Positions 1 to 64,000 of a stretch of 64,000 nucleotides of DNA are shown here, piece by piece (positions within the stretch are counted from its first letter, which is position 1; each line of letters begins with the position of its first letter). The position numbers and the translations under genes are program-made. The notes below the pieces were generated by a model, which saw only the letters and a list, made by a program, of their open reading frames with translations, did no database searches and was not told the DNA's origin. This stretch comes from Sphingopyxis macrogoltabida (GTDB lineage Bacteria; Pseudomonadota; Alphaproteobacteria; Sphingomonadales; Sphingomonadaceae). The DNA lies in assembly GCF_001314325.1 (NCBI RefSeq), contig NZ_CP009429.1:3720501-3784500 (forward strand), in the 5' to 3' direction.

Positions 1-1099
1 AAAGCCGCCCCGACCCCGCCGTCGCGAGCGCGAGCACGACGCCGAGCAGCACGGCGTTCATCCCCTGCGCCGTCGCGCTGAGATGCGTCGGCACGCGCGT
101 CGCGATCACCAGCATGATGCCGAGGATGGTGCCGGTCGCGGTAATGCCGTTGAGCAATTGCGCCGCGATCAGCACGGGCAGGCCGGGGCTGGTCGCCATG
201 ATCGCCCAGCGCAGTGCCCCCGCGATCGCCCCGGCGCAGATCAGCAGCCGCGGATCGCGCGGGCCGAGCAGCCTGGCGCCGAACCAGAAGGCCAATATCT
301 CCGCCGCGACCGCCAAGGCCTGCAGCAAGCCGATGGTCGTCGTCGAAATGCCCTGTGCGGTCCACTGGATCGCGCCGAAGCTGGTCAGGACGCCGTGGCT
401 GCCCATGATCAGCGATGCGGCGACCATCGCGAGGATCAGGCCGCGATCGCCGATCAGGTCGCGCCAGCGCCCGCCGCCTGTCTCATCCGCCGGGGCGAGC
501 TTGCGGTCGCCGGGCAGGGCAAAAGCGACCACGGCAGGGGCGAGCAACAGGGTCGCAACCATCAGCGGCAGCATCCTGATCCCGAAGACGCCGATCGCCC
601 AGCCCGCCGCGGCATTCGACGCGACCACCGCGATCGATCCCCAGACGCGTAGCCGCCCGAAGTCGAGCGACCGGCTGCGCACCGCCATCACCGCATAGGC
701 GTCGGTGAGCACCGGGATCTGGTCCCACACGATCGAAAAGAAGATCACGATCACCACGCGTCCCGCATGGTCGGGCTCGCCGAGCAACAAGAGCACGATC
801 GCCGCCGAGGCGAGCGAGGTATAGGCGATCGCGCTCCGCACCCAACCGCGCCGCCCGACGAACGCCGAAAAGGGGGCGACGGTCAGCAACCGCAACACCA
901 GCGGGATCGCCAGCAATATTCCGATTTCTTCCGGCGAAGCCCCGGTCGATTTCAGCCACAACGGCAGGAAAGCGAAGAAGCCGTAGTGAAGATAGAGCGC
1001 CAGATAGAGCCCCGAGACCCCCAGGCCCAGACGATCGCGCTTGCCGCCGGGCTCGCCCTGCGCGGCTGCGCCCGCCCCCTCACCACTCATCGGAACCAT
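1..1099 (-). CDS. MFS transporter, MFS_1-like (nucleoside/3-phenylpropionate type), 3' end outside window
   Basis: Inner-membrane secondary transporter of the major facilitator superfamily. About 366 codons are present and the C-terminus lies beyond the left edge. After a soluble, Gly/Ala-rich first 25 residues comes a helix ending in FLPLWLKSTGASPEEIGIL, which matches the MFS_1-like/LacY-symporter group that includes HcaT. Repeated hydrophobic helices follow. The start is ATG 1099, with GGGAGAGG about 5 bases upstream; ATG 1090 is an in-frame alternative. The substrate cannot be read from sequence. A short inverted repeat lies in its promoter region. Confidence 0.85.
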   Translation of the reverse strand, partial: MVPMSGEGAGAAAQGEPGGKRDRLGLGVSGLYLALYLHYGFFAFLPLWLKSTGASPEEIGILLAIPLVLRLLTVAPFSAFVGRRGWVRSAIAYTSLASAAIVLLLLGEPDHAGRVVIVIFFSIVWDQIPVLTDAYAVMAVRSRSLDFGRLRVWGSIAVVASNAAAGWAIGVFGIRMLPLMVATLLLAPAVVAFALPGDRKLAPADETGGGRWRDLIGDRGLILAMVAASLIMGSHGVLTSFGAIQWTAQGISTTTIGLLQALAVAAEILAFWFGARLLGPRDPRLLICAGAIAGALRWAIMATSPGLPVLIAAQLLNGITATGTILGIMLVIATRVPTHLSATAQGMNAVLLGVVLALATAGSGRL

Positions 1100-1126
1100 T
1101 TGCCTCTCCCGTTTCTCGACGCCCGC

Positions 1127-1143
1127 ATAACAATGAATGTTAT
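1127..1143. promoter_or_regulatory. Inverted repeat in the MFS promoter region
   Basis: ATAACA-ATGAA-TGTTAT, perfect 6-base arms with a 5-base spacer, 28 bases upstream of the MFS start codon. Its position fits an operator for a dimeric repressor. No regulator gene is adjacent, so the assignment is inference. Confidence 0.35.
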
Positions 1144-1282
1144 CGATGTCATCAAGAATAGACGAAGTGGCTTCGACGGCGAAAGCGGATCGTCCGGACT
1201 ATGATCCGTCCCGCATACGCGCCCGCTCCCACGCAACGCGGGACGGTCGTCGATCATCTTTATCGCAGGAAGGCGGTGTCCC

Positions 1283-1358
1283 TGGTGGGCGCTGACGGGC
1301 TCGAACCGCCGACCCTCTCGGTGTAAACGAGATGCTCTACCAACTGAGCTAAGCGCCC
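1283..1358 (-). tRNA. tRNA-Val (anticodon UAC)
   Basis: Read on the minus strand, the 76 bases fold as a cloverleaf. The 7-bp acceptor is GGGCGCT/AGCGCCC, the D arm contains AGTTGGTAGA, the anticodon loop is TTTACAC (anticodon TAC) and the T loop contains GGTTCGAGC. The 3' CCA is encoded. It is a single tRNA gene between the MFS transporter and the broken regulator. Confidence 0.95.
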
Positions 1359-1413
1359 CCGTTTCGGGAGAGCGCGCCCCTGCCACAGCTTGGGCGCGGA
1401 GGCAAGCGCGCTG

Positions 1414-2456
1414 CTATTCCTCCAGCGCCTCGAAATAGCGCGCGAGCGAATCGAACGCGCCCTCGGCGAGCCCGATGAAGATGCGGCGGCCATCGTGCGG
1501 GTCTGCCTCGCGCAGGAACAGGCCGGCGTCGGTCATCGTCTTGATCCAGCGCAGCGCCGTCGTCGCGGGCACGGCGGCGGCGATGCACAGGCTCGACACC
1601 GACACCGGCTGGCGTTCGAGCCGCGCCGCATAAAGGTCGAGCAGCATGTCCCACGCCGGATCGGCGAACAGGTCGGCCGGGAAATATTGTTCGCGCATCC
1701 GCCGCTGGCGGAGCACCCGCCGCACCGCCTTGGCGCGCTGGCGCTCGATCGCGCGCTCCTCGGGTACGAAACTGCGCGGCACCGCCGCAAAGTCGCGCGG
1801 CGCCGAGCGGACCTGGCCCGGATAGTCGGCAAATTCCTCGGGGCGCGGCGCAAAGCCGGTCGGCGTCCCCGGCAGCCCGCCGCGCTGGCCCGCCAGATCG
1901 CCGAGCAGGCGCGAGATGCGGGCGACCTCTTCCTGCAACCGGTCGATCCGCTCCATCGCGGCGTCGCGGGCGACGTCATGGACCACTTGGTGTCGAGTCC
2001 GCCGGGCAGCAGCCAGAGCGGCGAGCCGGTCGGCCTCGTCGGCATCGACCAGAAACTCGGCGCGAAGCGAAGCCGGAACCGAAGCGACCAGCCGGTCGAG
2101 CGCCGCAAGCGACGTCTCGCAACCAGATGACATCCTCGCGCGTCCGCCGCCGCGCATATATCGGCAAGCATCTCGCCTTCTATCGTATCGGCTGCGGCCA
2201 GCCAGACAATATCCAGCATCGGCGCTTGCCTGATGTGGCCAGCCGCGCGCAGCGCAGGCAATGATGTGGCGAGACTCACATCTGCAAGCGACAAGGCGTC
2301 GGGCGCAAAGGCGGCGTGACCGACAACTAGCAACGGCGATTTCGCGCCGACCTGCATCGCCCCCGGCATCTCGGGCGGCGCCGACTCTTCTCCCGCCCGG
2401 AAACCGCCCGGAACATCCGCCATGTCGAGCCCGTCGCGCACTTCAACGTCCATCAT
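1414..2456 (-). pseudogene. Winged-helix (MarR-like) regulator, apparently frameshifted
   Basis: Two minus-strand frames together make one protein. The first (from ATG 2456) reads MMDVEVRDGLDM... through GEMLADICAAADARGCHLV and then loses coding character near 2130. The second resumes as TSLAALDRLVAS and continues to ARYFEALEE at 1414. The C-terminal half holds a winged-helix-type segment (VSVSSLCIAAAVPATTALRW). Restoring one base between about 2113 and 2130 gives a continuous protein of about 347 residues, close to what I recall for related sphingomonad wHTH proteins. Either the gene is inactivated or the read has a one-base error. An internal ATG at 2157 could still express the DNA-binding half. 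Confidence 0.65.
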
Positions 2457-2690
2457 GCTGCCTGTCCCCGTTCATTGCTCCACCCCGGCACAACTATGTC
2501 GTCATTTCGGCGATATTCACCTTTTGTTCGTTCCTGTTTGCCGCCGATACGGACCCAAGCCTGCGTGTCGGATGAGTCGGCGTCGAGCAGCCGTGCCGGA
2601 TTTCATCCATTTTGGACATGTTTTGTTCTCACCGTCAACTGCTTATTCACGCTTGCCATTTGCGGGCGTCATCATCAGGCCGGTCGCGCG

Positions 2691-3278
2691 ATGCCGGAAA
2701 TCATCTCATCCCTCAGCCGCCTGCGTTGGCGCCGCCGGTTCCGCTCGTTCGTTGCGCTGATCCTGCTCGCGGGGCTGGCGATTGCGGCATGGACGTGGCT
2801 CCCGGCACCGGCGGCGACCGTCCCGCTGGTGCATGTCATCGACGGCGACAGCCTGACCGTTCGCCGGGACGATGCGGCGATGACGATCCGCCTGACCGGG
2901 CTCGATGCCGTCGAATACCGGCAGGACTGCCCACGCGCCGACGGCAGCCGCTGGGCCTGCGGCCGCGATGCCCGCACCGCGCTCGAAAGGCTGGCGGGGC
3001 CGGGACCGCTGCATTGCGACCTCGCCGCCAGGGATGTCTATCGCCGCACGCTCGCCACATGCCGCACCCTCCCCTTTCCCGACGGCATCGACCTTGGCGC
3101 CGAAATGGTCCGGCAGGGCTGGGCGGTCGCGACGGACGACGCCTATCCGGTCGAGGAAGCCGAAGCGCAGGCGAAGCGACGTGGGATATGGCAGGGCGAT
3201 TTCGTCCGGCCCGCCGACTGGCGCGCGATGCACGAGCGACCGGCCACAGCGCTCTCCGCCCCGCACCCCGACGAATGA
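2691..3278 (+). CDS. Thermonuclease (SNase-like) family protein
   Basis: 195 residues. A basic N-terminus and one membrane helix (about 19-38) suggest membrane anchoring or export. An SNase/OB-fold domain follows. The staphylococcal nuclease active-site set is recognisable: Asp in VIDGDSL, Arg, Asp and Glu in IRLTGLDAVEY, and Arg in VYRRTLA, so phosphodiesterase activity is plausible. ATG 2691 is preferred over upstream in-frame starts because it directly precedes the basic and hydrophobic leader. It is divergent from the broken regulator across 234 bases. Confidence 0.85.
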   Translation: MPEIISSLSRLRWRRRFRSFVALILLAGLAIAAWTWLPAPAATVPLVHVIDGDSLTVRRDDAAMTIRLTGLDAVEYRQDCPRADGSRWACGRDARTALERLAGPGPLHCDLAARDVYRRTLATCRTLPFPDGIDLGAEMVRQGWAVATDDAYPVEEAEAQAKRRGIWQGDFVRPADWRAMHERPATALSAPHPDE

Positions 3279-3312
3279 GGCCACCCTGCGCCGCCGCAAT
3301 TCGCGGGGCTTA

Positions 3313-3363
3313 GCCCTGCCGCATTTTGCGGCGCTATGCCTTGCCGCATTTTGCGGCTAGGGC
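3313..3363 (+). promoter_or_regulatory. Structured leader upstream of crcB: two identical hairpins inside an outer stem
   Basis: GCCGCATTTTGCGGC occurs twice, at 3318-3332 and 3343-3357, each a perfect hairpin with 6-bp arms. GCCCT (3313-3317) can pair with AGGGC (3359-3363), closing both hairpins into a three-way junction. The AGGGC arm is also the only good ribosome-binding candidate for crcB, whose ATG is at 3370, so the fold would hide it. It does not resemble the known fluoride riboswitch as I know it. Part of it could instead terminate the upstream gene. Confidence 0.5.
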
Positions 3364-3369
3364 GAGCGC

Positions 3370-3750
3370 ATGAACGGCCTGTTTCCAGTCATGATCGGCG
3401 GCGCGATCGGCGCCGGCTGCCGCCACTTGGTCGGGCAGGTCATGCTCGCGCGGCTCGGCCCCGGCTTTCCGTGGTGGACGCTCTCGATCAATATCGCCGG
3501 CAGCCTGTTGATGGGCCTGCTGATCGGCTGGCTGGCGCGGAGCAGCGACGGCGGCGAGACCGCGCGGCTGTTCGTCGGCGTCGGCGTGCTTGGTGGCTTC
3601 ACCACCTTCTCGTCCTTCAGCCTCGAGTTCTGGCTGCTGTTCGAACGCGGTCAGACCGGGCAGGCGGCTGCTTATGTCCTCGCGTCGGTGATCGGCGCGG
3701 TCCTCGCCTGCGGCATCGGCCTGTTCATCGTGCGGCAGGTGCCGGCATGA
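3370..3750 (+). CDS. crcB: Fluoride ion channel CrcB/FluC
   Basis: 126 residues with four predicted membrane helices, the usual length for single-subunit FluC channels that export fluoride as antiparallel dimers. Family marks are GGAIGAGCRH at the N-terminus, TLSINIAGSLLMGLL, and the pore motif GGFTTFSSFSLE containing the conserved Phe and Thr/Ser residues. Its stop overlaps the start of the next gene (ATGA at 3747), so translation is probably coupled. A structured leader lies directly upstream. Confidence 0.95.
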   Translation: MNGLFPVMIGGAIGAGCRHLVGQVMLARLGPGFPWWTLSINIAGSLLMGLLIGWLARSSDGGETARLFVGVGVLGGFTTFSSFSLEFWLLFERGQTGQAAAYVLASVIGAVLACGIGLFIVRQVPA

Positions 3751-4955
3751 GCGAGCCCAAGACAAAACTCGACGGCGCGACGATCGCCGAAGAAGATGAC
3801 GGCATCCGCCTCGACCGCTGGTTCAAACGGCACCGGCCGGGAACGCCGCACGCGCTGCTCGCGCGCTGGGCGCGTTCGGGGCAGTTGACGCTCGACGGCA
3901 AGAAGGCCGATGTGTCGGACCGCATCGAGACGGGACAGAAGCTCGTCATGCCGACCCCGCCGGTGGAGGCCGAGGCACGCCCGGCACGCAAGGGCCGCCC
4001 GCTGACCGATGCCGACATCGAGCTGGCGACCGGCATGGTGATTCACCGCGACGCGAGCGCGATCGTGCTCAACAAGCTGCCGGGGCTCGCCACCCAGGGA
4101 GGCACCAAGACCGAACAGCATGTCGACGGGCTCCTCGACGCGCTCAAGTTCGATGCGCCCGTGCGGCCGAAGCTCGTCCACCGGCTCGACAAGGATACGT
4201 CGGGCGCGCTGCTGGTCGCACGCACCCCGCGCGCCGCGGCCTATTTCGCCAAGAGCTTTTCGAACCGCAGCGCGCGAAAGACCTATTGGGCGATCATCGT
4301 CGGCGTCCCCGACATCGCGCAGGGCGAAATCGACCTGCCGCTCGCCAAGCAGCCCGGCTCGGGCGGCGAAAAGATGCATGTCCACGACAGCGGCCTCGCC
4401 TCGAAAACGCGCTACCGCGTCATCGAGCGCGCCGGCAACAGCGCGGCGTGGGTCGAACTGCAACCGCTCACCGGCCGCACGCACCAGCTTCGCGTTCATA
4501 TGGCGGCGATCGGCCACCCGATCGTCGGCGACGGCAAATATGGCGGCAAGGGCGCCTTCCTGACCGGCTCGATCAGCCGGAAGATGCACCTGCACAGCCG
4601 CCGCCTGCGCATCGACCATCCCGACGGGGGCGCAATCGATATCAGCGCGGAAGTACCCGAGCATTTCGCCGCGAGCCTCGACGCGCTCGGTTTCGACCTG
4701 CTGCTCGGCGAGGTCGGGATCGACGATATCGTCAAGGGCCCGCCCTCCAAAGCGGCCGAAAAGGCTGCGGCGAAGGCGCACAGCAAGCAGATTCGCAAGG
4801 CACGGCGCGGCGAAAGGCGCGGGCGCACCTCGACGAGCAAACCGACCGACCATGTCGGCAAGCCCAAACCCAAGCCCAAGGCAAAAACCGGCAAGCCGGC
4901 GGGCAGGAAACCGGCCGCCAAAAAGCCTTCGCCGCGTCCGGCACGGCCACGCTGA
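3747..4955 (+). CDS. RluC/RluD-type 23S rRNA pseudouridine synthase
   Basis: 402 residues. An S4 RNA-binding domain (about 15-75) is followed by the pseudouridine synthase domain with the catalytic motif HRLDKDTSGALLV, nucleophile Asp148. HRLDKDTSG is the RluC-like form of the motif. TGRTHQLRVH, conserved in the family, is also present. The last 70 residues are a Lys/Pro-rich basic tail, probably disordered and RNA-binding. The start at ATG 3747 overlaps the crcB stop. The exact target uridines cannot be read from sequence. Confidence 0.9.
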   Translation: MSEPKTKLDGATIAEEDDGIRLDRWFKRHRPGTPHALLARWARSGQLTLDGKKADVSDRIETGQKLVMPTPPVEAEARPARKGRPLTDADIELATGMVIHRDASAIVLNKLPGLATQGGTKTEQHVDGLLDALKFDAPVRPKLVHRLDKDTSGALLVARTPRAAAYFAKSFSNRSARKTYWAIIVGVPDIAQGEIDLPLAKQPGSGGEKMHVHDSGLASKTRYRVIERAGNSAAWVELQPLTGRTHQLRVHMAAIGHPIVGDGKYGGKGAFLTGSISRKMHLHSRRLRIDHPDGGAIDISAEVPEHFAASLDALGFDLLLGEVGIDDIVKGPPSKAAEKAAAKAHSKQIRKARRGERRGRTSTSKPTDHVGKPKPKPKAKTGKPAGRKPAAKKPSPRPARPR

Positions 4956-5575
4956 TGCATCCCAACAGCGCCTTTCGTCCGAAACAGGACGATCTCGCCG
5001 AACTGCTCGTCCGCGAGATCGGCTTTGCCGCCATCTTCGCGGGCACCCCCGACGGGCCGCGCGTCGCGCATACGCCGGTGGTGCTGAGCGACGACCGGGC
5101 GACGCTGCGATTCCACCTCGCGCGCGGCAACGCGCTGACCCGCCACCTCGACGGGACAACGGCGCTCGCGGTGGTGCAGGGCCCCGACGCCTATGTCAGC
5201 GCAAGCTGGTATGCCGAGGCCGATCAGGTACCGACCTGGAATTATGTCGCGATCGAGATGGAAGGCGCCGTGCGCCGGATCGACGACAACGCGCTGGTCG
5301 CGCTGCTCGACACGCTGTCGGCCGACCATGAAGCGCGTGCCGGCGCCAATCCGCCGTGGACGCGCGCCAAGATGAACCCGGCGCTGTTCGGCAGGATGAC
5401 CGGCGCGATCACCGGCTTCGAGATGCGCATCGCCGCATGGCGGCCGACGATCAAGCTGTCGCAGAACAAGCCCGCCGACGAACGCGAAAGGGTCGCCGCG
5501 GGCGTCGAGGCGACCGGTCACGGCGCGCTCGCACAGTTGATGCGTCACCTCGGCGGCGATAGGGGGAATGCATGA
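4955..5575 (+). CDS. FMN-binding negative transcriptional regulator, PaiB-like
   Basis: 206 residues matching the PaiB/FMN-binding split-barrel family. It begins MHPNSAFRPKQDDLAELLV, and the family blocks VSASWYAEADQVPTWNY (flavin-site region) and KLSQNKPADERE (near the C-terminus) are clear. PaiB members are usually described as repressors or flavin-binding proteins; the role here is unknown. TGATG overlap with the synthase upstream and ATGA overlap downstream place it inside the same tight transcription unit. Confidence 0.85.
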   Translation: MHPNSAFRPKQDDLAELLVREIGFAAIFAGTPDGPRVAHTPVVLSDDRATLRFHLARGNALTRHLDGTTALAVVQGPDAYVSASWYAEADQVPTWNYVAIEMEGAVRRIDDNALVALLDTLSADHEARAGANPPWTRAKMNPALFGRMTGAITGFEMRIAAWRPTIKLSQNKPADERERVAAGVEATGHGALAQLMRHLGGDRGNA

Positions 5576-5808
5576 CTCCTGCCGACGACGCCCTCGCCAA
5601 AAAGCGCTTCTTTGCCATCGCCGCGATGCGCGTCATGGGCGCGATCTTCGTGCTCGCGGGCTTCGTGCTGATCCGCGGCGGGTTCGAGCTGACGGGACAG
5701 CCCACCGACCGCTGGATCGGGGTCGCCGTCGTCCTGCTCGGCGCCTTCGATTTCGCGGTGATGCCGATGCTGCTCGCGCGGCGCTGGCGCTCGCCCAAAG
5801 AGCTGTGA
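5572..5808 (+). CDS. Small two-helix membrane protein, unknown function
   Basis: 78 residues. A short charged N-terminus is followed by two hydrophobic helices (about 14-36 and 48-68) and a basic C-terminal end. No family is recognised. It overlaps the PaiB gene by 4 bases (ATGA) and the ATP12 gene by 4 bases (GTGA). This order, just before ATP12, suggests co-translation with a protein linked to F1-ATPase assembly, but no role can be assigned. Confidence 0.75.
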   Translation: MTPADDALAKKRFFAIAAMRVMGAIFVLAGFVLIRGGFELTGQPTDRWIGVAVVLLGAFDFAVMPMLLARRWRSPKEL

Positions 5809-6494
5809 AGCGGTTCTGGAAAGAGGCCGCCGCCGTTCGCGAGGATGGCGGCTGGGGCATCGCGCTCGACGGCCGGCGGGTGCGGACGCCGCAGCGCGCA
5901 CCGCTGGTGGTCGCGAGCGCCACGCTTGCCGAAGCAATCGCGGCCGAATGGCAGGCGGTCGGCGAAACGATCGATCCCGCCGCAATGCCGATGACCGGCC
6001 TCGCCAACGCCTCGATCGACCTTGCATCACCCGATCCCGCTGCCTTTGCCGAAACTGTTGCCGCCTACGCCGCGACCGACCTTTTCTGCTACCGCGACGA
6101 CCGCGACACGGCCTTGCAGGCCGAACAGGCGGCGGCGTGGAACCCGCTGCTCGCCTGGGCCGAGGAACGGCTGTGCGTCGAGTTCGCGTTGACGCAAGGT
6201 ATATTGCCGGTCGACCAACCGGCGGAAACGGTCGCCGCGCTGCGCACGGCGGTGTTCGCGCTCGATCCATGGCGGATGACGGCGCTGACCCCCCTGGTGA
6301 CGATCGGCGGATCACTCGTCGCGGGGCTAGCGCTTGCCGAAGCCGCGTTCGATCCCGACCTGCTGTGGCAGGCGGTCAGCCTCGACGAACTCTATCAGGA
6401 ACGCCACTGGGGCGCCGACAGCGAAGCGCAGGCACAACGCGCGGCGCACAAGCGCGACTGGGACAATGCCGTGCGATTTCTGGGCCTCCTGTAA
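5805..6494 (+). CDS. ATP12 family F1-ATPase assembly chaperone
   Basis: 229 residues from a GTG start at 5805 that overlaps the previous stop (GTGA). It opens KRFWKEAAAVREDGGWGIALDGR, the standard ATP12 beginning, and contains ACATDLFCYR-like (YAATDLFCYRDD) and DELYQERHWG segments typical of the family. Mitochondrial ATP12 assists F1 alpha-subunit assembly, and alphaproteobacterial homologues are assumed to do the same. It is the last gene of the crcB run and is followed by a strong inverted repeat. Confidence 0.9.
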   Translation: MKRFWKEAAAVREDGGWGIALDGRRVRTPQRAPLVVASATLAEAIAAEWQAVGETIDPAAMPMTGLANASIDLASPDPAAFAETVAAYAATDLFCYRDDRDTALQAEQAAAWNPLLAWAEERLCVEFALTQGILPVDQPAETVAALRTAVFALDPWRMTALTPLVTIGGSLVAGLALAEAAFDPDLLWQAVSLDELYQERHWGADSEAQAQRAAHKRDWDNAVRFLGLL

Positions 6495-6505
6495 ACTTCT
6501 TACCT

Positions 6506-6583
6506 TCGTCATTGCGAGCGAAGCGAAGCAATCCAGAGTCGCGTAAACCGCCCTGGATTGCTTCGCTTCGCTCGCAATGACGA
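6506..6583. repeat. Long intergenic inverted repeat / bidirectional terminator
   Basis: 31-base perfect arms at 6506-6536 and 6553-6583 begin TCGTCATTGCGAGCG and are separated by 16 bases. It sits between two convergent genes (ATP12 and the crotonase), where it would act as a terminator. It looks like a dispersed genomic palindrome of the kind common in sphingomonads. Confidence 0.8.
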
Positions 6584-6587
6584 TAAT

Positions 6588-7391
6588 CTAGTCGGTAAAA
6601 TTCGGCCGGCGCTTTTCCATCCCGGCCATCACCGCCTCGATCTGGTTCGGGGTCCGGATGACCTTCACCTGCTCGTCGCTCTCGGCCTGCAGGATTTCGG
6701 CGTCGCTCGCATCGCCCAGCATGTTGCACAGCCGCTTGGCGCCGCGGATCGCGTGCGGGTTCTTGTCGGCGATCACCGCCGCCAGCTCCATCGCCCGCGC
6801 CAGCGGATCGTCGGAAACATGCGTCGCAAAGCCCAGCAGCTTCGCTTCCGATCCGTTGAATTTGCGGTTGGTATAGATGAGCTCGCGCAGCACATCGTCG
6901 GCGACCTGCGTCCGCCACAGCGCCATGCCGGCAACGTCGGGGACCAACCCCCAGCGCATTTCCATGATCGCGATGCGCGTGTCGGGATGGACGATACGGA
7001 TGTCGGCGGCCGCCATGATCTGGCTGCCCGCGCCGAACGCGACGCCGTGCACTGCCGCGATCACCGGCACCGGCAGCTCGCGCCAGCCCCATGCCGCATA
7101 TTGCGCATTGTTCGAAATGCCCTTGGTGCGATCGGCCAGCGTGCCGCCCGCGCTGCTCGCTCCCGGGTCGCGCTCGTTGCTGAGGCTCGACAGATCGAGT
7201 CCGGCGCAGAAAGCGCGCCCCTCACCCGACAGCACGACGACGCGCAGCCCCGCCTGGGCTTTCAGCGTGTCGATCGCTTCGACAAGCGCTGCCCACATCG
7301 CGGGGTCGAGCGCATTCATCTTGTCGCTGCGGATCAGCCGGACGTCGGCGATGCCGCCATCAAGCATGGTGATCGAAATACGGTCTTTCAC
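6588..7391 (-). CDS. Crotonase-superfamily enzyme, probably dienoyl-CoA isomerase-like
   Basis: 267 residues with the crotonase fold. GRAFCAGLDLSSL and HGVAFGAGSQIMAAADIR form the CoA oxyanion region. The first hydratase glutamate (GGGCE in enoyl-CoA hydratase) is Gln124, but Glu144 and Asp152 in MEMRWGLVPD match the spacing of the Glu/Asp pair of delta3,5-delta2,4-dienoyl-CoA isomerase. That suggests isomerase rather than plain hydratase activity. It is the last gene of a minus-strand set with an HCCA-isomerase-like gene and a CoA ligase, pointing to catabolism of an unsaturated or aromatic acid. Confidence 0.85.
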   Translation of the reverse strand: MKDRISITMLDGGIADVRLIRSDKMNALDPAMWAALVEAIDTLKAQAGLRVVVLSGEGRAFCAGLDLSSLSNERDPGASSAGGTLADRTKGISNNAQYAAWGWRELPVPVIAAVHGVAFGAGSQIMAAADIRIVHPDTRIAIMEMRWGLVPDVAGMALWRTQVADDVLRELIYTNRKFNGSEAKLLGFATHVSDDPLARAMELAAVIADKNPHAIRGAKRLCNMLGDASDAEILQAESDEQVKVIRTPNQIEAVMAGMEKRRPNFTD

Positions 7392-7404
7392 GCGGGAGTC
7401 CCTT

Positions 7405-8013
7405 TCAGCGTTTCAACGCGGCTTCGACGAGCGGAAGCTGGTCGTTGCCGAAATACATGTCGGTCCGGTCGACGAAGATCGTCGGCGAGCCATAGCCGCC
7501 GCGCGCGACGACCTCTTCGGTGTTGGCGCGCAGCCGTGCCTTGACCGCGTCGCTCCCGGCCGCTCCGGCAAGCGCCGTTCCGTCGAGCCCTTCGGCATCG
7601 GCGACCGCGGCGAGCACCGCCGGGTCGTCGAGATTTTCCTGCCGGCCGAAATAGCTCGCAAACGCCCCGCGCGCAAAACGGACGAGCGCCGCCTGATCGT
7701 CTTCGAGCGCCGCGGCGAAACGCATCGCATGGACGCTCTTCGCCGGATGCCATTGTGACGGAAAGTTCATCGGCACGCCCGCAAGCCTGGCCCAGTCCTG
7801 CAGCACCTTCCAGCTATGCTGGAGCCGCCGGTTGTCGGCCTGTTCGCGCGCCGCATAGACGGCGGGGTTCACGGCATTGAACACCCCGCCGACTAGGATC
7901 GGCCGATAGATCGCCGCGGCCCCCGTCCGTTCGAGCACGCCCGGCAGGTTATGAAAGGCGAGGCAGGTCCACGGGCTCGACAGGTCGAAGAAGAATTCGA
8001 CGCGCGCGGTCAT
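7405..8013 (-). CDS. 2-hydroxychromene-2-carboxylate isomerase-like (DsbA-fold, kappa-GST) protein
   Basis: 202 residues. VEFFFDLSSPWTCLAFHNLP at the N-terminus and GSPTIFVDRTDMYFGNDQL at the C-terminus are the marks of the DsbA/HCCA-isomerase family. Ser replaces the redox cysteines, as in the glutathione-dependent isomerases. HCCA isomerase proper acts in naphthalene degradation, but many homologues have unknown substrates. It lies 13 bases from the crotonase gene and 4 bases from the CoA ligase, so it is probably part of the same operon. A second, divergent member is at 39516-40163. Confidence 0.85.
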   Translation of the reverse strand: MTARVEFFFDLSSPWTCLAFHNLPGVLERTGAAAIYRPILVGGVFNAVNPAVYAAREQADNRRLQHSWKVLQDWARLAGVPMNFPSQWHPAKSVHAMRFAAALEDDQAALVRFARGAFASYFGRQENLDDPAVLAAVADAEGLDGTALAGAAGSDAVKARLRANTEEVVARGGYGSPTIFVDRTDMYFGNDQLPLVEAALKR

Positions 8014-8017
8014 GGCC

Positions 8018-9550
8018 TCAAGCTTCCGTCTTTGTCTTGGCCCAATATTGGTCGCGCAGCAGGCGCTTGTAGAGCTTGCCCGTATCGTGGCGCGGCAGCG
8101 CTTCCATGAAATCGATGCGGCGCGGGATCTTCACGCCCGACAATTTCTCGCGCGCATAGGCGCAGAGTTCGTCGCGGAAGGCGTCGGTCGCATCGGCCAT
8201 ATCGGCGGGCTGGACGACCGCGATCACCTCCTCGCCCATTTCGTCGTGCGGCCCGCCGACCACCGCGACGTCGGCCACCTTCGGATGGGTGACGAGATGA
8301 TTTTCAATCTCCTGCGGGTAGATATTCACCCCGCCCGAGATGATCATGAAGCTTTTGCGATCGGTAAGATAGAGGAAGCCCTCCGCGTCGAGCTTGCCGA
8401 CATCGCCCAGCGTCGACCAGCCCTTGCTGTTCCGGCTCGAGGCGGTTTTTTCGCTGTCGCCGTGATATTCGAAGACATTGTCGCTTTCGAAAAAGACGCA
8501 GCCTTCCTCGCCCGTGCCGAGCTCGGTTTCATTGTCCTCGCCGACGATGTGCACCGCGCCGAGGATCGGCCGGCCGACCGATCCCTTGTGGGTCAGCCAG
8601 TCCTGGCTCGAGATGAAGGTCATGCCATTGCCTTCGGACCCGGCATAATATTCGAACAGGACCGGCCCCCACCAGTCGATCATTGCCTGCTTGACCGGCA
8701 CCGGGCACGGCGCCGCGGCATGGATCGCGACCTTCAGCGTGCTGTGGTCGTAACGCGCGCGCACCGCCTCGGGCAGCTTGAGCATGCGGACGAAATGCGT
8801 CGGCACCCACTGGCTCGCGTTGACGCGATATGTCTCGATATGGGCAAGCGCGGCCTCCTCGTCGAATTTCTTCATCAGCACGACGGTGCCGCCGAGACGA
8901 TGGATCGTCATCGACCAGCGCAGCGGCGCGGCGTGATACAGCGGCGCCGGCGACAGATAGATGCTGTTTTCGTCGATCTGGAACACTGCGGAGGCGAGCA
9001 TGACGAGGCTGTTCGTCGCCTCAATCGCCGGATCTTCGGGCAGCGGCACGCGGACGCCCTTCGGCCGGCCGGTAGTTCCCGACGAATAGAGCATGTCGAC
9101 CCCGGCGCGCTCGTCCGCAACCGGAGTGGCGGGCATGGCGGCGACGGCATCTTCCCAGCTTTCATAGCCGGCTATCGTGCCGCCCATGGCAAAGCGCTTG
9201 ATCCCCGTCGTCAATTGCTGTGCGGCGGCGGCAAGGCTCGCCGATACGACCAGAATCTGCGCCCCCGAATTTTCGAGAATATAATCGGTTTCGTCCTGCG
9301 TCAGCCGCGACGAGATGCAGACATAGCGCAGCCCCGAACGCTGCGCCCCCCACGTCAGCCCGTAATAATGCGGCGTGTTGTCGAGCATGAAGGCGACGAC
9401 ATCCTCATGTCCCAGCCCGTGCGCGCGGAACAATTGCGCGGCGCGATTCGATGCGGCGTCGAGCTCGCCATAGCTGATCGCCTCGCCCGTCTCGGCGACG
9501 ATGATCGCGGGCTTGTCGGGGTTGTTTCGGGCATGGACGAAAGGGTGCAT
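8018..9550 (-). CDS. AMP-dependent acyl-CoA synthetase/ligase
   Basis: About 510 residues of the ANL superfamily, which activates a carboxylic acid to acyl-AMP and then acyl-CoA. The P-loop-like motif YSSGTTGRPKGVRVP, the A5 region EYYAGSEGNGMTF, the hinge motif YLTDRKSFMIISGGVNIYP and the C-terminal Lys motif LPRHDTGKLYKRLLRD are all intact. ATG 9550 (MHPFVHARN) is preferred because GGAG lies about 11 bases upstream; an upstream in-frame ATG at 9625 would add 25 unconserved residues. It is first in the minus-strand acyl-CoA set. Confidence 0.9.
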   Translation of the reverse strand: MHPFVHARNNPDKPAIIVAETGEAISYGELDAASNRAAQLFRAHGLGHEDVVAFMLDNTPHYYGLTWGAQRSGLRYVCISSRLTQDETDYILENSGAQILVVSASLAAAAQQLTTGIKRFAMGGTIAGYESWEDAVAAMPATPVADERAGVDMLYSSGTTGRPKGVRVPLPEDPAIEATNSLVMLASAVFQIDENSIYLSPAPLYHAAPLRWSMTIHRLGGTVVLMKKFDEEAALAHIETYRVNASQWVPTHFVRMLKLPEAVRARYDHSTLKVAIHAAAPCPVPVKQAMIDWWGPVLFEYYAGSEGNGMTFISSQDWLTHKGSVGRPILGAVHIVGEDNETELGTGEEGCVFFESDNVFEYHGDSEKTASSRNSKGWSTLGDVGKLDAEGFLYLTDRKSFMIISGGVNIYPQEIENHLVTHPKVADVAVVGGPHDEMGEEVIAVVQPADMADATDAFRDELCAYAREKLSGVKIPRRIDFMEALPRHDTGKLYKRLLRDQYWAKTKTEA

Positions 9551-9657
9551 CTGGCCATCATCTCCGGAATCGCTGGTTTCTTTATGTCGGAGATCAGTAG
9601 CAACCTGAAACTTTCGGTCAAGCAAGCTGGCAGCGCCGACCGGCCAGTTTCTTTCGT

Positions 9658-10377
9658 CTATTCGGGCCGCGAACGCAGCGCATAGCCCATGCCCTTCACG
9701 GTATGCAGCATCGGCCAGTCGAATCCGCGATCGACCTTGGCGCGAAGCCGCGACATATGCACCTCGACCCGGTTGGTGCCGGGATCGAAATCGATGCGCC
9801 AGACCGCGCGCAAAAGCGCGTCGCGCGATACCGGATGGTCGGGCACGCGCGCGAGATTGGTCAGCAGGTCATATTCGCGCAGCGGCAGGCGAATGAGCCG
9901 CCCCGCGCGCTCGACGCGCCGGTCGATCAGATCGATACGCAGTTCGCCCTCCCCGAGCTGTCCCGCCGCGATCCGGCTGCGGCGCAGCAGGCCGGCGACC
10001 CGCGCCACCACTTCGGGCAGATTGTCGGTCCAGCCGACCGCGTCGGCGGCACCGGCGTCGAGCGCCACCATCCGCTCGTCGAGCGAATCGCGATCCGAGA
10101 CGACGATCAGCGGCCGCCGCCCGACGATCGACACCGCCAGTCGGACGAAATCGAACGGCTCCTGCCAGTCGAGGAACGGGTTGATCAGCAACAGGTCGAA
10201 ACAACTGTCGATCCACGGACGGAGGTCGTTCGTGTGCGGCGGCAAGAGCTGCGCTGCCATGCCCGCGGCCTCGACCGCGTCGCCGAGCGCCGCCGCCCGC
10301 TTTGCCTGCGGATGATAGATGGCGACAAGCAACTTTCTGTCGCACCTATCCACAATATCCGATGATGCCATCCGCAT
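9658..10377 (-). CDS. OmpR-type DNA-binding response regulator with degenerate receiver
   Basis: 239 residues. A receiver-like domain (about 15-130) is followed by a clear Trans_reg_C winged helix (about 145-235; VHMSRLRAKVD, LHTVKGMGYALR). The receiver lacks the N-terminal acidic pair (VAIYHPQ), has Asn66 where the phospho-accepting Asp should be (DLLLINPFLD), and lacks the conserved Lys (AVGWTDN). It is therefore unlikely to be switched by phosphorylation. No histidine kinase is adjacent. It sits between two CoA-ligase genes and is divergent from the second. ATG 10371 is an alternative start. Confidence 0.85.
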   Translation of the reverse strand: MRMASSDIVDRCDRKLLVAIYHPQAKRAAALGDAVEAAGMAAQLLPPHTNDLRPWIDSCFDLLLINPFLDWQEPFDFVRLAVSIVGRRPLIVVSDRDSLDERMVALDAGAADAVGWTDNLPEVVARVAGLLRRSRIAAGQLGEGELRIDLIDRRVERAGRLIRLPLREYDLLTNLARVPDHPVSRDALLRAVWRIDFDPGTNRVEVHMSRLRAKVDRGFDWPMLHTVKGMGYALRSRPE

Positions 10378-10458
10378 CCCCCGTCGTCGACGCAACAATT
10401 TGTTGCCCCGCCGCCCCACCGGCATTGCACCGCCTTTCGGCTGTGCTACCCCATAGTC

Positions 10459-12003
10459 ATGACCAGTATCGAAATGCTTGACGGCGACTTCGCCACCCTG
10501 CCCGACCTCGTCCGTGCCCATGCCGCGGAACGTCCCGATGCCGTAGCGGCTGCCGACCCGTCGCGGCGGCTGAGCTGGTCCGAACTGGATCAATTGACCG
10601 ACCGAGTCGCCGCGCGGCTGCAGCAGGACGGCTTTGCGAAGGGCGACCGCACCGCGATCGCCGGGCTCAACAGCGTCGAACAGATGGCGGTGATCCTCGG
10701 CACGCTCCGCGCCGGCGGCGTCGCGGGGCTCGTCACCAACAGCGCGACGGGCGAGCAGATGGCGGCGATGATCGCCGACACCGGCGCGCGCCATCTGTTC
10801 CTCGACAGCGCGGCGGCGGCCAGCCTCGAAGGGCAGGTCGTGACCGCGAGCGACCGCATCGCGATGGACGGCAGCGATGCGGGCACACCGCTCGACGCCT
10901 GGCTGGCGCTCGCCGGCGCAAAGCCGGTGCACGTCGAAATACTGCCCGAAGACGGCTTCAACATCATCTATTCGTCGGGCACCACCGGCACCCCCAAAGG
11001 CATTGTGCACAGCCACGCGATGCGCTGGCAGCATATCGTCCGCGGCGCTCCGGCCTATGGCCCGCACGCGGTGACGATCCTCTCGACCCCGCTCTATTCG
11101 AACACGACGATGGCGAGTTTCATGCCGACGGTCGGCTCGGGCGGGCAGGTCGTGCTGATGAAGAAATTCGACGCGCGCGGGTTCCTCGAACTCGCCGAGC
11201 GTGAGCGCGCAACCAATACGATGCTGGTGCCGGTGCAGTACCGCCGCATCATGGCGCTCGAGGATTTCGGCCGCTTCGACCTCACCAGCTTCATCATGAA
11301 ATATTGCACCTCGGCACCGTTTCCGGCGTCGCTCAAAGCCGACGTGCTGAAGCGCTGGCCGGGCGGTCTCGTCGAAATCTATGGCATGACCGAGGGCGGC
11401 GCGGCGTTCATCCTCGAGGCGCACCAGTTCCCCGACAAGCTCCACACCGTCGGCCGCCCGGCGCCGGGCCATGTCGCGAAGGTGATCGACGAGGAGGGCA
11501 ACGAGCTGCCGCAAGGATCGGTCGGCGAAGTCGTCGGCCGCTCGCCCGCGATGATGACCGGCTACAACAACCGCCCCGACGCCACCAAGGCGATGCACTG
11601 GCACGATGCCGACGGTAACCTCTTCTATCGCCACGGCGACATCGGCCGCATCGACGAAGAGGGCTTCCTGACGCTGATGGACCGCGCCAAGGACATGATC
11701 ATCTCCGGCGGTTTCAACATCTTCCCGAGCGACCTCGAAGGCATTTTGCTCGCCGACGACCGCGTCGTCGAAGCGGCGGTGGTCGGAATGCCGAGCGAAG
11801 AGTGGGGCGAAACGCCGGTCGCCTTCGTCGTGCTCAAGGAAGGCGCCGAGGCCGAGGCGGTGCGCGCCGACTGCAACGCGAAGGTCGGCAAGACCCAGCG
11901 GCTGAGCGGCATTACCGTGCTCGAAGAATTGCCGCGCAGCCCGATCGGCAAGGTCCTGAAGCGCGAACTCCGCGACGCTTATTCGGTCAGCCCGGCCGTC
12001 TGA
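10459..12003 (+). CDS. AMP-dependent acyl-CoA synthetase (class I adenylate-forming)
   Basis: 514 residues. ANL motifs in order: YSSGTTGTPKGIVHSHAMRW (phosphate loop), EIYGMTEGGAAFI (A5), HGDIGRIDEEGF (A7), MDRAKDMIISGGFNIFPSD (hinge) and LPRSPIGKVLKRELRD (catalytic Lys). It is complete and should form an acyl-CoA from an unidentified acid. Its 3' end overlaps the convergent nadR by 25 bases. It is divergent from the degenerate response regulator, which could control it across the 81-base gap. Confidence 0.9.
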   Translation: MTSIEMLDGDFATLPDLVRAHAAERPDAVAAADPSRRLSWSELDQLTDRVAARLQQDGFAKGDRTAIAGLNSVEQMAVILGTLRAGGVAGLVTNSATGEQMAAMIADTGARHLFLDSAAAASLEGQVVTASDRIAMDGSDAGTPLDAWLALAGAKPVHVEILPEDGFNIIYSSGTTGTPKGIVHSHAMRWQHIVRGAPAYGPHAVTILSTPLYSNTTMASFMPTVGSGGQVVLMKKFDARGFLELAERERATNTMLVPVQYRRIMALEDFGRFDLTSFIMKYCTSAPFPASLKADVLKRWPGGLVEIYGMTEGGAAFILEAHQFPDKLHTVGRPAPGHVAKVIDEEGNELPQGSVGEVVGRSPAMMTGYNNRPDATKAMHWHDADGNLFYRHGDIGRIDEEGFLTLMDRAKDMIISGGFNIFPSDLEGILLADDRVVEAAVVGMPSEEWGETPVAFVVLKEGAEAEAVRADCNAKVGKTQRLSGITVLEELPRSPIGKVLKRELRDAYSVSPAV

Positions 12004-12950
12004 ATCGCCGCGAGCGCGCTGTCGAGCCGCGCATCGCCTTCGCCCTCGACCCGCGCCCAGCGAAGCCGGCGCCGTTCGAGCTCGCCGATCGCGACATCCA
12101 TGAACTGCCGCCGCGCGACATCGTTGCCGAACAGCCGCGTGCCGTCATCCTTCCACGGCAGGTCGAGTGCGGGGACGAGGTAAAGGTCGGCGACATCGGC
12201 CCATGCGTCGATTTCGGGCAGGCGCGCGCCGAGCAGCATGATCGCCCACGCCTGCGTCATCAGCGGGTCGGTGTCGGCAATCATCAGCGGGCCGGCGTGG
12301 CGGCGCAGCGCGGCGTCCATCGCGATATGGCCGGCAAAGATACGGCGGAGGTCGTCGGCGTCGAGCGCGGTTCCGAACGCCTCGCAATAGGTGCGGCCAT
12401 ATTCGGGCATCAGCACGGTGTCGAAATGGCGCGCGAGCCGGCTACCGAGGCTCGACTTGCCGACGCTTTCGGGGCCGTGGAGGACGATACGGCGGCGATA
12501 ATGGGCGCGCACGGGCTCGGCGAGCCAGCGCCACCCGGTGGCGGGATCGCCCCGCACCGCCGTGCCCGACACAGGGATCGCGGTACGGTCGATGTCGACC
12601 GGCACGAAGCGTGCGCCGACCTGCGCAGCGAGTTCCTCGCCATAGGGTTCGGAAGCGAAGACCAGATCGATCGGGTCGGGATGCGCGGCGCGGACGATAT
12701 CGGCCCAGATCACCCAGAAATCGGGATGCTCGGCGGGCTCCTGCGGCACGATGGCGCTATGGCCGACGACATCGCAGTCTGGATAAAGGTCGCGCACCCA
12801 TTGCAGCCGCAGGTTGCCGGCAACGGGATCGTCGGGCAGCGAGCAGACGAGGATCGTCAGCCGGTCGACCATCGGGCGCGCGGTCTCGATGAGCAACTGG
12901 TGCCCCGCGTGAAGCGGCAGGAATTTGCCGAGGAGGAAGCCCGTGGTCAT
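11979..12950 (-). CDS. nadR: NadR-type bifunctional NMN adenylyltransferase / nicotinamide riboside kinase
   Basis: 323 residues. The N-terminal nucleotidyltransferase motif GKFLPLHAGHQLLI makes NAD from NMN. The C-terminal kinase begins about residue 170 with the Walker A HGPESVGKSSLGSRLA and would phosphorylate nicotinamide riboside. No N-terminal HTH is present, unlike the enterobacterial NadR. Its start overlaps the pnuC stop (ATGA at 12950), which links uptake to phosphorylation. It is the last gene of a six-gene overlapping minus-strand unit headed by crtY. Confidence 0.88.
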   Translation of the reverse strand: MTTGFLLGKFLPLHAGHQLLIETARPMVDRLTILVCSLPDDPVAGNLRLQWVRDLYPDCDVVGHSAIVPQEPAEHPDFWVIWADIVRAAHPDPIDLVFASEPYGEELAAQVGARFVPVDIDRTAIPVSGTAVRGDPATGWRWLAEPVRAHYRRRIVLHGPESVGKSSLGSRLARHFDTVLMPEYGRTYCEAFGTALDADDLRRIFAGHIAMDAALRRHAGPLMIADTDPLMTQAWAIMLLGARLPEIDAWADVADLYLVPALDLPWKDDGTRLFGNDVARRQFMDVAIGELERRRLRWARVEGEGDARLDSALAAIQTAGLTE

Positions 12951-13516
12951 ATTGCCACACGCTCGTCAGCCGCCGCCCGGCGCCACTGGATCAGGCCGAC
13001 GATCGACATCAGCAGGAACAGGCCATAGAGCCCGGCAGTGAGCGTCAGCCCGCGCGAGGCGAAGAGCGGGATGGCGAGCAGGTCGACCCCGATCCACAGC
13101 CACCAATTTTCGACCATCCGCCGCGCCATCAGGATTTGCGCCGCGACACTCATCATCGCGATGGCGCCGTCGACCCACGGCGCGGCGGCGTCGGTGAAGC
13201 GCGCCATACCCGCGCTCCACACCAGCCATGCCGCGGCGATCCCCGCGGCCCATACCAGCCGGCTTTTGGGCGCCATCCAGCGCACCGGTACCTGCGCCGC
13301 GGCGCTCGCCGCGCGCCAAGCGATCCAACCGTAAATCTGCACGACGAAGAAAAAGAGCTGGAGCAGCGCATCGCTGTAAAGCTTGGTTTCATAGAAGATC
13401 AGTGCGTAGAGGCAGACCATCGCGAGCCCGAAGGGATAGTTCCAGACGTTGCGCGCGGCGACAAGCGCGACGTTGAAAAGCCCGAACACGACCGCCAGCC
13501 ATTCGAGTTCGCTCAT
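12947..13516 (-). CDS. pnuC: Nicotinamide riboside transporter PnuC
   Basis: 189 residues, mostly hydrophobic with about seven helices, the normal PnuC size. WNYPFGLAMVCLYALIFYE, FFFVVQIYGWIAWR and WWLWIGVDLLAIPLF match the family, including the aromatic substrate-site segment. It carries nicotinamide riboside by facilitated diffusion, trapped by NadR downstream. ATG 13516 overlaps the crtB stop (ATGA), so it is translationally coupled to carotenoid genes. With upstream genes overlapping, no separate promoter or NAD riboswitch is visible. Confidence 0.9.
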   Translation of the reverse strand: MSELEWLAVVFGLFNVALVAARNVWNYPFGLAMVCLYALIFYETKLYSDALLQLFFFVVQIYGWIAWRAASAAAQVPVRWMAPKSRLVWAAGIAAAWLVWSAGMARFTDAAAPWVDGAIAMMSVAAQILMARRMVENWWLWIGVDLLAIPLFASRGLTLTAGLYGLFLLMSIVGLIQWRRAAADERVAI

Positions 13517-14472
13517 GCCGCCACGCCGCGCCGCGGCCGCGTCCACAGCCCGTCGCGACTGATCCGCCGCTGCGGCGGACGGCGGAGCACCGACCAGCCG
13601 GCGCGCGCGACCCAGCCGAGCTTGGCAAACAGCGAACTGGCGGCGCGATGGTCCCACGCATGGTCGCCCCGCGCGCGCACCTCGCGCGCGATGTCGCCAT
13701 AGATGCCCGCCGCGGCGAGCACCGCCCAGCGGCTGCGCGGCGGCAGCTTGCGCGCACCCCAGCGCGCCGATGCCTCATATTCCTCGGCCATTTCGGCGAG
13801 CCATTTCGCCATCACCGACAGCCGCGGACGAAAGGCCGGGTGCATATGCTGGCCGGGCGGGATGTCGAGTTCGACCATCCACTCGACGGGCAGGTAGCAG
13901 CGGTCGGCCGCGGCATCCTCGGCGACGTCGCGCGCGATATTCGCAAGCTGGAACGCGATACCGAGGTCGGACGCCCGGTCGAGCGTCGTTTCGTCGCCGG
14001 GCCCCACCCCCATCACCAGCGCCATCGCGACCCCGACCGCGCCCGCGACATGATAGCTGTAGCGGAGCAGGTCGCTCTCGCTGCGCGGACGCCAGTCCTT
14101 CGCATCGAGTTCGAAGCCGGCGATAATATCGTGGATCACCGCGCGCGGGATATCGACTTCGGTCAGCAACAGGCCGAGCGCATCGAAGGCGGCTTCGCCC
14201 GTCGGCTCGCCGGCAAAGGCCCGGTCGGTCTGCGCGCGGATATGCGCGACCGCCGCCGCCGGATCGTGGTTCGGCTTCATTGCGCCGCCGTGATCCTGCC
14301 CGTCGGTCAGGTCGTCGGCGGCGCGGCACCAGGCATAGAGCAGCCACACCCGCTCGCGCGTTTCGCGGTCGAAGAGCTGGCTGGCGAGCGCGAAACTTTT
14401 CGATCCGCGCGCGATGCTGTCGTGCGCGAAACCGTGGAGGGCGTGCGCGTCATAGGCCCCCGCTTCAGCCAT
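13513..14472 (-). CDS. crtB: Phytoene synthase
   Basis: 319 residues. Condenses two geranylgeranyl diphosphates to 15-cis-phytoene. Both Mg-binding aspartate-rich regions are present: AADDLTDG and LANIARDVAEDAAADRCYLP. The squalene/phytoene synthase fold covers residues about 15-280, and the last 35 residues are basic and variable. The start at 14472 overlaps the stop of the LOG gene by one base (TAATG), and its stop overlaps pnuC. GGPP synthase (crtE) is not in the window. Confidence 0.93.
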   Translation of the reverse strand: MAEAGAYDAHALHGFAHDSIARGSKSFALASQLFDRETRERVWLLYAWCRAADDLTDGQDHGGAMKPNHDPAAAVAHIRAQTDRAFAGEPTGEAAFDALGLLLTEVDIPRAVIHDIIAGFELDAKDWRPRSESDLLRYSYHVAGAVGVAMALVMGVGPGDETTLDRASDLGIAFQLANIARDVAEDAAADRCYLPVEWMVELDIPPGQHMHPAFRPRLSVMAKWLAEMAEEYEASARWGARKLPPRSRWAVLAAAGIYGDIAREVRARGDHAWDHRAASSLFAKLGWVARAGWSVLRRPPQRRISRDGLWTRPRRGVAA

Positions 14473-15053
14473 TAAAGATCGTCGGCCTTCATCGCAAAGA
14501 TCGGCGCATGCGGTTCATAAGCCGCCATCTTGGCGAGCAGCTCGTCGAGCCCCGCATCGACGATCATGATCCCGGCGTGCGCCGCGCGGACGAAGCCGAC
14601 ATCGATCATCTTGCGGTTGAAGGCGATGAGGTCGTTATAGAAACCTGCGGTGTTGAGCAGCCCGACCGGCTTGTTGTGATAACCGAGCTGCGCCCAGCTG
14701 ATCGCTTCCCACAATTCGTCCATCGTCCCGACCCCGCCGGGAATGGTCAGGAAACCGTCGCTGAGGTCGGTGAACATCCGCTTGCGCTCGTGCATCCCCG
14801 AAACGACATGCAGTTCGGTGCAGCCGCGATGCGCGACCTCGGCACCGACGAGCGCGTCGGGGATGATGCCGATCACCTCGCCGCCTGCCTCCAGGGCACT
14901 ATCGGCGACCGCGCCCATCAGGCCTAGCCGGCCGCCGCCATAGACGACGCCGATCCCCCGCTCGGCAAGCGTCCGGCCGACGTGGCGCGCGGTCTGGAGA
15001 TAGACGGGATCCTCGGGGCTCGCGGATCCGCAATAAACGGCAAGGCGTTTCAT
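14472..15053 (-). CDS. LOG-family nucleoside 5'-monophosphate phosphoribohydrolase
   Basis: 193 residues. LOG (TIGR00730) features are complete: MKRLAVYCGSA, VVYGGGRLGLMG, MHERKRMF and the signature PGGVGTMDELWE. Characterised members release a base from N6-modified AMP (cytokinin activation) or from other nucleotides such as AMP; annotation as lysine decarboxylase is historical. It is inserted between crtI and crtB with 4-base and 1-base overlaps, so it is expressed with the carotenoid genes. Its physiological substrate here is unknown. Confidence 0.9.
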   Translation of the reverse strand: MKRLAVYCGSASPEDPVYLQTARHVGRTLAERGIGVVYGGGRLGLMGAVADSALEAGGEVIGIIPDALVGAEVAHRGCTELHVVSGMHERKRMFTDLSDGFLTIPGGVGTMDELWEAISWAQLGYHNKPVGLLNTAGFYNDLIAFNRKMIDVGFVRAAHAGIMIVDAGLDELLAKMAAYEPHAPIFAMKADDL

Positions 15054-16528
15054 GATTCTTCCAACATCAATTGGGCGGTCGCCTTGGCGCTGCCGACGAC
15101 CCCCGGGATACCCGCGCCCGGATGCGTCCCCGCGCCGACGAAGTAAAGGTTCGAAATATCGTCGTCGCGGTTGTGGGCGCGAAACCAGGCGCTCTGCCAC
15201 AGCAGCGGTTCGAGGCTGAACGCGCTCCCCAGATGCGCCGACAGGTCGCGGCCGAAATCGGCGGGGGTGTAGTGGAAGCGGGTGACGAGATTGGCGCGTA
15301 GTCCCGGCAACACGCGCCGCTCGACCTCCGCGAGGATCGCGTCGGCAAAGCGCTCACCGAACGCACCGTCCCAGTCCGCCGCCGCCTTGCCGAGATGCGC
15401 GACCGGCGCGAGCGCATAGAAGGTCGCGTGCCCCGGCGGCGCCATGCCGTGGTCGGTAATGCTCGGATGGTGGAGATAGAGCGAGAAGTCGTCGGGAATA
15501 ACGCCGCCCCGATAGATGTCGTCGAGCAGCCCCTTGTAGCGCGGGCCGAACAATATGCTGTGATGCGCGATATCGGGATATTCGCCTTTCACCCCGAAAT
15601 GGACGACGAACAACGACGGCGACCAGCGCTTGCGCGACAGGCCGCGCGCGACCTTGGCGCCGCGCGGATGGTCGAGCAGATCGCGGTAGCTGTGCATCAG
15701 GTCGCCGTTGCACGCGATCATATCGGCCTCGCCGTGCCAGCCGCTTTGCGTCGTGACGCCCGTCGCGCGGTCGCCCGCGGTTGCAATCTTCACGACCGCG
15801 TCGCCGAGCCGCAATGTCCCGCCCAGCCGCTCGAACAACCGCACCATGCCGCCGACCAGCGCATTGGTGCCGCCGCGCGCGAACCACACGCCGCCCTGCT
15901 TCTCGATCGTGTGGATCAGCGCATAGATCGCGCTCGTCGTCATCGGATTGCCGCCGACGAGCAGCGTGTGGAACGACAGCGCCTGCCGCAGCCGCTCGTC
16001 CTCCACATAAGAAGACACCGTCGCATAGACGCTGCGCCACGCCCGATATTTCATCAGCGCCGGTGCCGCCCTGATCATCGACGCGAAGTCGAGGAACGCG
16101 ACCGCGCCGAGCTTGACATAACCCTGCTCGTACACGCCGCGCGAATAATCGAGGAAGCGGTCATAGCCGGCGACGTCGGCAGGGCAGAGCTTCGCGATCT
16201 CGGCGCGGAGCGCCGCCTCGTCGTTCGAATAATCGAAATTCGTCCCGTCGGGCCAGTTCAGCCGGTAAAAGGGCATCACGGGGACAAGGTCGACATCGGC
16301 CGCCATATCCTGTCCCGAGAGCGCCCACAGTTCACGAAGGCACGGCGGGTCGGTGACCACCGTCGGCCCCGCATCGAAGGTAAAGCCGTCCTTCACCCAG
16401 TGATACGCCCGGCCGCCGGGCTTGTCGCGCGCCTCGACCACCGTGGTTGCGACTCCCGCCGATTGCAGCCGGATCGCGAGCGCGAGCCCGCCGAACCCGG
16501 CGCCGATGACGATGGCGCGGCGCGTCAT
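15050..16528 (-). CDS. crtI: Phytoene desaturase
   Basis: 492 residues. Bacterial CrtI converts phytoene to neurosporene or lycopene with FAD. The N-terminal dinucleotide motif is VIGAGFGGLALAIRL. The C-terminal CrtI signature region contains NLYFVGAGTHPGAGIPGVVG. ATG 16528 overlaps the crtY stop (ATGA) and its own stop overlaps the LOG start (ATGA). The length and motif set suggest a four-step desaturase giving lycopene, which crtY can then cyclise. Confidence 0.93.
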   Translation of the reverse strand: MTRRAIVIGAGFGGLALAIRLQSAGVATTVVEARDKPGGRAYHWVKDGFTFDAGPTVVTDPPCLRELWALSGQDMAADVDLVPVMPFYRLNWPDGTNFDYSNDEAALRAEIAKLCPADVAGYDRFLDYSRGVYEQGYVKLGAVAFLDFASMIRAAPALMKYRAWRSVYATVSSYVEDERLRQALSFHTLLVGGNPMTTSAIYALIHTIEKQGGVWFARGGTNALVGGMVRLFERLGGTLRLGDAVVKIATAGDRATGVTTQSGWHGEADMIACNGDLMHSYRDLLDHPRGAKVARGLSRKRWSPSLFVVHFGVKGEYPDIAHHSILFGPRYKGLLDDIYRGGVIPDDFSLYLHHPSITDHGMAPPGHATFYALAPVAHLGKAAADWDGAFGERFADAILAEVERRVLPGLRANLVTRFHYTPADFGRDLSAHLGSAFSLEPLLWQSAWFRAHNRDDDISNLYFVGAGTHPGAGIPGVVGSAKATAQLMLEES

Positions 16529-17682
16529 TTCCAGTCGAAACGCCGCAGCGCCGTCAGCGCGCGGCCGACCGGCACCGGCGGCTTGCCCGACAGGATGCGC
16601 AGCTTGTCCGCAGTTCGCGATTGCCCAGCATAGAAGCGCGCGACGAGGCCCGCCGGCAAACGGTAGAAGCGCTGGAATATCCGGTAGCGCTCGTCGGGTT
16701 CGGCGGCCCGGAACAGCATCGCGCCGAGCATGCGATAGAAGCGCTGGCGCCGCCACGATGCGGCAGCGCGTGCGCGCAGCGCCGCAGCCAGATCGCGGCG
16801 GTCGGCAAGTTCGGGCAACGCCGCCGCCGTCCGCACCGCGTCAGGCAGCGAATAGCCGGTCGTCGCATGGAAGGTCCCGGCGCGCACGCCGATCCGCGCG
16901 GTGCGGTCGGATGCCGGCCACAGGCGATCGAAATCGCCGCCGATCACCACTGGCAGCACGCCCGTCTCCTCGCGGGTCACCGCCGCCACCTCCCATTGCC
17001 GCGCTTCGGCATAGGCGGCGATGCGGTCGCGGATCGCCGCGACGTCGAGCTCGGCGCCGTCGCTGTAATAAGTATCCTCGACGAACAAGGTTTCGGCATC
17101 GAAGGGCAAGAGATAGACGAAGCGATAGCCATCCACCTGTTCGACGCTGGCATCCATGACGACGGGCCGGTCGACGCCGTGCCCGCCCGCGATCGTCAGC
17201 GCCTGTCCGACGAATTTCTGCCAGCCGCACTCGATCGCCGGGTTTTTCACCGCACCGCGCGCATCGATGACATGGCGGGCCGACAATCGCCCGCCGCGCG
17301 CCAGCAGCACATGGTCGGGTGCGACATGCTTTGCCTTTTCGGCGATGATGCGATCCTCGGGCAACGTCGCCGCGACCGCCTCGGCCAGCGCCTCGCCGGT
17401 GATGCTCTTATATCCCATCCGCAACGTGCGGCGATGCGCCGGAAAGCAGACGCCATATTTTTCCCAATGGTAACGCACCAGCGGCGCGACCAGCCAGCGG
17501 TCCTTTTTCGCAATGTCGCTGTCGAAGAAGGACCAGACGTGGTTGCCGCCGATCGGACCCGGCTCGACCAGCCGGACGTCGAGGTCGGGACGCTTCGCCG
17601 CGAGCGCCAGCGCCGCGAGCCCGCCGGCGAGCCCGCCGCCGACGATCGCGATGTCGCATTTGCCGAGATCCCTCGCCGCCAT
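16525..17682 (-). CDS. crtY: Lycopene beta-cyclase
   Basis: 385 residues. CrtY-type flavoprotein that cyclises lycopene to beta-carotene. The N-terminus holds the FAD motif DIAIVGGGLAGGLAALAL, then GGNHVWSFFDSD, typical of bacterial CrtY, and FVEDTYYSDGAELD and TFHATTGYSLPDAVR further on. It is the first gene of the minus-strand unit, so the promoter should lie in the 74 bases before the divergent hydroxylase gene. Confidence 0.92.
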   Translation of the reverse strand: MAARDLGKCDIAIVGGGLAGGLAALALAAKRPDLDVRLVEPGPIGGNHVWSFFDSDIAKKDRWLVAPLVRYHWEKYGVCFPAHRRTLRMGYKSITGEALAEAVAATLPEDRIIAEKAKHVAPDHVLLARGGRLSARHVIDARGAVKNPAIECGWQKFVGQALTIAGGHGVDRPVVMDASVEQVDGYRFVYLLPFDAETLFVEDTYYSDGAELDVAAIRDRIAAYAEARQWEVAAVTREETGVLPVVIGGDFDRLWPASDRTARIGVRAGTFHATTGYSLPDAVRTAAALPELADRRDLAAALRARAAASWRRQRFYRMLGAMLFRAAEPDERYRIFQRFYRLPAGLVARFYAGQSRTADKLRILSGKPPVPVGRALTALRRFDWK

Positions 17683-17756
17683 GCCACAGCCCTAGCCGTC
17701 CTGTTGCCCGCACGCAAAGCCATTGCAACGCGCCGTGGAGCGGCTAGCCTTCCGTC

Positions 17757-18527
17757 GTGACCGGTTGGCCGATCCTTTATTCCGCCTTGGCGATGACGGC
17801 GATCGTCGGCGTCCGCTATCTGATCAGCAGCGGCGGCTTCGCGCTCGCGACGCGGCTGAAGCATCCCGGCCTCTATCGCGGGCTCGAAGGACAGATGCGG
17901 CGCGAGATCGGCTGGAGCCTCGCCAGCGCCGCCATCTACGGCATTCCTGCCGGTATCGTCGCCTGGGGCTGGCAGGCGCATGGCTGGACGCGCATCTACA
18001 GCGACTGGAACGCCCTGCCGCTCTGGTATCTGCCCGTCAGCCTCTTCGCCTATCTGCTTATCCACGACACATGGTTCTACTGGACGCATCGCTGGATGCA
18101 CCGTCCCGCCCTGTTCCGCCTCGCGCACAGCGTCCATCACGACAGCCGCCCGCCGACCGCATGGGCGGCGATGAGCTTTCACCCGCTCGAGGCGATCACC
18201 GGCGCGGTCGTCATCCCGGCGCTCGTCTTCCTGATCCCGATCCATGTCGCCATGCTGGGCCTCGTCCTTGCGCTCATGACATTGATGGGGGTGGGCAATC
18301 ATATGGGGTGGGAGATGTTCCCGCGCGCGCTTGTCCATGGACCCGCGGGCCGCTGGCTGATAACCGCGACGCACCACGAACGGCATCACGCCGCCTACCG
18401 GGGGAATTATGGTCTCTATTTCCGTTTCTGGGACAAGGCGTGCGGCACGGATATCGGGTTGGGCGACTTTGGGGGCAGCCTTGATGCTGCTCACCGCCGC
18501 CGCAAGCGCGCCGCCGCCGAAGGTTGA
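17757..18527 (+). CDS. Sterol desaturase/fatty acid hydroxylase family protein, candidate carotenoid hydroxylase
   Basis: 256 residues from a GTG start. Membrane di-iron hydroxylase with all three histidine boxes: HDTWFYWTHRWMH, HSVHH and HHERHH, among four or so hydrophobic helices. The C-terminus LYFRFWDKACGTD is also family-typical. It is divergent from crtY at 74 bases, so it may hydroxylate beta-carotene (CrtZ-like role), although classic CrtZ is shorter (about 160-175 residues). Lipid or hopanoid hydroxylation cannot be excluded. Its 3' end overlaps the next gene. Confidence 0.8.
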   Translation: MTGWPILYSALAMTAIVGVRYLISSGGFALATRLKHPGLYRGLEGQMRREIGWSLASAAIYGIPAGIVAWGWQAHGWTRIYSDWNALPLWYLPVSLFAYLLIHDTWFYWTHRWMHRPALFRLAHSVHHDSRPPTAWAAMSFHPLEAITGAVVIPALVFLIPIHVAMLGLVLALMTLMGVGNHMGWEMFPRALVHGPAGRWLITATHHERHHAAYRGNYGLYFRFWDKACGTDIGLGDFGGSLDAAHRRRKRAAAEG

Positions 18528-18882
18528 GGTCAGCGTCACCGGCCTGCGCAGCATGAAAGGGCAGCTCCTCGTCTGCCTGACCACCAACCCCAAGGCCTTT
18601 CCCGATTGCAGCAAGGACAAGACGTCGGTGCGCATGGCGGTGAAGGCGGCCGACGCGGACGACTTCGTCGTCCACGCGCCCGCCACTGGCACCTATGCGA
18701 TTGCCGTCGTCCATGACGAAAACAGCAACAACAAGATGGATGTCGCGATCTTCCTGCCCAAGGAAGGCTTCGGCTTTTCGCGCAACCCGACGATTACCGT
18801 CGGCCCGCCGAGCTTCAGATCGGCGAGCTTCGCGGTCGCGGGCGACATCCGCCAGTCGATCAAGATGAAATATATGCTGTAA
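18409..18882 (+). CDS. DUF2141 domain exported protein
   Basis: 157 residues if it starts at ATG 18409, which has GGGGG five bases upstream and gives a good signal peptide (RR near residues 10-11, then hydrophobic WATLGAALMLLTAAASA). The mature part (VEVSVTGLRSMKGQLLVCL to SFAVAGDIRQSIKMKYML) matches DUF2141, with the typical AVVHDENSNNKMD segment. This start makes a 119-base out-of-frame overlap with the hydroxylase gene. ATG 18484 would leave no usable signal peptide. Function is unknown. Confidence 0.75.
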   Translation: MVSISVSGTRRAARISGWATLGAALMLLTAAASAPPPKVEVSVTGLRSMKGQLLVCLTTNPKAFPDCSKDKTSVRMAVKAADADDFVVHAPATGTYAIAVVHDENSNNKMDVAIFLPKEGFGFSRNPTITVGPPSFRSASFAVAGDIRQSIKMKYML

Positions 18883-18905
18883 GCGCACAGCGGCGCCGGA
18901 GACTC

Positions 18906-18929
18906 CTGTGACGTAGTTTTACGTCACAG
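18906..18929. terminator. Hairpin between convergent genes
   Basis: CTGTGACGTA and TACGTCACAG are perfect 10-base arms around GTTT. It lies after the DUF2141 gene and contains the stop codon of the convergent MFS gene, so it can terminate both directions. Confidence 0.65.
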
Positions 18930-20237
18930 CGTTCCGGCGCGCGCGAGGTCGCCGGGGAGCGACTTGATCGCCATCCAGAAATGAAGCGCGGCCCAGATCC
19001 CGGTCAGCCCCGCAAAGGCGAGCGCGATACGCAGCGACTGCGCGGGATCGGCGATATGCGGCGCGATCAGGTCCGACGCGATGCCGATCAACTGCGGCGC
19101 GATCGCGAGGTTGGCGATGTTCGCCGTGAACAGCACCACCGCGACGGTAACACCGCGCATGTCGGGGCGCACCAGATTCTGGAGCAAGGCCAGCATCGGG
19201 CCGACATAGACGTTGGTGAACGGGATGAAGAGCCACAGCAGCCAAAGCGCCATATTCTTGTCGCTCACGCTGTGCGCGAGCACGCCCGGGATAGTGATCA
19301 GAAGCGTGACCCAGGCGAGAAAATGGCATTGCCATTTCGGCGCCATGCGGGCGAGCTTGAAGGTCACCAGCGTCGCGGCGACCAGCGCCGCGGCGCCGCC
19401 GACGCCGCTCATCATCCCGACCTCGAACCCCGCCTCGCCGACGCTGAAGCCGTGCGAGCGCGCGAGGAAGGCGGGCGTCCACCAGACGAGGCCCATGCCC
19501 GAGAAGGTGGCGATCGTCGCGCCGGCGATGACGTGGACGAGCGCGCGCTGCGAACGAATGAAGGCGATCGTCTCACCGATCCCCGGGGCCTTGGCGGCGG
19601 TCGCGGCGACATCGCTCGCACCGCGCTGCGGCTCGCGGACGGTCAGCAGGAGAAGGAGCACGGGAATACTCGCGAACGCGAAGACGATCAGGCCGTGCCG
19701 CCATCCGAAGCGCTCGGCGAGCAGGCCGCCGCCGATCCCGCCGATCCCCGACCCGATCGCGATGCCGAGCGCGAACACCGACATGGCGACGATCCGTTCC
19801 GACGGCCGGAAATAATCGGCAAGGATCGAATGCGACGGCGGCGTGCCGCCCGCCTCGCCGACCCCGACGCCGATGCGCGCGAGCAGCAATTGCCAGAAAT
19901 TCTGCGCCATGCCGCAGGCGGCGGTGAACAGCGACCAGATCGAAAGCGCCCACATGATCATGTTGCGCCGGTTGACGCGGTCGGCAAGCGCGCCGAGCGG
20001 CAGCCCTGCCGCGGTATAGAATATGGCGAGCGCGACCCCGGTCAGGAAACCGACCGACGCGTCGCTGAGCTGGAATTCCGCCTTGATCGGCTCGATAAGC
20101 GTCGAGAGCACGAAGCGATCGGCGATGTTCATCGCATAGACGAGCGTGATCACCGCGAGCGCCCAATAGCGCCCCTTCACGACCGGATGCTGCGAAAGCC
20201 CTTCTTGCCGCGCCGAAACCTCGGCCTGTGTCGTCAT
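18924..20237 (-). CDS. MFS transporter (spinster-like)
   Basis: 437 residues with twelve predicted helices. YAMNIADRFVLSTLIEPIKAEF, GALADRVNRRNMIMW (loop 2-3 motif) and GVGVGEAGGTPPSHSILADYF place it in the MFS branch with spinster-like sequence. It is divergent from the GGT-like enzyme across 358 bases, and a 14-base palindrome lies 58 bases upstream of its start. It may import the product of the exported enzyme and TonB receptor next door; the substrate is unknown. Confidence 0.88.
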   Translation of the reverse strand: MTTQAEVSARQEGLSQHPVVKGRYWALAVITLVYAMNIADRFVLSTLIEPIKAEFQLSDASVGFLTGVALAIFYTAAGLPLGALADRVNRRNMIMWALSIWSLFTAACGMAQNFWQLLLARIGVGVGEAGGTPPSHSILADYFRPSERIVAMSVFALGIAIGSGIGGIGGGLLAERFGWRHGLIVFAFASIPVLLLLLTVREPQRGASDVAATAAKAPGIGETIAFIRSQRALVHVIAGATIATFSGMGLVWWTPAFLARSHGFSVGEAGFEVGMMSGVGGAAALVAATLVTFKLARMAPKWQCHFLAWVTLLITIPGVLAHSVSDKNMALWLLWLFIPFTNVYVGPMLALLQNLVRPDMRGVTVAVVLFTANIANLAIAPQLIGIASDLIAPHIADPAQSLRIALAFAGLTGIWAALHFWMAIKSLPGDLARAGTL

Positions 20238-20595
20238 CGATCGCCCTCCTCAACTCGTCCGGCCGGTTTCAGTCCGCCAGCTTTCCCGTGATAATGCATT
20301 TAAATGCAGATATGTCTATTGAGTATTTTGCTTCGCCGTCGCGTCCCTTGAAAAATGCCCGCGCACCCGGAGAACAACGGCATCGCCGCAGATTGGGCGT
20401 CTCCGCACTCACTGCAATCAGGATAGAGCGCTGTAAAGAAAGGATTTATCTAGCCTTCGAAAGACGCCGGCAAAATCTCGTCCGTGCCTGAAAATGAAGG
20501 ATTGCATCCCCGATCATAATATAAGACAGTAATGCATATTTCGAGTCTCCCCGCTGAATCGGGCGGAGGCGGCCATCAGAGGAAGGGAGCACCAT
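20238..20595. other. Intergenic promoter region between divergent MFS and GGT-like genes
   Basis: 358 bases without a gene, noticeably more AT-rich than the neighbours. It holds the perfect palindrome at 20295-20308 near the MFS gene and an AATGCAT half-site at 20531-20537 near the GGT-like gene. The latter gene has GAGGAAGGGAG just upstream of its start. No small ORF with convincing coding character is seen. Confidence 0.7.
20295..20308. promoter_or_regulatory. Perfect palindrome, candidate operator
   Basis: TGCATTTAAATGCA, 14 bases, perfect. Eleven bases (AATGCATTTAA) recur exactly in the promoter region of the TetR gene at 26520. This suggests that regulator controls the MFS/GGT locus; the link is inferred from the shared motif. 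Confidence 0.5.
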
Positions 20596-22416
20596 ATGGA
20601 CATCGACAGACGAACGGCACTCGGCGCCTTGGCAGCGACGACCGCAATGGCGACGACATCGGCGCTGGGCGTCACGGCAAAGGCCTTTGCGGCCACTTCA
20701 GGAGATGTTGATTTGTCACCGAAATCATGGCCCGCGGGCGAATATGCGCGTTACATGAAGGCGCAGGGCGTCGACAGGACAACCGCCGGTTCGGCGCAGG
20801 GAAAACAGGGCGCGGTCACCGTGGCCTATGGCGGTCTCGCCGCGCGCGCAGGCCTTGAAGCGCTGAAGCGCGGCGGCAATGCGATCGACGCCGCGATGAC
20901 CACCGCGCTCGCCCAGGTCGCGCTGACCATGGGTTCGCCGATCAGCTATTTCGGCATCATGTCGCTCGTCTATTATGACGCGAAGACCGGCAAGACCCAT
21001 ACGATGAACGCCGAGTGGAACACGGTCGCGGGCGAAACCGACCCCAAGTCGATTCCCGGCGCGATCGATTTTTCGAGCACCGAAGCGCTGCAGGGCAAGG
21101 GCGAGCCAAGCGGGCGCACCGCGCTCGTCGGCGGCTTCATGAAGGGGGTCGAGGCGGCGCACAAGCGGTTCGGCAAGCTCCCCTTCGCCAGCCTCTTCGG
21201 CCCCGCCATCCATATTGCCGAAGAAGGCATGCCGGTCACGGCGCAGCTCGAAACGGCGTTCAAGTTCCGCGACAAGGACATCCGCCGCCTTCCCGAAACG
21301 CGCGCAACCTTCGTCAAGCCCGACGGGACGGCCTATGCCGAGGGCGATATTTTCCGCCAGCCCAAACTCGCCGCCACCCTGCGCGCCGTGGCTGAGCAGG
21401 GCGCCGACTATATGTACGGCGGCGCGTGGGGCGAGAAGCTGATCGCCGCAGTGCAGGCCGATGGCGGCAAGATGACGCTCGACGACCTCAAGAATTACCA
21501 GGTGCTGTGGGCCGATCCGCTCGTCGCCGACCTGCGCGGCGGCTATTCGCTGCAGACCAACCCGGCGCCCAATTTCGGCGGCATCGCGATCGTCGAAGCC
21601 CAGAATCTTGCCGATGCGGCGGGGCTGTGCGGCGGCGAACATTGGAGCAAATCGCCCGAGCAGCTCAAGAAGGCGATGGAAATCACCCAGCTGTTCGGCA
21701 TTTCGATGTTCCCAAAGGAAGCCCGCGAGGCGATCTATCCGGGGATCGATTTCAGCGAAGCGTCGCGCGTGACCAAGCCGCACGCCGCGGCGCTGTGGCA
21801 GCAGATCGAGGCCGGCAAGACCTTCACCAAGTGGAAGCGGACGACGCCGATGCACTCGGACGACGTCGTCGCGGTCGACAGCGAAGGCAATATGGCGGCC
21901 ATCACCCATTCGATCAATTGCGTGATCTGGGGCAAGACGGCGATCGTCGTCGACGGCATCACGATCGGCGATCCGGCGTCCTTCCAGCAGGCGACGATCG
22001 CGCTCGTCAAGCCGGGCGAGCGCCTGCCGGCGCCGACCGAAACCGGCATCCTGTTCAAGGACGGCGCCCCGGTCCTGGCCTTTGCCTCGATGGGCGCCGG
22101 CTTGCACCAGCGGACCTTCCAAGGGCTGCTCAACGTTACCTGCTTCGGCATGACCGTCGAAGAGGCGATCAACGCGCCCGATTTCTTCCTGCCCTCGGTC
22201 GATCCAAAGACGGGCGAGACGACGCTGGTGGTTCCGGAAGGACGCTTCGACCACACGGTGCTCGACGGCACCGGCTATGCCTGGCGCGAGATGTCGCTCG
22301 AAGAGGCGCGGCTGGGCGGCGAAGGCAAGTGGGTGGCGATCAGCCGCGATCCGAAAACGGGGCTGCTGCACGCCGCCTCGCACAACCGCAACAACAGCGA
22401 CGCGGTCGCTTTCTGA
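20596..22416 (+). CDS. Gamma-glutamyltransferase-family Ntn hydrolase, exported
   Basis: 606 residues. Twin-Arg-like leader (DRRTALGALAATTAMATTSALG) followed by a long gamma-glutamyltransferase fold: ALKRGGNAIDAAMTTALAQV, LPFASLFGPAIHIAEEG and MTLDDLKNYQV are family blocks. At the autoprocessing site, the Thr-Thr of E. coli GGT is replaced by HSDDVVAVDSEGN; Ser421 aligns best with the nucleophile. It could still be an active Ser-type Ntn enzyme, or a divergent amidase. Its position before a TonB receptor suggests periplasmic processing of an imported peptide or amide. Confidence 0.8.
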   Translation: MDIDRRTALGALAATTAMATTSALGVTAKAFAATSGDVDLSPKSWPAGEYARYMKAQGVDRTTAGSAQGKQGAVTVAYGGLAARAGLEALKRGGNAIDAAMTTALAQVALTMGSPISYFGIMSLVYYDAKTGKTHTMNAEWNTVAGETDPKSIPGAIDFSSTEALQGKGEPSGRTALVGGFMKGVEAAHKRFGKLPFASLFGPAIHIAEEGMPVTAQLETAFKFRDKDIRRLPETRATFVKPDGTAYAEGDIFRQPKLAATLRAVAEQGADYMYGGAWGEKLIAAVQADGGKMTLDDLKNYQVLWADPLVADLRGGYSLQTNPAPNFGGIAIVEAQNLADAAGLCGGEHWSKSPEQLKKAMEITQLFGISMFPKEAREAIYPGIDFSEASRVTKPHAAALWQQIEAGKTFTKWKRTTPMHSDDVVAVDSEGNMAAITHSINCVIWGKTAIVVDGITIGDPASFQQATIALVKPGERLPAPTETGILFKDGAPVLAFASMGAGLHQRTFQGLLNVTCFGMTVEEAINAPDFFLPSVDPKTGETTLVVPEGRFDHTVLDGTGYAWREMSLEEARLGGEGKWVAISRDPKTGLLHAASHNRNNSDAVAF

Positions 22417-22537
22417 CCGCGCTCCGGGGCGCCCGCCACCGGCCCGGCGCCCTGGCGACACACAATAGCGAAGATGGAGCGGAGCAGCGGAGCGCCGCGA
22501 GCCTTGCCCGTGTCCGCAACAACAGAGGGGACGACCA

Positions 22538-24802
22538 ATGACCAAAGCACAATTTTTCGCCATCACGTCGAGCATGGCAGCCATCGTCGCCGCGACGCCG
22601 GCGAGCGCGCAGGACAGCGGTGCGGCAAGCGCCGACAACGAGATCGTTGTCACCGCCAACAAGCGCGAGGAAAATCTGTTCGACGTCCCCTCTTCGGTGA
22701 GCGCCGTCAGCGACCAGTTCATCGACCGCATCCGCGCGAACAATCTCTCCGACATCGGCGCCTATGTCCCCGGCCTCAACGTCCAGCCGAGCGGCGGTGA
22801 CAGCAATCGCCTGATCGTCCGCGGCCTCAGCACCGGTTCGCAGGATTTGAGCCCCACGGTCGGGGTCTATGTCGACGATGCTCCGTTCGGCGCGAGCACC
22901 GGCCTTGCGCTCGGCGCGGTGTTCAGTCCCGATCTCGACCCGTCCGACCTTGCGCGGGTCGAAGTGCTGCGCGGCCCGCAGGGCACGCTGTATGGCGCGA
23001 ACACGCTCGGCGGTCTCGTGAAGTTCGTCACCAAGGCGCCCGACCTGTCGAATTTCAGCGGTCATGCCAGCATCGACCTGTCGACGACGCGGCAGCAGGG
23101 CGCCGACGATCCCTTTCGCACCGTGCTGCGCGGCGGTGTGAACCTGCCGATCGTCCAGGATGTCGCGGCGCTGCGGGTGAGCGGTTTTTACGACACGACA
23201 AACGGGACGCTCACCGACGTGCGCACCGGCCGCGATTCGCTCGGCGGCAACAGCCGCAAGGGGGTACGGGCAAAATTGCTCGTCGAGCCGGCGGACAATC
23301 TGTCGATCACCCTGAGCGGCGCCTATGCACGCAACAATTCGCCCCGCACCCTGTCCTTGACGGCCGACGCGCAGACGCTCGAACCGACATACGGTGACTA
23401 TGCCGATTACGCCTATTCGGACAGCTATTCGCGGTCACGTTATTATGTCCTCCAAGGCAATATCCGCTATGAGTTCGCAAACGGCATCTCGCTGAGTTCG
23501 ACGACGAGCTATTCCGATTTCAAGGTCGATCTCCAGTCGGATCTTACGACCGTTTTCCAGCCCGCATTCAGGGCATCGCCGTCGACCGCGGCCATCGCGC
23601 CCTTCCTGCAATTCTCCGGTCCGGTGCGCCCGGTCGTGAAACGCACGACGCAGGAATTGCGGCTTGCCTCGCCGTCCTCGGGCAGCTTCGAATGGCTCGT
23701 CGGCTTCTTTTACGACGACCAGGACAGCAATTATCTGAGCGGGATCAATTCGACCTTCAACTTCGGCGCGACACCGCCGCCGCCGCTGGCCCCGATCGTC
23801 GGGCTGCTTGCCGATTACCAGACGGTGACGACGATCAACCACTATAAGGAATATTCGGGCTTCGCGAACGCGAAGCTGTCGATCACCCCGACGATCGATC
23901 TGGGCGCCGGGGTCCGCTACAGCCATAACAAGCAGGCCTATACGAGCGCCCGCACCGGCTTCCTCGTGCTCGTCGGCGCGCTGCCGGCGTCGGGCGGCGG
24001 GACATCCTCCGACGATGTGTGGACGGCGTCGTTCGACGCGAGCTGGCATTTCGCCGCCGACAGCATGCTCTATGCCCGCGCTGCACGCGGTTACCGCCCC
24101 GGCGGCCCGACCGCGACGGGAACGAGCTTCGACCCCGACACCACCTGGAACTATGAAGCAGGCGTCAAATCGTCGATGATGGACGGCAAATTGCGCACCA
24201 GCCTTGCCGGCTTTTTTGTCGACTGGGACAATATCCAGGTCAATTTCTTCAACGGCACCAACACGGTCATCGGCAACGCCGGCAGCGCGCGCAGCATGGG
24301 GGCGGAATTCGAGGGCAGCTATTCGCCGGTCGACGGACTGACGCTGGGCGCCAACCTCACCTATACCGACACCAAGATCACGTCGCTGCTCGCCGGTCAG
24401 ACGACCGGTGCCGCGTTCGGCGACGAATTGCCCTATGTGTCCCAATGGGCGGGTGCGCTGCGCGCCGACTATTATTTCCCGGTTGCAGGCACCGCGGGCG
24501 GCAATCTGGGTGCCAGCCTCCGCTATCGGAGCGCTTTCGACGGAAGCTTCCCGGGCGATGCGGGCTCGACCTTCTATCGCCTTCCCGAAACGGCGTTCGT
24601 CGACTTGCGCGCCGGGATCGAGCTGAACGAGGGTTTCTCGGTCAACCTGCAGGTCCTCAACGTGACCGACTCGCGCAAGCTGACCAGCGCGTCGCGGGTA
24701 TTGGGGACGAGCGAAGCGAACGCCGACCTGTTCGGCCAGCCCGCATCGGTCGCCTATGCGCCGGGCCGGACCTTCACTATCTCGCTCGCCGGGAAATTCT
24801 GA
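22538..24802 (+). CDS. TonB-dependent outer-membrane receptor
   Basis: 754 residues. Signal peptide (about 1-24, ending ATPASAQ), plug domain beginning EIVVTANKREENLFDVPSSV with VEVLRGPQGTLYGANTLGGLV, then a 22-strand-type barrel ending in the aromatic C-terminus FTISLAGKF. It transports an unidentified substrate across the outer membrane using TonB energy. It follows the GGT-like gene by 121 bases in the same direction and probably shares its transcript. Confidence 0.92.
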   Translation: MTKAQFFAITSSMAAIVAATPASAQDSGAASADNEIVVTANKREENLFDVPSSVSAVSDQFIDRIRANNLSDIGAYVPGLNVQPSGGDSNRLIVRGLSTGSQDLSPTVGVYVDDAPFGASTGLALGAVFSPDLDPSDLARVEVLRGPQGTLYGANTLGGLVKFVTKAPDLSNFSGHASIDLSTTRQQGADDPFRTVLRGGVNLPIVQDVAALRVSGFYDTTNGTLTDVRTGRDSLGGNSRKGVRAKLLVEPADNLSITLSGAYARNNSPRTLSLTADAQTLEPTYGDYADYAYSDSYSRSRYYVLQGNIRYEFANGISLSSTTSYSDFKVDLQSDLTTVFQPAFRASPSTAAIAPFLQFSGPVRPVVKRTTQELRLASPSSGSFEWLVGFFYDDQDSNYLSGINSTFNFGATPPPPLAPIVGLLADYQTVTTINHYKEYSGFANAKLSITPTIDLGAGVRYSHNKQAYTSARTGFLVLVGALPASGGGTSSDDVWTASFDASWHFAADSMLYARAARGYRPGGPTATGTSFDPDTTWNYEAGVKSSMMDGKLRTSLAGFFVDWDNIQVNFFNGTNTVIGNAGSARSMGAEFEGSYSPVDGLTLGANLTYTDTKITSLLAGQTTGAAFGDELPYVSQWAGALRADYYFPVAGTAGGNLGASLRYRSAFDGSFPGDAGSTFYRLPETAFVDLRAGIELNEGFSVNLQVLNVTDSRKLTSASRVLGTSEANADLFGQPASVAYAPGRTFTISLAGKF

Positions 24803-24810
24803 GGGAAGCT

Positions 24811-24841
24811 TGTGTCGCCCGGCGAAGGCGTGGGCGACACA
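24811..24841. terminator. Hairpin terminator between convergent genes
   Basis: TGTGTCGCCC and GGGCGACACA pair as perfect 10-base arms around an 11-base loop, between the TonB receptor and the convergent DUF3422 gene. Confidence 0.65.
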
Positions 24842-24870
24842 CAGCCGATGCCCATCGTTTTGGCGGGGGA

Positions 24871-26136
24871 TCATTCGTGCGCAAACTGCCGCCGGATTCG
24901 CCGCATCCCGAGCCAGGTCACCGCGAGTGCGATGGGGACGGCGATCGCCATCAGCACGCCGTGCCCCGCCTCGCCGAGCGCAAGACCCTTGCTGGCATAG
25001 CCGATCAGCCCGACCAGATAATAGCTGATCGCGACGACCGACAGCCCTTCGACCGTCTGTTGCAGCCGGAGTTGCAGGTCGGTGCGGCGATCCATCGACG
25101 CGAGCAGGTCGCGGTTCTGGCGCGACAGCGCGGTATCGACGCGCGTCCGCATCAGCGAGCTCGTCCATGCGAGCCGTTGTGACAGGTCCTCGAGGCGGGC
25201 GGAAAAGGAGATGCAGGTCCGCACCGCCGGCAGCAGGCGGCGGTCGGTGAAATCGGCCAGCGTCTGATACCCCTGCACCCGCCCGACGCGCAGGCTGGCG
25301 AGCCGGTCGTGCGAGATTTCCGAATAGGCGCGCGACGCGCTCATCCGGTACCGGGTTTCGGCGACGACGCCGGCGAGTTCGGCGCTGAGCGCCGACAGGT
25401 CGCGCAACAGTGTTTCGTCGGCGCTTTCGCCCGCCGCAATCGCCGACGACAGGGCGGCCAGCCGCGCCTCGAACCCCGACACGTCGGGCGTCAGCCGCTG
25501 CGCCATCGGCAGGCCGAGCAGCGCCATGTTGCGATAATTGCCGAGTTCCTGAAGGCGCTGGACGACGAGCGACGCCTCGGGTCCGGTCAACCCCTTGTCC
25601 GCGAGCAGCAGCCGCCCGAAGCCGTCCTTGTGGATGCGGAAATCGGACCAGATCCGGCCCGCACCGTCGGCGACGTCGCAGACGACAAGGTCTTCGGCCG
25701 AAAAATATTCGGCGGCGCGATCGGCGATCGCCGCATCGGAAAAGGCGAATTGCGTTGCCCGAACCACCTTCCCCGGCAGATCCGCAAACCAGCGGTCGGG
25801 GATCGCGGCGAAGGCATCCGGATCGAAGGGGTCGTCGAAGGCGCCCGCGCGGATGAACATATAGCTCGAAAATTCGGTGTGCCGTTCCCACACGATGCGC
25901 ATGTCGGCGCGTTCGCCGAGCAGGAAATTCGCCCCGTCCTTCGCCTCCGCAGCATCGAATGCGAACAACTCGGCAAGCTTGTGCCGTTCGAGCGCGATGT
26001 CGCCGCGGTCGCCGGACAGCACGACCTGCATCATGCGTGTCGGGGCGGCCATCGGAGGCAGCTTGCGGACATGCATCTCGCTCGACAGCGCCGCCCGCAG
26101 CGGATGATCTTCGAGGCCAAAATCGCTGTGCCGCAT
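24871..26136 (-). CDS. DUF3422 family membrane protein
   Basis: 421 residues. Matches DUF3422: HPLRAALSSEMHVRK at the start, RIVWERHTEFSSYMFI, and RIWSDFRIHKDGFGRLLL. A long helical middle is followed by two C-terminal membrane helices (about 368-390 and 395-412) and a basic tail. It is divergent from the TetR regulator. No biochemical role is established for the family; the layout suggests association with the same local regulon. Confidence 0.85.
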   Translation of the reverse strand: MRHSDFGLEDHPLRAALSSEMHVRKLPPMAAPTRMMQVVLSGDRGDIALERHKLAELFAFDAAEAKDGANFLLGERADMRIVWERHTEFSSYMFIRAGAFDDPFDPDAFAAIPDRWFADLPGKVVRATQFAFSDAAIADRAAEYFSAEDLVVCDVADGAGRIWSDFRIHKDGFGRLLLADKGLTGPEASLVVQRLQELGNYRNMALLGLPMAQRLTPDVSGFEARLAALSSAIAAGESADETLLRDLSALSAELAGVVAETRYRMSASRAYSEISHDRLASLRVGRVQGYQTLADFTDRRLLPAVRTCISFSARLEDLSQRLAWTSSLMRTRVDTALSRQNRDLLASMDRRTDLQLRLQQTVEGLSVVAISYYLVGLIGYASKGLALGEAGHGVLMAIAVPIALAVTWLGMRRIRRQFAHE

Positions 26137-26334
26137 GTCGCCCCCGAATGCTCGCCCGAACCATCACCTTGAGCCGGCAGTCGGGCCGCCTGCCCGCTCC
26201 GCCGTTCCCGGCCGCATCACCTATCGAAAATGCGGCCGGGCGCAAGCGATGGCAGCACCGCCGGGGAGAGAAATCGGCCGGCCGCATCCGGATCGCGACG
26301 AGGGACCGCCGCATCTTGCTCGCAATTTAATTCA

Positions 26335-26346
26335 TAAATGCATTTA
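26335..26346. promoter_or_regulatory. Perfect palindrome, candidate TetR operator
   Basis: TAAATGCATTTA, 12 bases, 174 bases upstream of the TetR start. It shares AATGCATTTAA exactly with the site at 20293-20303. It probably mediates autoregulation of the TetR gene or control of DUF3422. Confidence 0.5.
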
Positions 26347-26415
26347 ACTTTCAAGGCGCGCCCGAACGGCCCTCGCCAGTGCGTTGGCATTTCGCGATGG
26401 CCTGCGAAATTATCA

Positions 26416-26427
26416 TGCATCGATGCA
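26416..26427. promoter_or_regulatory. Second TGCAT/ATGCA palindrome before the TetR gene
   Basis: TGCATCGATGCA is a perfect 12-base palindrome 93 bases upstream of the TetR start. It has the same half-sites as the 20295 site with a shorter centre. Confidence 0.35.
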
Positions 26428-26519
26428 CGCCGGCTTTGTTGTTTCGCGAAAATATGACATGGGGGAAGTGCGATGTCCGATTGCCCGGACAGCGGGCGCA
26501 ACGGGGAATATGAAAACCT

Positions 26520-27137
26520 ATGGCTGGACGCACGCCGAAAAATACGGTGCAGGACTGGATCGAGGCCGCGCAGCGAACGCTGGTCGACGAAGGCATCGCC
26601 GGGCTGAAGGTCGATCGCCTCGCCAACCGGCTTGGCGTGACGCGCGGCGGATTCTATCATAATTTCAAGGATCGCGACGAATTCTTCGAACAGATCATCC
26701 GGCATTGGGAGAATAGCTGCCGCTTTCTCCCCGACGATCCGCCGCCGCCGCGCCCGGGCGATGCCATCGAATGGCTCGATCGCACGATCGGCAGGCTGAT
26801 CGAATCCGACGGTTATGATTACCGGTTCGACCTTGCCGTGCGCGAATGGGCCCGCGCCGACAAGCGTGCCGAATGGGCGGTCGAACGCGCCGACCGCGAG
26901 CGGCTCGATACGCTGCAGAAATTCTTCGAGGCGATCGGCTGCGACAAGGAGCATGCGGCGATCCGCGCCCGCGTCTTCTATTACCACCAGATCGGCTATT
27001 ATGCGATCGGGGTCCGGCAGAGCATCGCCGAACGCCGCCGCAACGCCGAACTCTATATGGACATATTGTGCGGCGAAGAGGAACTGAAAGCCGCGCGCGC
27101 CGCCGCCGCAAAGGGACGCAAGGCCCGCGCCGCCTGA
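26520..27137 (+). CDS. TetR/AcrR family transcriptional regulator
   Basis: 205 residues. The N-terminal HTH (about 10-55) reads GLKVDRLANRLGVTRGGFYHNF, a typical TetR recognition helix. The ligand-binding part is all helical and the tail is Lys/Ala-rich. It is likely the repressor of the neighbouring MFS/GGT/TonB/DUF3422 genes, judged from shared palindromes at 20295 and 26335. The ligand is unknown. Confidence 0.9.
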   Translation: MAGRTPKNTVQDWIEAAQRTLVDEGIAGLKVDRLANRLGVTRGGFYHNFKDRDEFFEQIIRHWENSCRFLPDDPPPPRPGDAIEWLDRTIGRLIESDGYDYRFDLAVREWARADKRAEWAVERADRERLDTLQKFFEAIGCDKEHAAIRARVFYYHQIGYYAIGVRQSIAERRRNAELYMDILCGEEELKAARAAAAKGRKARAA

Positions 27138-27164
27138 GGGCGCTACGAAGCTACCACTTCACTT

Positions 27165-27239
27165 TCGTCATCCCGGACTTGATCCGGGATCCACTGCGGC
27201 GTCGAAGTCATGGACCCCGGATCAAGTCCGGGGTGACGA
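27165..27239. repeat. Intergenic inverted repeat of the CGTCATCCCGG type
   Basis: Arms starting TCGTCATCCCGGACTTGA and ending GTCCGGGGTGACGA are nearly perfect over about 28 bases. It lies between the TetR gene and the convergent M20 peptidase, where it can serve as a terminator. It shares GTCATCCCGG with the repeat at 52887-53012. Confidence 0.75.
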
Positions 27240-27313
27240 GGATGGACGGGTCCGCTCCAGATTGGAAACCCGCTATTTGCCGGGTGAGTATAATTGACAC
27301 AACACACTAATCA

Positions 27314-28723
27314 TCAAGGCTTATCGGCGTAGGCCTTCACAAGGTCGAACATATAATCGCGCCCGACATAGACCGCTTTCACCTCGACGCGTTCGTTGAG
27401 ACCGTGGACGCCGTTGCCGTCGGGGTCGCCCCAGATTCCCGGGATGCCATAGGTCGGAATGCCGACCGCACCGAGGAAGGTCGCGTCGGTATAGCCGTTG
27501 GCCATCGACGGGATAACCTTCAGCCCCGGCCAATATTGGGCGACGAGCTTTTCCATCGGGCCGATGATCTTCGGGTCGAGCGGCGGTGCCGGCGGCGCGG
27601 GGCGCTTGGGCGGTAGCTGGGTGACGGCGACCCCGGGATCGCCGATCACCTTTTCCAGCTCGGCCTTGATCGATTCGATGCTGTGGCCGGGGAAGATGCG
27701 GCAATTGATGTTCGCCCCCGCGCGCTGCGGCAGCGCGTTGGGCGCGTGCCCGCCGTCGAGCAACGTCGCGACGCACGTGGTGCGGATATTGCCGTGGAGG
27801 AAACGGTCCTTGTCGACGATCGCCAGCGCCGCCTTGTCGGCGGGGTTCTTCGCCAGCGCCGCCATTGCATTTCCCGTCTCGTCGCCGCGCGCCGCGCCCG
27901 CTTCGGCAAAGAAGCGCCGCGTCACGTCGGTCATTTCGACGGGAAATTCATATTCGTCGATCTTGGTCAGCGCGCGCGATAGCTGATAGATCGCATTGTC
28001 GCGCACCGGTACCGAACTGTGCCCGCCCGGGTTACGCGTTTCGAGGCGGAAATTGGCGAAGGTCTTTTCGCCGACCTGCACCGACTGGCCGAGCACCTTG
28101 CCCTTCCCGTCGCTGTCGCCGCCCCCACCCTCGTTGAGCGCGAATTCGGCGTCGATCAGGTCGCGCTTGTTCGCGGCGAGCCATTCGACGCCGTTGAACG
28201 CGCCGTTCGTTTCTTCGCCGCAGGTCAGCGCCAGCTTGACCGTGCGTTTGGGCTTATGGCCTTGCTGTTTGAAGCGGATCAGCGTGTCGACCCACACCGC
28301 CGCCTGCGCCTTGTCGTCGAGCGTGCCGCGGCCGTAGAAATAGCCGCCTTCCTCGATCAGCTTGAACGGATCGCGCTCCCAATCCTCACGCTTCGCCTCG
28401 ACGACGTCGATATGCGCAACGAGCAGGATCGGTTTCGCCGCCTTGGCGGTGCCGGGATAGACGGCGACGAGACCGCCCTCCTTCGGATGCTCGGGCGTCG
28501 CGAACAAGGTCAACCGGTCGTCGGCAAAACCCGCCGCCTTGAGCCGCGCCGCCATCCGTTCGGACGCGAGCGTGCAACTGCCCGACGACAGCGTCGTGTT
28601 GGTTTCGACAAGCTCCCGGTAAAGCTCGCGGAAGGCCAGTTGATCGGGGCGGGGATCGGCGGCCTGGGCAACCGCGGGCGCGAGCACAGCAAGCAGGGCC
28701 GCGGCGGAGATCAGTTTCTTCAT
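27314..28723 (-). CDS. M20 family metallopeptidase, exported
   Basis: 469 residues. Signal peptide MKKLISAAALLAVLAPAVAQA. The di-zinc ligands of the M20/carboxypeptidase G2 fold are visible: His in LLVAHIDVV, Asp in YGRGTLDDKAQ, the Glu pair in TCGEETNG, and later His in a C-terminal PDGNGVHGLNERV. GGHSSVP marks the lid domain. It probably cleaves peptides or acyl-amino acids in the periplasm. Confidence 0.9.
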   Translation of the reverse strand: MKKLISAAALLAVLAPAVAQAADPRPDQLAFRELYRELVETNTTLSSGSCTLASERMAARLKAAGFADDRLTLFATPEHPKEGGLVAVYPGTAKAAKPILLVAHIDVVEAKREDWERDPFKLIEEGGYFYGRGTLDDKAQAAVWVDTLIRFKQQGHKPKRTVKLALTCGEETNGAFNGVEWLAANKRDLIDAEFALNEGGGGDSDGKGKVLGQSVQVGEKTFANFRLETRNPGGHSSVPVRDNAIYQLSRALTKIDEYEFPVEMTDVTRRFFAEAGAARGDETGNAMAALAKNPADKAALAIVDKDRFLHGNIRTTCVATLLDGGHAPNALPQRAGANINCRIFPGHSIESIKAELEKVIGDPGVAVTQLPPKRPAPPAPPLDPKIIGPMEKLVAQYWPGLKVIPSMANGYTDATFLGAVGIPTYGIPGIWGDPDGNGVHGLNERVEVKAVYVGRDYMFDLVKAYADKP

Positions 28724-28760
28724 GCCACTGGTGTAGCGCGGCGAAACCGGCTGTCATCCC

Positions 28761-30356
28761 TTAATCGCGGCCGTGCGGCATCATCACCTCGCGCGTGATT
28801 CCGATCGCATCGAGGAAGGCGGCGTCGTGACTGACGACGAGCAGCGCGCCGTCATAGGCGGCGAGCCCCGTCTCGACCGCCGTCAGCGAATCGAGATCGA
28901 GATGGTTCGCGGGCTCGTCGAGGACCAGCAGTTGCGGCGGCACCGGCGCGCCGAGGACGCAGGCGAGCCCGGCGCGCAGCATCTGGCCCCCGCTCAATGT
29001 CCCCGCGATGCGGTCGGCGGCATCGGCACGAAAGCGGAAACGCGCCAGCGCGGCGCGGCACGCATTGTTCGTCGTCCCCGGATTGCGAGCGAGGAAATTG
29101 TCGGCGATCGACAGCGCCGGGTCGAGCAGGCTGACGCGCTGGTCGAACAGCGCGAAGGGCACGGGCACATGGACGCGGCCGCTCCACGGCGCGAGCGTTC
29201 CGGCGACCAGCGCCAGCAAAGTCGACTTGCCCGATCCGTTCGGGCCGGTGATCGCGACGCGTTCGGGGCCGGCGATGGTCAGCGACACGTCGTCGATGAC
29301 CGGACGCCCCGCGACATAGCCCGCGCTGACATGGTCGAGCGACAGCACGGTGCGCGACGAGGGCAGCCCGGTCGAGGGCAGGCCGACCGACAGCGGGTCG
29401 ACAACCTCGACCTTCGCGCGCGCGGCCGAAAGCTGTTCCTCGGCCTCGCCGCGCTGGCGTTCGGCGAGGCGGCGGTTGGCGCCGACGCTTTCCTCGGCGC
29501 GGCGCTTCAGCGTGCCGAGCAGGATCGCGGGCTCGTCGCCGCGCGCCGCCTTGCGCCGCCCGCCGGCATCGCGGCGCGCCTGCCGTTCGGCGGTGACCTG
29601 CGCCTGGCGCCGGACCCGGCCGAGTTCCTTTTCGGCGCCGGCCAGTTCAGCCTCGGCGGCCGCAGCCTCGATATCCTTGCGCGCGCGATAGTCGCTCCAG
29701 CCGCCGCCGTAGCGCGCGCCGCCAAGCGTCGTGAGCTCTATGATCGCGTCCATGCCCTCGAGCAGCTCGCGATCATGGCTGACGACGAGCGCGCCGCCGC
29801 GCCAGCCGGCGAGCAGCGCCCGCACCGCATCGCGGCCCTCGCGATCGAGATTGTTGGTCGGTTCGTCGAGGAGCAGGAAATCGGGACCCGCGAACATCGC
29901 CCCTGCGAGCGCGGCGCGGGTGCGCTGGCCGCCCGACAGCGACGCCAGCGGCGTGTCGGGCGCGACGGGCAGGCCGACATTCGCCAGCGCTTCGTCGAGC
30001 CGCGCCTCGAGTGTCCAGTCGGCGTCGGCGATCTCGTCGGCGCTCACCCTGCCCGCCTCGGCCTTGCGCAGCAGGGCAAGCCCGGCGCGCGCGCCGAACA
30101 GGTCGGCCACCTGCTCGTCCGCCGCGACCTGTACCGTCTGGCGCAGCATCGCCACGCTGCCGTCAATCGCGATATGGCCGGCGGACGGCGCGAGTTCGCC
30201 GGTCAGCAGGCGCAGCAGCGTCGATTTGCCGACGCCGTTGCGGCCGACGATGCCGACGCGTTCGGGCTGGAACTGGAGGTCGAGGTCCGAAAGGACGGCG
30301 CGGCCGTCAGGCGTGGACCAGCTGAGACGGGAAACGGTGATCGATGGCATGGACAT
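28761..30356 (-). CDS. ABC-F family ATPase
   Basis: 531 residues with two ABC domains and no membrane segment. Domain 1: GRNGVGKST, LSGGQRTRAALA, LLLDEPTNNLD. Domain 2: GPNGSGKST, LSGGQMLRAGLA, LVLDEPANHLD. The Arg/Ala/Glu-rich linker (about 220-315) would reach the ribosomal E/P site. Such proteins rescue or protect ribosomes; the short linker fits a housekeeping or resistance factor but cannot decide. ATG 30356 is preferred because AGGAAA lies about 6 bases upstream; 30374 and 30350 are alternatives. A possible leader ORF overlaps its 5' end. Confidence 0.88.
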   Translation of the reverse strand: MSMPSITVSRLSWSTPDGRAVLSDLDLQFQPERVGIVGRNGVGKSTLLRLLTGELAPSAGHIAIDGSVAMLRQTVQVAADEQVADLFGARAGLALLRKAEAGRVSADEIADADWTLEARLDEALANVGLPVAPDTPLASLSGGQRTRAALAGAMFAGPDFLLLDEPTNNLDREGRDAVRALLAGWRGGALVVSHDRELLEGMDAIIELTTLGGARYGGGWSDYRARKDIEAAAAEAELAGAEKELGRVRRQAQVTAERQARRDAGGRRKAARGDEPAILLGTLKRRAEESVGANRRLAERQRGEAEEQLSAARAKVEVVDPLSVGLPSTGLPSSRTVLSLDHVSAGYVAGRPVIDDVSLTIAGPERVAITGPNGSGKSTLLALVAGTLAPWSGRVHVPVPFALFDQRVSLLDPALSIADNFLARNPGTTNNACRAALARFRFRADAADRIAGTLSGGQMLRAGLACVLGAPVPPQLLVLDEPANHLDLDSLTAVETGLAAYDGALLVVSHDAAFLDAIGITREVMMPHGRD

Positions 30357-30408
30357 GGGCTTTCCTGGCGGCAAGGCGGGGCTGCGTTGCGGTCAGGTTC
30401 CGGTCCAT
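30307..30408 (-). CDS. Possible leader peptide of the ABC-F gene (33 codons)
   Basis: On the minus strand, TTGGAGA lies about 7 bases before ATG 30408, which opens a 33-codon frame ending TGA at 30307. It overlaps the first 50 bases of the ABC-F gene in another frame. Its ribosome binding site is better than that of the ABC-F gene. ABC-F genes are known to be controlled by short upstream ORFs that sense stalled ribosomes; here that role is inference. Confidence 0.35.
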   Translation of the reverse strand: MDRNLTATQPRLAARKAHVHAIDHRFPSQLVHA

Positions 30409-30515
30409 GACGAAGTCTCCAATCGATGAGGCCCTGAATTTAGGGTGTCCGGCGGACAAGTGCAAGAACCGCCACGCTTTGTTTGCCGGGCAAGGGATGA
30501 TATCGGCGACAGTCG

Positions 30516-30941
30516 ATGGAACGAGACGCCTCCTGCCACTGCGGCAAACTGCAGCTTCGATGCACCGGCGAGCCGTCGAAAGTCTCGCTCTGCCATTGCC
30601 GCGATTGCCAGCGGCGTACCGGCTCGCTGTTCAGCGTCGCCGCCTTTTTCCCGCGCGAAGCGGTCGGCGTCGCGGCGGGCGAGGCCAGGACCTTCCGACG
30701 CCCGTCGGCGAGCGGGTTCAATGTTTCCTTCCACTTCTGCCCCGAATGCGGTTCGACTTTGTGGTGGGAACCCGAACGCATGCCGCATCTCGTCGGCGTC
30801 GCTGCAGGCAGCTTCGCCGACCCGGATTTCCCGATGCCGGCGCAAGCGGTGTGGGCCGAGGACAGGCATCGCTGGCTGGAACTGCCGCCCGAAATGCCCG
30901 CCCATGCCCGCAACCCGGTCAAGACGGCGACACCCGAATGA
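30516..30941 (+). CDS. GFA family (CENP-V-like) zinc protein
   Basis: 141 residues. Zn ligands are seen in SCHCGKLQLRC, LCHCRDCQRRTGS and FCPECGSTLWWEPE, the GFA pattern. The archetype, Gfa, speeds formaldehyde-glutathione adduct formation, but most members have no known reaction. The stop overlaps the rlpA start (ATGA at 30938). A second GFA protein is at 40160-40603. Confidence 0.88.
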   Translation: MERDASCHCGKLQLRCTGEPSKVSLCHCRDCQRRTGSLFSVAAFFPREAVGVAAGEARTFRRPSASGFNVSFHFCPECGSTLWWEPERMPHLVGVAAGSFADPDFPMPAQAVWAEDRHRWLELPPEMPAHARNPVKTATPE

Positions 30942-31504
30942 GGCCTTCGATGCTGTACCGTCCGGCAGGTTTGGCAGCCGCCATGCTGATGCTCTCGGCC
31001 TGCGCGGGCGGCAATTTCCGGCCGGTGAGCGACACGCCGGTGCGGATCGGCAAGCCCTATGCGGTGCGCGGCATCACCTATGTCCCCGCCGCCGCGCCAA
31101 CCTATGACATGGTCGGTTATGCAAGCTGGTACGGCAGCGAGTCGGGCAACCGCACCGCCAACGGCGAACAATTCCGTCCCGGCTGGATTACCGCCGCGCA
31201 CACGACGCTGCCCCTCCCCACCTATGTCGAAGTGACCGCGCTCGATACCGGACGCCGCATCATCGTGCGGGTCAACGATCGCGGGCCCTTTGCCGCCGGC
31301 CGGATCATCGATCTGTCGCGCGGCGCCGCCGAAGAACTGGGTATGAAGGCGCAGGGTCATGCGGCGGTGCGGGTGCGGCGGGTCGAACCGTCCGAGAAGG
31401 ACCGCAAGCGCCTGCGCAAGGGAAAGGCGGCGGCGGCGCTGTCCCCGGTGCCGCAGCGCGAACTCGAAAAATTGCGCCAGCGGCTTCCCGCAAAGGCCCG
31501 CTAG
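30938..31504 (+). CDS. rlpA: RlpA-like septal ring lytic transglycosylase, lipoprotein
   Basis: 188 residues. Lipoprotein signal with lipobox LSAC (Cys22). The double-psi beta-barrel domain contains GYASWYGSESGNRTANGEQF, TAAHTTLPLPTYVEV and VRVNDRGPF, including the catalytic Asp region of RlpA. No C-terminal SPOR domain is present; the tail is basic and short. It cleaves naked glycan strands in related species. The stop TAG shares CTAG with the convergent corA stop. Confidence 0.88.
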   Translation: MRPSMLYRPAGLAAAMLMLSACAGGNFRPVSDTPVRIGKPYAVRGITYVPAAAPTYDMVGYASWYGSESGNRTANGEQFRPGWITAAHTTLPLPTYVEVTALDTGRRIIVRVNDRGPFAAGRIIDLSRGAAEELGMKAQGHAAVRVRRVEPSEKDRKRLRKGKAAAALSPVPQRELEKLRQRLPAKAR

Positions 31505-32472
31505 AGCCAGCCGATGCTCTTGAACCGCCAGTACAGCCCGGCGCAGATCGTTGCCATCGCGCCGACGATCAGCGGGTAGCCGAAGGTCCAGCCGAGCTCG
31601 GGCATATGCTCGAAATTCATCCCGTAGATCCCGGCGATCGCGGTCGGCACCGCAAGGATCGCGGCCCAGGCGGCGAGCTGGCGGGTGATCACGCCCTGCC
31701 GCTGCTGTTCGAGCATGCCGTTGGTCTCGATCACCGAGGCGGCGATATCGCGGAGCCCGCTCAGGCGGAATTCGGCGCGCTGGACATGGTCCCAGATGTC
31801 GCGAAAGAAGGGGCGGACCGCCGCATCGATATTGGGCAGGTCGTCGTCGGTCGCGAGGCTGTTCGCGACCTCCTTCATCATCCCGACGAAACGCTGGAAC
31901 CGGATGATCTCGTGCCGCTGGGCATAGAGGTGCCGGATTTCGGCGGCGTCGAGCGGCGTGTCCATCACGCTGTCCTCGACCAGTAGCAACCGGTCCTCGA
32001 TCGCATCGATCACCGGGAAATAGCCGTCGACGATGAAATCGAGGATCGCATAGAGGACATAGTCGGGCCCGTGCGCGAGCTTGGCCGGTAGCGTTTCGAG
32101 CCGCGCCCGCACGTCGGTGTGCGTGCGCGCCGACCCGTGGCGGACGCTGACGAAGAAATGCGGGCCGAGGAAGAAGGCGGTCTCGCCGGGCTGGATCGTG
32201 TCGCCGTCGAGATTGGCGGTGCGGGTGATGACGAAAAGCTGGTCGCCATAGGCCTCGACCTTCGGCAACTGGTTCGCCTTCAGCGCATCCTCGACCGCGA
32301 GCGGATGGAGGCCGAAACGCTTGGCGATCGCAGCCAGCTCGCCCGGCGTCGGTTCGTAAAGGCCGAGCCAGAAGAAATCGCCCTCGTCGCAATCCTCCGG
32401 GATCGCCTCGTCCGCGCCAAGTTCGCGGACGAGCTTGCCGTCATGATAGACGCGGGCGGCCTTGATCGGCAT
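31501..32472 (-). CDS. corA: CorA-type magnesium/cobalt transporter
   Basis: 323 residues. A long soluble N-terminal funnel domain is followed by two C-terminal helices with the signature YGMNFEHMPE between them, as in the Mg-selective pore. The C-terminus (YWRFKSIGWL) is basic, as usual. It imports Mg2+ as a pentamer. It is convergent with rlpA and overlaps it by four bases at a shared CTAG. Confidence 0.93.
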   Translation of the reverse strand: MPIKAARVYHDGKLVRELGADEAIPEDCDEGDFFWLGLYEPTPGELAAIAKRFGLHPLAVEDALKANQLPKVEAYGDQLFVITRTANLDGDTIQPGETAFFLGPHFFVSVRHGSARTHTDVRARLETLPAKLAHGPDYVLYAILDFIVDGYFPVIDAIEDRLLLVEDSVMDTPLDAAEIRHLYAQRHEIIRFQRFVGMMKEVANSLATDDDLPNIDAAVRPFFRDIWDHVQRAEFRLSGLRDIAASVIETNGMLEQQRQGVITRQLAAWAAILAVPTAIAGIYGMNFEHMPELGWTFGYPLIVGAMATICAGLYWRFKSIGWL

Positions 32473-32538
32473 CGGCGGAACTCCGTTGGGCAGGCGCCGC
32501 TATAATCGGCGCAGCGTCGAAGGCAAATGCCCCGCTGC

Positions 32539-35500
32539 TCAATCGTCGCGGTTGGCGATGTTGGTGAACGGCGCCCAGGCGGCGGGGTGCGCCCAGCCCG
32601 GCCTCCAGCCCGTGATCGCAGTGCCGTCGGCGCGCTTGCCGGTGCGTACCGATTTCATCCCCGCCTGCAGCGCCTGCGCGCGCGACATGTCGGGATTCGC
32701 CTGCCGCGCCATCAGCGTTTCGACGGTGAGCACCGCGGTCGCTTCGTCCGAAACGCGCCAGTGGCTCGCGAGCAGCGCGTCGGCACCGGCGTAAAGAAAC
32801 CCGCGCGCGAGCGCCGACAGGCTGTCGACGCCGCCCGAATTTTCCGCCGATGCGGTGTTGCACGCCGACAGGATCACCCAGTCGGCCGATAGCGACAGCC
32901 GTGCCGCCTCGGTCGCCGTCAGCAGGCCGTCGTCGAGGTCGCTCGCTTCATTGGGCGGGGTCAGGACGAGACCGGGTTCGCTGAGCCCGAGCGCCGGATC
33001 GGGGAGCAGGCCGTGCGTCGCGATCGCGATCACGCGGCTCGTCGCCAGCAACGGGTCCTGCCGCAGCGCGGCCTCGGTGGCGCCGCGGTCAGTCGTCAGG
33101 CTGTCCTTCGGCGCGTCGAAGAGGCTGGCCATCGCCGCGAGTTCGACCTTCGTGCCGGGCAGCGGCGCCAGTTTGCGAAGCGCGTCGGGATCGGCGAGCG
33201 GCGATCCCGATGCGGAGACGCCGTCGAACACGCCGACACCCGTGGCGGCGCGCGAGCCGGTGTCGCCGCCGAGCAGCACCGGGGCGCCATAGCCGCGGAA
33301 ATGATTGCCGCGCTTGCCAGCGCGCGCTTCGCCGGCCAGCGTCAGCGCCGCGACCGACGGCAGGCTGGTGAAGGCGTAGCGATCGGCAAGCCAGCCCGCG
33401 CGCGCCAGCACATCGGGGTCGGCAGGGTCGGCCCCGTCGGGCAATGCGGTCGACGAGAGCATCGCGAGCGGCAGGTCGCCAAGCTTGCCCGAGCTGGTCA
33501 CATAGAGGCGCGTGGTGCCCTGGAGCAGCGGTTCGACCGGTTCGATCAACAGCTTGTACAGCGCATTCGCGGTGTCGAGATCGAAGCGCTGGTTGCCCTC
33601 GAGTTCCTTCGCCGAGGTCGGCAACTGGTCGAGTTCGGCCCGGCGCGCCGCCGAGCAGGTCGCATAGTCGACGTCGCAGCGCAGGTCCGCAATCTGTTTC
33701 AGGATGACGTCGATGTCCTTGCCCGGCCGGCTCCAGCCGACCGCGGTCGGGGTAACGACGAACAAGTGGAAGGTGTTCGCCGCCTCGGTCATCAGAAGCA
33801 AGGCTTCACCGGGGCGCAGCGCCTTTTGCGCGTCGGCAAGCGCGATCGGGCGCGGCGAGACGAGCTGGCGATAGGCGGGATATTTCCTGTCGATCAGCGC
33901 GCTGACGTCGGCAAGTTGCGCGCGAATGGCGTCGAGTTCGCCGCGCAGCCGGGTCGCCTCGACCGGCTTGCGGTCGCCGAGCGCGCGGAGCAGATTCTTG
34001 TCGATCAGGTTCGCCCGCGCCGCCAGATCCTGTTCCTGCCGGACGGCCTCGGCCATCTCCGGCGTCTTGGCGGCACTCCGCGCCGCCGTCTGGAGCACCG
34101 CGCGTCCCGATGCCGAACTGATCGCGTCCTGCGCAGCGCGGAACGCGCGGTCCTGCAGGCGCGACTGACCGGCAGCGTCGGGCGTGTCGCTCATCAGTCC
34201 GAACGCGACGTTCATGTAACTGGTGAAGGTGGCGCGGTTGGGATTGGCCTGCTGGCGGTCGAGCGCCGAAAGCGCAACCGCATTGCCGCCGGCCGCACTC
34301 CGTTCGTCAAGGCCGCGAACGATCGCCACCGCCTTGTCCGCCTCCTGCTCGGCCTCCACCGTCTTGCCCTGCCGCATCAGGCTGAGCGCGAGGTTTTCAT
34401 GCGCGCGCGCGGTGTCGATATGCGCTTCGCCGACGCTCTGCCGAAGGATCGCGAGCGACTGGCGGTAATAGGGTTCGGCCGCCTTGTCGCCCGCGCCTTC
34501 GAGCCCACCGCGGCGGACGAGTGCCGCCGCGACGCTGTTATAGGCGACCGCGGTCAGCGGATGATTTTCTCCGAGCAGGCGCCGCCGGATTTCGAGCGCC
34601 TTGATCGTCATGTCGGCGCCTTCGGCATGCTGGCCGAGCGACCCGAGCAGCGATCCGAGGCTGGTATAGGCCCAGGCGGTTTCGGGATTGTCGTCGCCGA
34701 ACTTGGCCTGAAAGATCCCGAGCGCCTGCCGCATCAGCGGCTCGGCGCGTTCCGGATGGCCGTCCTCGTCGAAATTATAGGCGAGATTGATCAGCAGCGT
34801 CGCATAGGAAGGATGGTTCGGCCCCGCGACACCTTGCTGGATGTCGAGCGCGCGGCGGTACATCGGCTCGGCCTCGGTATAGCGGCCCTGCTGGTTCAGA
34901 TTGTGCGCGATATTGCCGTACATCGTCGCGGTGCGTTCGCTGCTTTCGCCGAGCGACGAGCGGGTGATGTCGAGCGCCTTGCGGAGCAGCGGCTCGATGG
35001 TGCTCGGCGGCATGCCGCTGCTTTCCATGTTGAGCGCGAGATTATTGTAGGCCTCGCCGGTCAGCGGATGCGTCGCGCCGAGCGCCTTTTCGCGGATCGC
35101 CAGCGCCTTGCGATAATTGGCGTCGGCGTCGGCGAACCGTCCCGCCAGATTCTGGCTATAGGCGACCGCGGTGTAGCCGAGCGCCGCCTGCGGGCTGTCG
35201 TCGCCCTTCACCGCACGCCAGATTTCGAGCGCCTTGTTCGCCGCCGTATCGGCATCGGCATAGCGCCCCATGTCGCCGAAATTGACCGCGCTGTTATAGT
35301 GGCGCAGCGCCACATCGTCGCTGTTCGCGCCCGCCAGCCCCTCATCGATCGCGCGTGCCTTTTCGAGCATCGGCGCCGCTTCGTCGAAGCGCCCGAGGCT
35401 GCGCAGCACGACCGCGAGATTGCCGTAGCCCGACGCGGTTTCGCGGTGGTTTTCACCATGAACAACGAGGCTGGTATCGAGCGCCTTGCGATAGAGCGCC

Positions 35501-36075
35501 TCGGCTTCCTTCATGTCGCCGAGTTCGGACACGACCGACGCGAGATTGCTTGTCGCGACGATGGTCTTGGCATCATTCTCGCCCTTGTTCGCGATCCGTG
35601 CGGCGAGGATCGAGCGACGCAGCGGCAAGGCCTCGGCCGGCCGGCCCTGCTTGATGTAGTTGGACGAAAGGAAGGCGGCGATGGTCAATGTCTCGTCATC
35701 GCTGTCGCCGAGTGCCGCGCGGTCGAGTTCGAGCAGGCGCGCCCACAACTCCTCGGCCTCTTTCAGCCGGTTCTGCTCCTCCAGATTACCGGCAAGCACG
35801 CGGTAGCCAAGGCCGGTGATCAGCCCGTCGGCGCCATAGCGCTTCGTCGCTTCGCCGATCCAGCGCCGGTAGACCTTCTCGGCATCGGGATATTTGCCGG
35901 CGCGGTCGAGGTCCATGCCCTGATTGATGAGGTCGAGCATCTTCTGCTGGTCGCCGTCGAGTTCGCCCGATGCGGTATCCGCGACCGGCGTTTCCTGTGC
36001 GAACGCCGCCGGTGCGGCGGTCCACAATGGCGCGGCAAGCACAAGCGCCAGCAACTGGCGTCGACGGTTCGGCAT
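32539..36075 (-). CDS. Exported tetratricopeptide-CHAT domain protein, putative caspase-like protease
   Basis: 1178 residues. A signal peptide follows the RRR near the N-terminus and ends near TAAPAAFAQE. About 14 tandem TPR repeats of the kinesin-light-chain type (residues about 50-600, motif ALGATHPLTGEAYNNLALN) lead to a helical linker and a C-terminal CHAT domain. The caspase-like dyad is intact: His1021 in AIATHGLLP and Cys1072 in ILSACNTAS. Such proteins cleave a protein or interact with partners through TPRs; no partner is encoded adjacent. ATG 36075 is chosen because AGGGGA lies 10 bases upstream. ATG 36084 and 36105 are alternatives. Confidence 0.85.
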   Translation of the reverse strand: MPNRRRQLLALVLAAPLWTAAPAAFAQETPVADTASGELDGDQQKMLDLINQGMDLDRAGKYPDAEKVYRRWIGEATKRYGADGLITGLGYRVLAGNLEEQNRLKEAEELWARLLELDRAALGDSDDETLTIAAFLSSNYIKQGRPAEALPLRRSILAARIANKGENDAKTIVATSNLASVVSELGDMKEAEALYRKALDTSLVVHGENHRETASGYGNLAVVLRSLGRFDEAAPMLEKARAIDEGLAGANSDDVALRHYNSAVNFGDMGRYADADTAANKALEIWRAVKGDDSPQAALGYTAVAYSQNLAGRFADADANYRKALAIREKALGATHPLTGEAYNNLALNMESSGMPPSTIEPLLRKALDITRSSLGESSERTATMYGNIAHNLNQQGRYTEAEPMYRRALDIQQGVAGPNHPSYATLLINLAYNFDEDGHPERAEPLMRQALGIFQAKFGDDNPETAWAYTSLGSLLGSLGQHAEGADMTIKALEIRRRLLGENHPLTAVAYNSVAAALVRRGGLEGAGDKAAEPYYRQSLAILRQSVGEAHIDTARAHENLALSLMRQGKTVEAEQEADKAVAIVRGLDERSAAGGNAVALSALDRQQANPNRATFTSYMNVAFGLMSDTPDAAGQSRLQDRAFRAAQDAISSASGRAVLQTAARSAAKTPEMAEAVRQEQDLAARANLIDKNLLRALGDRKPVEATRLRGELDAIRAQLADVSALIDRKYPAYRQLVSPRPIALADAQKALRPGEALLLMTEAANTFHLFVVTPTAVGWSRPGKDIDVILKQIADLRCDVDYATCSAARRAELDQLPTSAKELEGNQRFDLDTANALYKLLIEPVEPLLQGTTRLYVTSSGKLGDLPLAMLSSTALPDGADPADPDVLARAGWLADRYAFTSLPSVAALTLAGEARAGKRGNHFRGYGAPVLLGGDTGSRAATGVGVFDGVSASGSPLADPDALRKLAPLPGTKVELAAMASLFDAPKDSLTTDRGATEAALRQDPLLATSRVIAIATHGLLPDPALGLSEPGLVLTPPNEASDLDDGLLTATEAARLSLSADWVILSACNTASAENSGGVDSLSALARGFLYAGADALLASHWRVSDEATAVLTVETLMARQANPDMSRAQALQAGMKSVRTGKRADGTAITGWRPGWAHPAAWAPFTNIANRDD

Positions 36076-36234
36076 GATCGGCATTCCCCTGTTTCGACCC
36101 AACATACAGAATAGATTGGGATATTGTCACCTCCGATCGGGTTAGGCCAGATGCGGGGGCGACGATGTGACAGGGGTCACTGGATACAAGCATTCCGGCA
36201 TTAGACGACGGAATGGAACGATCGGGCGGGCGCC

Positions 36235-37824
36235 TCAATGCCCCATATCGGCGGCCGACGCCGCCTGCGCCCCCGGCCGCGGCGGGCGCAGCAGGATCAC
36301 CAGCGGCACCGACGCCAGCGTGATCCACATCATCAGCCAGAAATCGTCGATATAGGCGACCATCGCAGCCTGCCGGTTGATTTCGGCATTGACCATCGCG
36401 AGCGCTGTATCGCCGACGATCCCGAAGCGATCGGCGGTCGACGGGTCGAGCAGGCTGACCGAACTGTTGGTGATATGCGCGGCGAGGTCCTCGTGGCTCG
36501 TCTGGGTGTTCGCGCCGAGCAAGGTCGTGACGACCGAAATGCCGACCGAGGCGCCGACGCTGCGGAACAGGTTGAGCAGGCTCGATCCGTCGGTACGATA
36601 TTGCGGCGGGATCGTCGCGAACGCCATGGTGTTGAGCGGGATGAAGATCAGGCCCATGCCGACCCCTTGCACCAGCCCGCTGACGATCACCGGCCAGCTT
36701 CCCATCATCAGCGACCAGTGGCTCATCTGCCACAAGGAATAAGCGGCGATGAACAGCCCCGTGCCGACCATCCAGCGCGCATCGACCTTGCCGAGCAACT
36801 GGCCCGCGACCCACATGCTCATCAGGATACCGACGCCGCGGACGGCGAGGACAAGCCCCGTATCGATCACCGGCCAGTCGAACAGCCGCTGCAGCATCGG
36901 CGGCAGCAGCGCCATCGAGGAGAACATCACGACGCCGATCACGACCATGAAGCCCATCGCGGTGACGAGGTTGCGATCGGCGAGCATCGCGCGGTTGAAC
37001 AGCGGCGACCGTGCGGTCAGCAGGTGGATAGTGAACATCCAGAGACAGGCGACGCTGACGCCGAGTTCGATCCAGATTTCGGTGCTGTTGAACCAGTCCT
37101 GGTTCGCGCCGCGGTCGAGCATCAGTTGCAGCGCCGCGAGCCCCAGCGCGAGCATCGAAAAGCCGAACAGGTCGAAGCGGCGGCTGGTCGTCTTCGTGGC
37201 GGGGAGGAGCGCCCACATCATCGCGAGGGTCAAGAGGCCGACGGGCAGGTTGACGTAAAAGACCCAGCGCCAGTTCGCCTGTTCGGTCAGCCAGCCGCCC
37301 AATATCGGACCGAGAATGGGTCCGACCATGATCCCCATGCCCCAGATCGACATCGCGCGCGCATGGCGTTCGGGCGGATTGATATCGAGCATCACCGATT
37401 GCGACAGCGGCCCGATGAAGGCGGCGCTGATCCCCTGCAGGAAGCGGAACGCCACCATCTCCTCGAGATTCTGCGCGGCGCCGCACGCCATCGAGGCGAC
37501 GATGAACCCCGCGACCGCGGCGAGGAACAACTGGCGGCGCCCGATGCGGTCGGCGAGCCAGCCGGTGATCGGCATCGCGACGGCCGACGCGATGATATAG
37601 CTGGTGAGCACCCAGTTCACCGTCTCGCTCGTCGCGCCGAGCGACGACTGCATATGCGGGATGGCGACGTTGGCGATCGTCGTGTCGAGGATCTGCATCA
37701 CCGACGCGCCCATCACGGCAACGGTCAGCAGGCCGCGATAGCGCACCCGTTCGTGCAAGGGCACGTTGTCGTCGACCGGCAGCGCCGCCGCGGCCGACCG
37801 ACGTGGGGATGCTCGAGTGGTCAT
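36235..37824 (-). CDS. emrB: DHA2 family MFS multidrug efflux pump, EmrB-like
   Basis: 529 residues, 14 predicted helices. The antiporter motif GPILGPILGGWLTEQANWRW and DTTIANVAIPHMQ near the N-terminus are typical EmrB/QacA features. With the EmrA-like protein three bases upstream, it should form a tripartite drug exporter with an outer-membrane TolC-type channel, which is not in this window. The start, ATG 37824, follows directly on the emrA stop. Confidence 0.9.
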   Translation of the reverse strand: MTTRASPRRSAAAALPVDDNVPLHERVRYRGLLTVAVMGASVMQILDTTIANVAIPHMQSSLGATSETVNWVLTSYIIASAVAMPITGWLADRIGRRQLFLAAVAGFIVASMACGAAQNLEEMVAFRFLQGISAAFIGPLSQSVMLDINPPERHARAMSIWGMGIMVGPILGPILGGWLTEQANWRWVFYVNLPVGLLTLAMMWALLPATKTTSRRFDLFGFSMLALGLAALQLMLDRGANQDWFNSTEIWIELGVSVACLWMFTIHLLTARSPLFNRAMLADRNLVTAMGFMVVIGVVMFSSMALLPPMLQRLFDWPVIDTGLVLAVRGVGILMSMWVAGQLLGKVDARWMVGTGLFIAAYSLWQMSHWSLMMGSWPVIVSGLVQGVGMGLIFIPLNTMAFATIPPQYRTDGSSLLNLFRSVGASVGISVVTTLLGANTQTSHEDLAAHITNSSVSLLDPSTADRFGIVGDTALAMVNAEINRQAAMVAYIDDFWLMMWITLASVPLVILLRPPRPGAQAASAADMGH

Positions 37825-37826
37825 GG

Positions 37827-38939
37827 TTATTTGGTGAAGACCCGCACTTCCGCCGACAGCCCCGCGATCATCTCGCGCGACGGTTTTTCGTCGAAGGCAA
37901 TGCGTACCGGCACGCGCTGCGTCACCTTGACCCAGTTGCCGGTGGCGTTCTGCGCCGGCAGCACCGAAAATTCGCTGCCGGTGCCGGCGCCGATCGTCAG
38001 AACATGGCCGCGCACCTTCAGCCCGGGATAGGCGTCGAAGCTGATTTCGGCGCGCTGGCCGATGCGCATGTCGGCGAGGTCGGTTTCCTTGAAATTGGCC
38101 TCGACCCACGGATGCGCGGTGTCGACCAATGTCACCGCAGGCAGGCCCTGGACCATCATCTGGCCGATCTGCAGCCGGTCCGATTGAGCGACGCGCCCGG
38201 CGCTCGGCGCGCGAACTTCGGTGCGACCGAGGTTGACCTCGGCCTGCGCGCGCTGGACGCGCGCCGCCTCGACCTGCGGGTTGATGCCGCTGGCGGGCCC
38301 GGCGGCGAGCTTGGTGCGCGCCTCGGCCGCGGCGGCCTCGGCCTGCCGCACCTGCTCGCGCGCCAGCGTCACCGCGTGGCGCGACGCGTCATAGGCGGCT
38401 TTGGTGGTAAAGCCCTTTTCCATCAGCGCTGCTTGACGCGCGAAGTTCACCTCGGCGAATTTGACGTCCTCGCGCGCCGCGGCGATGTCGACGCTCGAGG
38501 TGTTGGCGCTCGCCGACAGGTTGCCGACCTCGACCTCGGCCGCATCGATAGCGGCGGTCGCCTGCGCGACGGTCAGCGCATAGGGTTCGCGATCGATGCG
38601 GAACAGCAGTTGGCCGGCCTTGACGATCTGGCCGTCGCGCACCGCGACCTCCGTGATCCGCCCGCCGACTTCGGCGGCGACCGAAACCTTGTCCATCTGG
38701 ACATAGGCGTTGTCGGTTGACACCGACCCGCCGCTCGTCAGCCAGTACCAGCCGCCCGCCGCGATCAGCACCAGCGGCACGCTGAACATGAGTAGACGGC
38801 TCCGCCATTTCGGCGTGTCCTTGACCACCGGTTCGGGGGCGACGGCCGTTTGCGCCGGCGGGACCGGGTCGGCCTTCGGTGCGGGCTTGGGCGGCTTGGC
38901 TTCCTCGGCGGCTGGGCGGGCGGGAGAAATCTGGTCCAT
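37827..38939 (-). CDS. emrA: HlyD/EmrA-type membrane fusion protein
   Basis: 370 residues. A Pro/Ala-rich cytoplasmic N-terminus, one membrane helix (about 48-68), then the barrel-sandwich hybrid (STDNAYVQMDKVSVAAEVGGRI), coiled-coil hairpin (about 130-220) and beta-barrel regions. It connects EmrB to an outer-membrane channel. Its start overlaps the MarR gene stop by one base (TGATG). Confidence 0.9.
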   Translation of the reverse strand: MDQISPARPAAEEAKPPKPAPKADPVPPAQTAVAPEPVVKDTPKWRSRLLMFSVPLVLIAAGGWYWLTSGGSVSTDNAYVQMDKVSVAAEVGGRITEVAVRDGQIVKAGQLLFRIDREPYALTVAQATAAIDAAEVEVGNLSASANTSSVDIAAAREDVKFAEVNFARQAALMEKGFTTKAAYDASRHAVTLAREQVRQAEAAAAEARTKLAAGPASGINPQVEAARVQRAQAEVNLGRTEVRAPSAGRVAQSDRLQIGQMMVQGLPAVTLVDTAHPWVEANFKETDLADMRIGQRAEISFDAYPGLKVRGHVLTIGAGTGSEFSVLPAQNATGNWVKVTQRVPVRIAFDEKPSREMIAGLSAEVRVFTK

Positions 38940-39388
38940 CAAGCGGTCTCTTTTTGGTCTTTTTGGCAAATGCGGCGCGACAGGTTGGCGCGGACGCGCT
39001 CGACGAGCCGGGTCAGCTCGTCGCGTTCGGCATCGCTCAGCCCCTCGGTGGCTTCGGCAACGACGTCGCGTGCCGTCTCGCGGAGCGTGTCGAGCAGGGG
39101 TTCGGCCGATGCGGTCAGGTGGAGCTGCCACGCCCGCCGGTCGGTGGGGTCGGCGCGACGCTCGACGAGGCTCGATTCCTCGAGCCGGTCGATCATCCGC
39201 GACAGCGTGATCGGCTCGACCTCGATCAGTTCGGCGAGCGGCCCCTGACGGATGCCCGGATAACGCGCCAGATAGGACAGCACGCGCGATTGTAGCGCCG
39301 TAATCCCGCTATCGCGCGTGCGCGCATTGTACGCGCGGCGGAACATCCGCGCCGTGTCATTCAGCAGGAACCCGATCGTCTCGCTCAT
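38939..39388 (-). CDS. MarR family regulator of the Emr pump
   Basis: 149 residues. A winged-helix fold with the DNA-binding stretch GPLAELIEVEPITLSRMIDR and the wing RRADPTDRRAWQLHLT, typical MarR. It is the first gene of the emr unit, so it should repress its own operon until a ligand binds. A palindrome lies 10 bases upstream of its start. Confidence 0.9.
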   Translation of the reverse strand: MSETIGFLLNDTARMFRRAYNARTRDSGITALQSRVLSYLARYPGIRQGPLAELIEVEPITLSRMIDRLEESSLVERRADPTDRRAWQLHLTASAEPLLDTLRETARDVVAEATEGLSDAERDELTRLVERVRANLSRRICQKDQKETA

Positions 39389-39397
39389 GGCAGTCGA

Positions 39398-39419
39398 TAT
39401 AATAGCAGTAGCTATTATA
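39398..39419. promoter_or_regulatory. MarR operator candidate of the emr operon
   Basis: TATAATAGC-AGTA-GCTATTATA, perfect 9-base arms with a 4-base centre, in AT-rich DNA immediately before the MarR start. Its position and symmetry suit a MarR dimer binding the emr promoter. Confidence 0.65.
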
Positions 39420-39515
39420 AGCAATGAAATTGGTGCAATGCAAAAACATCCGCCGCGGCGCAAAATGTCCCGGCAGCGCTTGCGCGTCATCGCCCTTTCC
39501 GGGCAGGATGCGCCC

Positions 39516-40163
39516 ATGAGTCTTGCCGCAGACCTGTTCTGGTCCTTTCGTTCGCCCTACTCCTATCTCGCGATCGGCCGCTATCGCGCGCTCGCGGCAA
39601 GCCACGACATCGTCATCAACCTGCGCCCGGTCTATCCGCTGGCGATTCGCCAGCCCGATTTCTTCGAGCGCAGCCACCCGAACTGGCTGAGCTATACGAT
39701 GCGCGACATGATCCGCGTCGCGCAGTTCCATGGCATTCCGTTCGGGCCGCCGCGCCCCGATCCCATCGTTCAGGACGTCGCGACCCGCGCGATCGCGGCC
39801 GACCAGCCCTATATCTATCGCCTCACCCGGCTGGGGCAGGCAGCGGCGCGGCGCGGCAAGGGGCTTGCGTTCGCCGACGAAGCCGCGCAGCTCATCTGGG
39901 GCGGGGCGCAGGACTGGCATAGCGGCGATCATCTGGCGGGCGCCGCGCGGCGCGCGGGTCTCGACCTTGCCGAACTCGACGCCGAGGCGGCGGCCGACGC
40001 CGAAGCGCTCGACACCGAAATTGCCGCGAACCAAGTCGCGCTTGAGATTGCGGGCCACTGGGGCGTTCCGACGCTGGTTTTCGACGGCGAGCCGTTTTTC
40101 GGGCAGGATCGCATCGAAATGGCGCGCTGGCGGATGGAGCAAAAAGGCTTGCAGGCGCGATGA
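39516..40163 (+). CDS. DsbA-family/HCCA isomerase-like protein
   Basis: 215 residues. DLFWSFRSPYSYLAIGRYRAL at the N-terminus, with Ser instead of the redox Cys, and GVPTLVFDGEPFFGQDRIEM at the C-terminus place it in the 2-hydroxychromene-2-carboxylate isomerase group of DsbA-like thiol transferases. Its substrate is unknown. ATG 39516 is chosen as the start of the conserved domain. Its 3' end overlaps the GFA gene by four bases, giving a three-gene coupled set. Confidence 0.85.
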   Translation: MSLAADLFWSFRSPYSYLAIGRYRALAASHDIVINLRPVYPLAIRQPDFFERSHPNWLSYTMRDMIRVAQFHGIPFGPPRPDPIVQDVATRAIAADQPYIYRLTRLGQAAARRGKGLAFADEAAQLIWGGAQDWHSGDHLAGAARRAGLDLAELDAEAAADAEALDTEIAANQVALEIAGHWGVPTLVFDGEPFFGQDRIEMARWRMEQKGLQAR

Positions 40164-40603
40164 GCGACGCGCTGACCGGCGGTTGCCAATGCGGCGCCAT
40201 CCGTTTTTCGGCGACGCATGCGGATCGCGACGCCTATTGGTGCCATTGCCGCATGTGCCAGCAGGCGCTGGGCAATGTCGCGGCCGCGTTCTGGAACGTC
40301 GCGAAGGACGGCGTCGAATGGACCGGGCGCGAGCGCGCGACCTATATGTCCTCGCCGTTCGGCCGCCGCGGCTTTTGCGGCGAGTGCGGCACGCCGCTGA
40401 GCTTCGACTATCCCGACAGCCCGAATATCGACCTGACCGTCGGGGCGCTCGACGATCCGGCGGCGGTGCGGCTGGCGAGCCATTTCGGCGTCGAAAGCCG
40501 CGTCCACGGCTGGACCGCGGGCGAAGGCCTGCCCGAGATGCGCAGCGAGGATCATGCGCCGTTGCAGGACCGCTGGGCCCGGGCGCGCGGCGAAGGGGAA
40601 TGA
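40160..40603 (+). CDS. GFA family zinc protein
   Basis: 147 residues. GGCQCGAIRF, WCHCRMCQQALG and GFCGECGTPLSF carry the zinc-binding Cys residues of GFA proteins. The pairing with an HCCA-isomerase-like and an alpha/beta hydrolase hints at a glutathione-linked detoxification step. That is inference from context. ATGA overlaps occur on both sides. Confidence 0.87.
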   Translation: MSDALTGGCQCGAIRFSATHADRDAYWCHCRMCQQALGNVAAAFWNVAKDGVEWTGRERATYMSSPFGRRGFCGECGTPLSFDYPDSPNIDLTVGALDDPAAVRLASHFGVESRVHGWTAGEGLPEMRSEDHAPLQDRWARARGEGE

Positions 40604-41376
40604 CGATCGAACCGCAATTTTTCGAGGCGCGCGACGGCGTGCAGCTGGCGTGGCGCGAGATGGGACCGGCAACGGGCCCCGAAACCGACGACGCCCGCCC
40701 ACTGATCCTCCTCCACGGCCTGTTTTCGAGTGCCGAGGTCAACTGGATCAAATTCGGCACCGCGGCCCGCATTGCCGAAGCGGGCTTCCGTGTGATCATG
40801 CCCGACCTGCGCGTCCACGGGTCGAGCGAGGCGCCGCACGAGCCCGAAAACTATCCGCCCGACGTGCTGGTACACGACCTTCAGGACCTGATCGCGCATC
40901 TGGGGCTGGGCGATTTCGACCTCGGCGGCTTTTCGCTCGGCGCGCGGACCAGCGTCCGCGCCGTCGTCGCGGGAATGACGCCGCGCCGGCTGATCCTCGG
41001 CGGGATGGGGCTGGCGGGGCTCGCCGGGTGGCAGCGGCGCGGGCAGTTCTTCAAGCGCGTGATCGCCGAATATGAGACGGCGAAGCGCGGTGACGACACC
41101 TGGCTGTCGATCCAGTTCATGAAGACGATGAAGATCGACCGCGTCGCCGCGGCGCTGTTGCTCGACAGCTTTACCGATACTTCGCCCGACATGCTGGCGG
41201 CGCTGACGATGCCGGTGCTGCTGGTCTGCGGCGAGCAGGACCAGGACAATGGATCGGCCGAGGACCTGGCCGCCGCGCTGCCCGACGCGCGGCTCGTCAC
41301 CATCCCCGGCACGCATATGTCGAGCGTCACCGAGCCCGCGATGGGCGAAGCGATTGTTGCATTTGTGACCGCTTGA
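40600..41376 (+). CDS. Alpha/beta hydrolase
   Basis: 258 residues. The oxyanion motif LLHGLFSSAEVNW, the nucleophile elbow GFSLGARTS (Ser), an acidic residue near VCGEQDQDN and a late His in IPGTHMSS form the triad of the esterase/epoxide-hydrolase-like fold. Substrate unknown. Its start overlaps the GFA stop (ATGA at 40600). Confidence 0.85.
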   Translation: MTIEPQFFEARDGVQLAWREMGPATGPETDDARPLILLHGLFSSAEVNWIKFGTAARIAEAGFRVIMPDLRVHGSSEAPHEPENYPPDVLVHDLQDLIAHLGLGDFDLGGFSLGARTSVRAVVAGMTPRRLILGGMGLAGLAGWQRRGQFFKRVIAEYETAKRGDDTWLSIQFMKTMKIDRVAAALLLDSFTDTSPDMLAALTMPVLLVCGEQDQDNGSAEDLAAALPDARLVTIPGTHMSSVTEPAMGEAIVAFVTA

Positions 41377-41450
41377 CCCGGCCGCGGCGGCGGTTCAGAT
41401 TGCGGCCATCGCGCCGCCGAGCGCCTGACAAAATATCCGAGGACGCACCC

Positions 41451-43298
41451 ATGAAAGCCATGATTTCAACGCTGTCGCTTGCCCTTTCGCTCGCGCTCGC
41501 CGGCCCCGCCGTCGCCGCCCAGAAGCAGAAGGACGCACCGGCCGCCAAAGCAGCGAAGCCGACCGCCGCCGACGCCGACGCCTTCATCGCCGCCGCCGAA
41601 AAGGATTTGTTCGACTATACGGTCGAGGGCAGCCAGGTGAACTGGGTCAACGCGACCTACATCACCGAAGACACCGATGCGATGGCGGCACGGATCAACG
41701 CCGTCGGCACCGAGAAGGCGGTCAAATATGCGCTCGAGGCGGCGAAATATGCCGGCGTCGAGGGCCTCAGCCCCGACACGAAGCGCAAGCTCGACATCCT
41801 GCGCACCGGCCTGGTCCTCCCCGCCCCGACCAAGCCCGGCGCCGCGACCGAGCTCAACAATATCGCGACCGACCTGCAGTCGCAGTACGGCAAAGGGCGC
41901 GGGACGCTGAACGGCAAGGAAATCTCGGGATCGGACATCGAGGCCGAGATGGGCAATCTCAAGAACACGCCGGCGCAATTCGCCGAAATGTGGACGAGCT
42001 GGCACGACAAGGTCGGCGCGCCGATGAAGGACGATTATGCGAAGATGGTTGGCATCGCCAACGAGGGCGCGAAGGAGCTCGGCTTCGCCAACACCGGCGC
42101 GATGTGGCGGTCGGGATACGACATGTCGCCCGAGGAATTCGCGCAGACGACCGAGCGGTTGTGGCAGGAGGTGAAGCCGCTCTATCTGGCGCTCCACACC
42201 TATGTGCGCTGGAAACTCAACGAGAAATATGGCGACGCGGTGCAGCCCAAGACGGGGCCGATCCGCGCCGACCTGCTCGGCAATATGTGGGCGCAGGAAT
42301 GGGGCAATATCTACCCGCTCGTCGCGCCCGCGGGCGCCGGCGACCTTGGCTATGACATCGGCGACCTGCTCCAGGAAAAGGGCAAGGGGCCGCTCGACAT
42401 GGTCAAGGCGGGCGAGAATTTCTATTCGTCGCTCGGCTTCGCGCCGCTGCCCGAGACCTTCTGGAAGCGCAGCCAGTTCACCAAGCCCGCCGACCGCGAG
42501 GTCATCTGCCACGCCTCGGCGTGGGATATCGACAACAAGGACGATATTCGCATCAAGATGTGCATCAAGGTGAATGCCGACGATTTCGTCACCATCCACC
42601 ACGAGCTCGGCCATAATTATTACCAGCGCGCCTATAACAAGCAGCCGTTCCTGTACCTCAACGGCGCCAACGACGGCTTCCACGAAGCGATCGGCGATTT
42701 CGTCGCGCTGTCGATCACGCCGCAATATCTGGTCGACATCGGCCTGCTCGACAAGGCGAAGGTGCCGAGCGCCGACAAGGATATCGGCCTCTTGCTGCGG
42801 CAGGCGATGGACAAGGTTGCCTTCCTGCCCTTCGGCCTGCTCGTCGACCGCTGGCGCTGGGGCGTCTTCGACGGCACGATCAAGCCCGCCGGCTACAATC
42901 AGGCGTGGACGCAGCTTCGCCTGCAATATCAGGGCATCACCCCGCCGGGCGAGCGTCCGGCCGATGCGTTCGACGCCGGCGCGAAATTCCATATTCCGGG
43001 CAACACGCCCTACACGCGCTATTTCCTCGCGCGCATCCTGCAGTTCCAGTTCTACGAAGCGGCGTGCAAGCAGGCGGGCTGGACCGGGCCGCTCCATCGC
43101 TGTTCCTTCTATGGCAACAAGGAGGTCGGCGCGAAGCTCGGCGAAATGCTCGAAATGGGCGCGTCGAAGCCGTGGCCCGACGCGCTCGAAGCGTTCACCG
43201 GCAGCCGCGAAATGTCGGGCAAGGCGATGGCCGACTATTTCGCGCCGCTGAAAGCGTGGCTCGACGAGCAGAACAAGGGCAAGCCGTCGGGGTGGTAA
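41451..43298 (+). CDS. M2 family peptidyl-dipeptidase (ACE-like), exported
   Basis: 615 residues. A signal peptide (MKAMISTLSLALSLALAGPAVAA) is followed by a nearly all-helical M2 domain. The zinc motif HELGH is at 384-388 within IHHELGHNYYQ, and FHEAIGDF supplies the third ligand Glu. It removes C-terminal dipeptides in the periplasm, related to angiotensin-converting enzyme. ATG 41451 has CGAGG upstream; a longer in-frame start lacks a signal. Confidence 0.93.
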   Translation: MKAMISTLSLALSLALAGPAVAAQKQKDAPAAKAAKPTAADADAFIAAAEKDLFDYTVEGSQVNWVNATYITEDTDAMAARINAVGTEKAVKYALEAAKYAGVEGLSPDTKRKLDILRTGLVLPAPTKPGAATELNNIATDLQSQYGKGRGTLNGKEISGSDIEAEMGNLKNTPAQFAEMWTSWHDKVGAPMKDDYAKMVGIANEGAKELGFANTGAMWRSGYDMSPEEFAQTTERLWQEVKPLYLALHTYVRWKLNEKYGDAVQPKTGPIRADLLGNMWAQEWGNIYPLVAPAGAGDLGYDIGDLLQEKGKGPLDMVKAGENFYSSLGFAPLPETFWKRSQFTKPADREVICHASAWDIDNKDDIRIKMCIKVNADDFVTIHHELGHNYYQRAYNKQPFLYLNGANDGFHEAIGDFVALSITPQYLVDIGLLDKAKVPSADKDIGLLLRQAMDKVAFLPFGLLVDRWRWGVFDGTIKPAGYNQAWTQLRLQYQGITPPGERPADAFDAGAKFHIPGNTPYTRYFLARILQFQFYEAACKQAGWTGPLHRCSFYGNKEVGAKLGEMLEMGASKPWPDALEAFTGSREMSGKAMADYFAPLKAWLDEQNKGKPSGW

Positions 43299-43320
43299 GT
43301 GACAACTCTGCGAAAACAGG

Positions 43321-43348
43321 ATGGCCGGGAAGCTTGCTTCCCGGCCAT
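43321..43348. terminator. Strong hairpin between convergent genes
   Basis: ATGGCCGGGAAGC and GCTTCCCGGCCAT are perfect 13-base arms around TT, followed by TTT. It lies between the M2 peptidase and the convergent ArsR gene. Confidence 0.8.
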
Positions 43349-43349
43349 T

Positions 43350-43676
43350 TCATTTGGCTTCCACGGTTCGCTTGAACCGGGCCAGCCGTTCGGCCGCCGC
43401 GGCGGCGTGGGGGCCGATCCAGCGGTCGTGAATGTCCTGGATCGGCATTGCGTCGAGGTGGTTCCAGCGTTCGCGGCCGCGCCGTTCGGCGATCACCAGC
43501 CCCGCCTCCTCCAGCACCTTCAGATGCTGCATCACCGTGCAGCGGTCGATGTCGGGAAAATGGCCACACAGCGCGCCCGTGGTCAGCGGCTGGTCCTTGA
43601 GGTCGTCGAGGATCTGGCGGCGAACATGCGACGCCAGCGCCTTGAAAACCCGGTCATAATCTTCGTGGATTGACAT
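43350..43676 (-). CDS. ArsR family regulator
   Basis: 108 residues. A single winged helix with RVFKALASHVRRQILDDL and the recognition region RCTVMQHLKVLEEAGLV. No metal-binding Cys pair of the ArsR/CadC type is seen, so the signal may be another ligand. It is divergent from an AHSA1-type gene, a common pairing in which the regulator controls the neighbour. A 20-base palindrome covers its start codon. Confidence 0.9.
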   Translation of the reverse strand: MSIHEDYDRVFKALASHVRRQILDDLKDQPLTTGALCGHFPDIDRCTVMQHLKVLEEAGLVIAERRGRERWNHLDAMPIQDIHDRWIGPHAAAAAERLARFKRTVEAK

Positions 43677-43694
43677 GTTATAAATTTATAACAT
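43675..43694. promoter_or_regulatory. ArsR operator candidate overlapping its start codon
   Basis: ATGTTATAAATTTATAACAT is a perfect 20-base palindrome. The ArsR start codon (43676-43674, minus strand) runs into its left end, so a bound dimer would block both promoters and probably the ribosome start. It lies 31 bases upstream of the AHSA1 gene. Confidence 0.75.
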
Positions 43695-43725
43695 AAAATC
43701 GCACCGACTCAAGCGGAGAATGGTC

Positions 43726-44208
43726 ATGGAACTGAAATTCAGGGTCGCGGCGCGGATCGCCAAGCCGGTGCACGAGGTGTTCGAGGCCGTCGCCGATCCC
43801 GCCAAGCTGTCGCATTATTTCACCACCGGCGGCGCCGAGGGGCGGCTCGAAACCGGCGCGACGGTGACGTGGGATTTCCACGACTTTCCGGGCGCCTTCC
43901 CCGTCTATGTGATCGAGGTGGTCCCCGACGAGAAGATCGTCCTCGAATGGCAGGCAAGCGAGGGCGAGGCGCACAATATCGAAGGCAGCGAGCCTAAGGA
44001 TGCGGACTATCGCACGCGCGTGACGATGAATTTCAAGGGCCTCGACGACGGGCGCACGCTGGTCGAGATTGCCGAAGAGGGCTGGCGCGAGAATCAGGGC
44101 GCGCTCGGCGCCTCCTATGGCAATTGCCAGGGCTGGTCGCAGATGCTCTGCGCGCTGAAAGTGTGGATCGAGCACGGGATCAATTTGCGCGACGGGATGT
44201 ATAAATAA
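43726..44208 (+). CDS. SRPBCC (AHSA1-like) protein
   Basis: 160 residues. START/Bet v1-type fold with KPVHEVFEAVADPAKLSHYF near the start and EIAEEGWREN, GWSQMLCALKVWIEHG at the end, as in AHSA1 proteins. These bind hydrophobic ligands or chaperone clients; no specific function is known. ATG 43726 is favoured by GCGGAG 7 bases upstream; ATG 43720 is two codons longer. Confidence 0.85.
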   Translation: MELKFRVAARIAKPVHEVFEAVADPAKLSHYFTTGGAEGRLETGATVTWDFHDFPGAFPVYVIEVVPDEKIVLEWQASEGEAHNIEGSEPKDADYRTRVTMNFKGLDDGRTLVEIAEEGWRENQGALGASYGNCQGWSQMLCALKVWIEHGINLRDGMYK

Positions 44209-44322
44209 GCGGCTGCGGGTGACGGCGCTTCGTCCGCGGCGGGGCATTGGGCCGGTTGCGGCCGATTGCGGACATAAGGAAATAACGTCGCCCCCTTGCA
44301 CAGCTTGCCCAAGGCGGCCGCC

Positions 44323-44937
44323 ATGGCCTATCGCGCTGCCATGGCAGCGAAGAACGGCAGCGAGGGACAGGGCACGCGCGACAAGCTGATCGACGCGGCG
44401 TTTCGCGCCGTCGCGCGCGACGGGCTTGCCGATACGAACGTCAAGTCGATCGCCGCCGAGGCCGGGGTCAACCCGGGACTGCTCCACTATCATTTCGCGA
44501 GCAAGGACGCCCTGCTCGAAGCGGCGATCGAAAGCGCGTCGGCGCGCTATATGGCAGAAATCGATGCACTGATCGCCACGACGCCGCGCGCGCGGCTGTT
44601 CGACGCCTATGTCGCCTTCGCCGCGGCGACGCTCGACGCCAATCGCGACCTGTTCCGCGTCCGGCTGGCGCTCGGCGCGCGCGCGATGAACGACGCCCGG
44701 CTGGCCGCGCGGCTGGAAATAGGCAACGCAGCGGTGCGCGAGCGGCTGGCGACGGTCTTTGCCGCCGGTGCCGGCCGCAGCGTACCCGACGACCGCGACC
44801 GACTGCGCGCCCGCGCGACCAAGGCGGCGTTCGAGGGCATGATGCTGTCGTGGCTGACCAACCCCGACTTTCCGATGCGCGCCGTGCTCGGCGAATGGGC
44901 CGAGGGGATGCGCGCGGTCCTTCACAAGCCGGGCTGA
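44323..44937 (+). CDS. TetR family regulator
   Basis: 204 residues. HTH with GLADTNVKSIAAEAGVNPGLLHYHFASKDALLE split over about 30-70, then an all-helical ligand domain. Start is uncertain: ATG 44323 or ATG 44341, both before the HTH. It precedes an SDR gene whose promoter region holds a palindrome, so it probably regulates that gene. Confidence 0.85.
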   Translation: MAYRAAMAAKNGSEGQGTRDKLIDAAFRAVARDGLADTNVKSIAAEAGVNPGLLHYHFASKDALLEAAIESASARYMAEIDALIATTPRARLFDAYVAFAAATLDANRDLFRVRLALGARAMNDARLAARLEIGNAAVRERLATVFAAGAGRSVPDDRDRLRARATKAAFEGMMLSWLTNPDFPMRAVLGEWAEGMRAVLHKPG

Positions 44938-44986
44938 TCCCGTCTCCCGGCGGCGCCCCCTTGTACGCTATCCCGTCCGATGCTAT

Positions 44987-45002
44987 TTGGTTGGTCAACC
45001 AA
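44987..45002. promoter_or_regulatory. Operator candidate before the SDR gene
   Basis: TTGGTTG-GT-CAACCAA, 7-base arms with a 2-base centre, 20 bases upstream of the SDR start and between it and the TetR gene. Symmetry and context fit TetR binding. Confidence 0.5.
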
Positions 45003-45022
45003 CCTACTCGGAGATGGCGGCG

Positions 45023-45907
45023 ATGCATATGGTGATGACGGGTGCGACATCGGGTTTCGGCGCCGATGCGGCGGGACGGCTGGCGGCGGCGGGGCACCGG
45101 CTGACGATCGGGGCGCGTCGCCCGGATGCGGTCGACGGGGGCTGGGGCGCCGCAGCGCTGCCGCTCGACCTCGACGATTTCGCGTCGGTCGACCGCTTTG
45201 CCGAGGCGATCGCGAAGGGGCCCGCGATCGATGCACTGATACTCAACGCGGGGTTGCAGACGTCGAAGCTGGAGGTCGGCGCGGACGGTTTCGAGCGGAC
45301 CTTTGCGGTCAACCAGCTCGCGCATTTCCGGCTGCTCCACCGGCTGCTGCCGCACCTCGCGCCCGGGACGCGGGTGATCCTGACCGGCAGCGGCACGCAC
45401 GATCCCGAGGAAAAGACGCTGGTGACCCCGCCCGCGCACGCCAATGCCGAATGGCTGGCGTACCCCGATCGCGACCCGACGCTGCCGAAGAAGGATCAGG
45501 CGCAGGCGTTCCGCGCCTATAGCGCGTCGAAGCTCGCCAATATCATGACCGCGTGCGAACTGGCGCACCGCCGCCCCGACCTCGCCGCGATGAGCTTCGA
45601 TCCCGGCTATGTACCATGGACCGGGCTGGCGCGGTCGAGCGGGAAGATCATATCGTCGCTGGTCAGCCTGATCCTGCCGCTGACGATGAAGCGCGACCGC
45701 AAGAGTACGATCGCGCTGTCGGGCCAATATCTCGCGGCGCTGGCCGCGGACCCGGCCTATGCCGAAGCGCGGGGCGATTACTGGTCGGTGCGCAATCCCG
45801 CGCTGGTGCGGATCGCGCCGTCGGCGCTGGCGCGCGACGATGCCGCCTGCGCGAAGCTGTGGGACGATTGCGAGTATCTGCTGGGGCTGGCGCAGACCGC
45901 TCAATAA
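45023..45907 (+). CDS. Short-chain dehydrogenase/reductase
   Basis: 294 residues. Rossmann start MHMVMTGATSGFGADAAGRL, LILNAGLQ in place of NNAG, and the active-site Tyr-Lys in AYSASKLAN. It resembles protochlorophyllide-reductase-like or retinol-dehydrogenase-like SDRs in layout. ATG 45023 has GGAG 7-8 bases upstream; ATG 45014 immediately follows the GGAG and is less likely. It is preceded by a TetR-type operator candidate. Confidence 0.85.
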   Translation: MHMVMTGATSGFGADAAGRLAAAGHRLTIGARRPDAVDGGWGAAALPLDLDDFASVDRFAEAIAKGPAIDALILNAGLQTSKLEVGADGFERTFAVNQLAHFRLLHRLLPHLAPGTRVILTGSGTHDPEEKTLVTPPAHANAEWLAYPDRDPTLPKKDQAQAFRAYSASKLANIMTACELAHRRPDLAAMSFDPGYVPWTGLARSSGKIISSLVSLILPLTMKRDRKSTIALSGQYLAALAADPAYAEARGDYWSVRNPALVRIAPSALARDDAACAKLWDDCEYLLGLAQTAQ

Positions 45908-45908
45908 A

Positions 45909-45939
45909 AATCCCCCCATCGCCGGGCGATGGGGGGATT
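45909..45939. terminator. Hairpin between convergent SDR and OmpA genes
   Basis: AATCCCCCCATCGC and GCGATGGGGGGATT are perfect 14-base arms around CGG, a strong bidirectional terminator. Confidence 0.85.
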
Positions 45940-45964
45940 GCAGGACGGAGCGGACTCCGCCCGC

Positions 45965-46891
45965 TTAAATGCCGTCGACAGCCTTGCTGACGAGGATGTT
46001 CACCGCGACGCGGCGGTTCTGCGCCTTGCCTTCGGGCGTCGAATTGTCGGCCGCCGGATCGGCTTCCGCCATGCCGGTCGGGGTCAGCATGCGATAAGGC
46101 TTCCAGCCGCACGCCTGCTGGAGATAGTTGACGACGCGGCTGGCGCGCTTTTCGCTGAGTTCCTGGTTGAACTCCTGGCTGCCGGTCGAATCGGTGTAGC
46201 CGACAACGAGCAGCAGGGCGTTGTCCATTCCCTGCGCCTGGCTTGCCGCGGCGCACAGGTCCGACTGCGCCTGCGCCGACAGGACAGCCTTGCCGGTGTC
46301 GAAATTCACGTTCGTCGTGCCCTTGACATTATACTGGTCGATGTCGCCGACGCGGCCGCGCAGCGCCTCGGTCGCCGCCGTCTGTTCGGCGAAGCGCTGG
46401 TCGGTGCCGGTGCGGATCATCGACGCGGTGCGCAGATCCTTGTTCTTGAGCGCGATCTGGTTGGCGACAAGGAGGCCGTTCCACTGCAACGTATCGACGG
46501 CAACGGGCAGCCCGTTGAGCAGCGAGTCCGCCGCCAGCTTGTCGCGGTCGAGGCCGAGGAAGCCGCCGCTGCTCTTGATCTTCGTATAGTCGGCGATGGC
46601 GATCACCGTGTTGTTGCCGTCGGCAGTCGTCACCTGCATCCGGCCGTCGCTGCGCGCCGAGATGATGCCTTCGACCTTGGGGCCCTTGGTCATTTCTTCG
46701 GGCGAGGGCAGCGTGCCATAGACGGTCGCCATCGGTTCGCCAGCGGAGGTGTCCTGCGGCTGTGCCTCCTGCGCCGACATGTCCTGCGGCTGCGTCTCGT
46801 CCGGCTGCTGCGCGGTGACGCTGATCGTTGTGGTCCCTGCCAGCATCGCTGCCAGCAGCAGGATTTTCCCACTCTTTGAAACGGCCTTCAT
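45965..46891 (-). CDS. OmpA family protein
   Basis: 308 residues. Signal peptide ending near TTTISVTAQ, a Gln/Asp-rich linker, a small beta-rich middle domain (about 60-140) and a C-terminal OmpA peptidoglycan-binding domain (about 180-300) with VVGYTDSTGSQEFNQELSEK and AQNRRVAVNI. It should tie the outer envelope to peptidoglycan. ATG 46891 has GGAGGAG six bases upstream, a strong ribosome binding site suggesting high expression. Confidence 0.88.
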   Translation of the reverse strand: MKAVSKSGKILLLAAMLAGTTTISVTAQQPDETQPQDMSAQEAQPQDTSAGEPMATVYGTLPSPEEMTKGPKVEGIISARSDGRMQVTTADGNNTVIAIADYTKIKSSGGFLGLDRDKLAADSLLNGLPVAVDTLQWNGLLVANQIALKNKDLRTASMIRTGTDQRFAEQTAATEALRGRVGDIDQYNVKGTTNVNFDTGKAVLSAQAQSDLCAAASQAQGMDNALLLVVGYTDSTGSQEFNQELSEKRASRVVNYLQQACGWKPYRMLTPTGMAEADPAADNSTPEGKAQNRRVAVNILVSKAVDGI

Positions 46892-47088
46892 ATATTGCTC
46901 CTCCAAATAGACGGGCTATCCGCGCGGATGCCCGTAATCGTCGCGTCAACCTTTGCCCCGAACGAAAAGTTCCGGTGAGGCGGTCGCGGAGCGGGGCGAT
47001 ACGAGCCCATCTTGCGGCAAACCGATGCAACCGGCACCGCCGTGGGGGATTCTGAGGAGTTGGACCAAGCTGCGGCCGGCGGCGCAGT

Positions 47089-47862
47089 TCAGGCGTTGCG
47101 CGCCGTCAAACCTCCATCGACGGGGATCACCGCGCCGGTGATATAGCTTGCGGCGGGGAGGACGAGGCTGAGCGTCATATGCGCGACTTCCTCGGGGTCG
47201 CCATAGCGGCGGAGCGCGGTGCGCCGCCGCGCGAACACCGCCTTGTCCTCTTCGGGCACCTTGTCGGTCATGCCGGTATGGATCGGGCCTGGGCAGATGC
47301 AGTTGACCGTAATGGCTTCCTTGCCGAGATCGACCGCGAGGCCGCGCGTCAGGCCGGTAACCCCGGTCTTCGCGGCGACATAAGGCGTATCGCCCGGCGT
47401 CGCGCCGAGCCCTTCGGTCGAGGCAATGTTGACGATGCGCCCTGCATCGCTTTTGCGCAAATGGGGCAATGCGGCGCGGACCATCCGCTGGTGCGCGGTC
47501 AGCATCACCGCGATCGCACGGTGCCAGATCGCCTCATATTCGTCGCCGGCGTCGAGCGGCGCGAAGCTCGAGACCCCGGCATTATTGATCAGGATGTCGA
47601 TGCCGCCGAAATGCGCGGCGATGTCGGCGACGGTGCGTTTGATCGCCTCGCCGTCGGCAACGTCGAGCGCGAAGGCTTTCGCATCGCCGCCGGCCTCGGC
47701 CGCGACCGCTTCGCAGGTGGCAAGATCGAGATCGGTGACCGCGACCTTCGCACCTTCGCTGGCGAGGAGGAGCGCGGTGGCGCGACCCATACCGCTCGCC
47801 GCGCCGGTGACGATCGCGACGCGGCCCGCGATGGAGCGCGAGAGGATCGGTCGGCCGCTCAC
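47089..47862 (-). CDS. Short-chain dehydrogenase/reductase, FabG-like
   Basis: 257 residues. Classical SDR: GRVAIVTGAASGMGRATALL, NNAGVSSFAPL, Ser in NIASTEG, YVAAKTG for the catalytic Tyr-Lys, and the C-terminal YITGAVIPVDGG. It uses NAD(P)H on an unidentified alcohol or ketone. The start is GTG at 47862, overlapping the amn stop (GTGA), so it is translated with amn. Confidence 0.88.
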   Translation of the reverse strand: MSGRPILSRSIAGRVAIVTGAASGMGRATALLLASEGAKVAVTDLDLATCEAVAAEAGGDAKAFALDVADGEAIKRTVADIAAHFGGIDILINNAGVSSFAPLDAGDEYEAIWHRAIAVMLTAHQRMVRAALPHLRKSDAGRIVNIASTEGLGATPGDTPYVAAKTGVTGLTRGLAVDLGKEAITVNCICPGPIHTGMTDKVPEEDKAVFARRRTALRRYGDPEEVAHMTLSLVLPAASYITGAVIPVDGGLTARNA

Positions 47863-49343
47863 CGGAAGGGCGGCTCGTTGAAGGCCCGGAGCTTGCGGCT
47901 GTGGAGTTTGGCACCCTCGTCGCGCAGCATCTCGCAGGTGCGGATACCGATCTGCAGGTGCGCGGCAATCGCTTCCTCGTAGAAGCGGTTCGCCTGCCCC
48001 GGCAGCTTGAGTTCGCCGTGCAGCGGCTTGTCGCTGACGCAGAGCAGGGTGCCGTAGGGGACGCGGAAACGATAGCCCTGCGCCGCGATGGTGGCGCTTT
48101 CCATGTCGATGCCGATCGCGCGCGATTGCGAGAAACGCAGCGCGCTGTCGGTGTAGCGCAGTTCCCAGTTGCGGTCGTCGGTGGTGACGACGGTGCCGGT
48201 GCGCATCCGCTTCTTGAGGTCGGCGCCGCTGGTGCCCGAGACCGCCTCGGCGGCGGCGGCAAGCGCGACCTGCACTTCGGCGATCGGCGGGATCGGAATT
48301 TCGACGGGCAGCACAGCGTCGAGAATATGGTCGTCACGCAGATAGGCGTGCGCGAGGACATAGTCGCCGATCCGCTGGCTGGGGCGCAGCCCGCCGCAAT
48401 GACCGATCATCAGCCACGCCTCCGGACGAAGCACCGCGAGATGGTCACAGATCGTCTTGGCGTTCGACGGTCCGACGCCGATGTTGACCAGCGTGATACC
48501 GCCGCCGTCGGGGGCGATCAGGTGATAGGCGGGCATCTGGTGCCGCCGCCAGGCGCTGTCGGCGACGAGCGCGCTCGCATTGACCCCCGACTGGTCGACA
48601 TAGAGCCCCGCCGCCCCGGCGAGCGCGGTATAGAGCCCCTGCCCGACCTGCGCCCCCGCCCAGGCGACGAATTCGTCGACATAGCGGTGATAGTTGGTGA
48701 ACAGGATGTAGCGCTGGAAATGCTCGGGCGCGGTGCCGGTATAGTGGCGAAGGCGCGCGAGGCTGAAATCGGTGCGCAGCGCGTCGAACAGCGCGAGCGG
48801 CTGCGGCGCCGCCGGATCGAGCCCGAAGAGTCCGTCGGCCAGCTCGTCGCCGATATCGGCAAGTTCGGTGGTCGGGAAATGGCGCGCAAGTTCGAGCGGG
48901 GTGACCCGGCCCATGTCGGACCCGTCGCTCGCATCGAGCACATAGGGGAACGGAATCTGCTGCCCCGTGCGCGTCACCTCGACGCGGATGTCATAGTGGC
49001 GGAGAAGCAGGAGGAGCTGGTCGCGAAGATAGTCGGCAAAGAGATCGGGCCGCGTCACGGTGGTGACAAACTCGCCGGCACGTTCGATACGACCGAAGGC
49101 AAGGTTGTGCCCCTCCTGCCCTTCGCGCCGCTCGCCCGTCGTGATCAGGCGCAGCGCCGGATAGTCGAACAGCCCGGTCGCCGCGGCGTCGGCGGGCGGC
49201 AGGGTACCGTGCTGGACATAGGCAGCGATGGCGGATTTGAGAGCGGCAACCGACGCAGCGAAGCGGTCCTGCAGTTCGGCGATGACGGCTTCGACAAGCG
49301 TTTCGGGGTCGGCGGTTTCACGGGGTTGCGATGATGATGTCAT
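47859..49343 (-). CDS. amn: AMP nucleosidase
   Basis: 494 residues, close to E. coli Amn (484). It splits AMP into adenine and ribose 5-phosphate. The N-terminal regulatory domain is followed by the nucleoside-phosphorylase-like catalytic domain with NIGVGPSNAKTICDHLAVL, GHCGGLRPSQRIGDYV and DMESATIAAQGYRF. An SDR gene is coupled downstream. TTGTGACAA lies 20 bases upstream of its start. Confidence 0.93.
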   Translation of the reverse strand: MTSSSQPRETADPETLVEAVIAELQDRFAASVAALKSAIAAYVQHGTLPPADAAATGLFDYPALRLITTGERREGQEGHNLAFGRIERAGEFVTTVTRPDLFADYLRDQLLLLLRHYDIRVEVTRTGQQIPFPYVLDASDGSDMGRVTPLELARHFPTTELADIGDELADGLFGLDPAAPQPLALFDALRTDFSLARLRHYTGTAPEHFQRYILFTNYHRYVDEFVAWAGAQVGQGLYTALAGAAGLYVDQSGVNASALVADSAWRRHQMPAYHLIAPDGGGITLVNIGVGPSNAKTICDHLAVLRPEAWLMIGHCGGLRPSQRIGDYVLAHAYLRDDHILDAVLPVEIPIPPIAEVQVALAAAAEAVSGTSGADLKKRMRTGTVVTTDDRNWELRYTDSALRFSQSRAIGIDMESATIAAQGYRFRVPYGTLLCVSDKPLHGELKLPGQANRFYEEAIAAHLQIGIRTCEMLRDEGAKLHSRKLRAFNEPPFR

Positions 49344-49412
49344 CGCGTCGCTGTTGCACGAAATTGTGACAAAAGGGAAGAGTGGGCGCTTTGCCCCGCC
49401 CTCTCGTACAAA

Positions 49413-49447
49413 GAAAACGGCGGCACGATCACCGCGCCGCCGTTTTC
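49413..49447. terminator. Hairpin terminator after the peroxiredoxin gene
   Basis: GAAAACGGCGGC and GCCGCCGTTTTC are perfect 12-base arms. On the minus strand the stem follows the peroxiredoxin stop codon and ends in a T run, typical of an intrinsic terminator. Confidence 0.85.
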
Positions 49448-49454
49448 ATATCGA

Positions 49455-49937
49455 TCAAAGCTGTTCGAGCATATGGTCGGCGCTGGACACCTTGAATTCG
49501 CCCGGCGCTTCGACGTTGAGCTGCTCGATGACGCCGTCGTTGACGATCATCGAGAAACGCTGGCCGCGCTTGCCCATGCCGAAGGCGGTACCGTCCATCG
49601 TCAGGCCCACGGCTTCGGCGAAGGCGCCATTGCCGTCGGCGAGCATGGTGACGCTGTCGCCGGCATTGGCATTCTTGCCCCATGCGCCCATGACGAAGGC
49701 GTCGTTGACCGCGGTGCAGACGATCTCGTCGACGCCCTTGGCCTTGAGATCGGCGGCCTTGTCGACGAAGCCCGGCAGGTGCTTGGCCGAACAGGTCGGA
49801 GTGAAGGCGCCCGGAACCGAAAAGAGCGCGACCTTGCGGCCCTTGAAATAATCGGCGGTGCTGACCTGTTCGGGACCGTTTTCGGTCACCTTGACCAGCG
49901 TCGTTTCGGGCAGCTTGTCTCCGGTCTGGATTGTCAT
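49455..49937 (-). CDS. Peroxiredoxin, Prx5-like
   Basis: 160 residues. Atypical peroxiredoxin of the PRX5/AhpE-like group with the peroxidatic Cys49 in PGAFTPTCSAKHLPGF and VNDAFVMGAW later. It reduces peroxides, probably with glutathione or thioredoxin. A second Cys (Cys74) is present but is not in the usual PRX5 resolving position, so it may work as a one-Cys enzyme. Confidence 0.92.
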   Translation of the reverse strand: MTIQTGDKLPETTLVKVTENGPEQVSTADYFKGRKVALFSVPGAFTPTCSAKHLPGFVDKAADLKAKGVDEIVCTAVNDAFVMGAWGKNANAGDSVTMLADGNGAFAEAVGLTMDGTAFGMGKRGQRFSMIVNDGVIEQLNVEAPGEFKVSSADHMLEQL

Positions 49938-50099
49938 CTCGGCATCCTTTTCATTGAGGGGATTTGGTCGCGGCAGACATTGGGGCGCGCGGCGCGCGAG
50001 TCAAGGACAGGAAGCCGACCGGGAAAATTATCGCCGTGCAGCGGGCCGGGCGCCGCAAAGGCGCTGGACCCTTTGCACGCCGCCGGGCATTGTAACATC

Positions 50100-50666
50100 A
50101 TGGAGAGTGCCCCCCCCTGGTTCACCGGCCAGTTGCTGTTGGCCCTGCCCGGCATCGGCGATCCGCGTTTCGAACATTCGGTGATCGCGATGATCAGCCA
50201 TGACGAGGAGGGCGCGATGGGGATAGGTATCGCCGACCCGATCGGCGGCATGACCGTCGGCGCGGTGCTCGACCAGCTCGAGATCGCGCATGACGCCGAC
50301 CCGCTCGACCAGCCGGTCTTCCTTGGCGGCCCGGTCGAACCGTCGCGCGGTTTCGTGCTGCACAGCCGCGATTGGGGCGGCGAAGGCGCGGTGCAGGTCG
50401 GCGACCGGTTCATGGTGTCGAGTTCGCACGACATATTGCGCGCGATCGGCGAAGGGCGCGGCCCGTCGCGCTGGCTGGTGGCGCTGGGCTATGCCGGCTG
50501 GTCGCCGGGACAGCTCGAGGAGGAAATGGTCCGCCACGGCTGGCACCTGACCCCGGGCAGCGACCATCTGTTATTTGAAACGCCGCCTGCTGAAAGGTGG
50601 CAGGCGGCGTTTGCGGAAGCCGGGGTGGACGCCCGGCTCCTGACGACGGAAGGCGGCGAGGCTTAG
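50100..50666 (+). CDS. YqgE/AlgH family protein
   Basis: 188 residues. YqgE (DUF179) features: GQLLLALPGIGDPRFEHSVI, GAMGIGIADPIGGM, VFLGGPVEPSRGFVLH and ALGYAGWSPGQLEEE. The family is conserved near Holliday-junction resolvase genes in other bacteria but has no proven function. It is convergent with a small exported protein and overlaps it by four bases. Confidence 0.9.
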   Translation: MESAPPWFTGQLLLALPGIGDPRFEHSVIAMISHDEEGAMGIGIADPIGGMTVGAVLDQLEIAHDADPLDQPVFLGGPVEPSRGFVLHSRDWGGEGAVQVGDRFMVSSSHDILRAIGEGRGPSRWLVALGYAGWSPGQLEEEMVRHGWHLTPGSDHLLFETPPAERWQAAFAEAGVDARLLTTEGGEA

Positions 50667-51061
50667 CGCGCGAGCGCGAGCAGCGGCTTGCCCTGAGCGA
50701 GGTTGGCGCGCGCGGTGCGGGCGGCCCAGCGCGAATCCACATAGCGGCCGCTGGCGAGTTCGACATCGTAACGGATCGGACTGTCGATCGCGGCGTCATA
50801 GGCGGCCGCCGCATCGGCAGTGCGGCCGAGGCGCGCATAGGCGGTGCCGAGATTGATCAGCCGCGACGGGTCGCGCGCGTCGAGCGTCGTTTCGCCCGTG
50901 AGCTTGGCGACCGCAGCCTGATTTTCGCCGGCCTTGAGTTCGGAATAGGCGACCGGCAGGACCTGCGAATCGGCTTGCGGCCCGGTGACGACGATGATCG
51001 ACTGGGCGGCGGCAGGGCTCGCGAAGGCCAGTGCGATGAGCGGCAGCATGATTTTTTTCAT
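50663..51061 (-). CDS. Small exported TPR-like protein
   Basis: 132 residues. Signal peptide MKKIMLPLIALAFASPAAAQ, then one recognisable TPR-like unit (SRLINLGTAYARLGRTADAAAAYDAAID). Function unknown; it may be a periplasmic scaffold. Its stop overlaps that of YqgE (TTAG shared). Confidence 0.75.
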   Translation of the reverse strand: MKKIMLPLIALAFASPAAAQSIIVVTGPQADSQVLPVAYSELKAGENQAAVAKLTGETTLDARDPSRLINLGTAYARLGRTADAAAAYDAAIDSPIRYDVELASGRYVDSRWAARTARANLAQGKPLLALAR

Positions 51062-51464
51062 TCTTTGTATCTCCCCGAAAACTTGGGGTGATTTTCACGC
51101 TGGGACCATAAAAAGTCAATGTTTTCTGCGGCTTGTAACATTGTTGTCACAAAAGCCGATTATGCTATTCGCAAGGCGCATTATAAGTCAGGATTTTCAT
51201 AATCTTGGGCTTTGCGACTCGCTGTCACAAAAGTGCGGCGGCGATTGTCACAATCGGACCCGGCGAAATTTTTTTCGCTGCCGGGCGGTTTTTTGCGTCG
51301 GCGATTCGCCCCCGGAAGATTCGGGGCCGCGAGCCGGGTTCGGGATATAAAGAAAAGTTTATATTTGATACCGGACGCGCTTTGCGCTAGGGCGCCAGGC
51401 ATAATTGCTCGACAATTCGGGGCCGCTCGCCTGCGGCCGCAATTCACCTACAGGAGTCTCTACC
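51062..51464. other. Long leader region before ahcY
   Basis: 403 bases without a supported gene. TTGTCACAA-type sequences occur at 51143-51151, 51223-51230 (partial) and in the palindrome GATTGTCACAATC at 51243-51255. An intrinsic terminator follows at 51259-51294, then about 170 bases to the ahcY start. This arrangement could be an attenuator or a short non-coding RNA; no known SAH/SAM riboswitch pattern was recognised. Confidence 0.5.
51259..51294 (+). terminator. Intrinsic terminator in the ahcY leader
   Basis: CCCGGCGAAA (51259-51268) pairs with TTTCG...GCCGGG (51273-51285), followed by GGTTTTTT. No plus-strand gene lies between 51062 and this point, so the terminated transcript must start in the leader itself. 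Confidence 0.7.
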
Positions 51465-52880
<1,416 letters not shown>

Positions 52881-52886
52881 GCGATC

Positions 52887-53012
52887 CGTCATCCCGGCCC
52901 TTCGACTGCCTTGGCAGGCGCTCAGGATAAACTTCGGCCTTTGGCCGAAGGCCGGGATCTCGACATATCATCATCACGCACCGGTGAGATCCCGGCCTTC
53001 GCCGGGATGACG
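52887..53012. repeat. Compound inverted repeat of the CGTCATCCCGG type
   Basis: Outer ends CGTCATCCCGG and CCGGGATGACG enclose two inner hairpins: CTTCGGCC-TTT-GGCCGAAG (52932-52950) and GCCGGGATCTC/GAGATCCCGGC (52951-52996). It follows ahcY in a 305-base gap before divL. It shares its end sequence with the repeat at 27165-27239. The remaining bases to 53185 hold the divL promoter and nothing else obvious. Confidence 0.75.
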
Positions 53013-53185
53013 ATGTTGGGGACGGCAGCTCCATTTCTTTGAACGAAACTGTGGACGGCGCGCCCATCGGACGATGCGGCGCGCCGATCCGCGATGACAT
53101 GCGATTGAAACATGACTCCATCGTCTTTAGGGCAGACGGTCATGATCGCGGCGCGGGCACCAGAAAAGCGAAGGCATAGGGCGGG

Positions 53186-55549
53186 ATGAGCGGATCGCTT
53201 TCCCCGACCCTGTTGTTCGCGCTCGGGCTGTTCGCGGCGCTGTGGCTGCTCGCCGGACTGTGGGCGGTCGGGCGCGGCATCGCGATGCAGCGCCGCTCCG
53301 CCTTCGTCGCCGGACAGACCGAGCGGCTGGCGAGCCTCGTCGAGGCATCGCCCTACCTCCCCGTCATCGTCCGCAGCGACTGGCGCATCGAGGCGAGCGA
53401 GCGGCTGGGCCGCTGGCTCGGCATCAGCCAGGGTCCGCGCAATTTCGACGAATTGCGCGGCCTCGATTCCGGGCTCGATCCCGAGGGGCATGACGCGCTG
53501 CGGCAGGCGATCCTCGGCGCGCAGCGCGGCGCCAAGCCGTTCATGCTGAGCCTGAAGCCGCAGGGCGGCAGCCGGACGATCGTCATTCACGGCGCCGCGG
53601 CGCCGCAGGCGGTCGGCGGTCCGGGCAGCGTCCTCTTGTGGTTGAGCGATGCGACCGACGGGCAGCAGGCGCTGGCGCAGGCACGCAGCGAACGCGACGA
53701 GGCGATGGGCGCCTTCGAGGCGTTGTCGGGGCTGATCGAGGCGGCGCCCTTCCCGATGTGGTTCCGCGACACCAGCCTCGGCCTCGCGCTGGTCAACCGC
53801 GCCTATGTGCGCGCGGTCGAGGCGAAGAGCGCGGCCGCGGTGATCGAGGCCGGGATCGAATTGTGCGAACCCGTTGCCGGGGTCAGCGCCGGCGAAGCCG
53901 CCGAGCAGGCCCGCCTCGCCGGAGCGGCGCAGATGCGGACGATCCCGGTGACCATCGAGGGCGAACGGCGCATCATGCGCGTCGTCGACGTGCCGCTGGC
54001 GCCCGAAGGCGGCCGCGTCATCGGCATCGCCGGCTATGCGATCGACGTCCAGGAACTGGAAAGCGAACGCGGCGCGCACCGCCGCTTCGCCGACACCCAG
54101 CGCGAACTGCTCGACCGATTGTCGGCGGCGGTCGCGCAATTCGGCCCCGATCAGGGCCTTGTCTTCGCCAACCAGCCCTTCCGCCGCCTGTTCGCGCTCG
54201 AAGCCGAAGATGTGAGCGAAGCCCGGCCCCTCGCGCGCCTGCTCGACGCGTGGCGCGAAAGCGGGCGCACCCCCGAAGTGCGCGATTTTCCCGAATGGCG
54301 GCAGGCGCACGTCGACTGGTTCGCCAGCACGGGCGCTGTCGAAGAGGACTGGCTGCTGCGCGACGGGACGCACCTGCATGTCGTCGCGCAGCCGACCCCC
54401 GACGGCGGGCTGCTGCTGATCGCCGAGGATCGCACCGAACAGGTGCAGCTCGCCTCGACGCGCGATACGCTGCTGCGCGTGCGCACCGCGACCTTCGACA
54501 ATCTGTTCGAGGCGATCGCGGTGTTCGCGCCCGACGGCCGCCTCCATCTGTGGAACCAGCGCTTCCGCCGCCTGTGGGGGGTCGACGAGCCGACCCTCGC
54601 CGCGCATCCACGCGTCGACGTGCTGATGGGCGGGCTCGCCGACCGGCTGTCCAAGCCGAACCAGATCAGCATCGTGCAGGAGGTGATCCGCGCCGCGACC
54701 CTCGAAAGGACGCAGCGCGCCGGCGAGATCCGCTTTGCCGACGGCCGCCATTTCGACTTCGCCTCGATCCCGCTGCCCGACGGCAACGCGCTGCTCATCA
54801 TGCTCGACGTCAGCGACAGCCGCCGCATGGAAAGCGCGCTGCGCGAACGCAACGAGGCGCTGGAGGCGGCCGACAAGGTCAAGACCGCCTTCCTGTCGCG
54901 GATGAGTTACGAGCTGCGGACGCCGCTGACCTCGATCGGCGGCTTCGGCGAAATGCTGCAGGCGGGCTACGCCGGCAAGCTCGCCGACCAGCAGCAGGTC
55001 TATGTCGACGCGATCATGGATTCGGTCGCGGTGCTCGGCCGCCAGATCGACAATGTGCTCGATCTTGCGCAGGGCGAAGCGGGCACGCTGGCGATCGAAC
55101 GCGCGCCGGTCGATGTGCGCGCGCTGCTCGATCAGGCGCTGGCCGACGTCAAACCGCTCGCCGACAGCGAGAAGATCGAGCTGGTCGGCAATATGTCGGC
55201 GAACCTCGGCAGCATCGACGGCGACGCGCCGCGGCTGGCGCGGCTGGTCGCGGGGCTGCTCGACAATGCGGTGCGCTTTACTGCACCGGCGCGCAAGACG
55301 GGCGGGCGCGTGCTGCTTCATGCCGATGGCGACGCGCGCGGCGTCGATATCATCGTCTCCGACAACGGCCCCGGCATGCCCGAAGCCGCCGCGGCGGTCG
55401 CCAAGGGCGAGCAGGCGGGGACCGCAACCGGCGGCATCGGCCTCGCGCTCGCGCGCCAGCTCGTCGCCGCGCACGGCGGGACGATGGAGGTGCTGAGCGA
55501 AAAGGGTCAGGGCACGATGGTGCGGATCAGCCTGCCGCGCGGCGCATGA
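53186..55549 (+). CDS. divL: DivL-like PAS tyrosine pseudo-kinase
   Basis: 787 residues. One N-terminal membrane helix (about 8-30), PAS-like domains (about 45-450), then a histidine-kinase core. The dimerisation box reads FLSRMSYELRTPLTSIGGFG: Tyr575 replaces the phospho-accepting His, exactly the hallmark of Caulobacter DivL (769 residues), which controls CckA and so CtrA. The ATP-binding domain still has DNAVRFT, DNGPGMPEA and GGIGLALARQL. Placement next to tsaE also agrees with what I recall for alphaproteobacterial divL loci. Its stop overlaps tsaE (ATGA). Confidence 0.9.
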   Translation: MSGSLSPTLLFALGLFAALWLLAGLWAVGRGIAMQRRSAFVAGQTERLASLVEASPYLPVIVRSDWRIEASERLGRWLGISQGPRNFDELRGLDSGLDPEGHDALRQAILGAQRGAKPFMLSLKPQGGSRTIVIHGAAAPQAVGGPGSVLLWLSDATDGQQALAQARSERDEAMGAFEALSGLIEAAPFPMWFRDTSLGLALVNRAYVRAVEAKSAAAVIEAGIELCEPVAGVSAGEAAEQARLAGAAQMRTIPVTIEGERRIMRVVDVPLAPEGGRVIGIAGYAIDVQELESERGAHRRFADTQRELLDRLSAAVAQFGPDQGLVFANQPFRRLFALEAEDVSEARPLARLLDAWRESGRTPEVRDFPEWRQAHVDWFASTGAVEEDWLLRDGTHLHVVAQPTPDGGLLLIAEDRTEQVQLASTRDTLLRVRTATFDNLFEAIAVFAPDGRLHLWNQRFRRLWGVDEPTLAAHPRVDVLMGGLADRLSKPNQISIVQEVIRAATLERTQRAGEIRFADGRHFDFASIPLPDGNALLIMLDVSDSRRMESALRERNEALEAADKVKTAFLSRMSYELRTPLTSIGGFGEMLQAGYAGKLADQQQVYVDAIMDSVAVLGRQIDNVLDLAQGEAGTLAIERAPVDVRALLDQALADVKPLADSEKIELVGNMSANLGSIDGDAPRLARLVAGLLDNAVRFTAPARKTGGRVLLHADGDARGVDIIVSDNGPGMPEAAAAVAKGEQAGTATGGIGLALARQLVAAHGGTMEVLSEKGQGTMVRISLPRGA

Positions 55550-55998
55550 CCGTCCATCGTTACGGCTACACCCTCGCCGACGCCGAACGCATCGGCGCCG
55601 CGATCGGCGCGGCGCTGCAGCCGGGCGATGTCGTGGCGCTGGAGGGCGACCTTGGCGCCGGAAAGACGACGCTGGCGCGCGCGATGCTGAAGGCGCGCGG
55701 CCTCGCGGGCGAAGCGCCGAGCCCGACCTTTGCGATCGTCCAGCCCTATGCCCCGCCCGAGGTCGACCTCGCCATCGCGCACGTCGACCTTTATCGCATC
55801 GAGGACGAAAGCGAGCTGATCGAACTCGGGCTCGACGATTATCTGGTCGACGGCGCGCTGCTCATCGAATGGCCCGAGCGGCTGGGCACGGGCGGCTGGC
55901 CCGATACGCTGACGCTGACGATTTCGGGCAGCGGCGACGCGCGCGTCTTGACAGCTTCCCTGCCGCCCGCTTGGGAAGCGCGATGGCCGCTTCGATGA
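55546..55998 (+). CDS. tsaE: tRNA t6A synthesis ATPase TsaE
   Basis: 150 residues. Walker A GDLGAGKTTLARAML, PSPTFAIVQPY and HVDLYRIEDESELIELGLDDY are TsaE marks. It works with TsaB and TsaD to install t6A at tRNA position 37. ATGA overlaps at both ends tie it to divL and amgK. Confidence 0.93.
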   Translation: MTVHRYGYTLADAERIGAAIGAALQPGDVVALEGDLGAGKTTLARAMLKARGLAGEAPSPTFAIVQPYAPPEVDLAIAHVDLYRIEDESELIELGLDDYLVDGALLIEWPERLGTGGWPDTLTLTISGSGDARVLTASLPPAWEARWPLR

Positions 55999-56966
55999 TT
56001 CCGCCCGCCCATGCCCCGGCTTTCCTCGCCGCGCATGGCTGGGGCGACGCCCGGATTTTGCCGCTTGCCGGCGACGCTTCCTTCCGCCGCTATTTCCGGG
56101 TCGTGGGCGAAGGCCGGCAGGCGGTGCTGATGGATGCGCCGCCGCCGCAGGAGGATCCGCGCCCCTTTATCGCGATCGCCGAATATCTGTGCGAACTGGG
56201 CCTCAACGCGCCGACGATCATCGCCCGCGACCTTGCGCAAGGCCTGCTGCTGATCGAGGATTTCGGCGATGTCCGCCTGCGCGAAACGGTCGATGCCGAA
56301 CTTCACAAGGAAGCCGGCTATTATGCCGGGGTCACCGACCTGCTCGTCCATCTCCATGCGCAGCCGCCGATGGACGGTCTGCCGGTGCACGGGCTCGATC
56401 AATGGCTGGACGAGGTGATGCTGTTCACCGACTGGTACTGCCCTGCCCTCGATATCGACGTCGACCGCGATGCGTTTCGCGCCGCGTGGGAAGAAGCCTT
56501 GACCCCGGTCGAACGCGACGGCCTGCCGCGCGTCACAGTGCTGCGCGATTTCCATGCCGAAAATATCATGCTGGTCGCGGGGCAGAACGGCATCGCCCAT
56601 TACGGACTGCTCGATTTCCAGGACGCGCTGGTCGGCCATCCCGCCTATGACCTTGCCTCGGTGCTCGAGGATGCGCGGCGCGACGTGACCCCGGCGATCG
56701 AGGCCGAGATGCTCGCGCGGTATCAGGCGGCGACCGGACAGAATATCGGACACGCCTATTGGGCGCTCGCGGCGCAGCGCAACACGCGCATCCTCGGCGT
56801 CTTCGTGCGGCTGTGGAAGCGCGACAACAAGCCGCATTACCGGAGTTTCCAGCCGCGCATGTGGGGACTGCTCGAACGCGATCTGGCGCATCCGGCGCTT
56901 GTCGCCGTCCGGCAATGGTTCGACGCCAATGTCCCCGCTTCCAAACGGGCGGAGGCGTGGAAGTGA
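55995..56966 (+). CDS. amgK: N-acetylmuramate/N-acetylglucosamine 1-kinase AmgK
   Basis: 323 residues. An aminoglycoside-phosphotransferase-fold kinase with GDASFRRYFRV (nucleotide loop), catalytic LRDFHAENIML and the metal motif LLDFQDALVGHPAYDLAS. AmgK phosphorylates the anomeric position of MurNAc/GlcNAc released from peptidoglycan, feeding MurU. The order amgK-murU is the known pairing. ATG 55995 overlaps the tsaE stop (ATGA); ATG 55983 is an alternative. Confidence 0.88.
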   Translation: MIPPAHAPAFLAAHGWGDARILPLAGDASFRRYFRVVGEGRQAVLMDAPPPQEDPRPFIAIAEYLCELGLNAPTIIARDLAQGLLLIEDFGDVRLRETVDAELHKEAGYYAGVTDLLVHLHAQPPMDGLPVHGLDQWLDEVMLFTDWYCPALDIDVDRDAFRAAWEEALTPVERDGLPRVTVLRDFHAENIMLVAGQNGIAHYGLLDFQDALVGHPAYDLASVLEDARRDVTPAIEAEMLARYQAATGQNIGHAYWALAAQRNTRILGVFVRLWKRDNKPHYRSFQPRMWGLLERDLAHPALVAVRQWFDANVPASKRAEAWK

Positions 56967-57682
56967 CGGCGAAAATCGAAAGCGCGATGGTGATGGCGGC
57001 GGGGATCGGCAAGCGGATGCGGCCGCTGACCGCCACCCGGCCGAAGCCGCTGGTGCGCGTCGCGGGCAAGGCGCTGATCGACCACAGCCTCGACCGGATC
57101 GCGGCGGCGGGCATCGGCCATGTCGTGGTCAACGTCCATTATCTCGCCGACGCGCTGGAGGCGCATCTCGCGGCGCAGAAGCGGCCGTTCAGCATCGCGA
57201 TTTCGGACGAGCGCGCCGAGTTGCTCGAAACCGGCGGCGGGATGGTCAAGGCGCTGCCACAGCTCAGCGGCGACCCGATCCTGATCGTCAACAGCGACAA
57301 TATCTGGACCGACGGGCCCGAGGACAGCATCCGCCACCTCGCGCGCCACTGGGATGGCGACCGGATGGACGCGCTGTTGCTGGTGATCCGGCAGGCCAGC
57401 GCCAGCGGGCATGGCGGCCGCGGCGATTTCCACATGGACCCGGCGGGCCGGCTGTCGCGGCGCAAGCCTGGGCATGTCGCGCCCTTCGTCTATACCGGCA
57501 TCCAGCTCGTTTCGCCGCGCCTCCTCGAAGGCGCGCCCGATGGGCCGTTTTCGACCAATATCCTGTGGGACCGCGCGATCGCGGCGGGGCGGCTGTTCGG
57601 CCTGTCGCATATGGGGCAATGGTTCGACGTCGGCACCCCGGCGAGCATCGCGCCGACCGAAGCCGCGCTGACGGATGGTTGA
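56963..57682 (+). CDS. murU: MurNAc alpha-1-phosphate uridylyltransferase MurU
   Basis: 239 residues from GTG 56963 (GTGA overlap with amgK). The nucleotidyltransferase signature MVMAAGIGKRMRPLTATRPKPL and VNSDNIW (metal-binding Asp) are clear. It makes UDP-MurNAc from MurNAc-1-P and UTP, bypassing MurA/MurB, a route known to lower fosfomycin sensitivity in species that have it. It overlaps addB by 8 bases. Confidence 0.88.
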   Translation: MTAKIESAMVMAAGIGKRMRPLTATRPKPLVRVAGKALIDHSLDRIAAAGIGHVVVNVHYLADALEAHLAAQKRPFSIAISDERAELLETGGGMVKALPQLSGDPILIVNSDNIWTDGPEDSIRHLARHWDGDRMDALLLVIRQASASGHGGRGDFHMDPAGRLSRRKPGHVAPFVYTGIQLVSPRLLEGAPDGPFSTNILWDRAIAAGRLFGLSHMGQWFDVGTPASIAPTEAALTDG

Positions 57683-60644
57683 CGCCAAACCCGACGTCTT
57701 CTCTATCCCGGTCCATCGGGCCTTCGCCGACGCGCTTGTCGCCGGGCTGATCGCGCGCTTTGCCGATGGCGCGCTGGGGCTCGCCGAGGGGCTCATCCTG
57801 CTGCCGAGCAACCGCGCCAAGAGCGCGGTGCAGGCGGCGTTTGTCCGCGCCGGCGGCGCCGGGCTGCTGATGCCGCGGCTGGCGGTGATCGGCGACGCCG
57901 ACCTCGACGAATCGATCGGGATCGCGCTCGATGCGATCGACGCCGCCGAGCCGATCGCGCCGGCGATCGATACGCTGCGCCGCCGCCTGCTCCTCGCCGA
58001 TTTGATCGAGCGGCATACGCCCACGGGCGAAGCGCCGATCCGCGGCGCGGCGGCGTTCCAGCTCGCCGATGGGCTGGCGCGCGCGATCGACCAGCTCCAT
58101 TATGAGGAGGTGCCGGTATCGGCGCTCGTCGACCTCGACCTCGGCGCCTTCGCCGGTCACTGGCAGGCGTCGCTCGCCCGGCTGCGTATCCTTGTCGACC
58201 ATTGGCCCGCGGTGCTCGCGGCGACCGGCCATATCGACCGCGCGGCGCGGCGCAACCGGTTGCTCGAAAGGGTGACGGCGGCGTGGCGCACCGCGCCGCC
58301 CGCGCCCTTCGTGATCGCGGCGGGGATCACCACCGCCGCGCCCGCGATCGCACGGTTGCTGCGCACCGTCGCCGATCTGGAGCGCGGGATGGTCGTGCTG
58401 CCCGGCGTCGATTGCGGCATGGCGGCGGCGGAATGGGACGCGCTGGGCCCGACGCGGCTGGACCCCGGCGATCCGGCGCGCCCGATCGAGACGCACCCGC
58501 AATATCATCTGAAGCTGCTGCTCGACCGGATGGGGGTGGCGCGCGAGGAGGTCCTGGCGTGGGACGCGGGGTCGGATTTCGACGGGCCCGCGGCGCGCGC
58601 GGCGTTCGTCTCGCTGTTGTTCGCTCCCGCCGATTTCACCGGCCAGTGGCAGACGGCGGGCGACCTGTCGGCGGCGACCGCCGGGATCGCGGGGGCCGTC
58701 TTCGCCGACGACGGGCAGGAGGCGCAGGGGATAGCGCTGCTGATGCGCGAGGCGGTCGAGACGCCGGGGCGCACCGCGGCGCTGGTGACCCCCGACCGCG
58801 GGCTGGCCGAACGCGTCGCGGCGGCGCTCTCGCGCTGGGATATAAACGTCGACGACAGCGCCGGGCAGCCGCTATCGCGCACCCCGCCGGGGGCGCTGTT
58901 GCTGCTGCTTGCCGAACTCGCCGCAGGCTTCGACCCGGTGGCGCTGATCGCGCTGCTCGGCCACCCGCTGGTGCGCAAGGGCGAAGGGCGGACGGCGTGG
59001 CTCGATCAGGTGCGGCGGCTCGACCTGGTCCTGCGCGAGCCCGGGCTGGCGCCGGGTTGGGACGGGGTGTCGGCGCGGATCGCGGCGCGCGCCGCCGATC
59101 CGAAAGCGCGCGGGCACGCGCTGGCGGCAGAGCTGGCGCCGTGGTGGGACGAATTGTCCGCGCTCGGCGCGGCGCTGGCGCCGTTCGCGGCGGGGCCGAC
59201 GCCCCCCGCGACCTTGCTCGCCGCGCTGCAGGACGCGCTCGAATGGCTGAGCGGCGACGCGGTCTGGACGGGGCCGGCCGGACGGACGCTCGCCGAGCTG
59301 TTCGACCAGTGGACGCTCGCGCGCGGCGACGGTCCCGCGCTGGTCGATCCCGCCGAGTTTCCCGCGATGCTGGAGCAGCTTCTGACGCAGGCGAGCGTGC
59401 GGCCGCCCTACGGGGGGCATCCGCGCCTGTTCATCTGGGGGCTGCTCGAGGCGCGGTTGCAGCGCGCCGACCTGATGATCCTCGGCGGGCTCGACGAGGG
59501 GCGCTGGCCCGCCGCGACGCAGCCCGACCCGTGGCTCGCGCCCGGTATCCGCCGCCTGCTCGGCCTGCCCGCGCCCGAACGGCATCAGGGAATGGCCGCG
59601 CACGACTTCGCCGGGGCGCTCGGCGCGCGCGAGATCGTCGTGACGCGCGCGGCGCGGAGCGGCGGCGATCCGGTCGTTGCGTCACGCTTCTGGCTGCGGC
59701 TGTCGGCGCTCGCCGGCGACCTGCCCGAACCGGCGCCGGGCGGGGTGCCGCTGACCCGCCTCGCCGCGATGCTCGACGTGCCACCCGGCGATGCGCGCCC
59801 GGCCACCAGACCCGCGCCGCGTCCCCCGGCGGACGCGCGGCCGCGGCGGATCAGCGTCACCGGAGTCGACCGGCTCGCGCGCGATCCCTTCGCATTCTAT
59901 GCCGACCGCATGCTCGGCCTGTCGGCGCTCGACCCGCTGAGCGCCGCGCCCGACCCGCGCTGGCGCGGGACGCGCGTCCATAAATTGTTCGAGGATTGGG
60001 TGCGCGGCGGCGCGACGCGCGACGGCTTCGAGGCCGAACTCGCCGCGCTCGGCGCCGACCCGGCGCTCGACGAGATCGCGCGCGCCTTCTGGCTGCCGCG
60101 CATCGAGCCCGCGCTGCGCTGGGCGGCCGCACAGGTCTGGAACGCCGAAGGACGCGCGCCGCTGGCGGTCGAGGCGTCGGGCGAGATCGTCGTCGACGGC
60201 CTCACCCTGCACGGCAAGGCCGACCGCATCGACCGGACGGACAGCGGCGCCCTTGCGATCGTCGATTATAAATCGGGCGGTGCGCCGAGCGCGAAAGCGG
60301 CGTTCGACAAGCTCGACAGCCAGCTTGGCCTGCTCGGCCTGATCGCGCAGCGCGGCGGCATAAAGGATATTGCCGCAGCATCGGTCGATGCCCTCGAATA
60401 TTGGAGCCTGCGTCCCGACCGCCGCGCCGGCGGCGCCGGGAAAATCTCTAACACCTATGGTTCGCGGAGCGACCTCAAGAGCGCCGAGCAGGCGATCGAC
60501 CATGCGAGCGACGCGCTCGCCGAACTTGCGGCGCTCTATCTGTTCGGCGACGCGCCCTTCGTGCCGGGCGATATGCGCGGCTATGGCGATTACGACCAGT
60601 TGATGCGCCGCGACGAATGGTTCGGCCGGGGCGAGGCGGACTGA
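57675..60644 (+). CDS. addB: AddB subunit of the AddAB double-strand-break repair helicase-nuclease
   Basis: 989 residues. Alphaproteobacterial AddB: inactive-helicase-like N-terminal two-thirds (LLPSNRAKSAVQAAF, LMILGGLDEGRWP) and a C-terminal PD-(D/E)XK nuclease with GKADRIDRTDSGALAIVDYKSG. It resects DNA ends with AddA for RecA loading. The start overlaps murU by 8 bases; its stop overlaps addA by one base (TGATG). Confidence 0.93.
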   Translation: MVDAKPDVFSIPVHRAFADALVAGLIARFADGALGLAEGLILLPSNRAKSAVQAAFVRAGGAGLLMPRLAVIGDADLDESIGIALDAIDAAEPIAPAIDTLRRRLLLADLIERHTPTGEAPIRGAAAFQLADGLARAIDQLHYEEVPVSALVDLDLGAFAGHWQASLARLRILVDHWPAVLAATGHIDRAARRNRLLERVTAAWRTAPPAPFVIAAGITTAAPAIARLLRTVADLERGMVVLPGVDCGMAAAEWDALGPTRLDPGDPARPIETHPQYHLKLLLDRMGVAREEVLAWDAGSDFDGPAARAAFVSLLFAPADFTGQWQTAGDLSAATAGIAGAVFADDGQEAQGIALLMREAVETPGRTAALVTPDRGLAERVAAALSRWDINVDDSAGQPLSRTPPGALLLLLAELAAGFDPVALIALLGHPLVRKGEGRTAWLDQVRRLDLVLREPGLAPGWDGVSARIAARAADPKARGHALAAELAPWWDELSALGAALAPFAAGPTPPATLLAALQDALEWLSGDAVWTGPAGRTLAELFDQWTLARGDGPALVDPAEFPAMLEQLLTQASVRPPYGGHPRLFIWGLLEARLQRADLMILGGLDEGRWPAATQPDPWLAPGIRRLLGLPAPERHQGMAAHDFAGALGAREIVVTRAARSGGDPVVASRFWLRLSALAGDLPEPAPGGVPLTRLAAMLDVPPGDARPATRPAPRPPADARPRRISVTGVDRLARDPFAFYADRMLGLSALDPLSAAPDPRWRGTRVHKLFEDWVRGGATRDGFEAELAALGADPALDEIARAFWLPRIEPALRWAAAQVWNAEGRAPLAVEASGEIVVDGLTLHGKADRIDRTDSGALAIVDYKSGGAPSAKAAFDKLDSQLGLLGLIAQRGGIKDIAAASVDALEYWSLRPDRRAGGAGKISNTYGSRSDLKSAEQAIDHASDALAELAALYLFGDAPFVPGDMRGYGDYDQLMRRDEWFGRGEAD

Positions 60645-63600
60645 TGGCGAAACCCTCCGGCCTCGCCGAACTCGACCCGCGGCAGGGCGCCGCCGCCGAC
60701 CCCGAAAGCCACGTATGGCTGGGCGCGTCGGCGGGCACGGGCAAGACGCAGGTGCTGTCGGCGCGGGTGCTGCGGCTGATGCTTGACGGCGTGTCGCCCG
60801 AGGCGATCCTCTGCATCACCTTCACCAAGGCGGGCGCGGCCGAGATGGCGCACCGCATCCACGAACGGATCGCGGCGTGGGTGCGGATGGACGATGGCGA
60901 CCTGCGGCTCGACCTTCGGGCGCTGGGGCTCGACTGGGACCGGCCGGGGTTGATGAAGCGGGCGCGATCGCTGTTCGCCACGGTGATCGACAGCCCCGGC
61001 GGCGCAATCCGGGTCCAGACGATCCACGCCTTCTGCCAGACCCTGCTCGCGAGCTTCCCGCTCGAAGCGAAGCTGCTGCCGGGCTTCCGCGCGATCGAGG
61101 AGGATGAAGCGGCGGCGCTGCAGCGGCAGGTGCTCGGCGAACTGCTGCGGGGCGACGAAGCGGAATTGCGCGACGTGGCGGCGATGCTGTCGCGGCGGCT
61201 GGGGCAGGATGCGGCGCTGTCCTTCCTGTCGAGCTGTGCCGCGGCGTTCGGCGGGCCGCGCGCGATGCTGCCGCCCGCCGCGCATGATTTGCGGGCGGCG
61301 TTCGACCTGCCGGGCGGCGACCCCGATGCGTGGGTCGCGGGCGAGATCGCCGCAGGGGCGATCGGCGACGAAGATATCAAGGCGGTCGCGACAAGCGGCG
61401 CGGCGTGGGGAACGAAGACGGGCGAGGCCTGTTCGGACTTCATGGTCGGCTGGCTGATCGCCGACACCGCCGGTCGCGCCGCGATGCTGCCTGAACTACT
61501 CGGCCGTTTTCTGACCGGCAAGGGCGAGCTGCGCGCCGACTTCGCGGGCGACAAGGGCAAGATGACCGATTGCGTCGACAGCGCGGTGCGCATCGTCGAT
61601 GCGGCGCAGGCGCTGCTCGCGACCGCGACGGCGATGCGCGTCGCCGACGAGCTGGCAGCGGCGTGGAAGCTGGGCAGCCGTTTCGCCGAAGCCTATGCAC
61701 TTGCCAAGCGCGAGGCGGGGCTCGCCGATTTCGACGACCTGATCACGCTGGCAGGAAGTTTGCTGCGGATCAGCAGCTTCGGCGAATGGGTGCGCTTCAA
61801 GCTCGACCAGCGCACCGACCATATCCTGGTCGACGAGGCGCAGGACACCAATATGCGCCAGTGGGGCATCGTGCTGTCGATGGCCGAGGAATTTTTCGCC
61901 GGCGTCGGCGCGAAGGACGAGCGCATCCGGACGCTGTTCACCGTCGGCGACCGCAAGCAGGCGATCTTCGGTTTCCAGGGCACCGAGCCCAAGGCGTTCG
62001 CGACCGCGCGCGACATGTTCCACGCGATGGGCGAGATCGGCGGCCAGCCGTTCCAGCAGGTCGATCTCGTCTCCAACTATCGTTCGACCCCGGCCGTGCT
62101 CGCGGTCGCCGATGCTTGGCTCGCGGCGGGCGGCGCGGCGGCGATGGGGCTCGACGGCGACGAGCCGCCGCACCATCCGTTCCGGTCGAGCCACGCCGGG
62201 CAGGTCGAGCTGTGGGCGCCGCTGCCGGTCGGCAAGGCGCTCGATGCCGAAGCCGAAGAAGCAGAGGGCGACGAGGGCGGCGCCGACAGCGGCACCCCCG
62301 CGTCGGACCCTGCCTCGATGCGGCTCGCGCGCGCGATCGCCGGGGAGGTGCAGGACTGGATCGCCAATGGCAAGGACGGGCGCCCCGTCTCGCCCGGCGA
62401 CATCATGATCCTCGTCCGTCGCCGCCGCGACCTCGCGGCGCGGATCGTCGCGCGGTTGCAGGCGCTGCATGTGCCGGTGGCGGGCGTCGACCGCTTCACG
62501 CTGACCCAGCCGCTGGCGGTACAGGATTTGCTCGCGGCGATGCGCTTTGCCGTGCAGCCGCTCGACAACCTCAATCTCGCGGCGCTGCTCGTCTCGCCGC
62601 TGATCGGCTGGACGCAGGACGAGCTTTACGCGCATACGCACGGACGCGGCCGCGCGGCGCTGTGGGAACATCTGCGCGCCACCGAGGGCGATATTCCGGC
62701 GGCGACGATGGCGGCGCTGCGCCACCTGCTCGGCATGGCCGATCTCACCACGCCGTTCCGGTTCCTTGAGACGATCCTGTCGGGGCCGATCGACGGGCGG
62801 CGGAAGCTGTATGCGCGGCTGGGGCGCGAAGCACGCGACCCGGTCGACGAACTGCTGGGTCAGGCGCTCTCGTTCGAGCAGCGCGAAACGGTATCGCTGC
62901 TCGGCTTCCTGACCGCGGTCGAAAGCAGCGGCGCCGACATCAAGCGTCAGACCGAGGCGCGCAGCGACGTCGTGCGGGTGATGACGGTGCACGGATCGAA
63001 AGGCTTGCAGGCACCCATCGTCATCCTTGCCGATGCGACCGACGACCCGGGGATCGGACACCGCCCCTTTACCGTCGACGTCGCAGCGTGGGAGAAACTT
63101 CCGGTCTTCGCAGTACCGGACGACGAGCGCCACGGCGCGCTGGCCAAGGCTTATCAGGATGCCGCCGACGCGGCGTCGCAGGAACATTGGCGGCTGTTCT
63201 ATGTCGCGATGACGCGTGCCGAGGAAATCCTGGTCGTCGCGGGCACGACGAAAAAGCCCGACCGGAGCATCCCCGAGGCGAGCTGGCACGGCGCGGTCGA
63301 AGCGGTGCTGTCGGACATGGGCAGCGCGTGGGAGGAAGCGGGGCCCGTCTGGGGCCAGCGCCGCGTCCACCGCGCCAATGCGGGGAAATGGGCGAAAAAG
63401 GAAAAGACCGCGAAGGCCGCACCGCCGCCGCTCGTCCTGCCCGAATGGGCGCATCGCCCCGCGCCCGAAGAGGCCCGCCCGCCGCGCCCGCTCGCCCCGT
63501 CGGCGCTCGGCGAAGACGATGTCGCGGTGGCGCCGCAGGGCGTCGCGCGCGCCGCGGCCGCCGAGCGCGGGGTGTGGCTCCACGCGCTGTTCGAGCGGCT

Positions 63601-64000
63601 GCCGCCGGTGGCGGCAGACCGGCGGCGCGATGCGGCGCGCCGCTGGCTTGCCGCGCAGGCACCGGGCCTCGACGACACGCAGCGGGCGGCGATGGCCGAC
63701 GAGGTGCTCGCGGTGATCGAGGACCCGGCGCACGCCGCTCTGTTCGGACCCGGCAGCCTCGCCGAAGTGCCCTTATCTGCGGTCGTCGACGGCATGGTGG
63801 TGGCGGGGATCGTCGACCGGCTGCTGGTGACGGCGGATGCGGTGACGGTGATCGATTACAAGACCGGCCGCCGCCTGCCGGACAGCGCCGAAGCTGTCGC
63901 ACCGGCCTATCTGCGCCAGATGGCGGCGTATCGCGATGCGCTGCGCGCGATCTTTCCCGGCCGGCGCGTCGATGCTGCCTTGCTTTACACCGCCGCGCCG
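60644..64000 (+). CDS. addA: AddA subunit, UvrD-like helicase-nuclease, 3' end outside window
   Basis: About 1119 codons are present and the gene runs off the right edge. Helicase motifs: Walker A GASAGTGKTQVL, TFTKAGAAEMAHRI (Ia), VDEAQDTNMRQW (II), GDRKQAIFGFQGTEP (III), VMTVHGSKGLQAPIVIL (V) and LFYVAMTRAEE (VI). The nuclease motif is reached at IVDRLLVTADAVTVIDYKTG near the edge. It is the last visible gene of the divL-tsaE-amgK-murU-addB unit. Confidence 0.95.
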   Translation, partial: MAKPSGLAELDPRQGAAADPESHVWLGASAGTGKTQVLSARVLRLMLDGVSPEAILCITFTKAGAAEMAHRIHERIAAWVRMDDGDLRLDLRALGLDWDRPGLMKRARSLFATVIDSPGGAIRVQTIHAFCQTLLASFPLEAKLLPGFRAIEEDEAAALQRQVLGELLRGDEAELRDVAAMLSRRLGQDAALSFLSSCAAAFGGPRAMLPPAAHDLRAAFDLPGGDPDAWVAGEIAAGAIGDEDIKAVATSGAAWGTKTGEACSDFMVGWLIADTAGRAAMLPELLGRFLTGKGELRADFAGDKGKMTDCVDSAVRIVDAAQALLATATAMRVADELAAAWKLGSRFAEAYALAKREAGLADFDDLITLAGSLLRISSFGEWVRFKLDQRTDHILVDEAQDTNMRQWGIVLSMAEEFFAGVGAKDERIRTLFTVGDRKQAIFGFQGTEPKAFATARDMFHAMGEIGGQPFQQVDLVSNYRSTPAVLAVADAWLAAGGAAAMGLDGDEPPHHPFRSSHAGQVELWAPLPVGKALDAEAEEAEGDEGGADSGTPASDPASMRLARAIAGEVQDWIANGKDGRPVSPGDIMILVRRRRDLAARIVARLQALHVPVAGVDRFTLTQPLAVQDLLAAMRFAVQPLDNLNLAALLVSPLIGWTQDELYAHTHGRGRAALWEHLRATEGDIPAATMAALRHLLGMADLTTPFRFLETILSGPIDGRRKLYARLGREARDPVDELLGQALSFEQRETVSLLGFLTAVESSGADIKRQTEARSDVVRVMTVHGSKGLQAPIVILADATDDPGIGHRPFTVDVAAWEKLPVFAVPDDERHGALAKAYQDAADAASQEHWRLFYVAMTRAEEILVVAGTTKKPDRSIPEASWHGAVEAVLSDMGSAWEEAGPVWGQRRVHRANAGKWAKKEKTAKAAPPPLVLPEWAHRPAPEEARPPRPLAPSALGEDDVAVAPQGVARAAAAERGVWLHALFERLPPVAADRRRDAARRWLAAQAPGLDDTQRAAMADEVLAVIEDPAHAALFGPGSLAEVPLSAVVDGMVVAGIVDRLLVTADAVTVIDYKTGRRLPDSAEAVAPAYLRQMAAYRDALRAIFPGRRVDAALLYTAAP

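Follow-up and report, generated by a model that had tools for sequence, protein, structure and literature searches.

Why should carotenoid genes be overlapped, on one strand, with a gene of the LOG family and with genes for nicotinamide riboside salvage? The question is raised by a locus of Sphingopyxis macrogoltabida lying in a 64,000-nucleotide stretch of contig NZ_CP009429.1 (the window, meaning the whole stretch of DNA analysed). A first-pass annotation had read this locus as a single tightly overlapped unit, in which LOG might act on NMN-like nucleotides or provide ribose-5-phosphate, or NAD supply might be coordinated with the redox-demanding desaturation, and knew of no description of such a coupling.

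Organization of the locus

On the minus strand the genes follow one another in the order crtY-crtI-LOG-crtB-pnuC-nadR with successive overlaps of 4, 4, 1, 4 and 4 nt, and the ORF coordinates agree exactly with the arrangement first reported. The junction letters are ATGA (crtY/crtI), ATGA (crtI/LOG), TAATG (LOG/crtB), ATGA (crtB/pnuC) and ATGA (pnuC/nadR). The features are the following:

18409..18882, plus strand: DUF2141 gene adjoining the crtG-like gene, start within the ORF provisional (PF09912)
17757..18527, plus strand: crtG-like gene, fatty-acid-hydroxylase family, divergent (PF04116; placed like the crtG described in 2018)
17683..17756, no strand: 74-nt intergenic region where crtG-like and crtY diverge, putative promoter region of the operon
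16525..17682 (ORF 17682-16525), minus strand: crtY, lycopene beta-cyclase (TIGR01789, 447 bits, cut-off 215)
15050..16528, minus strand: crtI, phytoene desaturase, 4-nt overlap with crtY (TIGR02734, 658 bits, cut-off 238)
14472..15053, minus strand: LOG-family nucleotide phosphoribohydrolase with a PGGVGTMDE motif, 4-nt overlap with crtI (TIGR00730, PF03641)
13513..14472, minus strand: crtB, phytoene synthase, 1-nt overlap with LOG (PF00494 and place in the operon; NF042419 below cut-off)
12947..13516, minus strand: pnuC, nicotinamide riboside transporter, 4-nt overlap with crtB, beginning of the swapped cassette (TIGR01528, PF04973, 4qtn, drop in identity)
11979..12950, minus strand: nadR-like gene, 4-nt overlap with pnuC (AAA_28; TIGR01526 over full length, below cut-off; 9x6f, 1lw7)
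10459..12003, plus strand: acyl-CoA ligase gene, tail to tail with nadR, bordering the swapped cassette on the right (PF00501)

CrtB matches SQS_PSY (PF00494) with 211 bits against a cut-off of 26 and misses the equivalog model NF042419 (274 vs. 480 bits), its name being given from homology and operon place. LOG matches TIGR00730 (188 bits, cut-off 96), carries the PGGxGTxxE motif and, in the alignment, also MHERK, and has the LOGs 5zbj/5zbk as its closest solved structures; it shares length, motif and full-length similarity with the bacterial LOG proteins 5zbj/5zbk, 5its and 1t35, from which its gene differs in lying inside a carotenoid operon. PnuC (TIGR01528, 117 bits, cut-off 42; solved PnuC 4qtn, E 1.8e-16) would carry nicotinamide riboside, as suggested by the neighbouring NR kinase. 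The nadR product matches AAA_28 (72 bits, cut-off 27), with CTP_transf_like barely below its cut-off, and aligns with TIGR01526 over its full length (residues 1-305); since the 221 bits obtained are below the cut-off of 341, we refer to it as NadR-like. Its chain joins an NMN adenylyltransferase part (about residues 1-140) to an NR-kinase part (about 153-321), and the NadR structures 9x6f and 1lw7 are similar to it over the full length. In all 11 genus genomes examined, of kinase and NadR type alike, a nadD match was found, in every case below the curated cut-off of the nadD family; therefore, the adenylyltransferase part of the NadR-like protein is probably redundant.

The first-pass annotation did not mention the surroundings of the operon. 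Upstream, a CrtG-like hydroxylase gene, named from family and position only, lies on the opposite strand with its DUF2141 neighbour; downstream, the 3' ends of the acyl-CoA ligase gene and of nadR overlap by 25 nt. The 74-nt gap ahead of crtY is alike in length and letters in many genus loci, as compared by eye. Promoters of the Caulobacter type consist of TTG, 13-17 nt and GCTANNNC. A scan of both strands of the operon region for this pattern gave no site, a result that says little because the stretch ahead of crtY is equally unmatched.

In the available portions of Siddaramappa et al. (2018, PMC5989583), crtI-LOG-crtB is described in 24 of 41 Sphingomonadales strains, and the link of LOG to crt is already published. 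As to the salvage genes at the operon end, no paper linking pnuC to crt appeared among the literature listings examined. As far as those portions describe them, the 2018 crtY-crtI-LOG-crtB loci match the window in gene order and short overlaps: here crtY and crtI are adjacent and overlap by 4 nt (1-8 bp in the published definition), and the LOG ORF lies between crtI and crtB. A crtG and a DUF2141 gene are on the opposite strand there; the genes found here are of the PF04116 and PF09912 families. The same portions make no mention of pnuC/nadR behind crtB, of LOG copy number or of LOG retention after crt loss.

Distribution of the crtB-pnuC link

In all 72 Sphingopyxis genomes harboring both genes, pnuC directly follows crtB, which rules out a single-strain accident; because the unit is kept across the genus, the case that the first-pass annotation had named against itself (occurrence in only one strain) does not hold. 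Of 48 genus loci, the window's own among them, 42 have crtB as well as pnuC, and 40 of these 42 retain the 4-nt overlap between the two; pnuC and the kinase overlap without exception (45 of 45), whereas the far flank of the cassette (ligA within 600 nt) is retained in only 20 of 42. Outside the genus, the crt-LOG part of the arrangement is kept in the family sample and the pnuC part is not, since the adjacency was found in none of the 27 other-genus genomes holding both crtB and pnuC.

Most of the other-genus pnuC loci examined pair pnuC with an NR kinase, and 6 of 13 have lepA downstream and 5 of 13 an arsC-like gene upstream. The pnuC-nadR and pnuC-NR-kinase pairs of other Sphingomonadaceae likewise have the transporter first and then the kinase, the latter either by itself or joined to an NMN adenylyltransferase part; they lie near lepA, arsC-like or other genes, whereas the pair described here would be translationally tied to phytoene synthase. 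The deep-branch genus members G170 and G230 show the order crtB-pnuC-kinase-lepA. In the pnuC tree the deep-branch genus genes cluster with those of other genera, so that a single simple descent of the crtB-pnuC link does not follow.

Replacement of the cassette in place

The salvage cassette occurs in two forms, pnuC-kinase and pnuC-NadR, and in the window strain the resident pnuC-kinase pair has been replaced in place by the pnuC-NadR version. Indeed, DNA identity to the nearest relative, G172, is 84-100% outside the cassette (91-100% in the acyl-CoA ligase flank) and 57-77% across most of it, falling sharply where pnuC begins and close to where nadR ends. The NadR-type pnuC genes form a single clade in the pnuC tree; the four genomes that harbor them (the window strain and three others) fall in three places in the crt tree.

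LOG in the carotenoid operon

In the family sample, LOG is immediately upstream of crtB in 101 of 140 crtB-bearing genomes, and 98 genomes of other genera have it there. Only 4 of the 101 have a second LOG (E<=1e-30), and in 35 of the 39 crtB genomes without LOG before crtB a LOG lies elsewhere; the window genome is one of the few that have two. Of the 190 genomes sampled from the class, 22 carried crtB at E<=1e-25; in none of the 19 of these outside the family was LOG found beside crtB, within flanks of up to 1.5 kb, some ended by contig ends.

The losses observed at the genus locus always spare LOG (G166, G179, G165, G193, G214, G231). Of these genomes, G166 has retained crt and lost the cassette; G165 (S. 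granuli), G214 and G231 have retained the cassette and lost crtB; and LOG is present without pnuC in G166, G179 and G193. In S. granuli, LOG and the salvage genes are still together at a locus that has lost crtB, crtI and crtY; in G214 and G231, LOG and pnuC are separated by two other ORFs. Relaxed selection on LOG once crt is lost was considered and rejected, dN/dS without crt being 0.11 and 0.08 vs. a median of 0.11 across 618 crt-bearing pairs.

Probable origin of the locus

The locus is made of three separable modules, namely crtYIB, LOG and the nicotinamide riboside salvage cassette. This separability, together with the contexts of the modules outside the genus, leads us to favour an assembly by accretion over a single pathway, an interpretation that we regard as probable. 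According to it, a promoter ahead of crtY would probably yield a single transcript spanning all six genes from crtY to nadR, whose translation would be coupled where they overlap. By homology, CrtY, CrtI and CrtB would convert GGPP to beta-carotene, while nicotinamide riboside would be imported by PnuC and converted to NMN and NAD by the NadR-like enzyme. LOG may be an ordinary nucleotide phosphoribohydrolase, usually the sole close LOG of its genome and kept for its own sake, which in much of the family came to reside within the crt operon. The attachment of the cassette to the crtB end would have taken place in the lineage of Sphingopyxis, possibly through crt landing beside a pnuC-kinase unit next to lepA, the crtB/pnuC junction being later tightened to 4 nt; the exchange in the window strain presumably occurred via homologous recombination in the flanks. 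Against accretion count the better conservation of the crtB/pnuC overlap than of the far flank, the grouping of deep-branch pnuC genes with other genera and the second LOG of the window genome.

As for LOG, the first-pass annotation had proposed that it partners PnuC-NadR, e.g., by splitting NMN or supplying ribose-5-phosphate. S. granuli, with LOG and salvage genes surviving the crt genes, is in agreement with this idea; nevertheless, we found no LOG within 10 kb of pnuC outside Sphingopyxis in the family sample, where LOG so often precedes crtB, and within the genus LOG occurs without pnuC or separated from it. Given this lack of linkage outside the genus, LOG as an NMN enzyme tied to pnuC is rejected, and the partnership appears very improbable. 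It is also rather unlikely that LOG is a pigment-related cytokinin enzyme drawing on the DMAPP pool common to carotenoids, as suggested in the available portions of PMC5989583. The retained PGGxGTxxE motif and the family-wide LOG-crt link fit that suggestion, but the window LOG misses the cytokinin-specific model NF058542 (146 vs. 300 bits), a Sphingomonas elodea strain deleted for the ORF that separates crtI from crtB made unaltered pigment (nostoxanthin; PMC3324416), and LOG is intact and constrained where crt is absent, so that a service to the pigment is not borne out. LOG seems to serve the cell as a whole from a site in the crt operon, rather than to carry out a pigment step.

A different force might have acted on the salvage genes, i.e., a selected functional coupling in which they are co-expressed with phytoene synthase, since cells needing carotenoids (light, oxidative stress) would also require NAD(P) renewal. 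Three points speak for it: the genus-wide adjacency, the overlap conserved although about half of the loci have lost the far flank, and the slot that in four strains, the window's included, received another salvage cassette instead of being emptied; the contrast between the two flanks and the swaps keeping a salvage unit in the slot suggest more than hitchhiking. On the other hand, no other-genus genome with both genes links them, cassettes without crtB and crt without the cassette both exist, and other-genus cassettes sit near lepA or arsC-like genes, so that we consider such a coupling unlikely. A bolder version seems to us doubtful, in which the crt operon end is a selected slot: salvage genes would be translationally coupled to phytoene synthase throughout the genus, and pnuC-kinase or pnuC-NadR cassettes would be swapped in place between species, since NAD renewal would have to rise with carotenoid synthesis. 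The tight crtB-pnuC junction is compatible with selected co-expression, and NAD supply may be coupled to the pigment.

The exchange of pnuC-kinase for pnuC-NadR is a clear-cut example of how a cassette at the end of an operon can be replaced. It also provides near-identical species pairs (the window strain and G172; G190 and G186) for asking whether the co-expression of pigment and NAD salvage matters. Natural losses have left LOG without crt, crt without pnuC, and LOG by itself, a series relevant to the question, unanswered in 2018, of why LOG is found in crt loci, and the whole locus cautions that overlap within an operon need not imply one pathway.

Organization of the operon

Re-reading of the window sequence returned exactly the six open reading frames and the five overlaps that the first-pass annotation had claimed, in the following setting:

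Window 11979..17682, minus strand: crtY-crtI-LOG-crtB-pnuC-nadR, LOG being a LOG-family nucleotide phosphoribohydrolase gene
74 nt upstream of crtY, divergent: CrtG-like hydroxylase gene and DUF2141 gene
Window 17683-17756: crtG-crtY spacer
Downstream of nadR, tail to tail and running into it: acyl-CoA ligase gene

The names CrtB and NadR rest on broader families and on operon place, because the two proteins fall below the curated models NF042419 and TIGR01526, respectively; that of NadR is additionally backed by structures of full-length homologues. Judged by eye, the crtG-crtY spacer is alike in length and letters across many Sphingopyxis loci and carries, some ten bases ahead of the crtY start, a block resembling GCTAGGGC; the message might be nearly leaderless.

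Junctions were counted in 48 Sphingopyxis loci (window included), choosing the starts nearest to that of the window. Overlaps occur at crtY/crtI in 43/44 loci, LOG/crtB in 39/45, crtB/pnuC in 40/42 and pnuC/kinase in 45/45; crtI/LOG is the loose joint (15/44), with a spacer of 22-244 nt in 29/44. By eye, many of these spacers are palindromes of at least three kinds across Sphingopyxis genomes, resembling dispersed repeats (fetched loci L093-L132 and L234-L240; also L323, ~1168-1250, after LOG). The 4-nt crtI/LOG overlap of the window looks ancestral, and its nearest relative, G172, carries a 98-nt element there.

Conservation and neighbourhoods

The order crtB-pnuC-kinase occurs in 41 of 42 named Sphingopyxis loci (exception: S. 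granuli NBRC 100800), which overlap the other genome sets of the genus, the counts not being additive. Among 40 loci fetched around crtB, drawn from 75 crtB-bearing genomes of the genus, pnuC and kinase genes adjoin crtB in 38, including two whose pnuC match was masked by the overlap filter and recovered from a separate pnuC search. The first-pass annotation had proposed the order across relatives as a check: it is kept within Sphingopyxis, where crtB and pnuC are adjacent by coordinates in all 72 genomes having both, whereas in other genera pnuC is unlinked, no adjacency being found in the 27 such genomes of the family sample having both (17 on one contig, the nearest at 94 kb; 10 on separate contigs). 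The remaining eight of the 80 Sphingopyxis genomes carry crtB without pnuC (three), pnuC without crtB (three) or neither (two). In the family sample of 159 Sphingomonadaceae genomes, pnuC was found in 35, crtB in 140 and LOG (E<=1e-30) in 146.

Outside the genus, pnuC loci were read at 12 kb in 13 of 32 such genomes: lepA lies downstream within ~2 kb in six, an arsC-like gene just upstream in five, and neither in two. This arsC-like reductase gene stands directly ahead of the nicotinamide riboside (NR) salvage cassette in L245, L247, L248, L249 and L251. In the deep-branch genomes G170 and G230, tamB, crtY-crtI-LOG-crtB, pnuC-kinase and lepA follow consecutively, with crtB-pnuC gaps of 153 and 50 nt; in G044, from another genus, crtB adjoins lepA and pnuC is absent there. 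In the pnuC tree, the deep-branch copies cluster with those of other genera, which counts against a single simple history of the crtB-pnuC link.

LOG retention and separation of modules

LOG immediately precedes crtB, in the same orientation, in 101 of 140 crtB-bearing genomes of the family sample, only four of which have a second LOG (E<=1e-30); it lies elsewhere in 35 of the 39 other crtB-bearing genomes, two of these having a crt-type LOG beside crtI (Fisher p ~5e-24 for placement against LOG elsewhere, a guide only, the genomes being related). The window's genome is among the four, and a Pfam search adds a third, more distant member. Its second LOG (G000:C1:4177319-4177852) is 49% identical to the crt one, a kind (~50% identical) seen in 7/80 Sphingopyxis genomes. 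LOG is present in 79/80 genomes of the genus and in 70/70 good ones, crtB and pnuC each in 68/70 of the latter.

G166 lacks pnuC-kinase; G179 lacks crtY, crtI and pnuC-kinase and retains LOG-crtB; S. granuli (G165) lacks crtY, crtI and crtB at the operon locus, with another crtI elsewhere in the genome, and crtB was not found; in G193 (draft, 88% complete) LOG adjoins ligA, crt and pnuC being absent there; in G214 and G231 crt is missing and LOG is retained, with pnuC-kinase two ORFs further. LOG is a full-length match in every one of these genomes. This loss series shows that the operon modules come apart separately.

The second crtI of S. granuli (L321, 4754-6208) and of its relative G193 (L322, 5983-7437) is 70% identical and lies elsewhere in the genome; crtB was found in neither genome. 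In other genera, crt-type LOG is kept in 3 of 19 crtB-less genomes, G123 and G133 still with crtI and G067 without any crtI match. G061 has two crt loci (L257 and L324), one with crtI-LOG and no crtB, the other with crtI, crtB, crtY and a crtG-like gene in altered order. LOG dN/dS is 0.11 (G165 vs G193) and 0.08 (G214 vs G231), values in which some divergence may predate the crt losses; 618 pairs that carry crt and have similar dS give a median of 0.11.

Exchange of the salvage cassette

In the 38 fetched Sphingopyxis loci with a NadR match, three matches are whole-length and 35 run from residue 107-155 on (kinase part); with the window, four genomes have the two-part form (NadR type). Their pnuC genes form one clade (98/93), next to which stands a clade (100/98) of 37 core pnuC genes of the kinase type. 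On the crtI-LOG-crtB tree, built by a quick method, the same four genomes fall in three places, the NadR-type label needs four changes (at least three forced by starred branches), and the window pairs with the kinase-type G172 at 100. Compared per 100 nt, the DNA of these two is 84-99% identical towards crtB and 91-100% towards the ligase gene, whereas identity is 57-77% from the pnuC start to ~12,100 and then 86%; a block of ~450 nt, the adenylyltransferase part, is missing from G172. These comparisons show that the cassette of the window strain was replaced in place. G190 and G186 show a like drop at pnuC, with dissimilar downstream flanks.

Discussion

A LOG gene between crtI and crtB was reported in 24/41 Sphingomonadales strains by Siddaramappa et al. 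2018 (PMC5989583), whose keywords include LOG and DUF2141 and which suggests a cytokinin link of LOG via DMAPP. The same paper names as LOG the S. elodea ORF between crtI and crtB, whose deletion left nostoxanthin unaltered (Zhu et al. 2012, PMC3324416), and a 2025 paper notes log in Qipengyuania crt clusters (PMC12476985). In the literature covered, with subscription papers mostly outside its scope, pnuC tied to carotenoids or crtB was not found among the matches listed; among these, PMC10765411 and PMC8247775 combine carotenoid and crtB terms with nadR or nicotinamide riboside. LOG would act as a nucleoside-monophosphate hydrolase; according to a review, several bacterial LOGs were assayed with AMP only (PMC8234997), and one bacterial LOG is described as binding several monophosphates (PMC6864091). 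It is probable that crtY through nadR are read as one transcript, and the cassette products would import NR and convert it to NAD.

Co-expression of pigment synthesis and NAD salvage might have been selected; the best evidence arguing for this is that the crtB/pnuC overlap is kept in 40/42 loci though a convergent ligA lies <=600 nt from the kinase in only 20/42 (one other undecided, as the stretch ended), a firm junction beside a variable far side that argues against mere inertia. Nevertheless, we regard such selection as rather unlikely, and prefer, with reasonable though not full confidence, the assembly of the operon from separable modules. Readings specific to LOG are compatible with other explanations, and the likelihoods of the different readings need not be complementary. 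The anatomy, coupling, conservation, separability and swap are evident from the genome sequences themselves. In the modular assembly that we favor, the crt genes would have come to adjoin a lepA-side pnuC-kinase unit, and in the core genus a tightening of the crtB-pnuC joint and a relocation would have followed.
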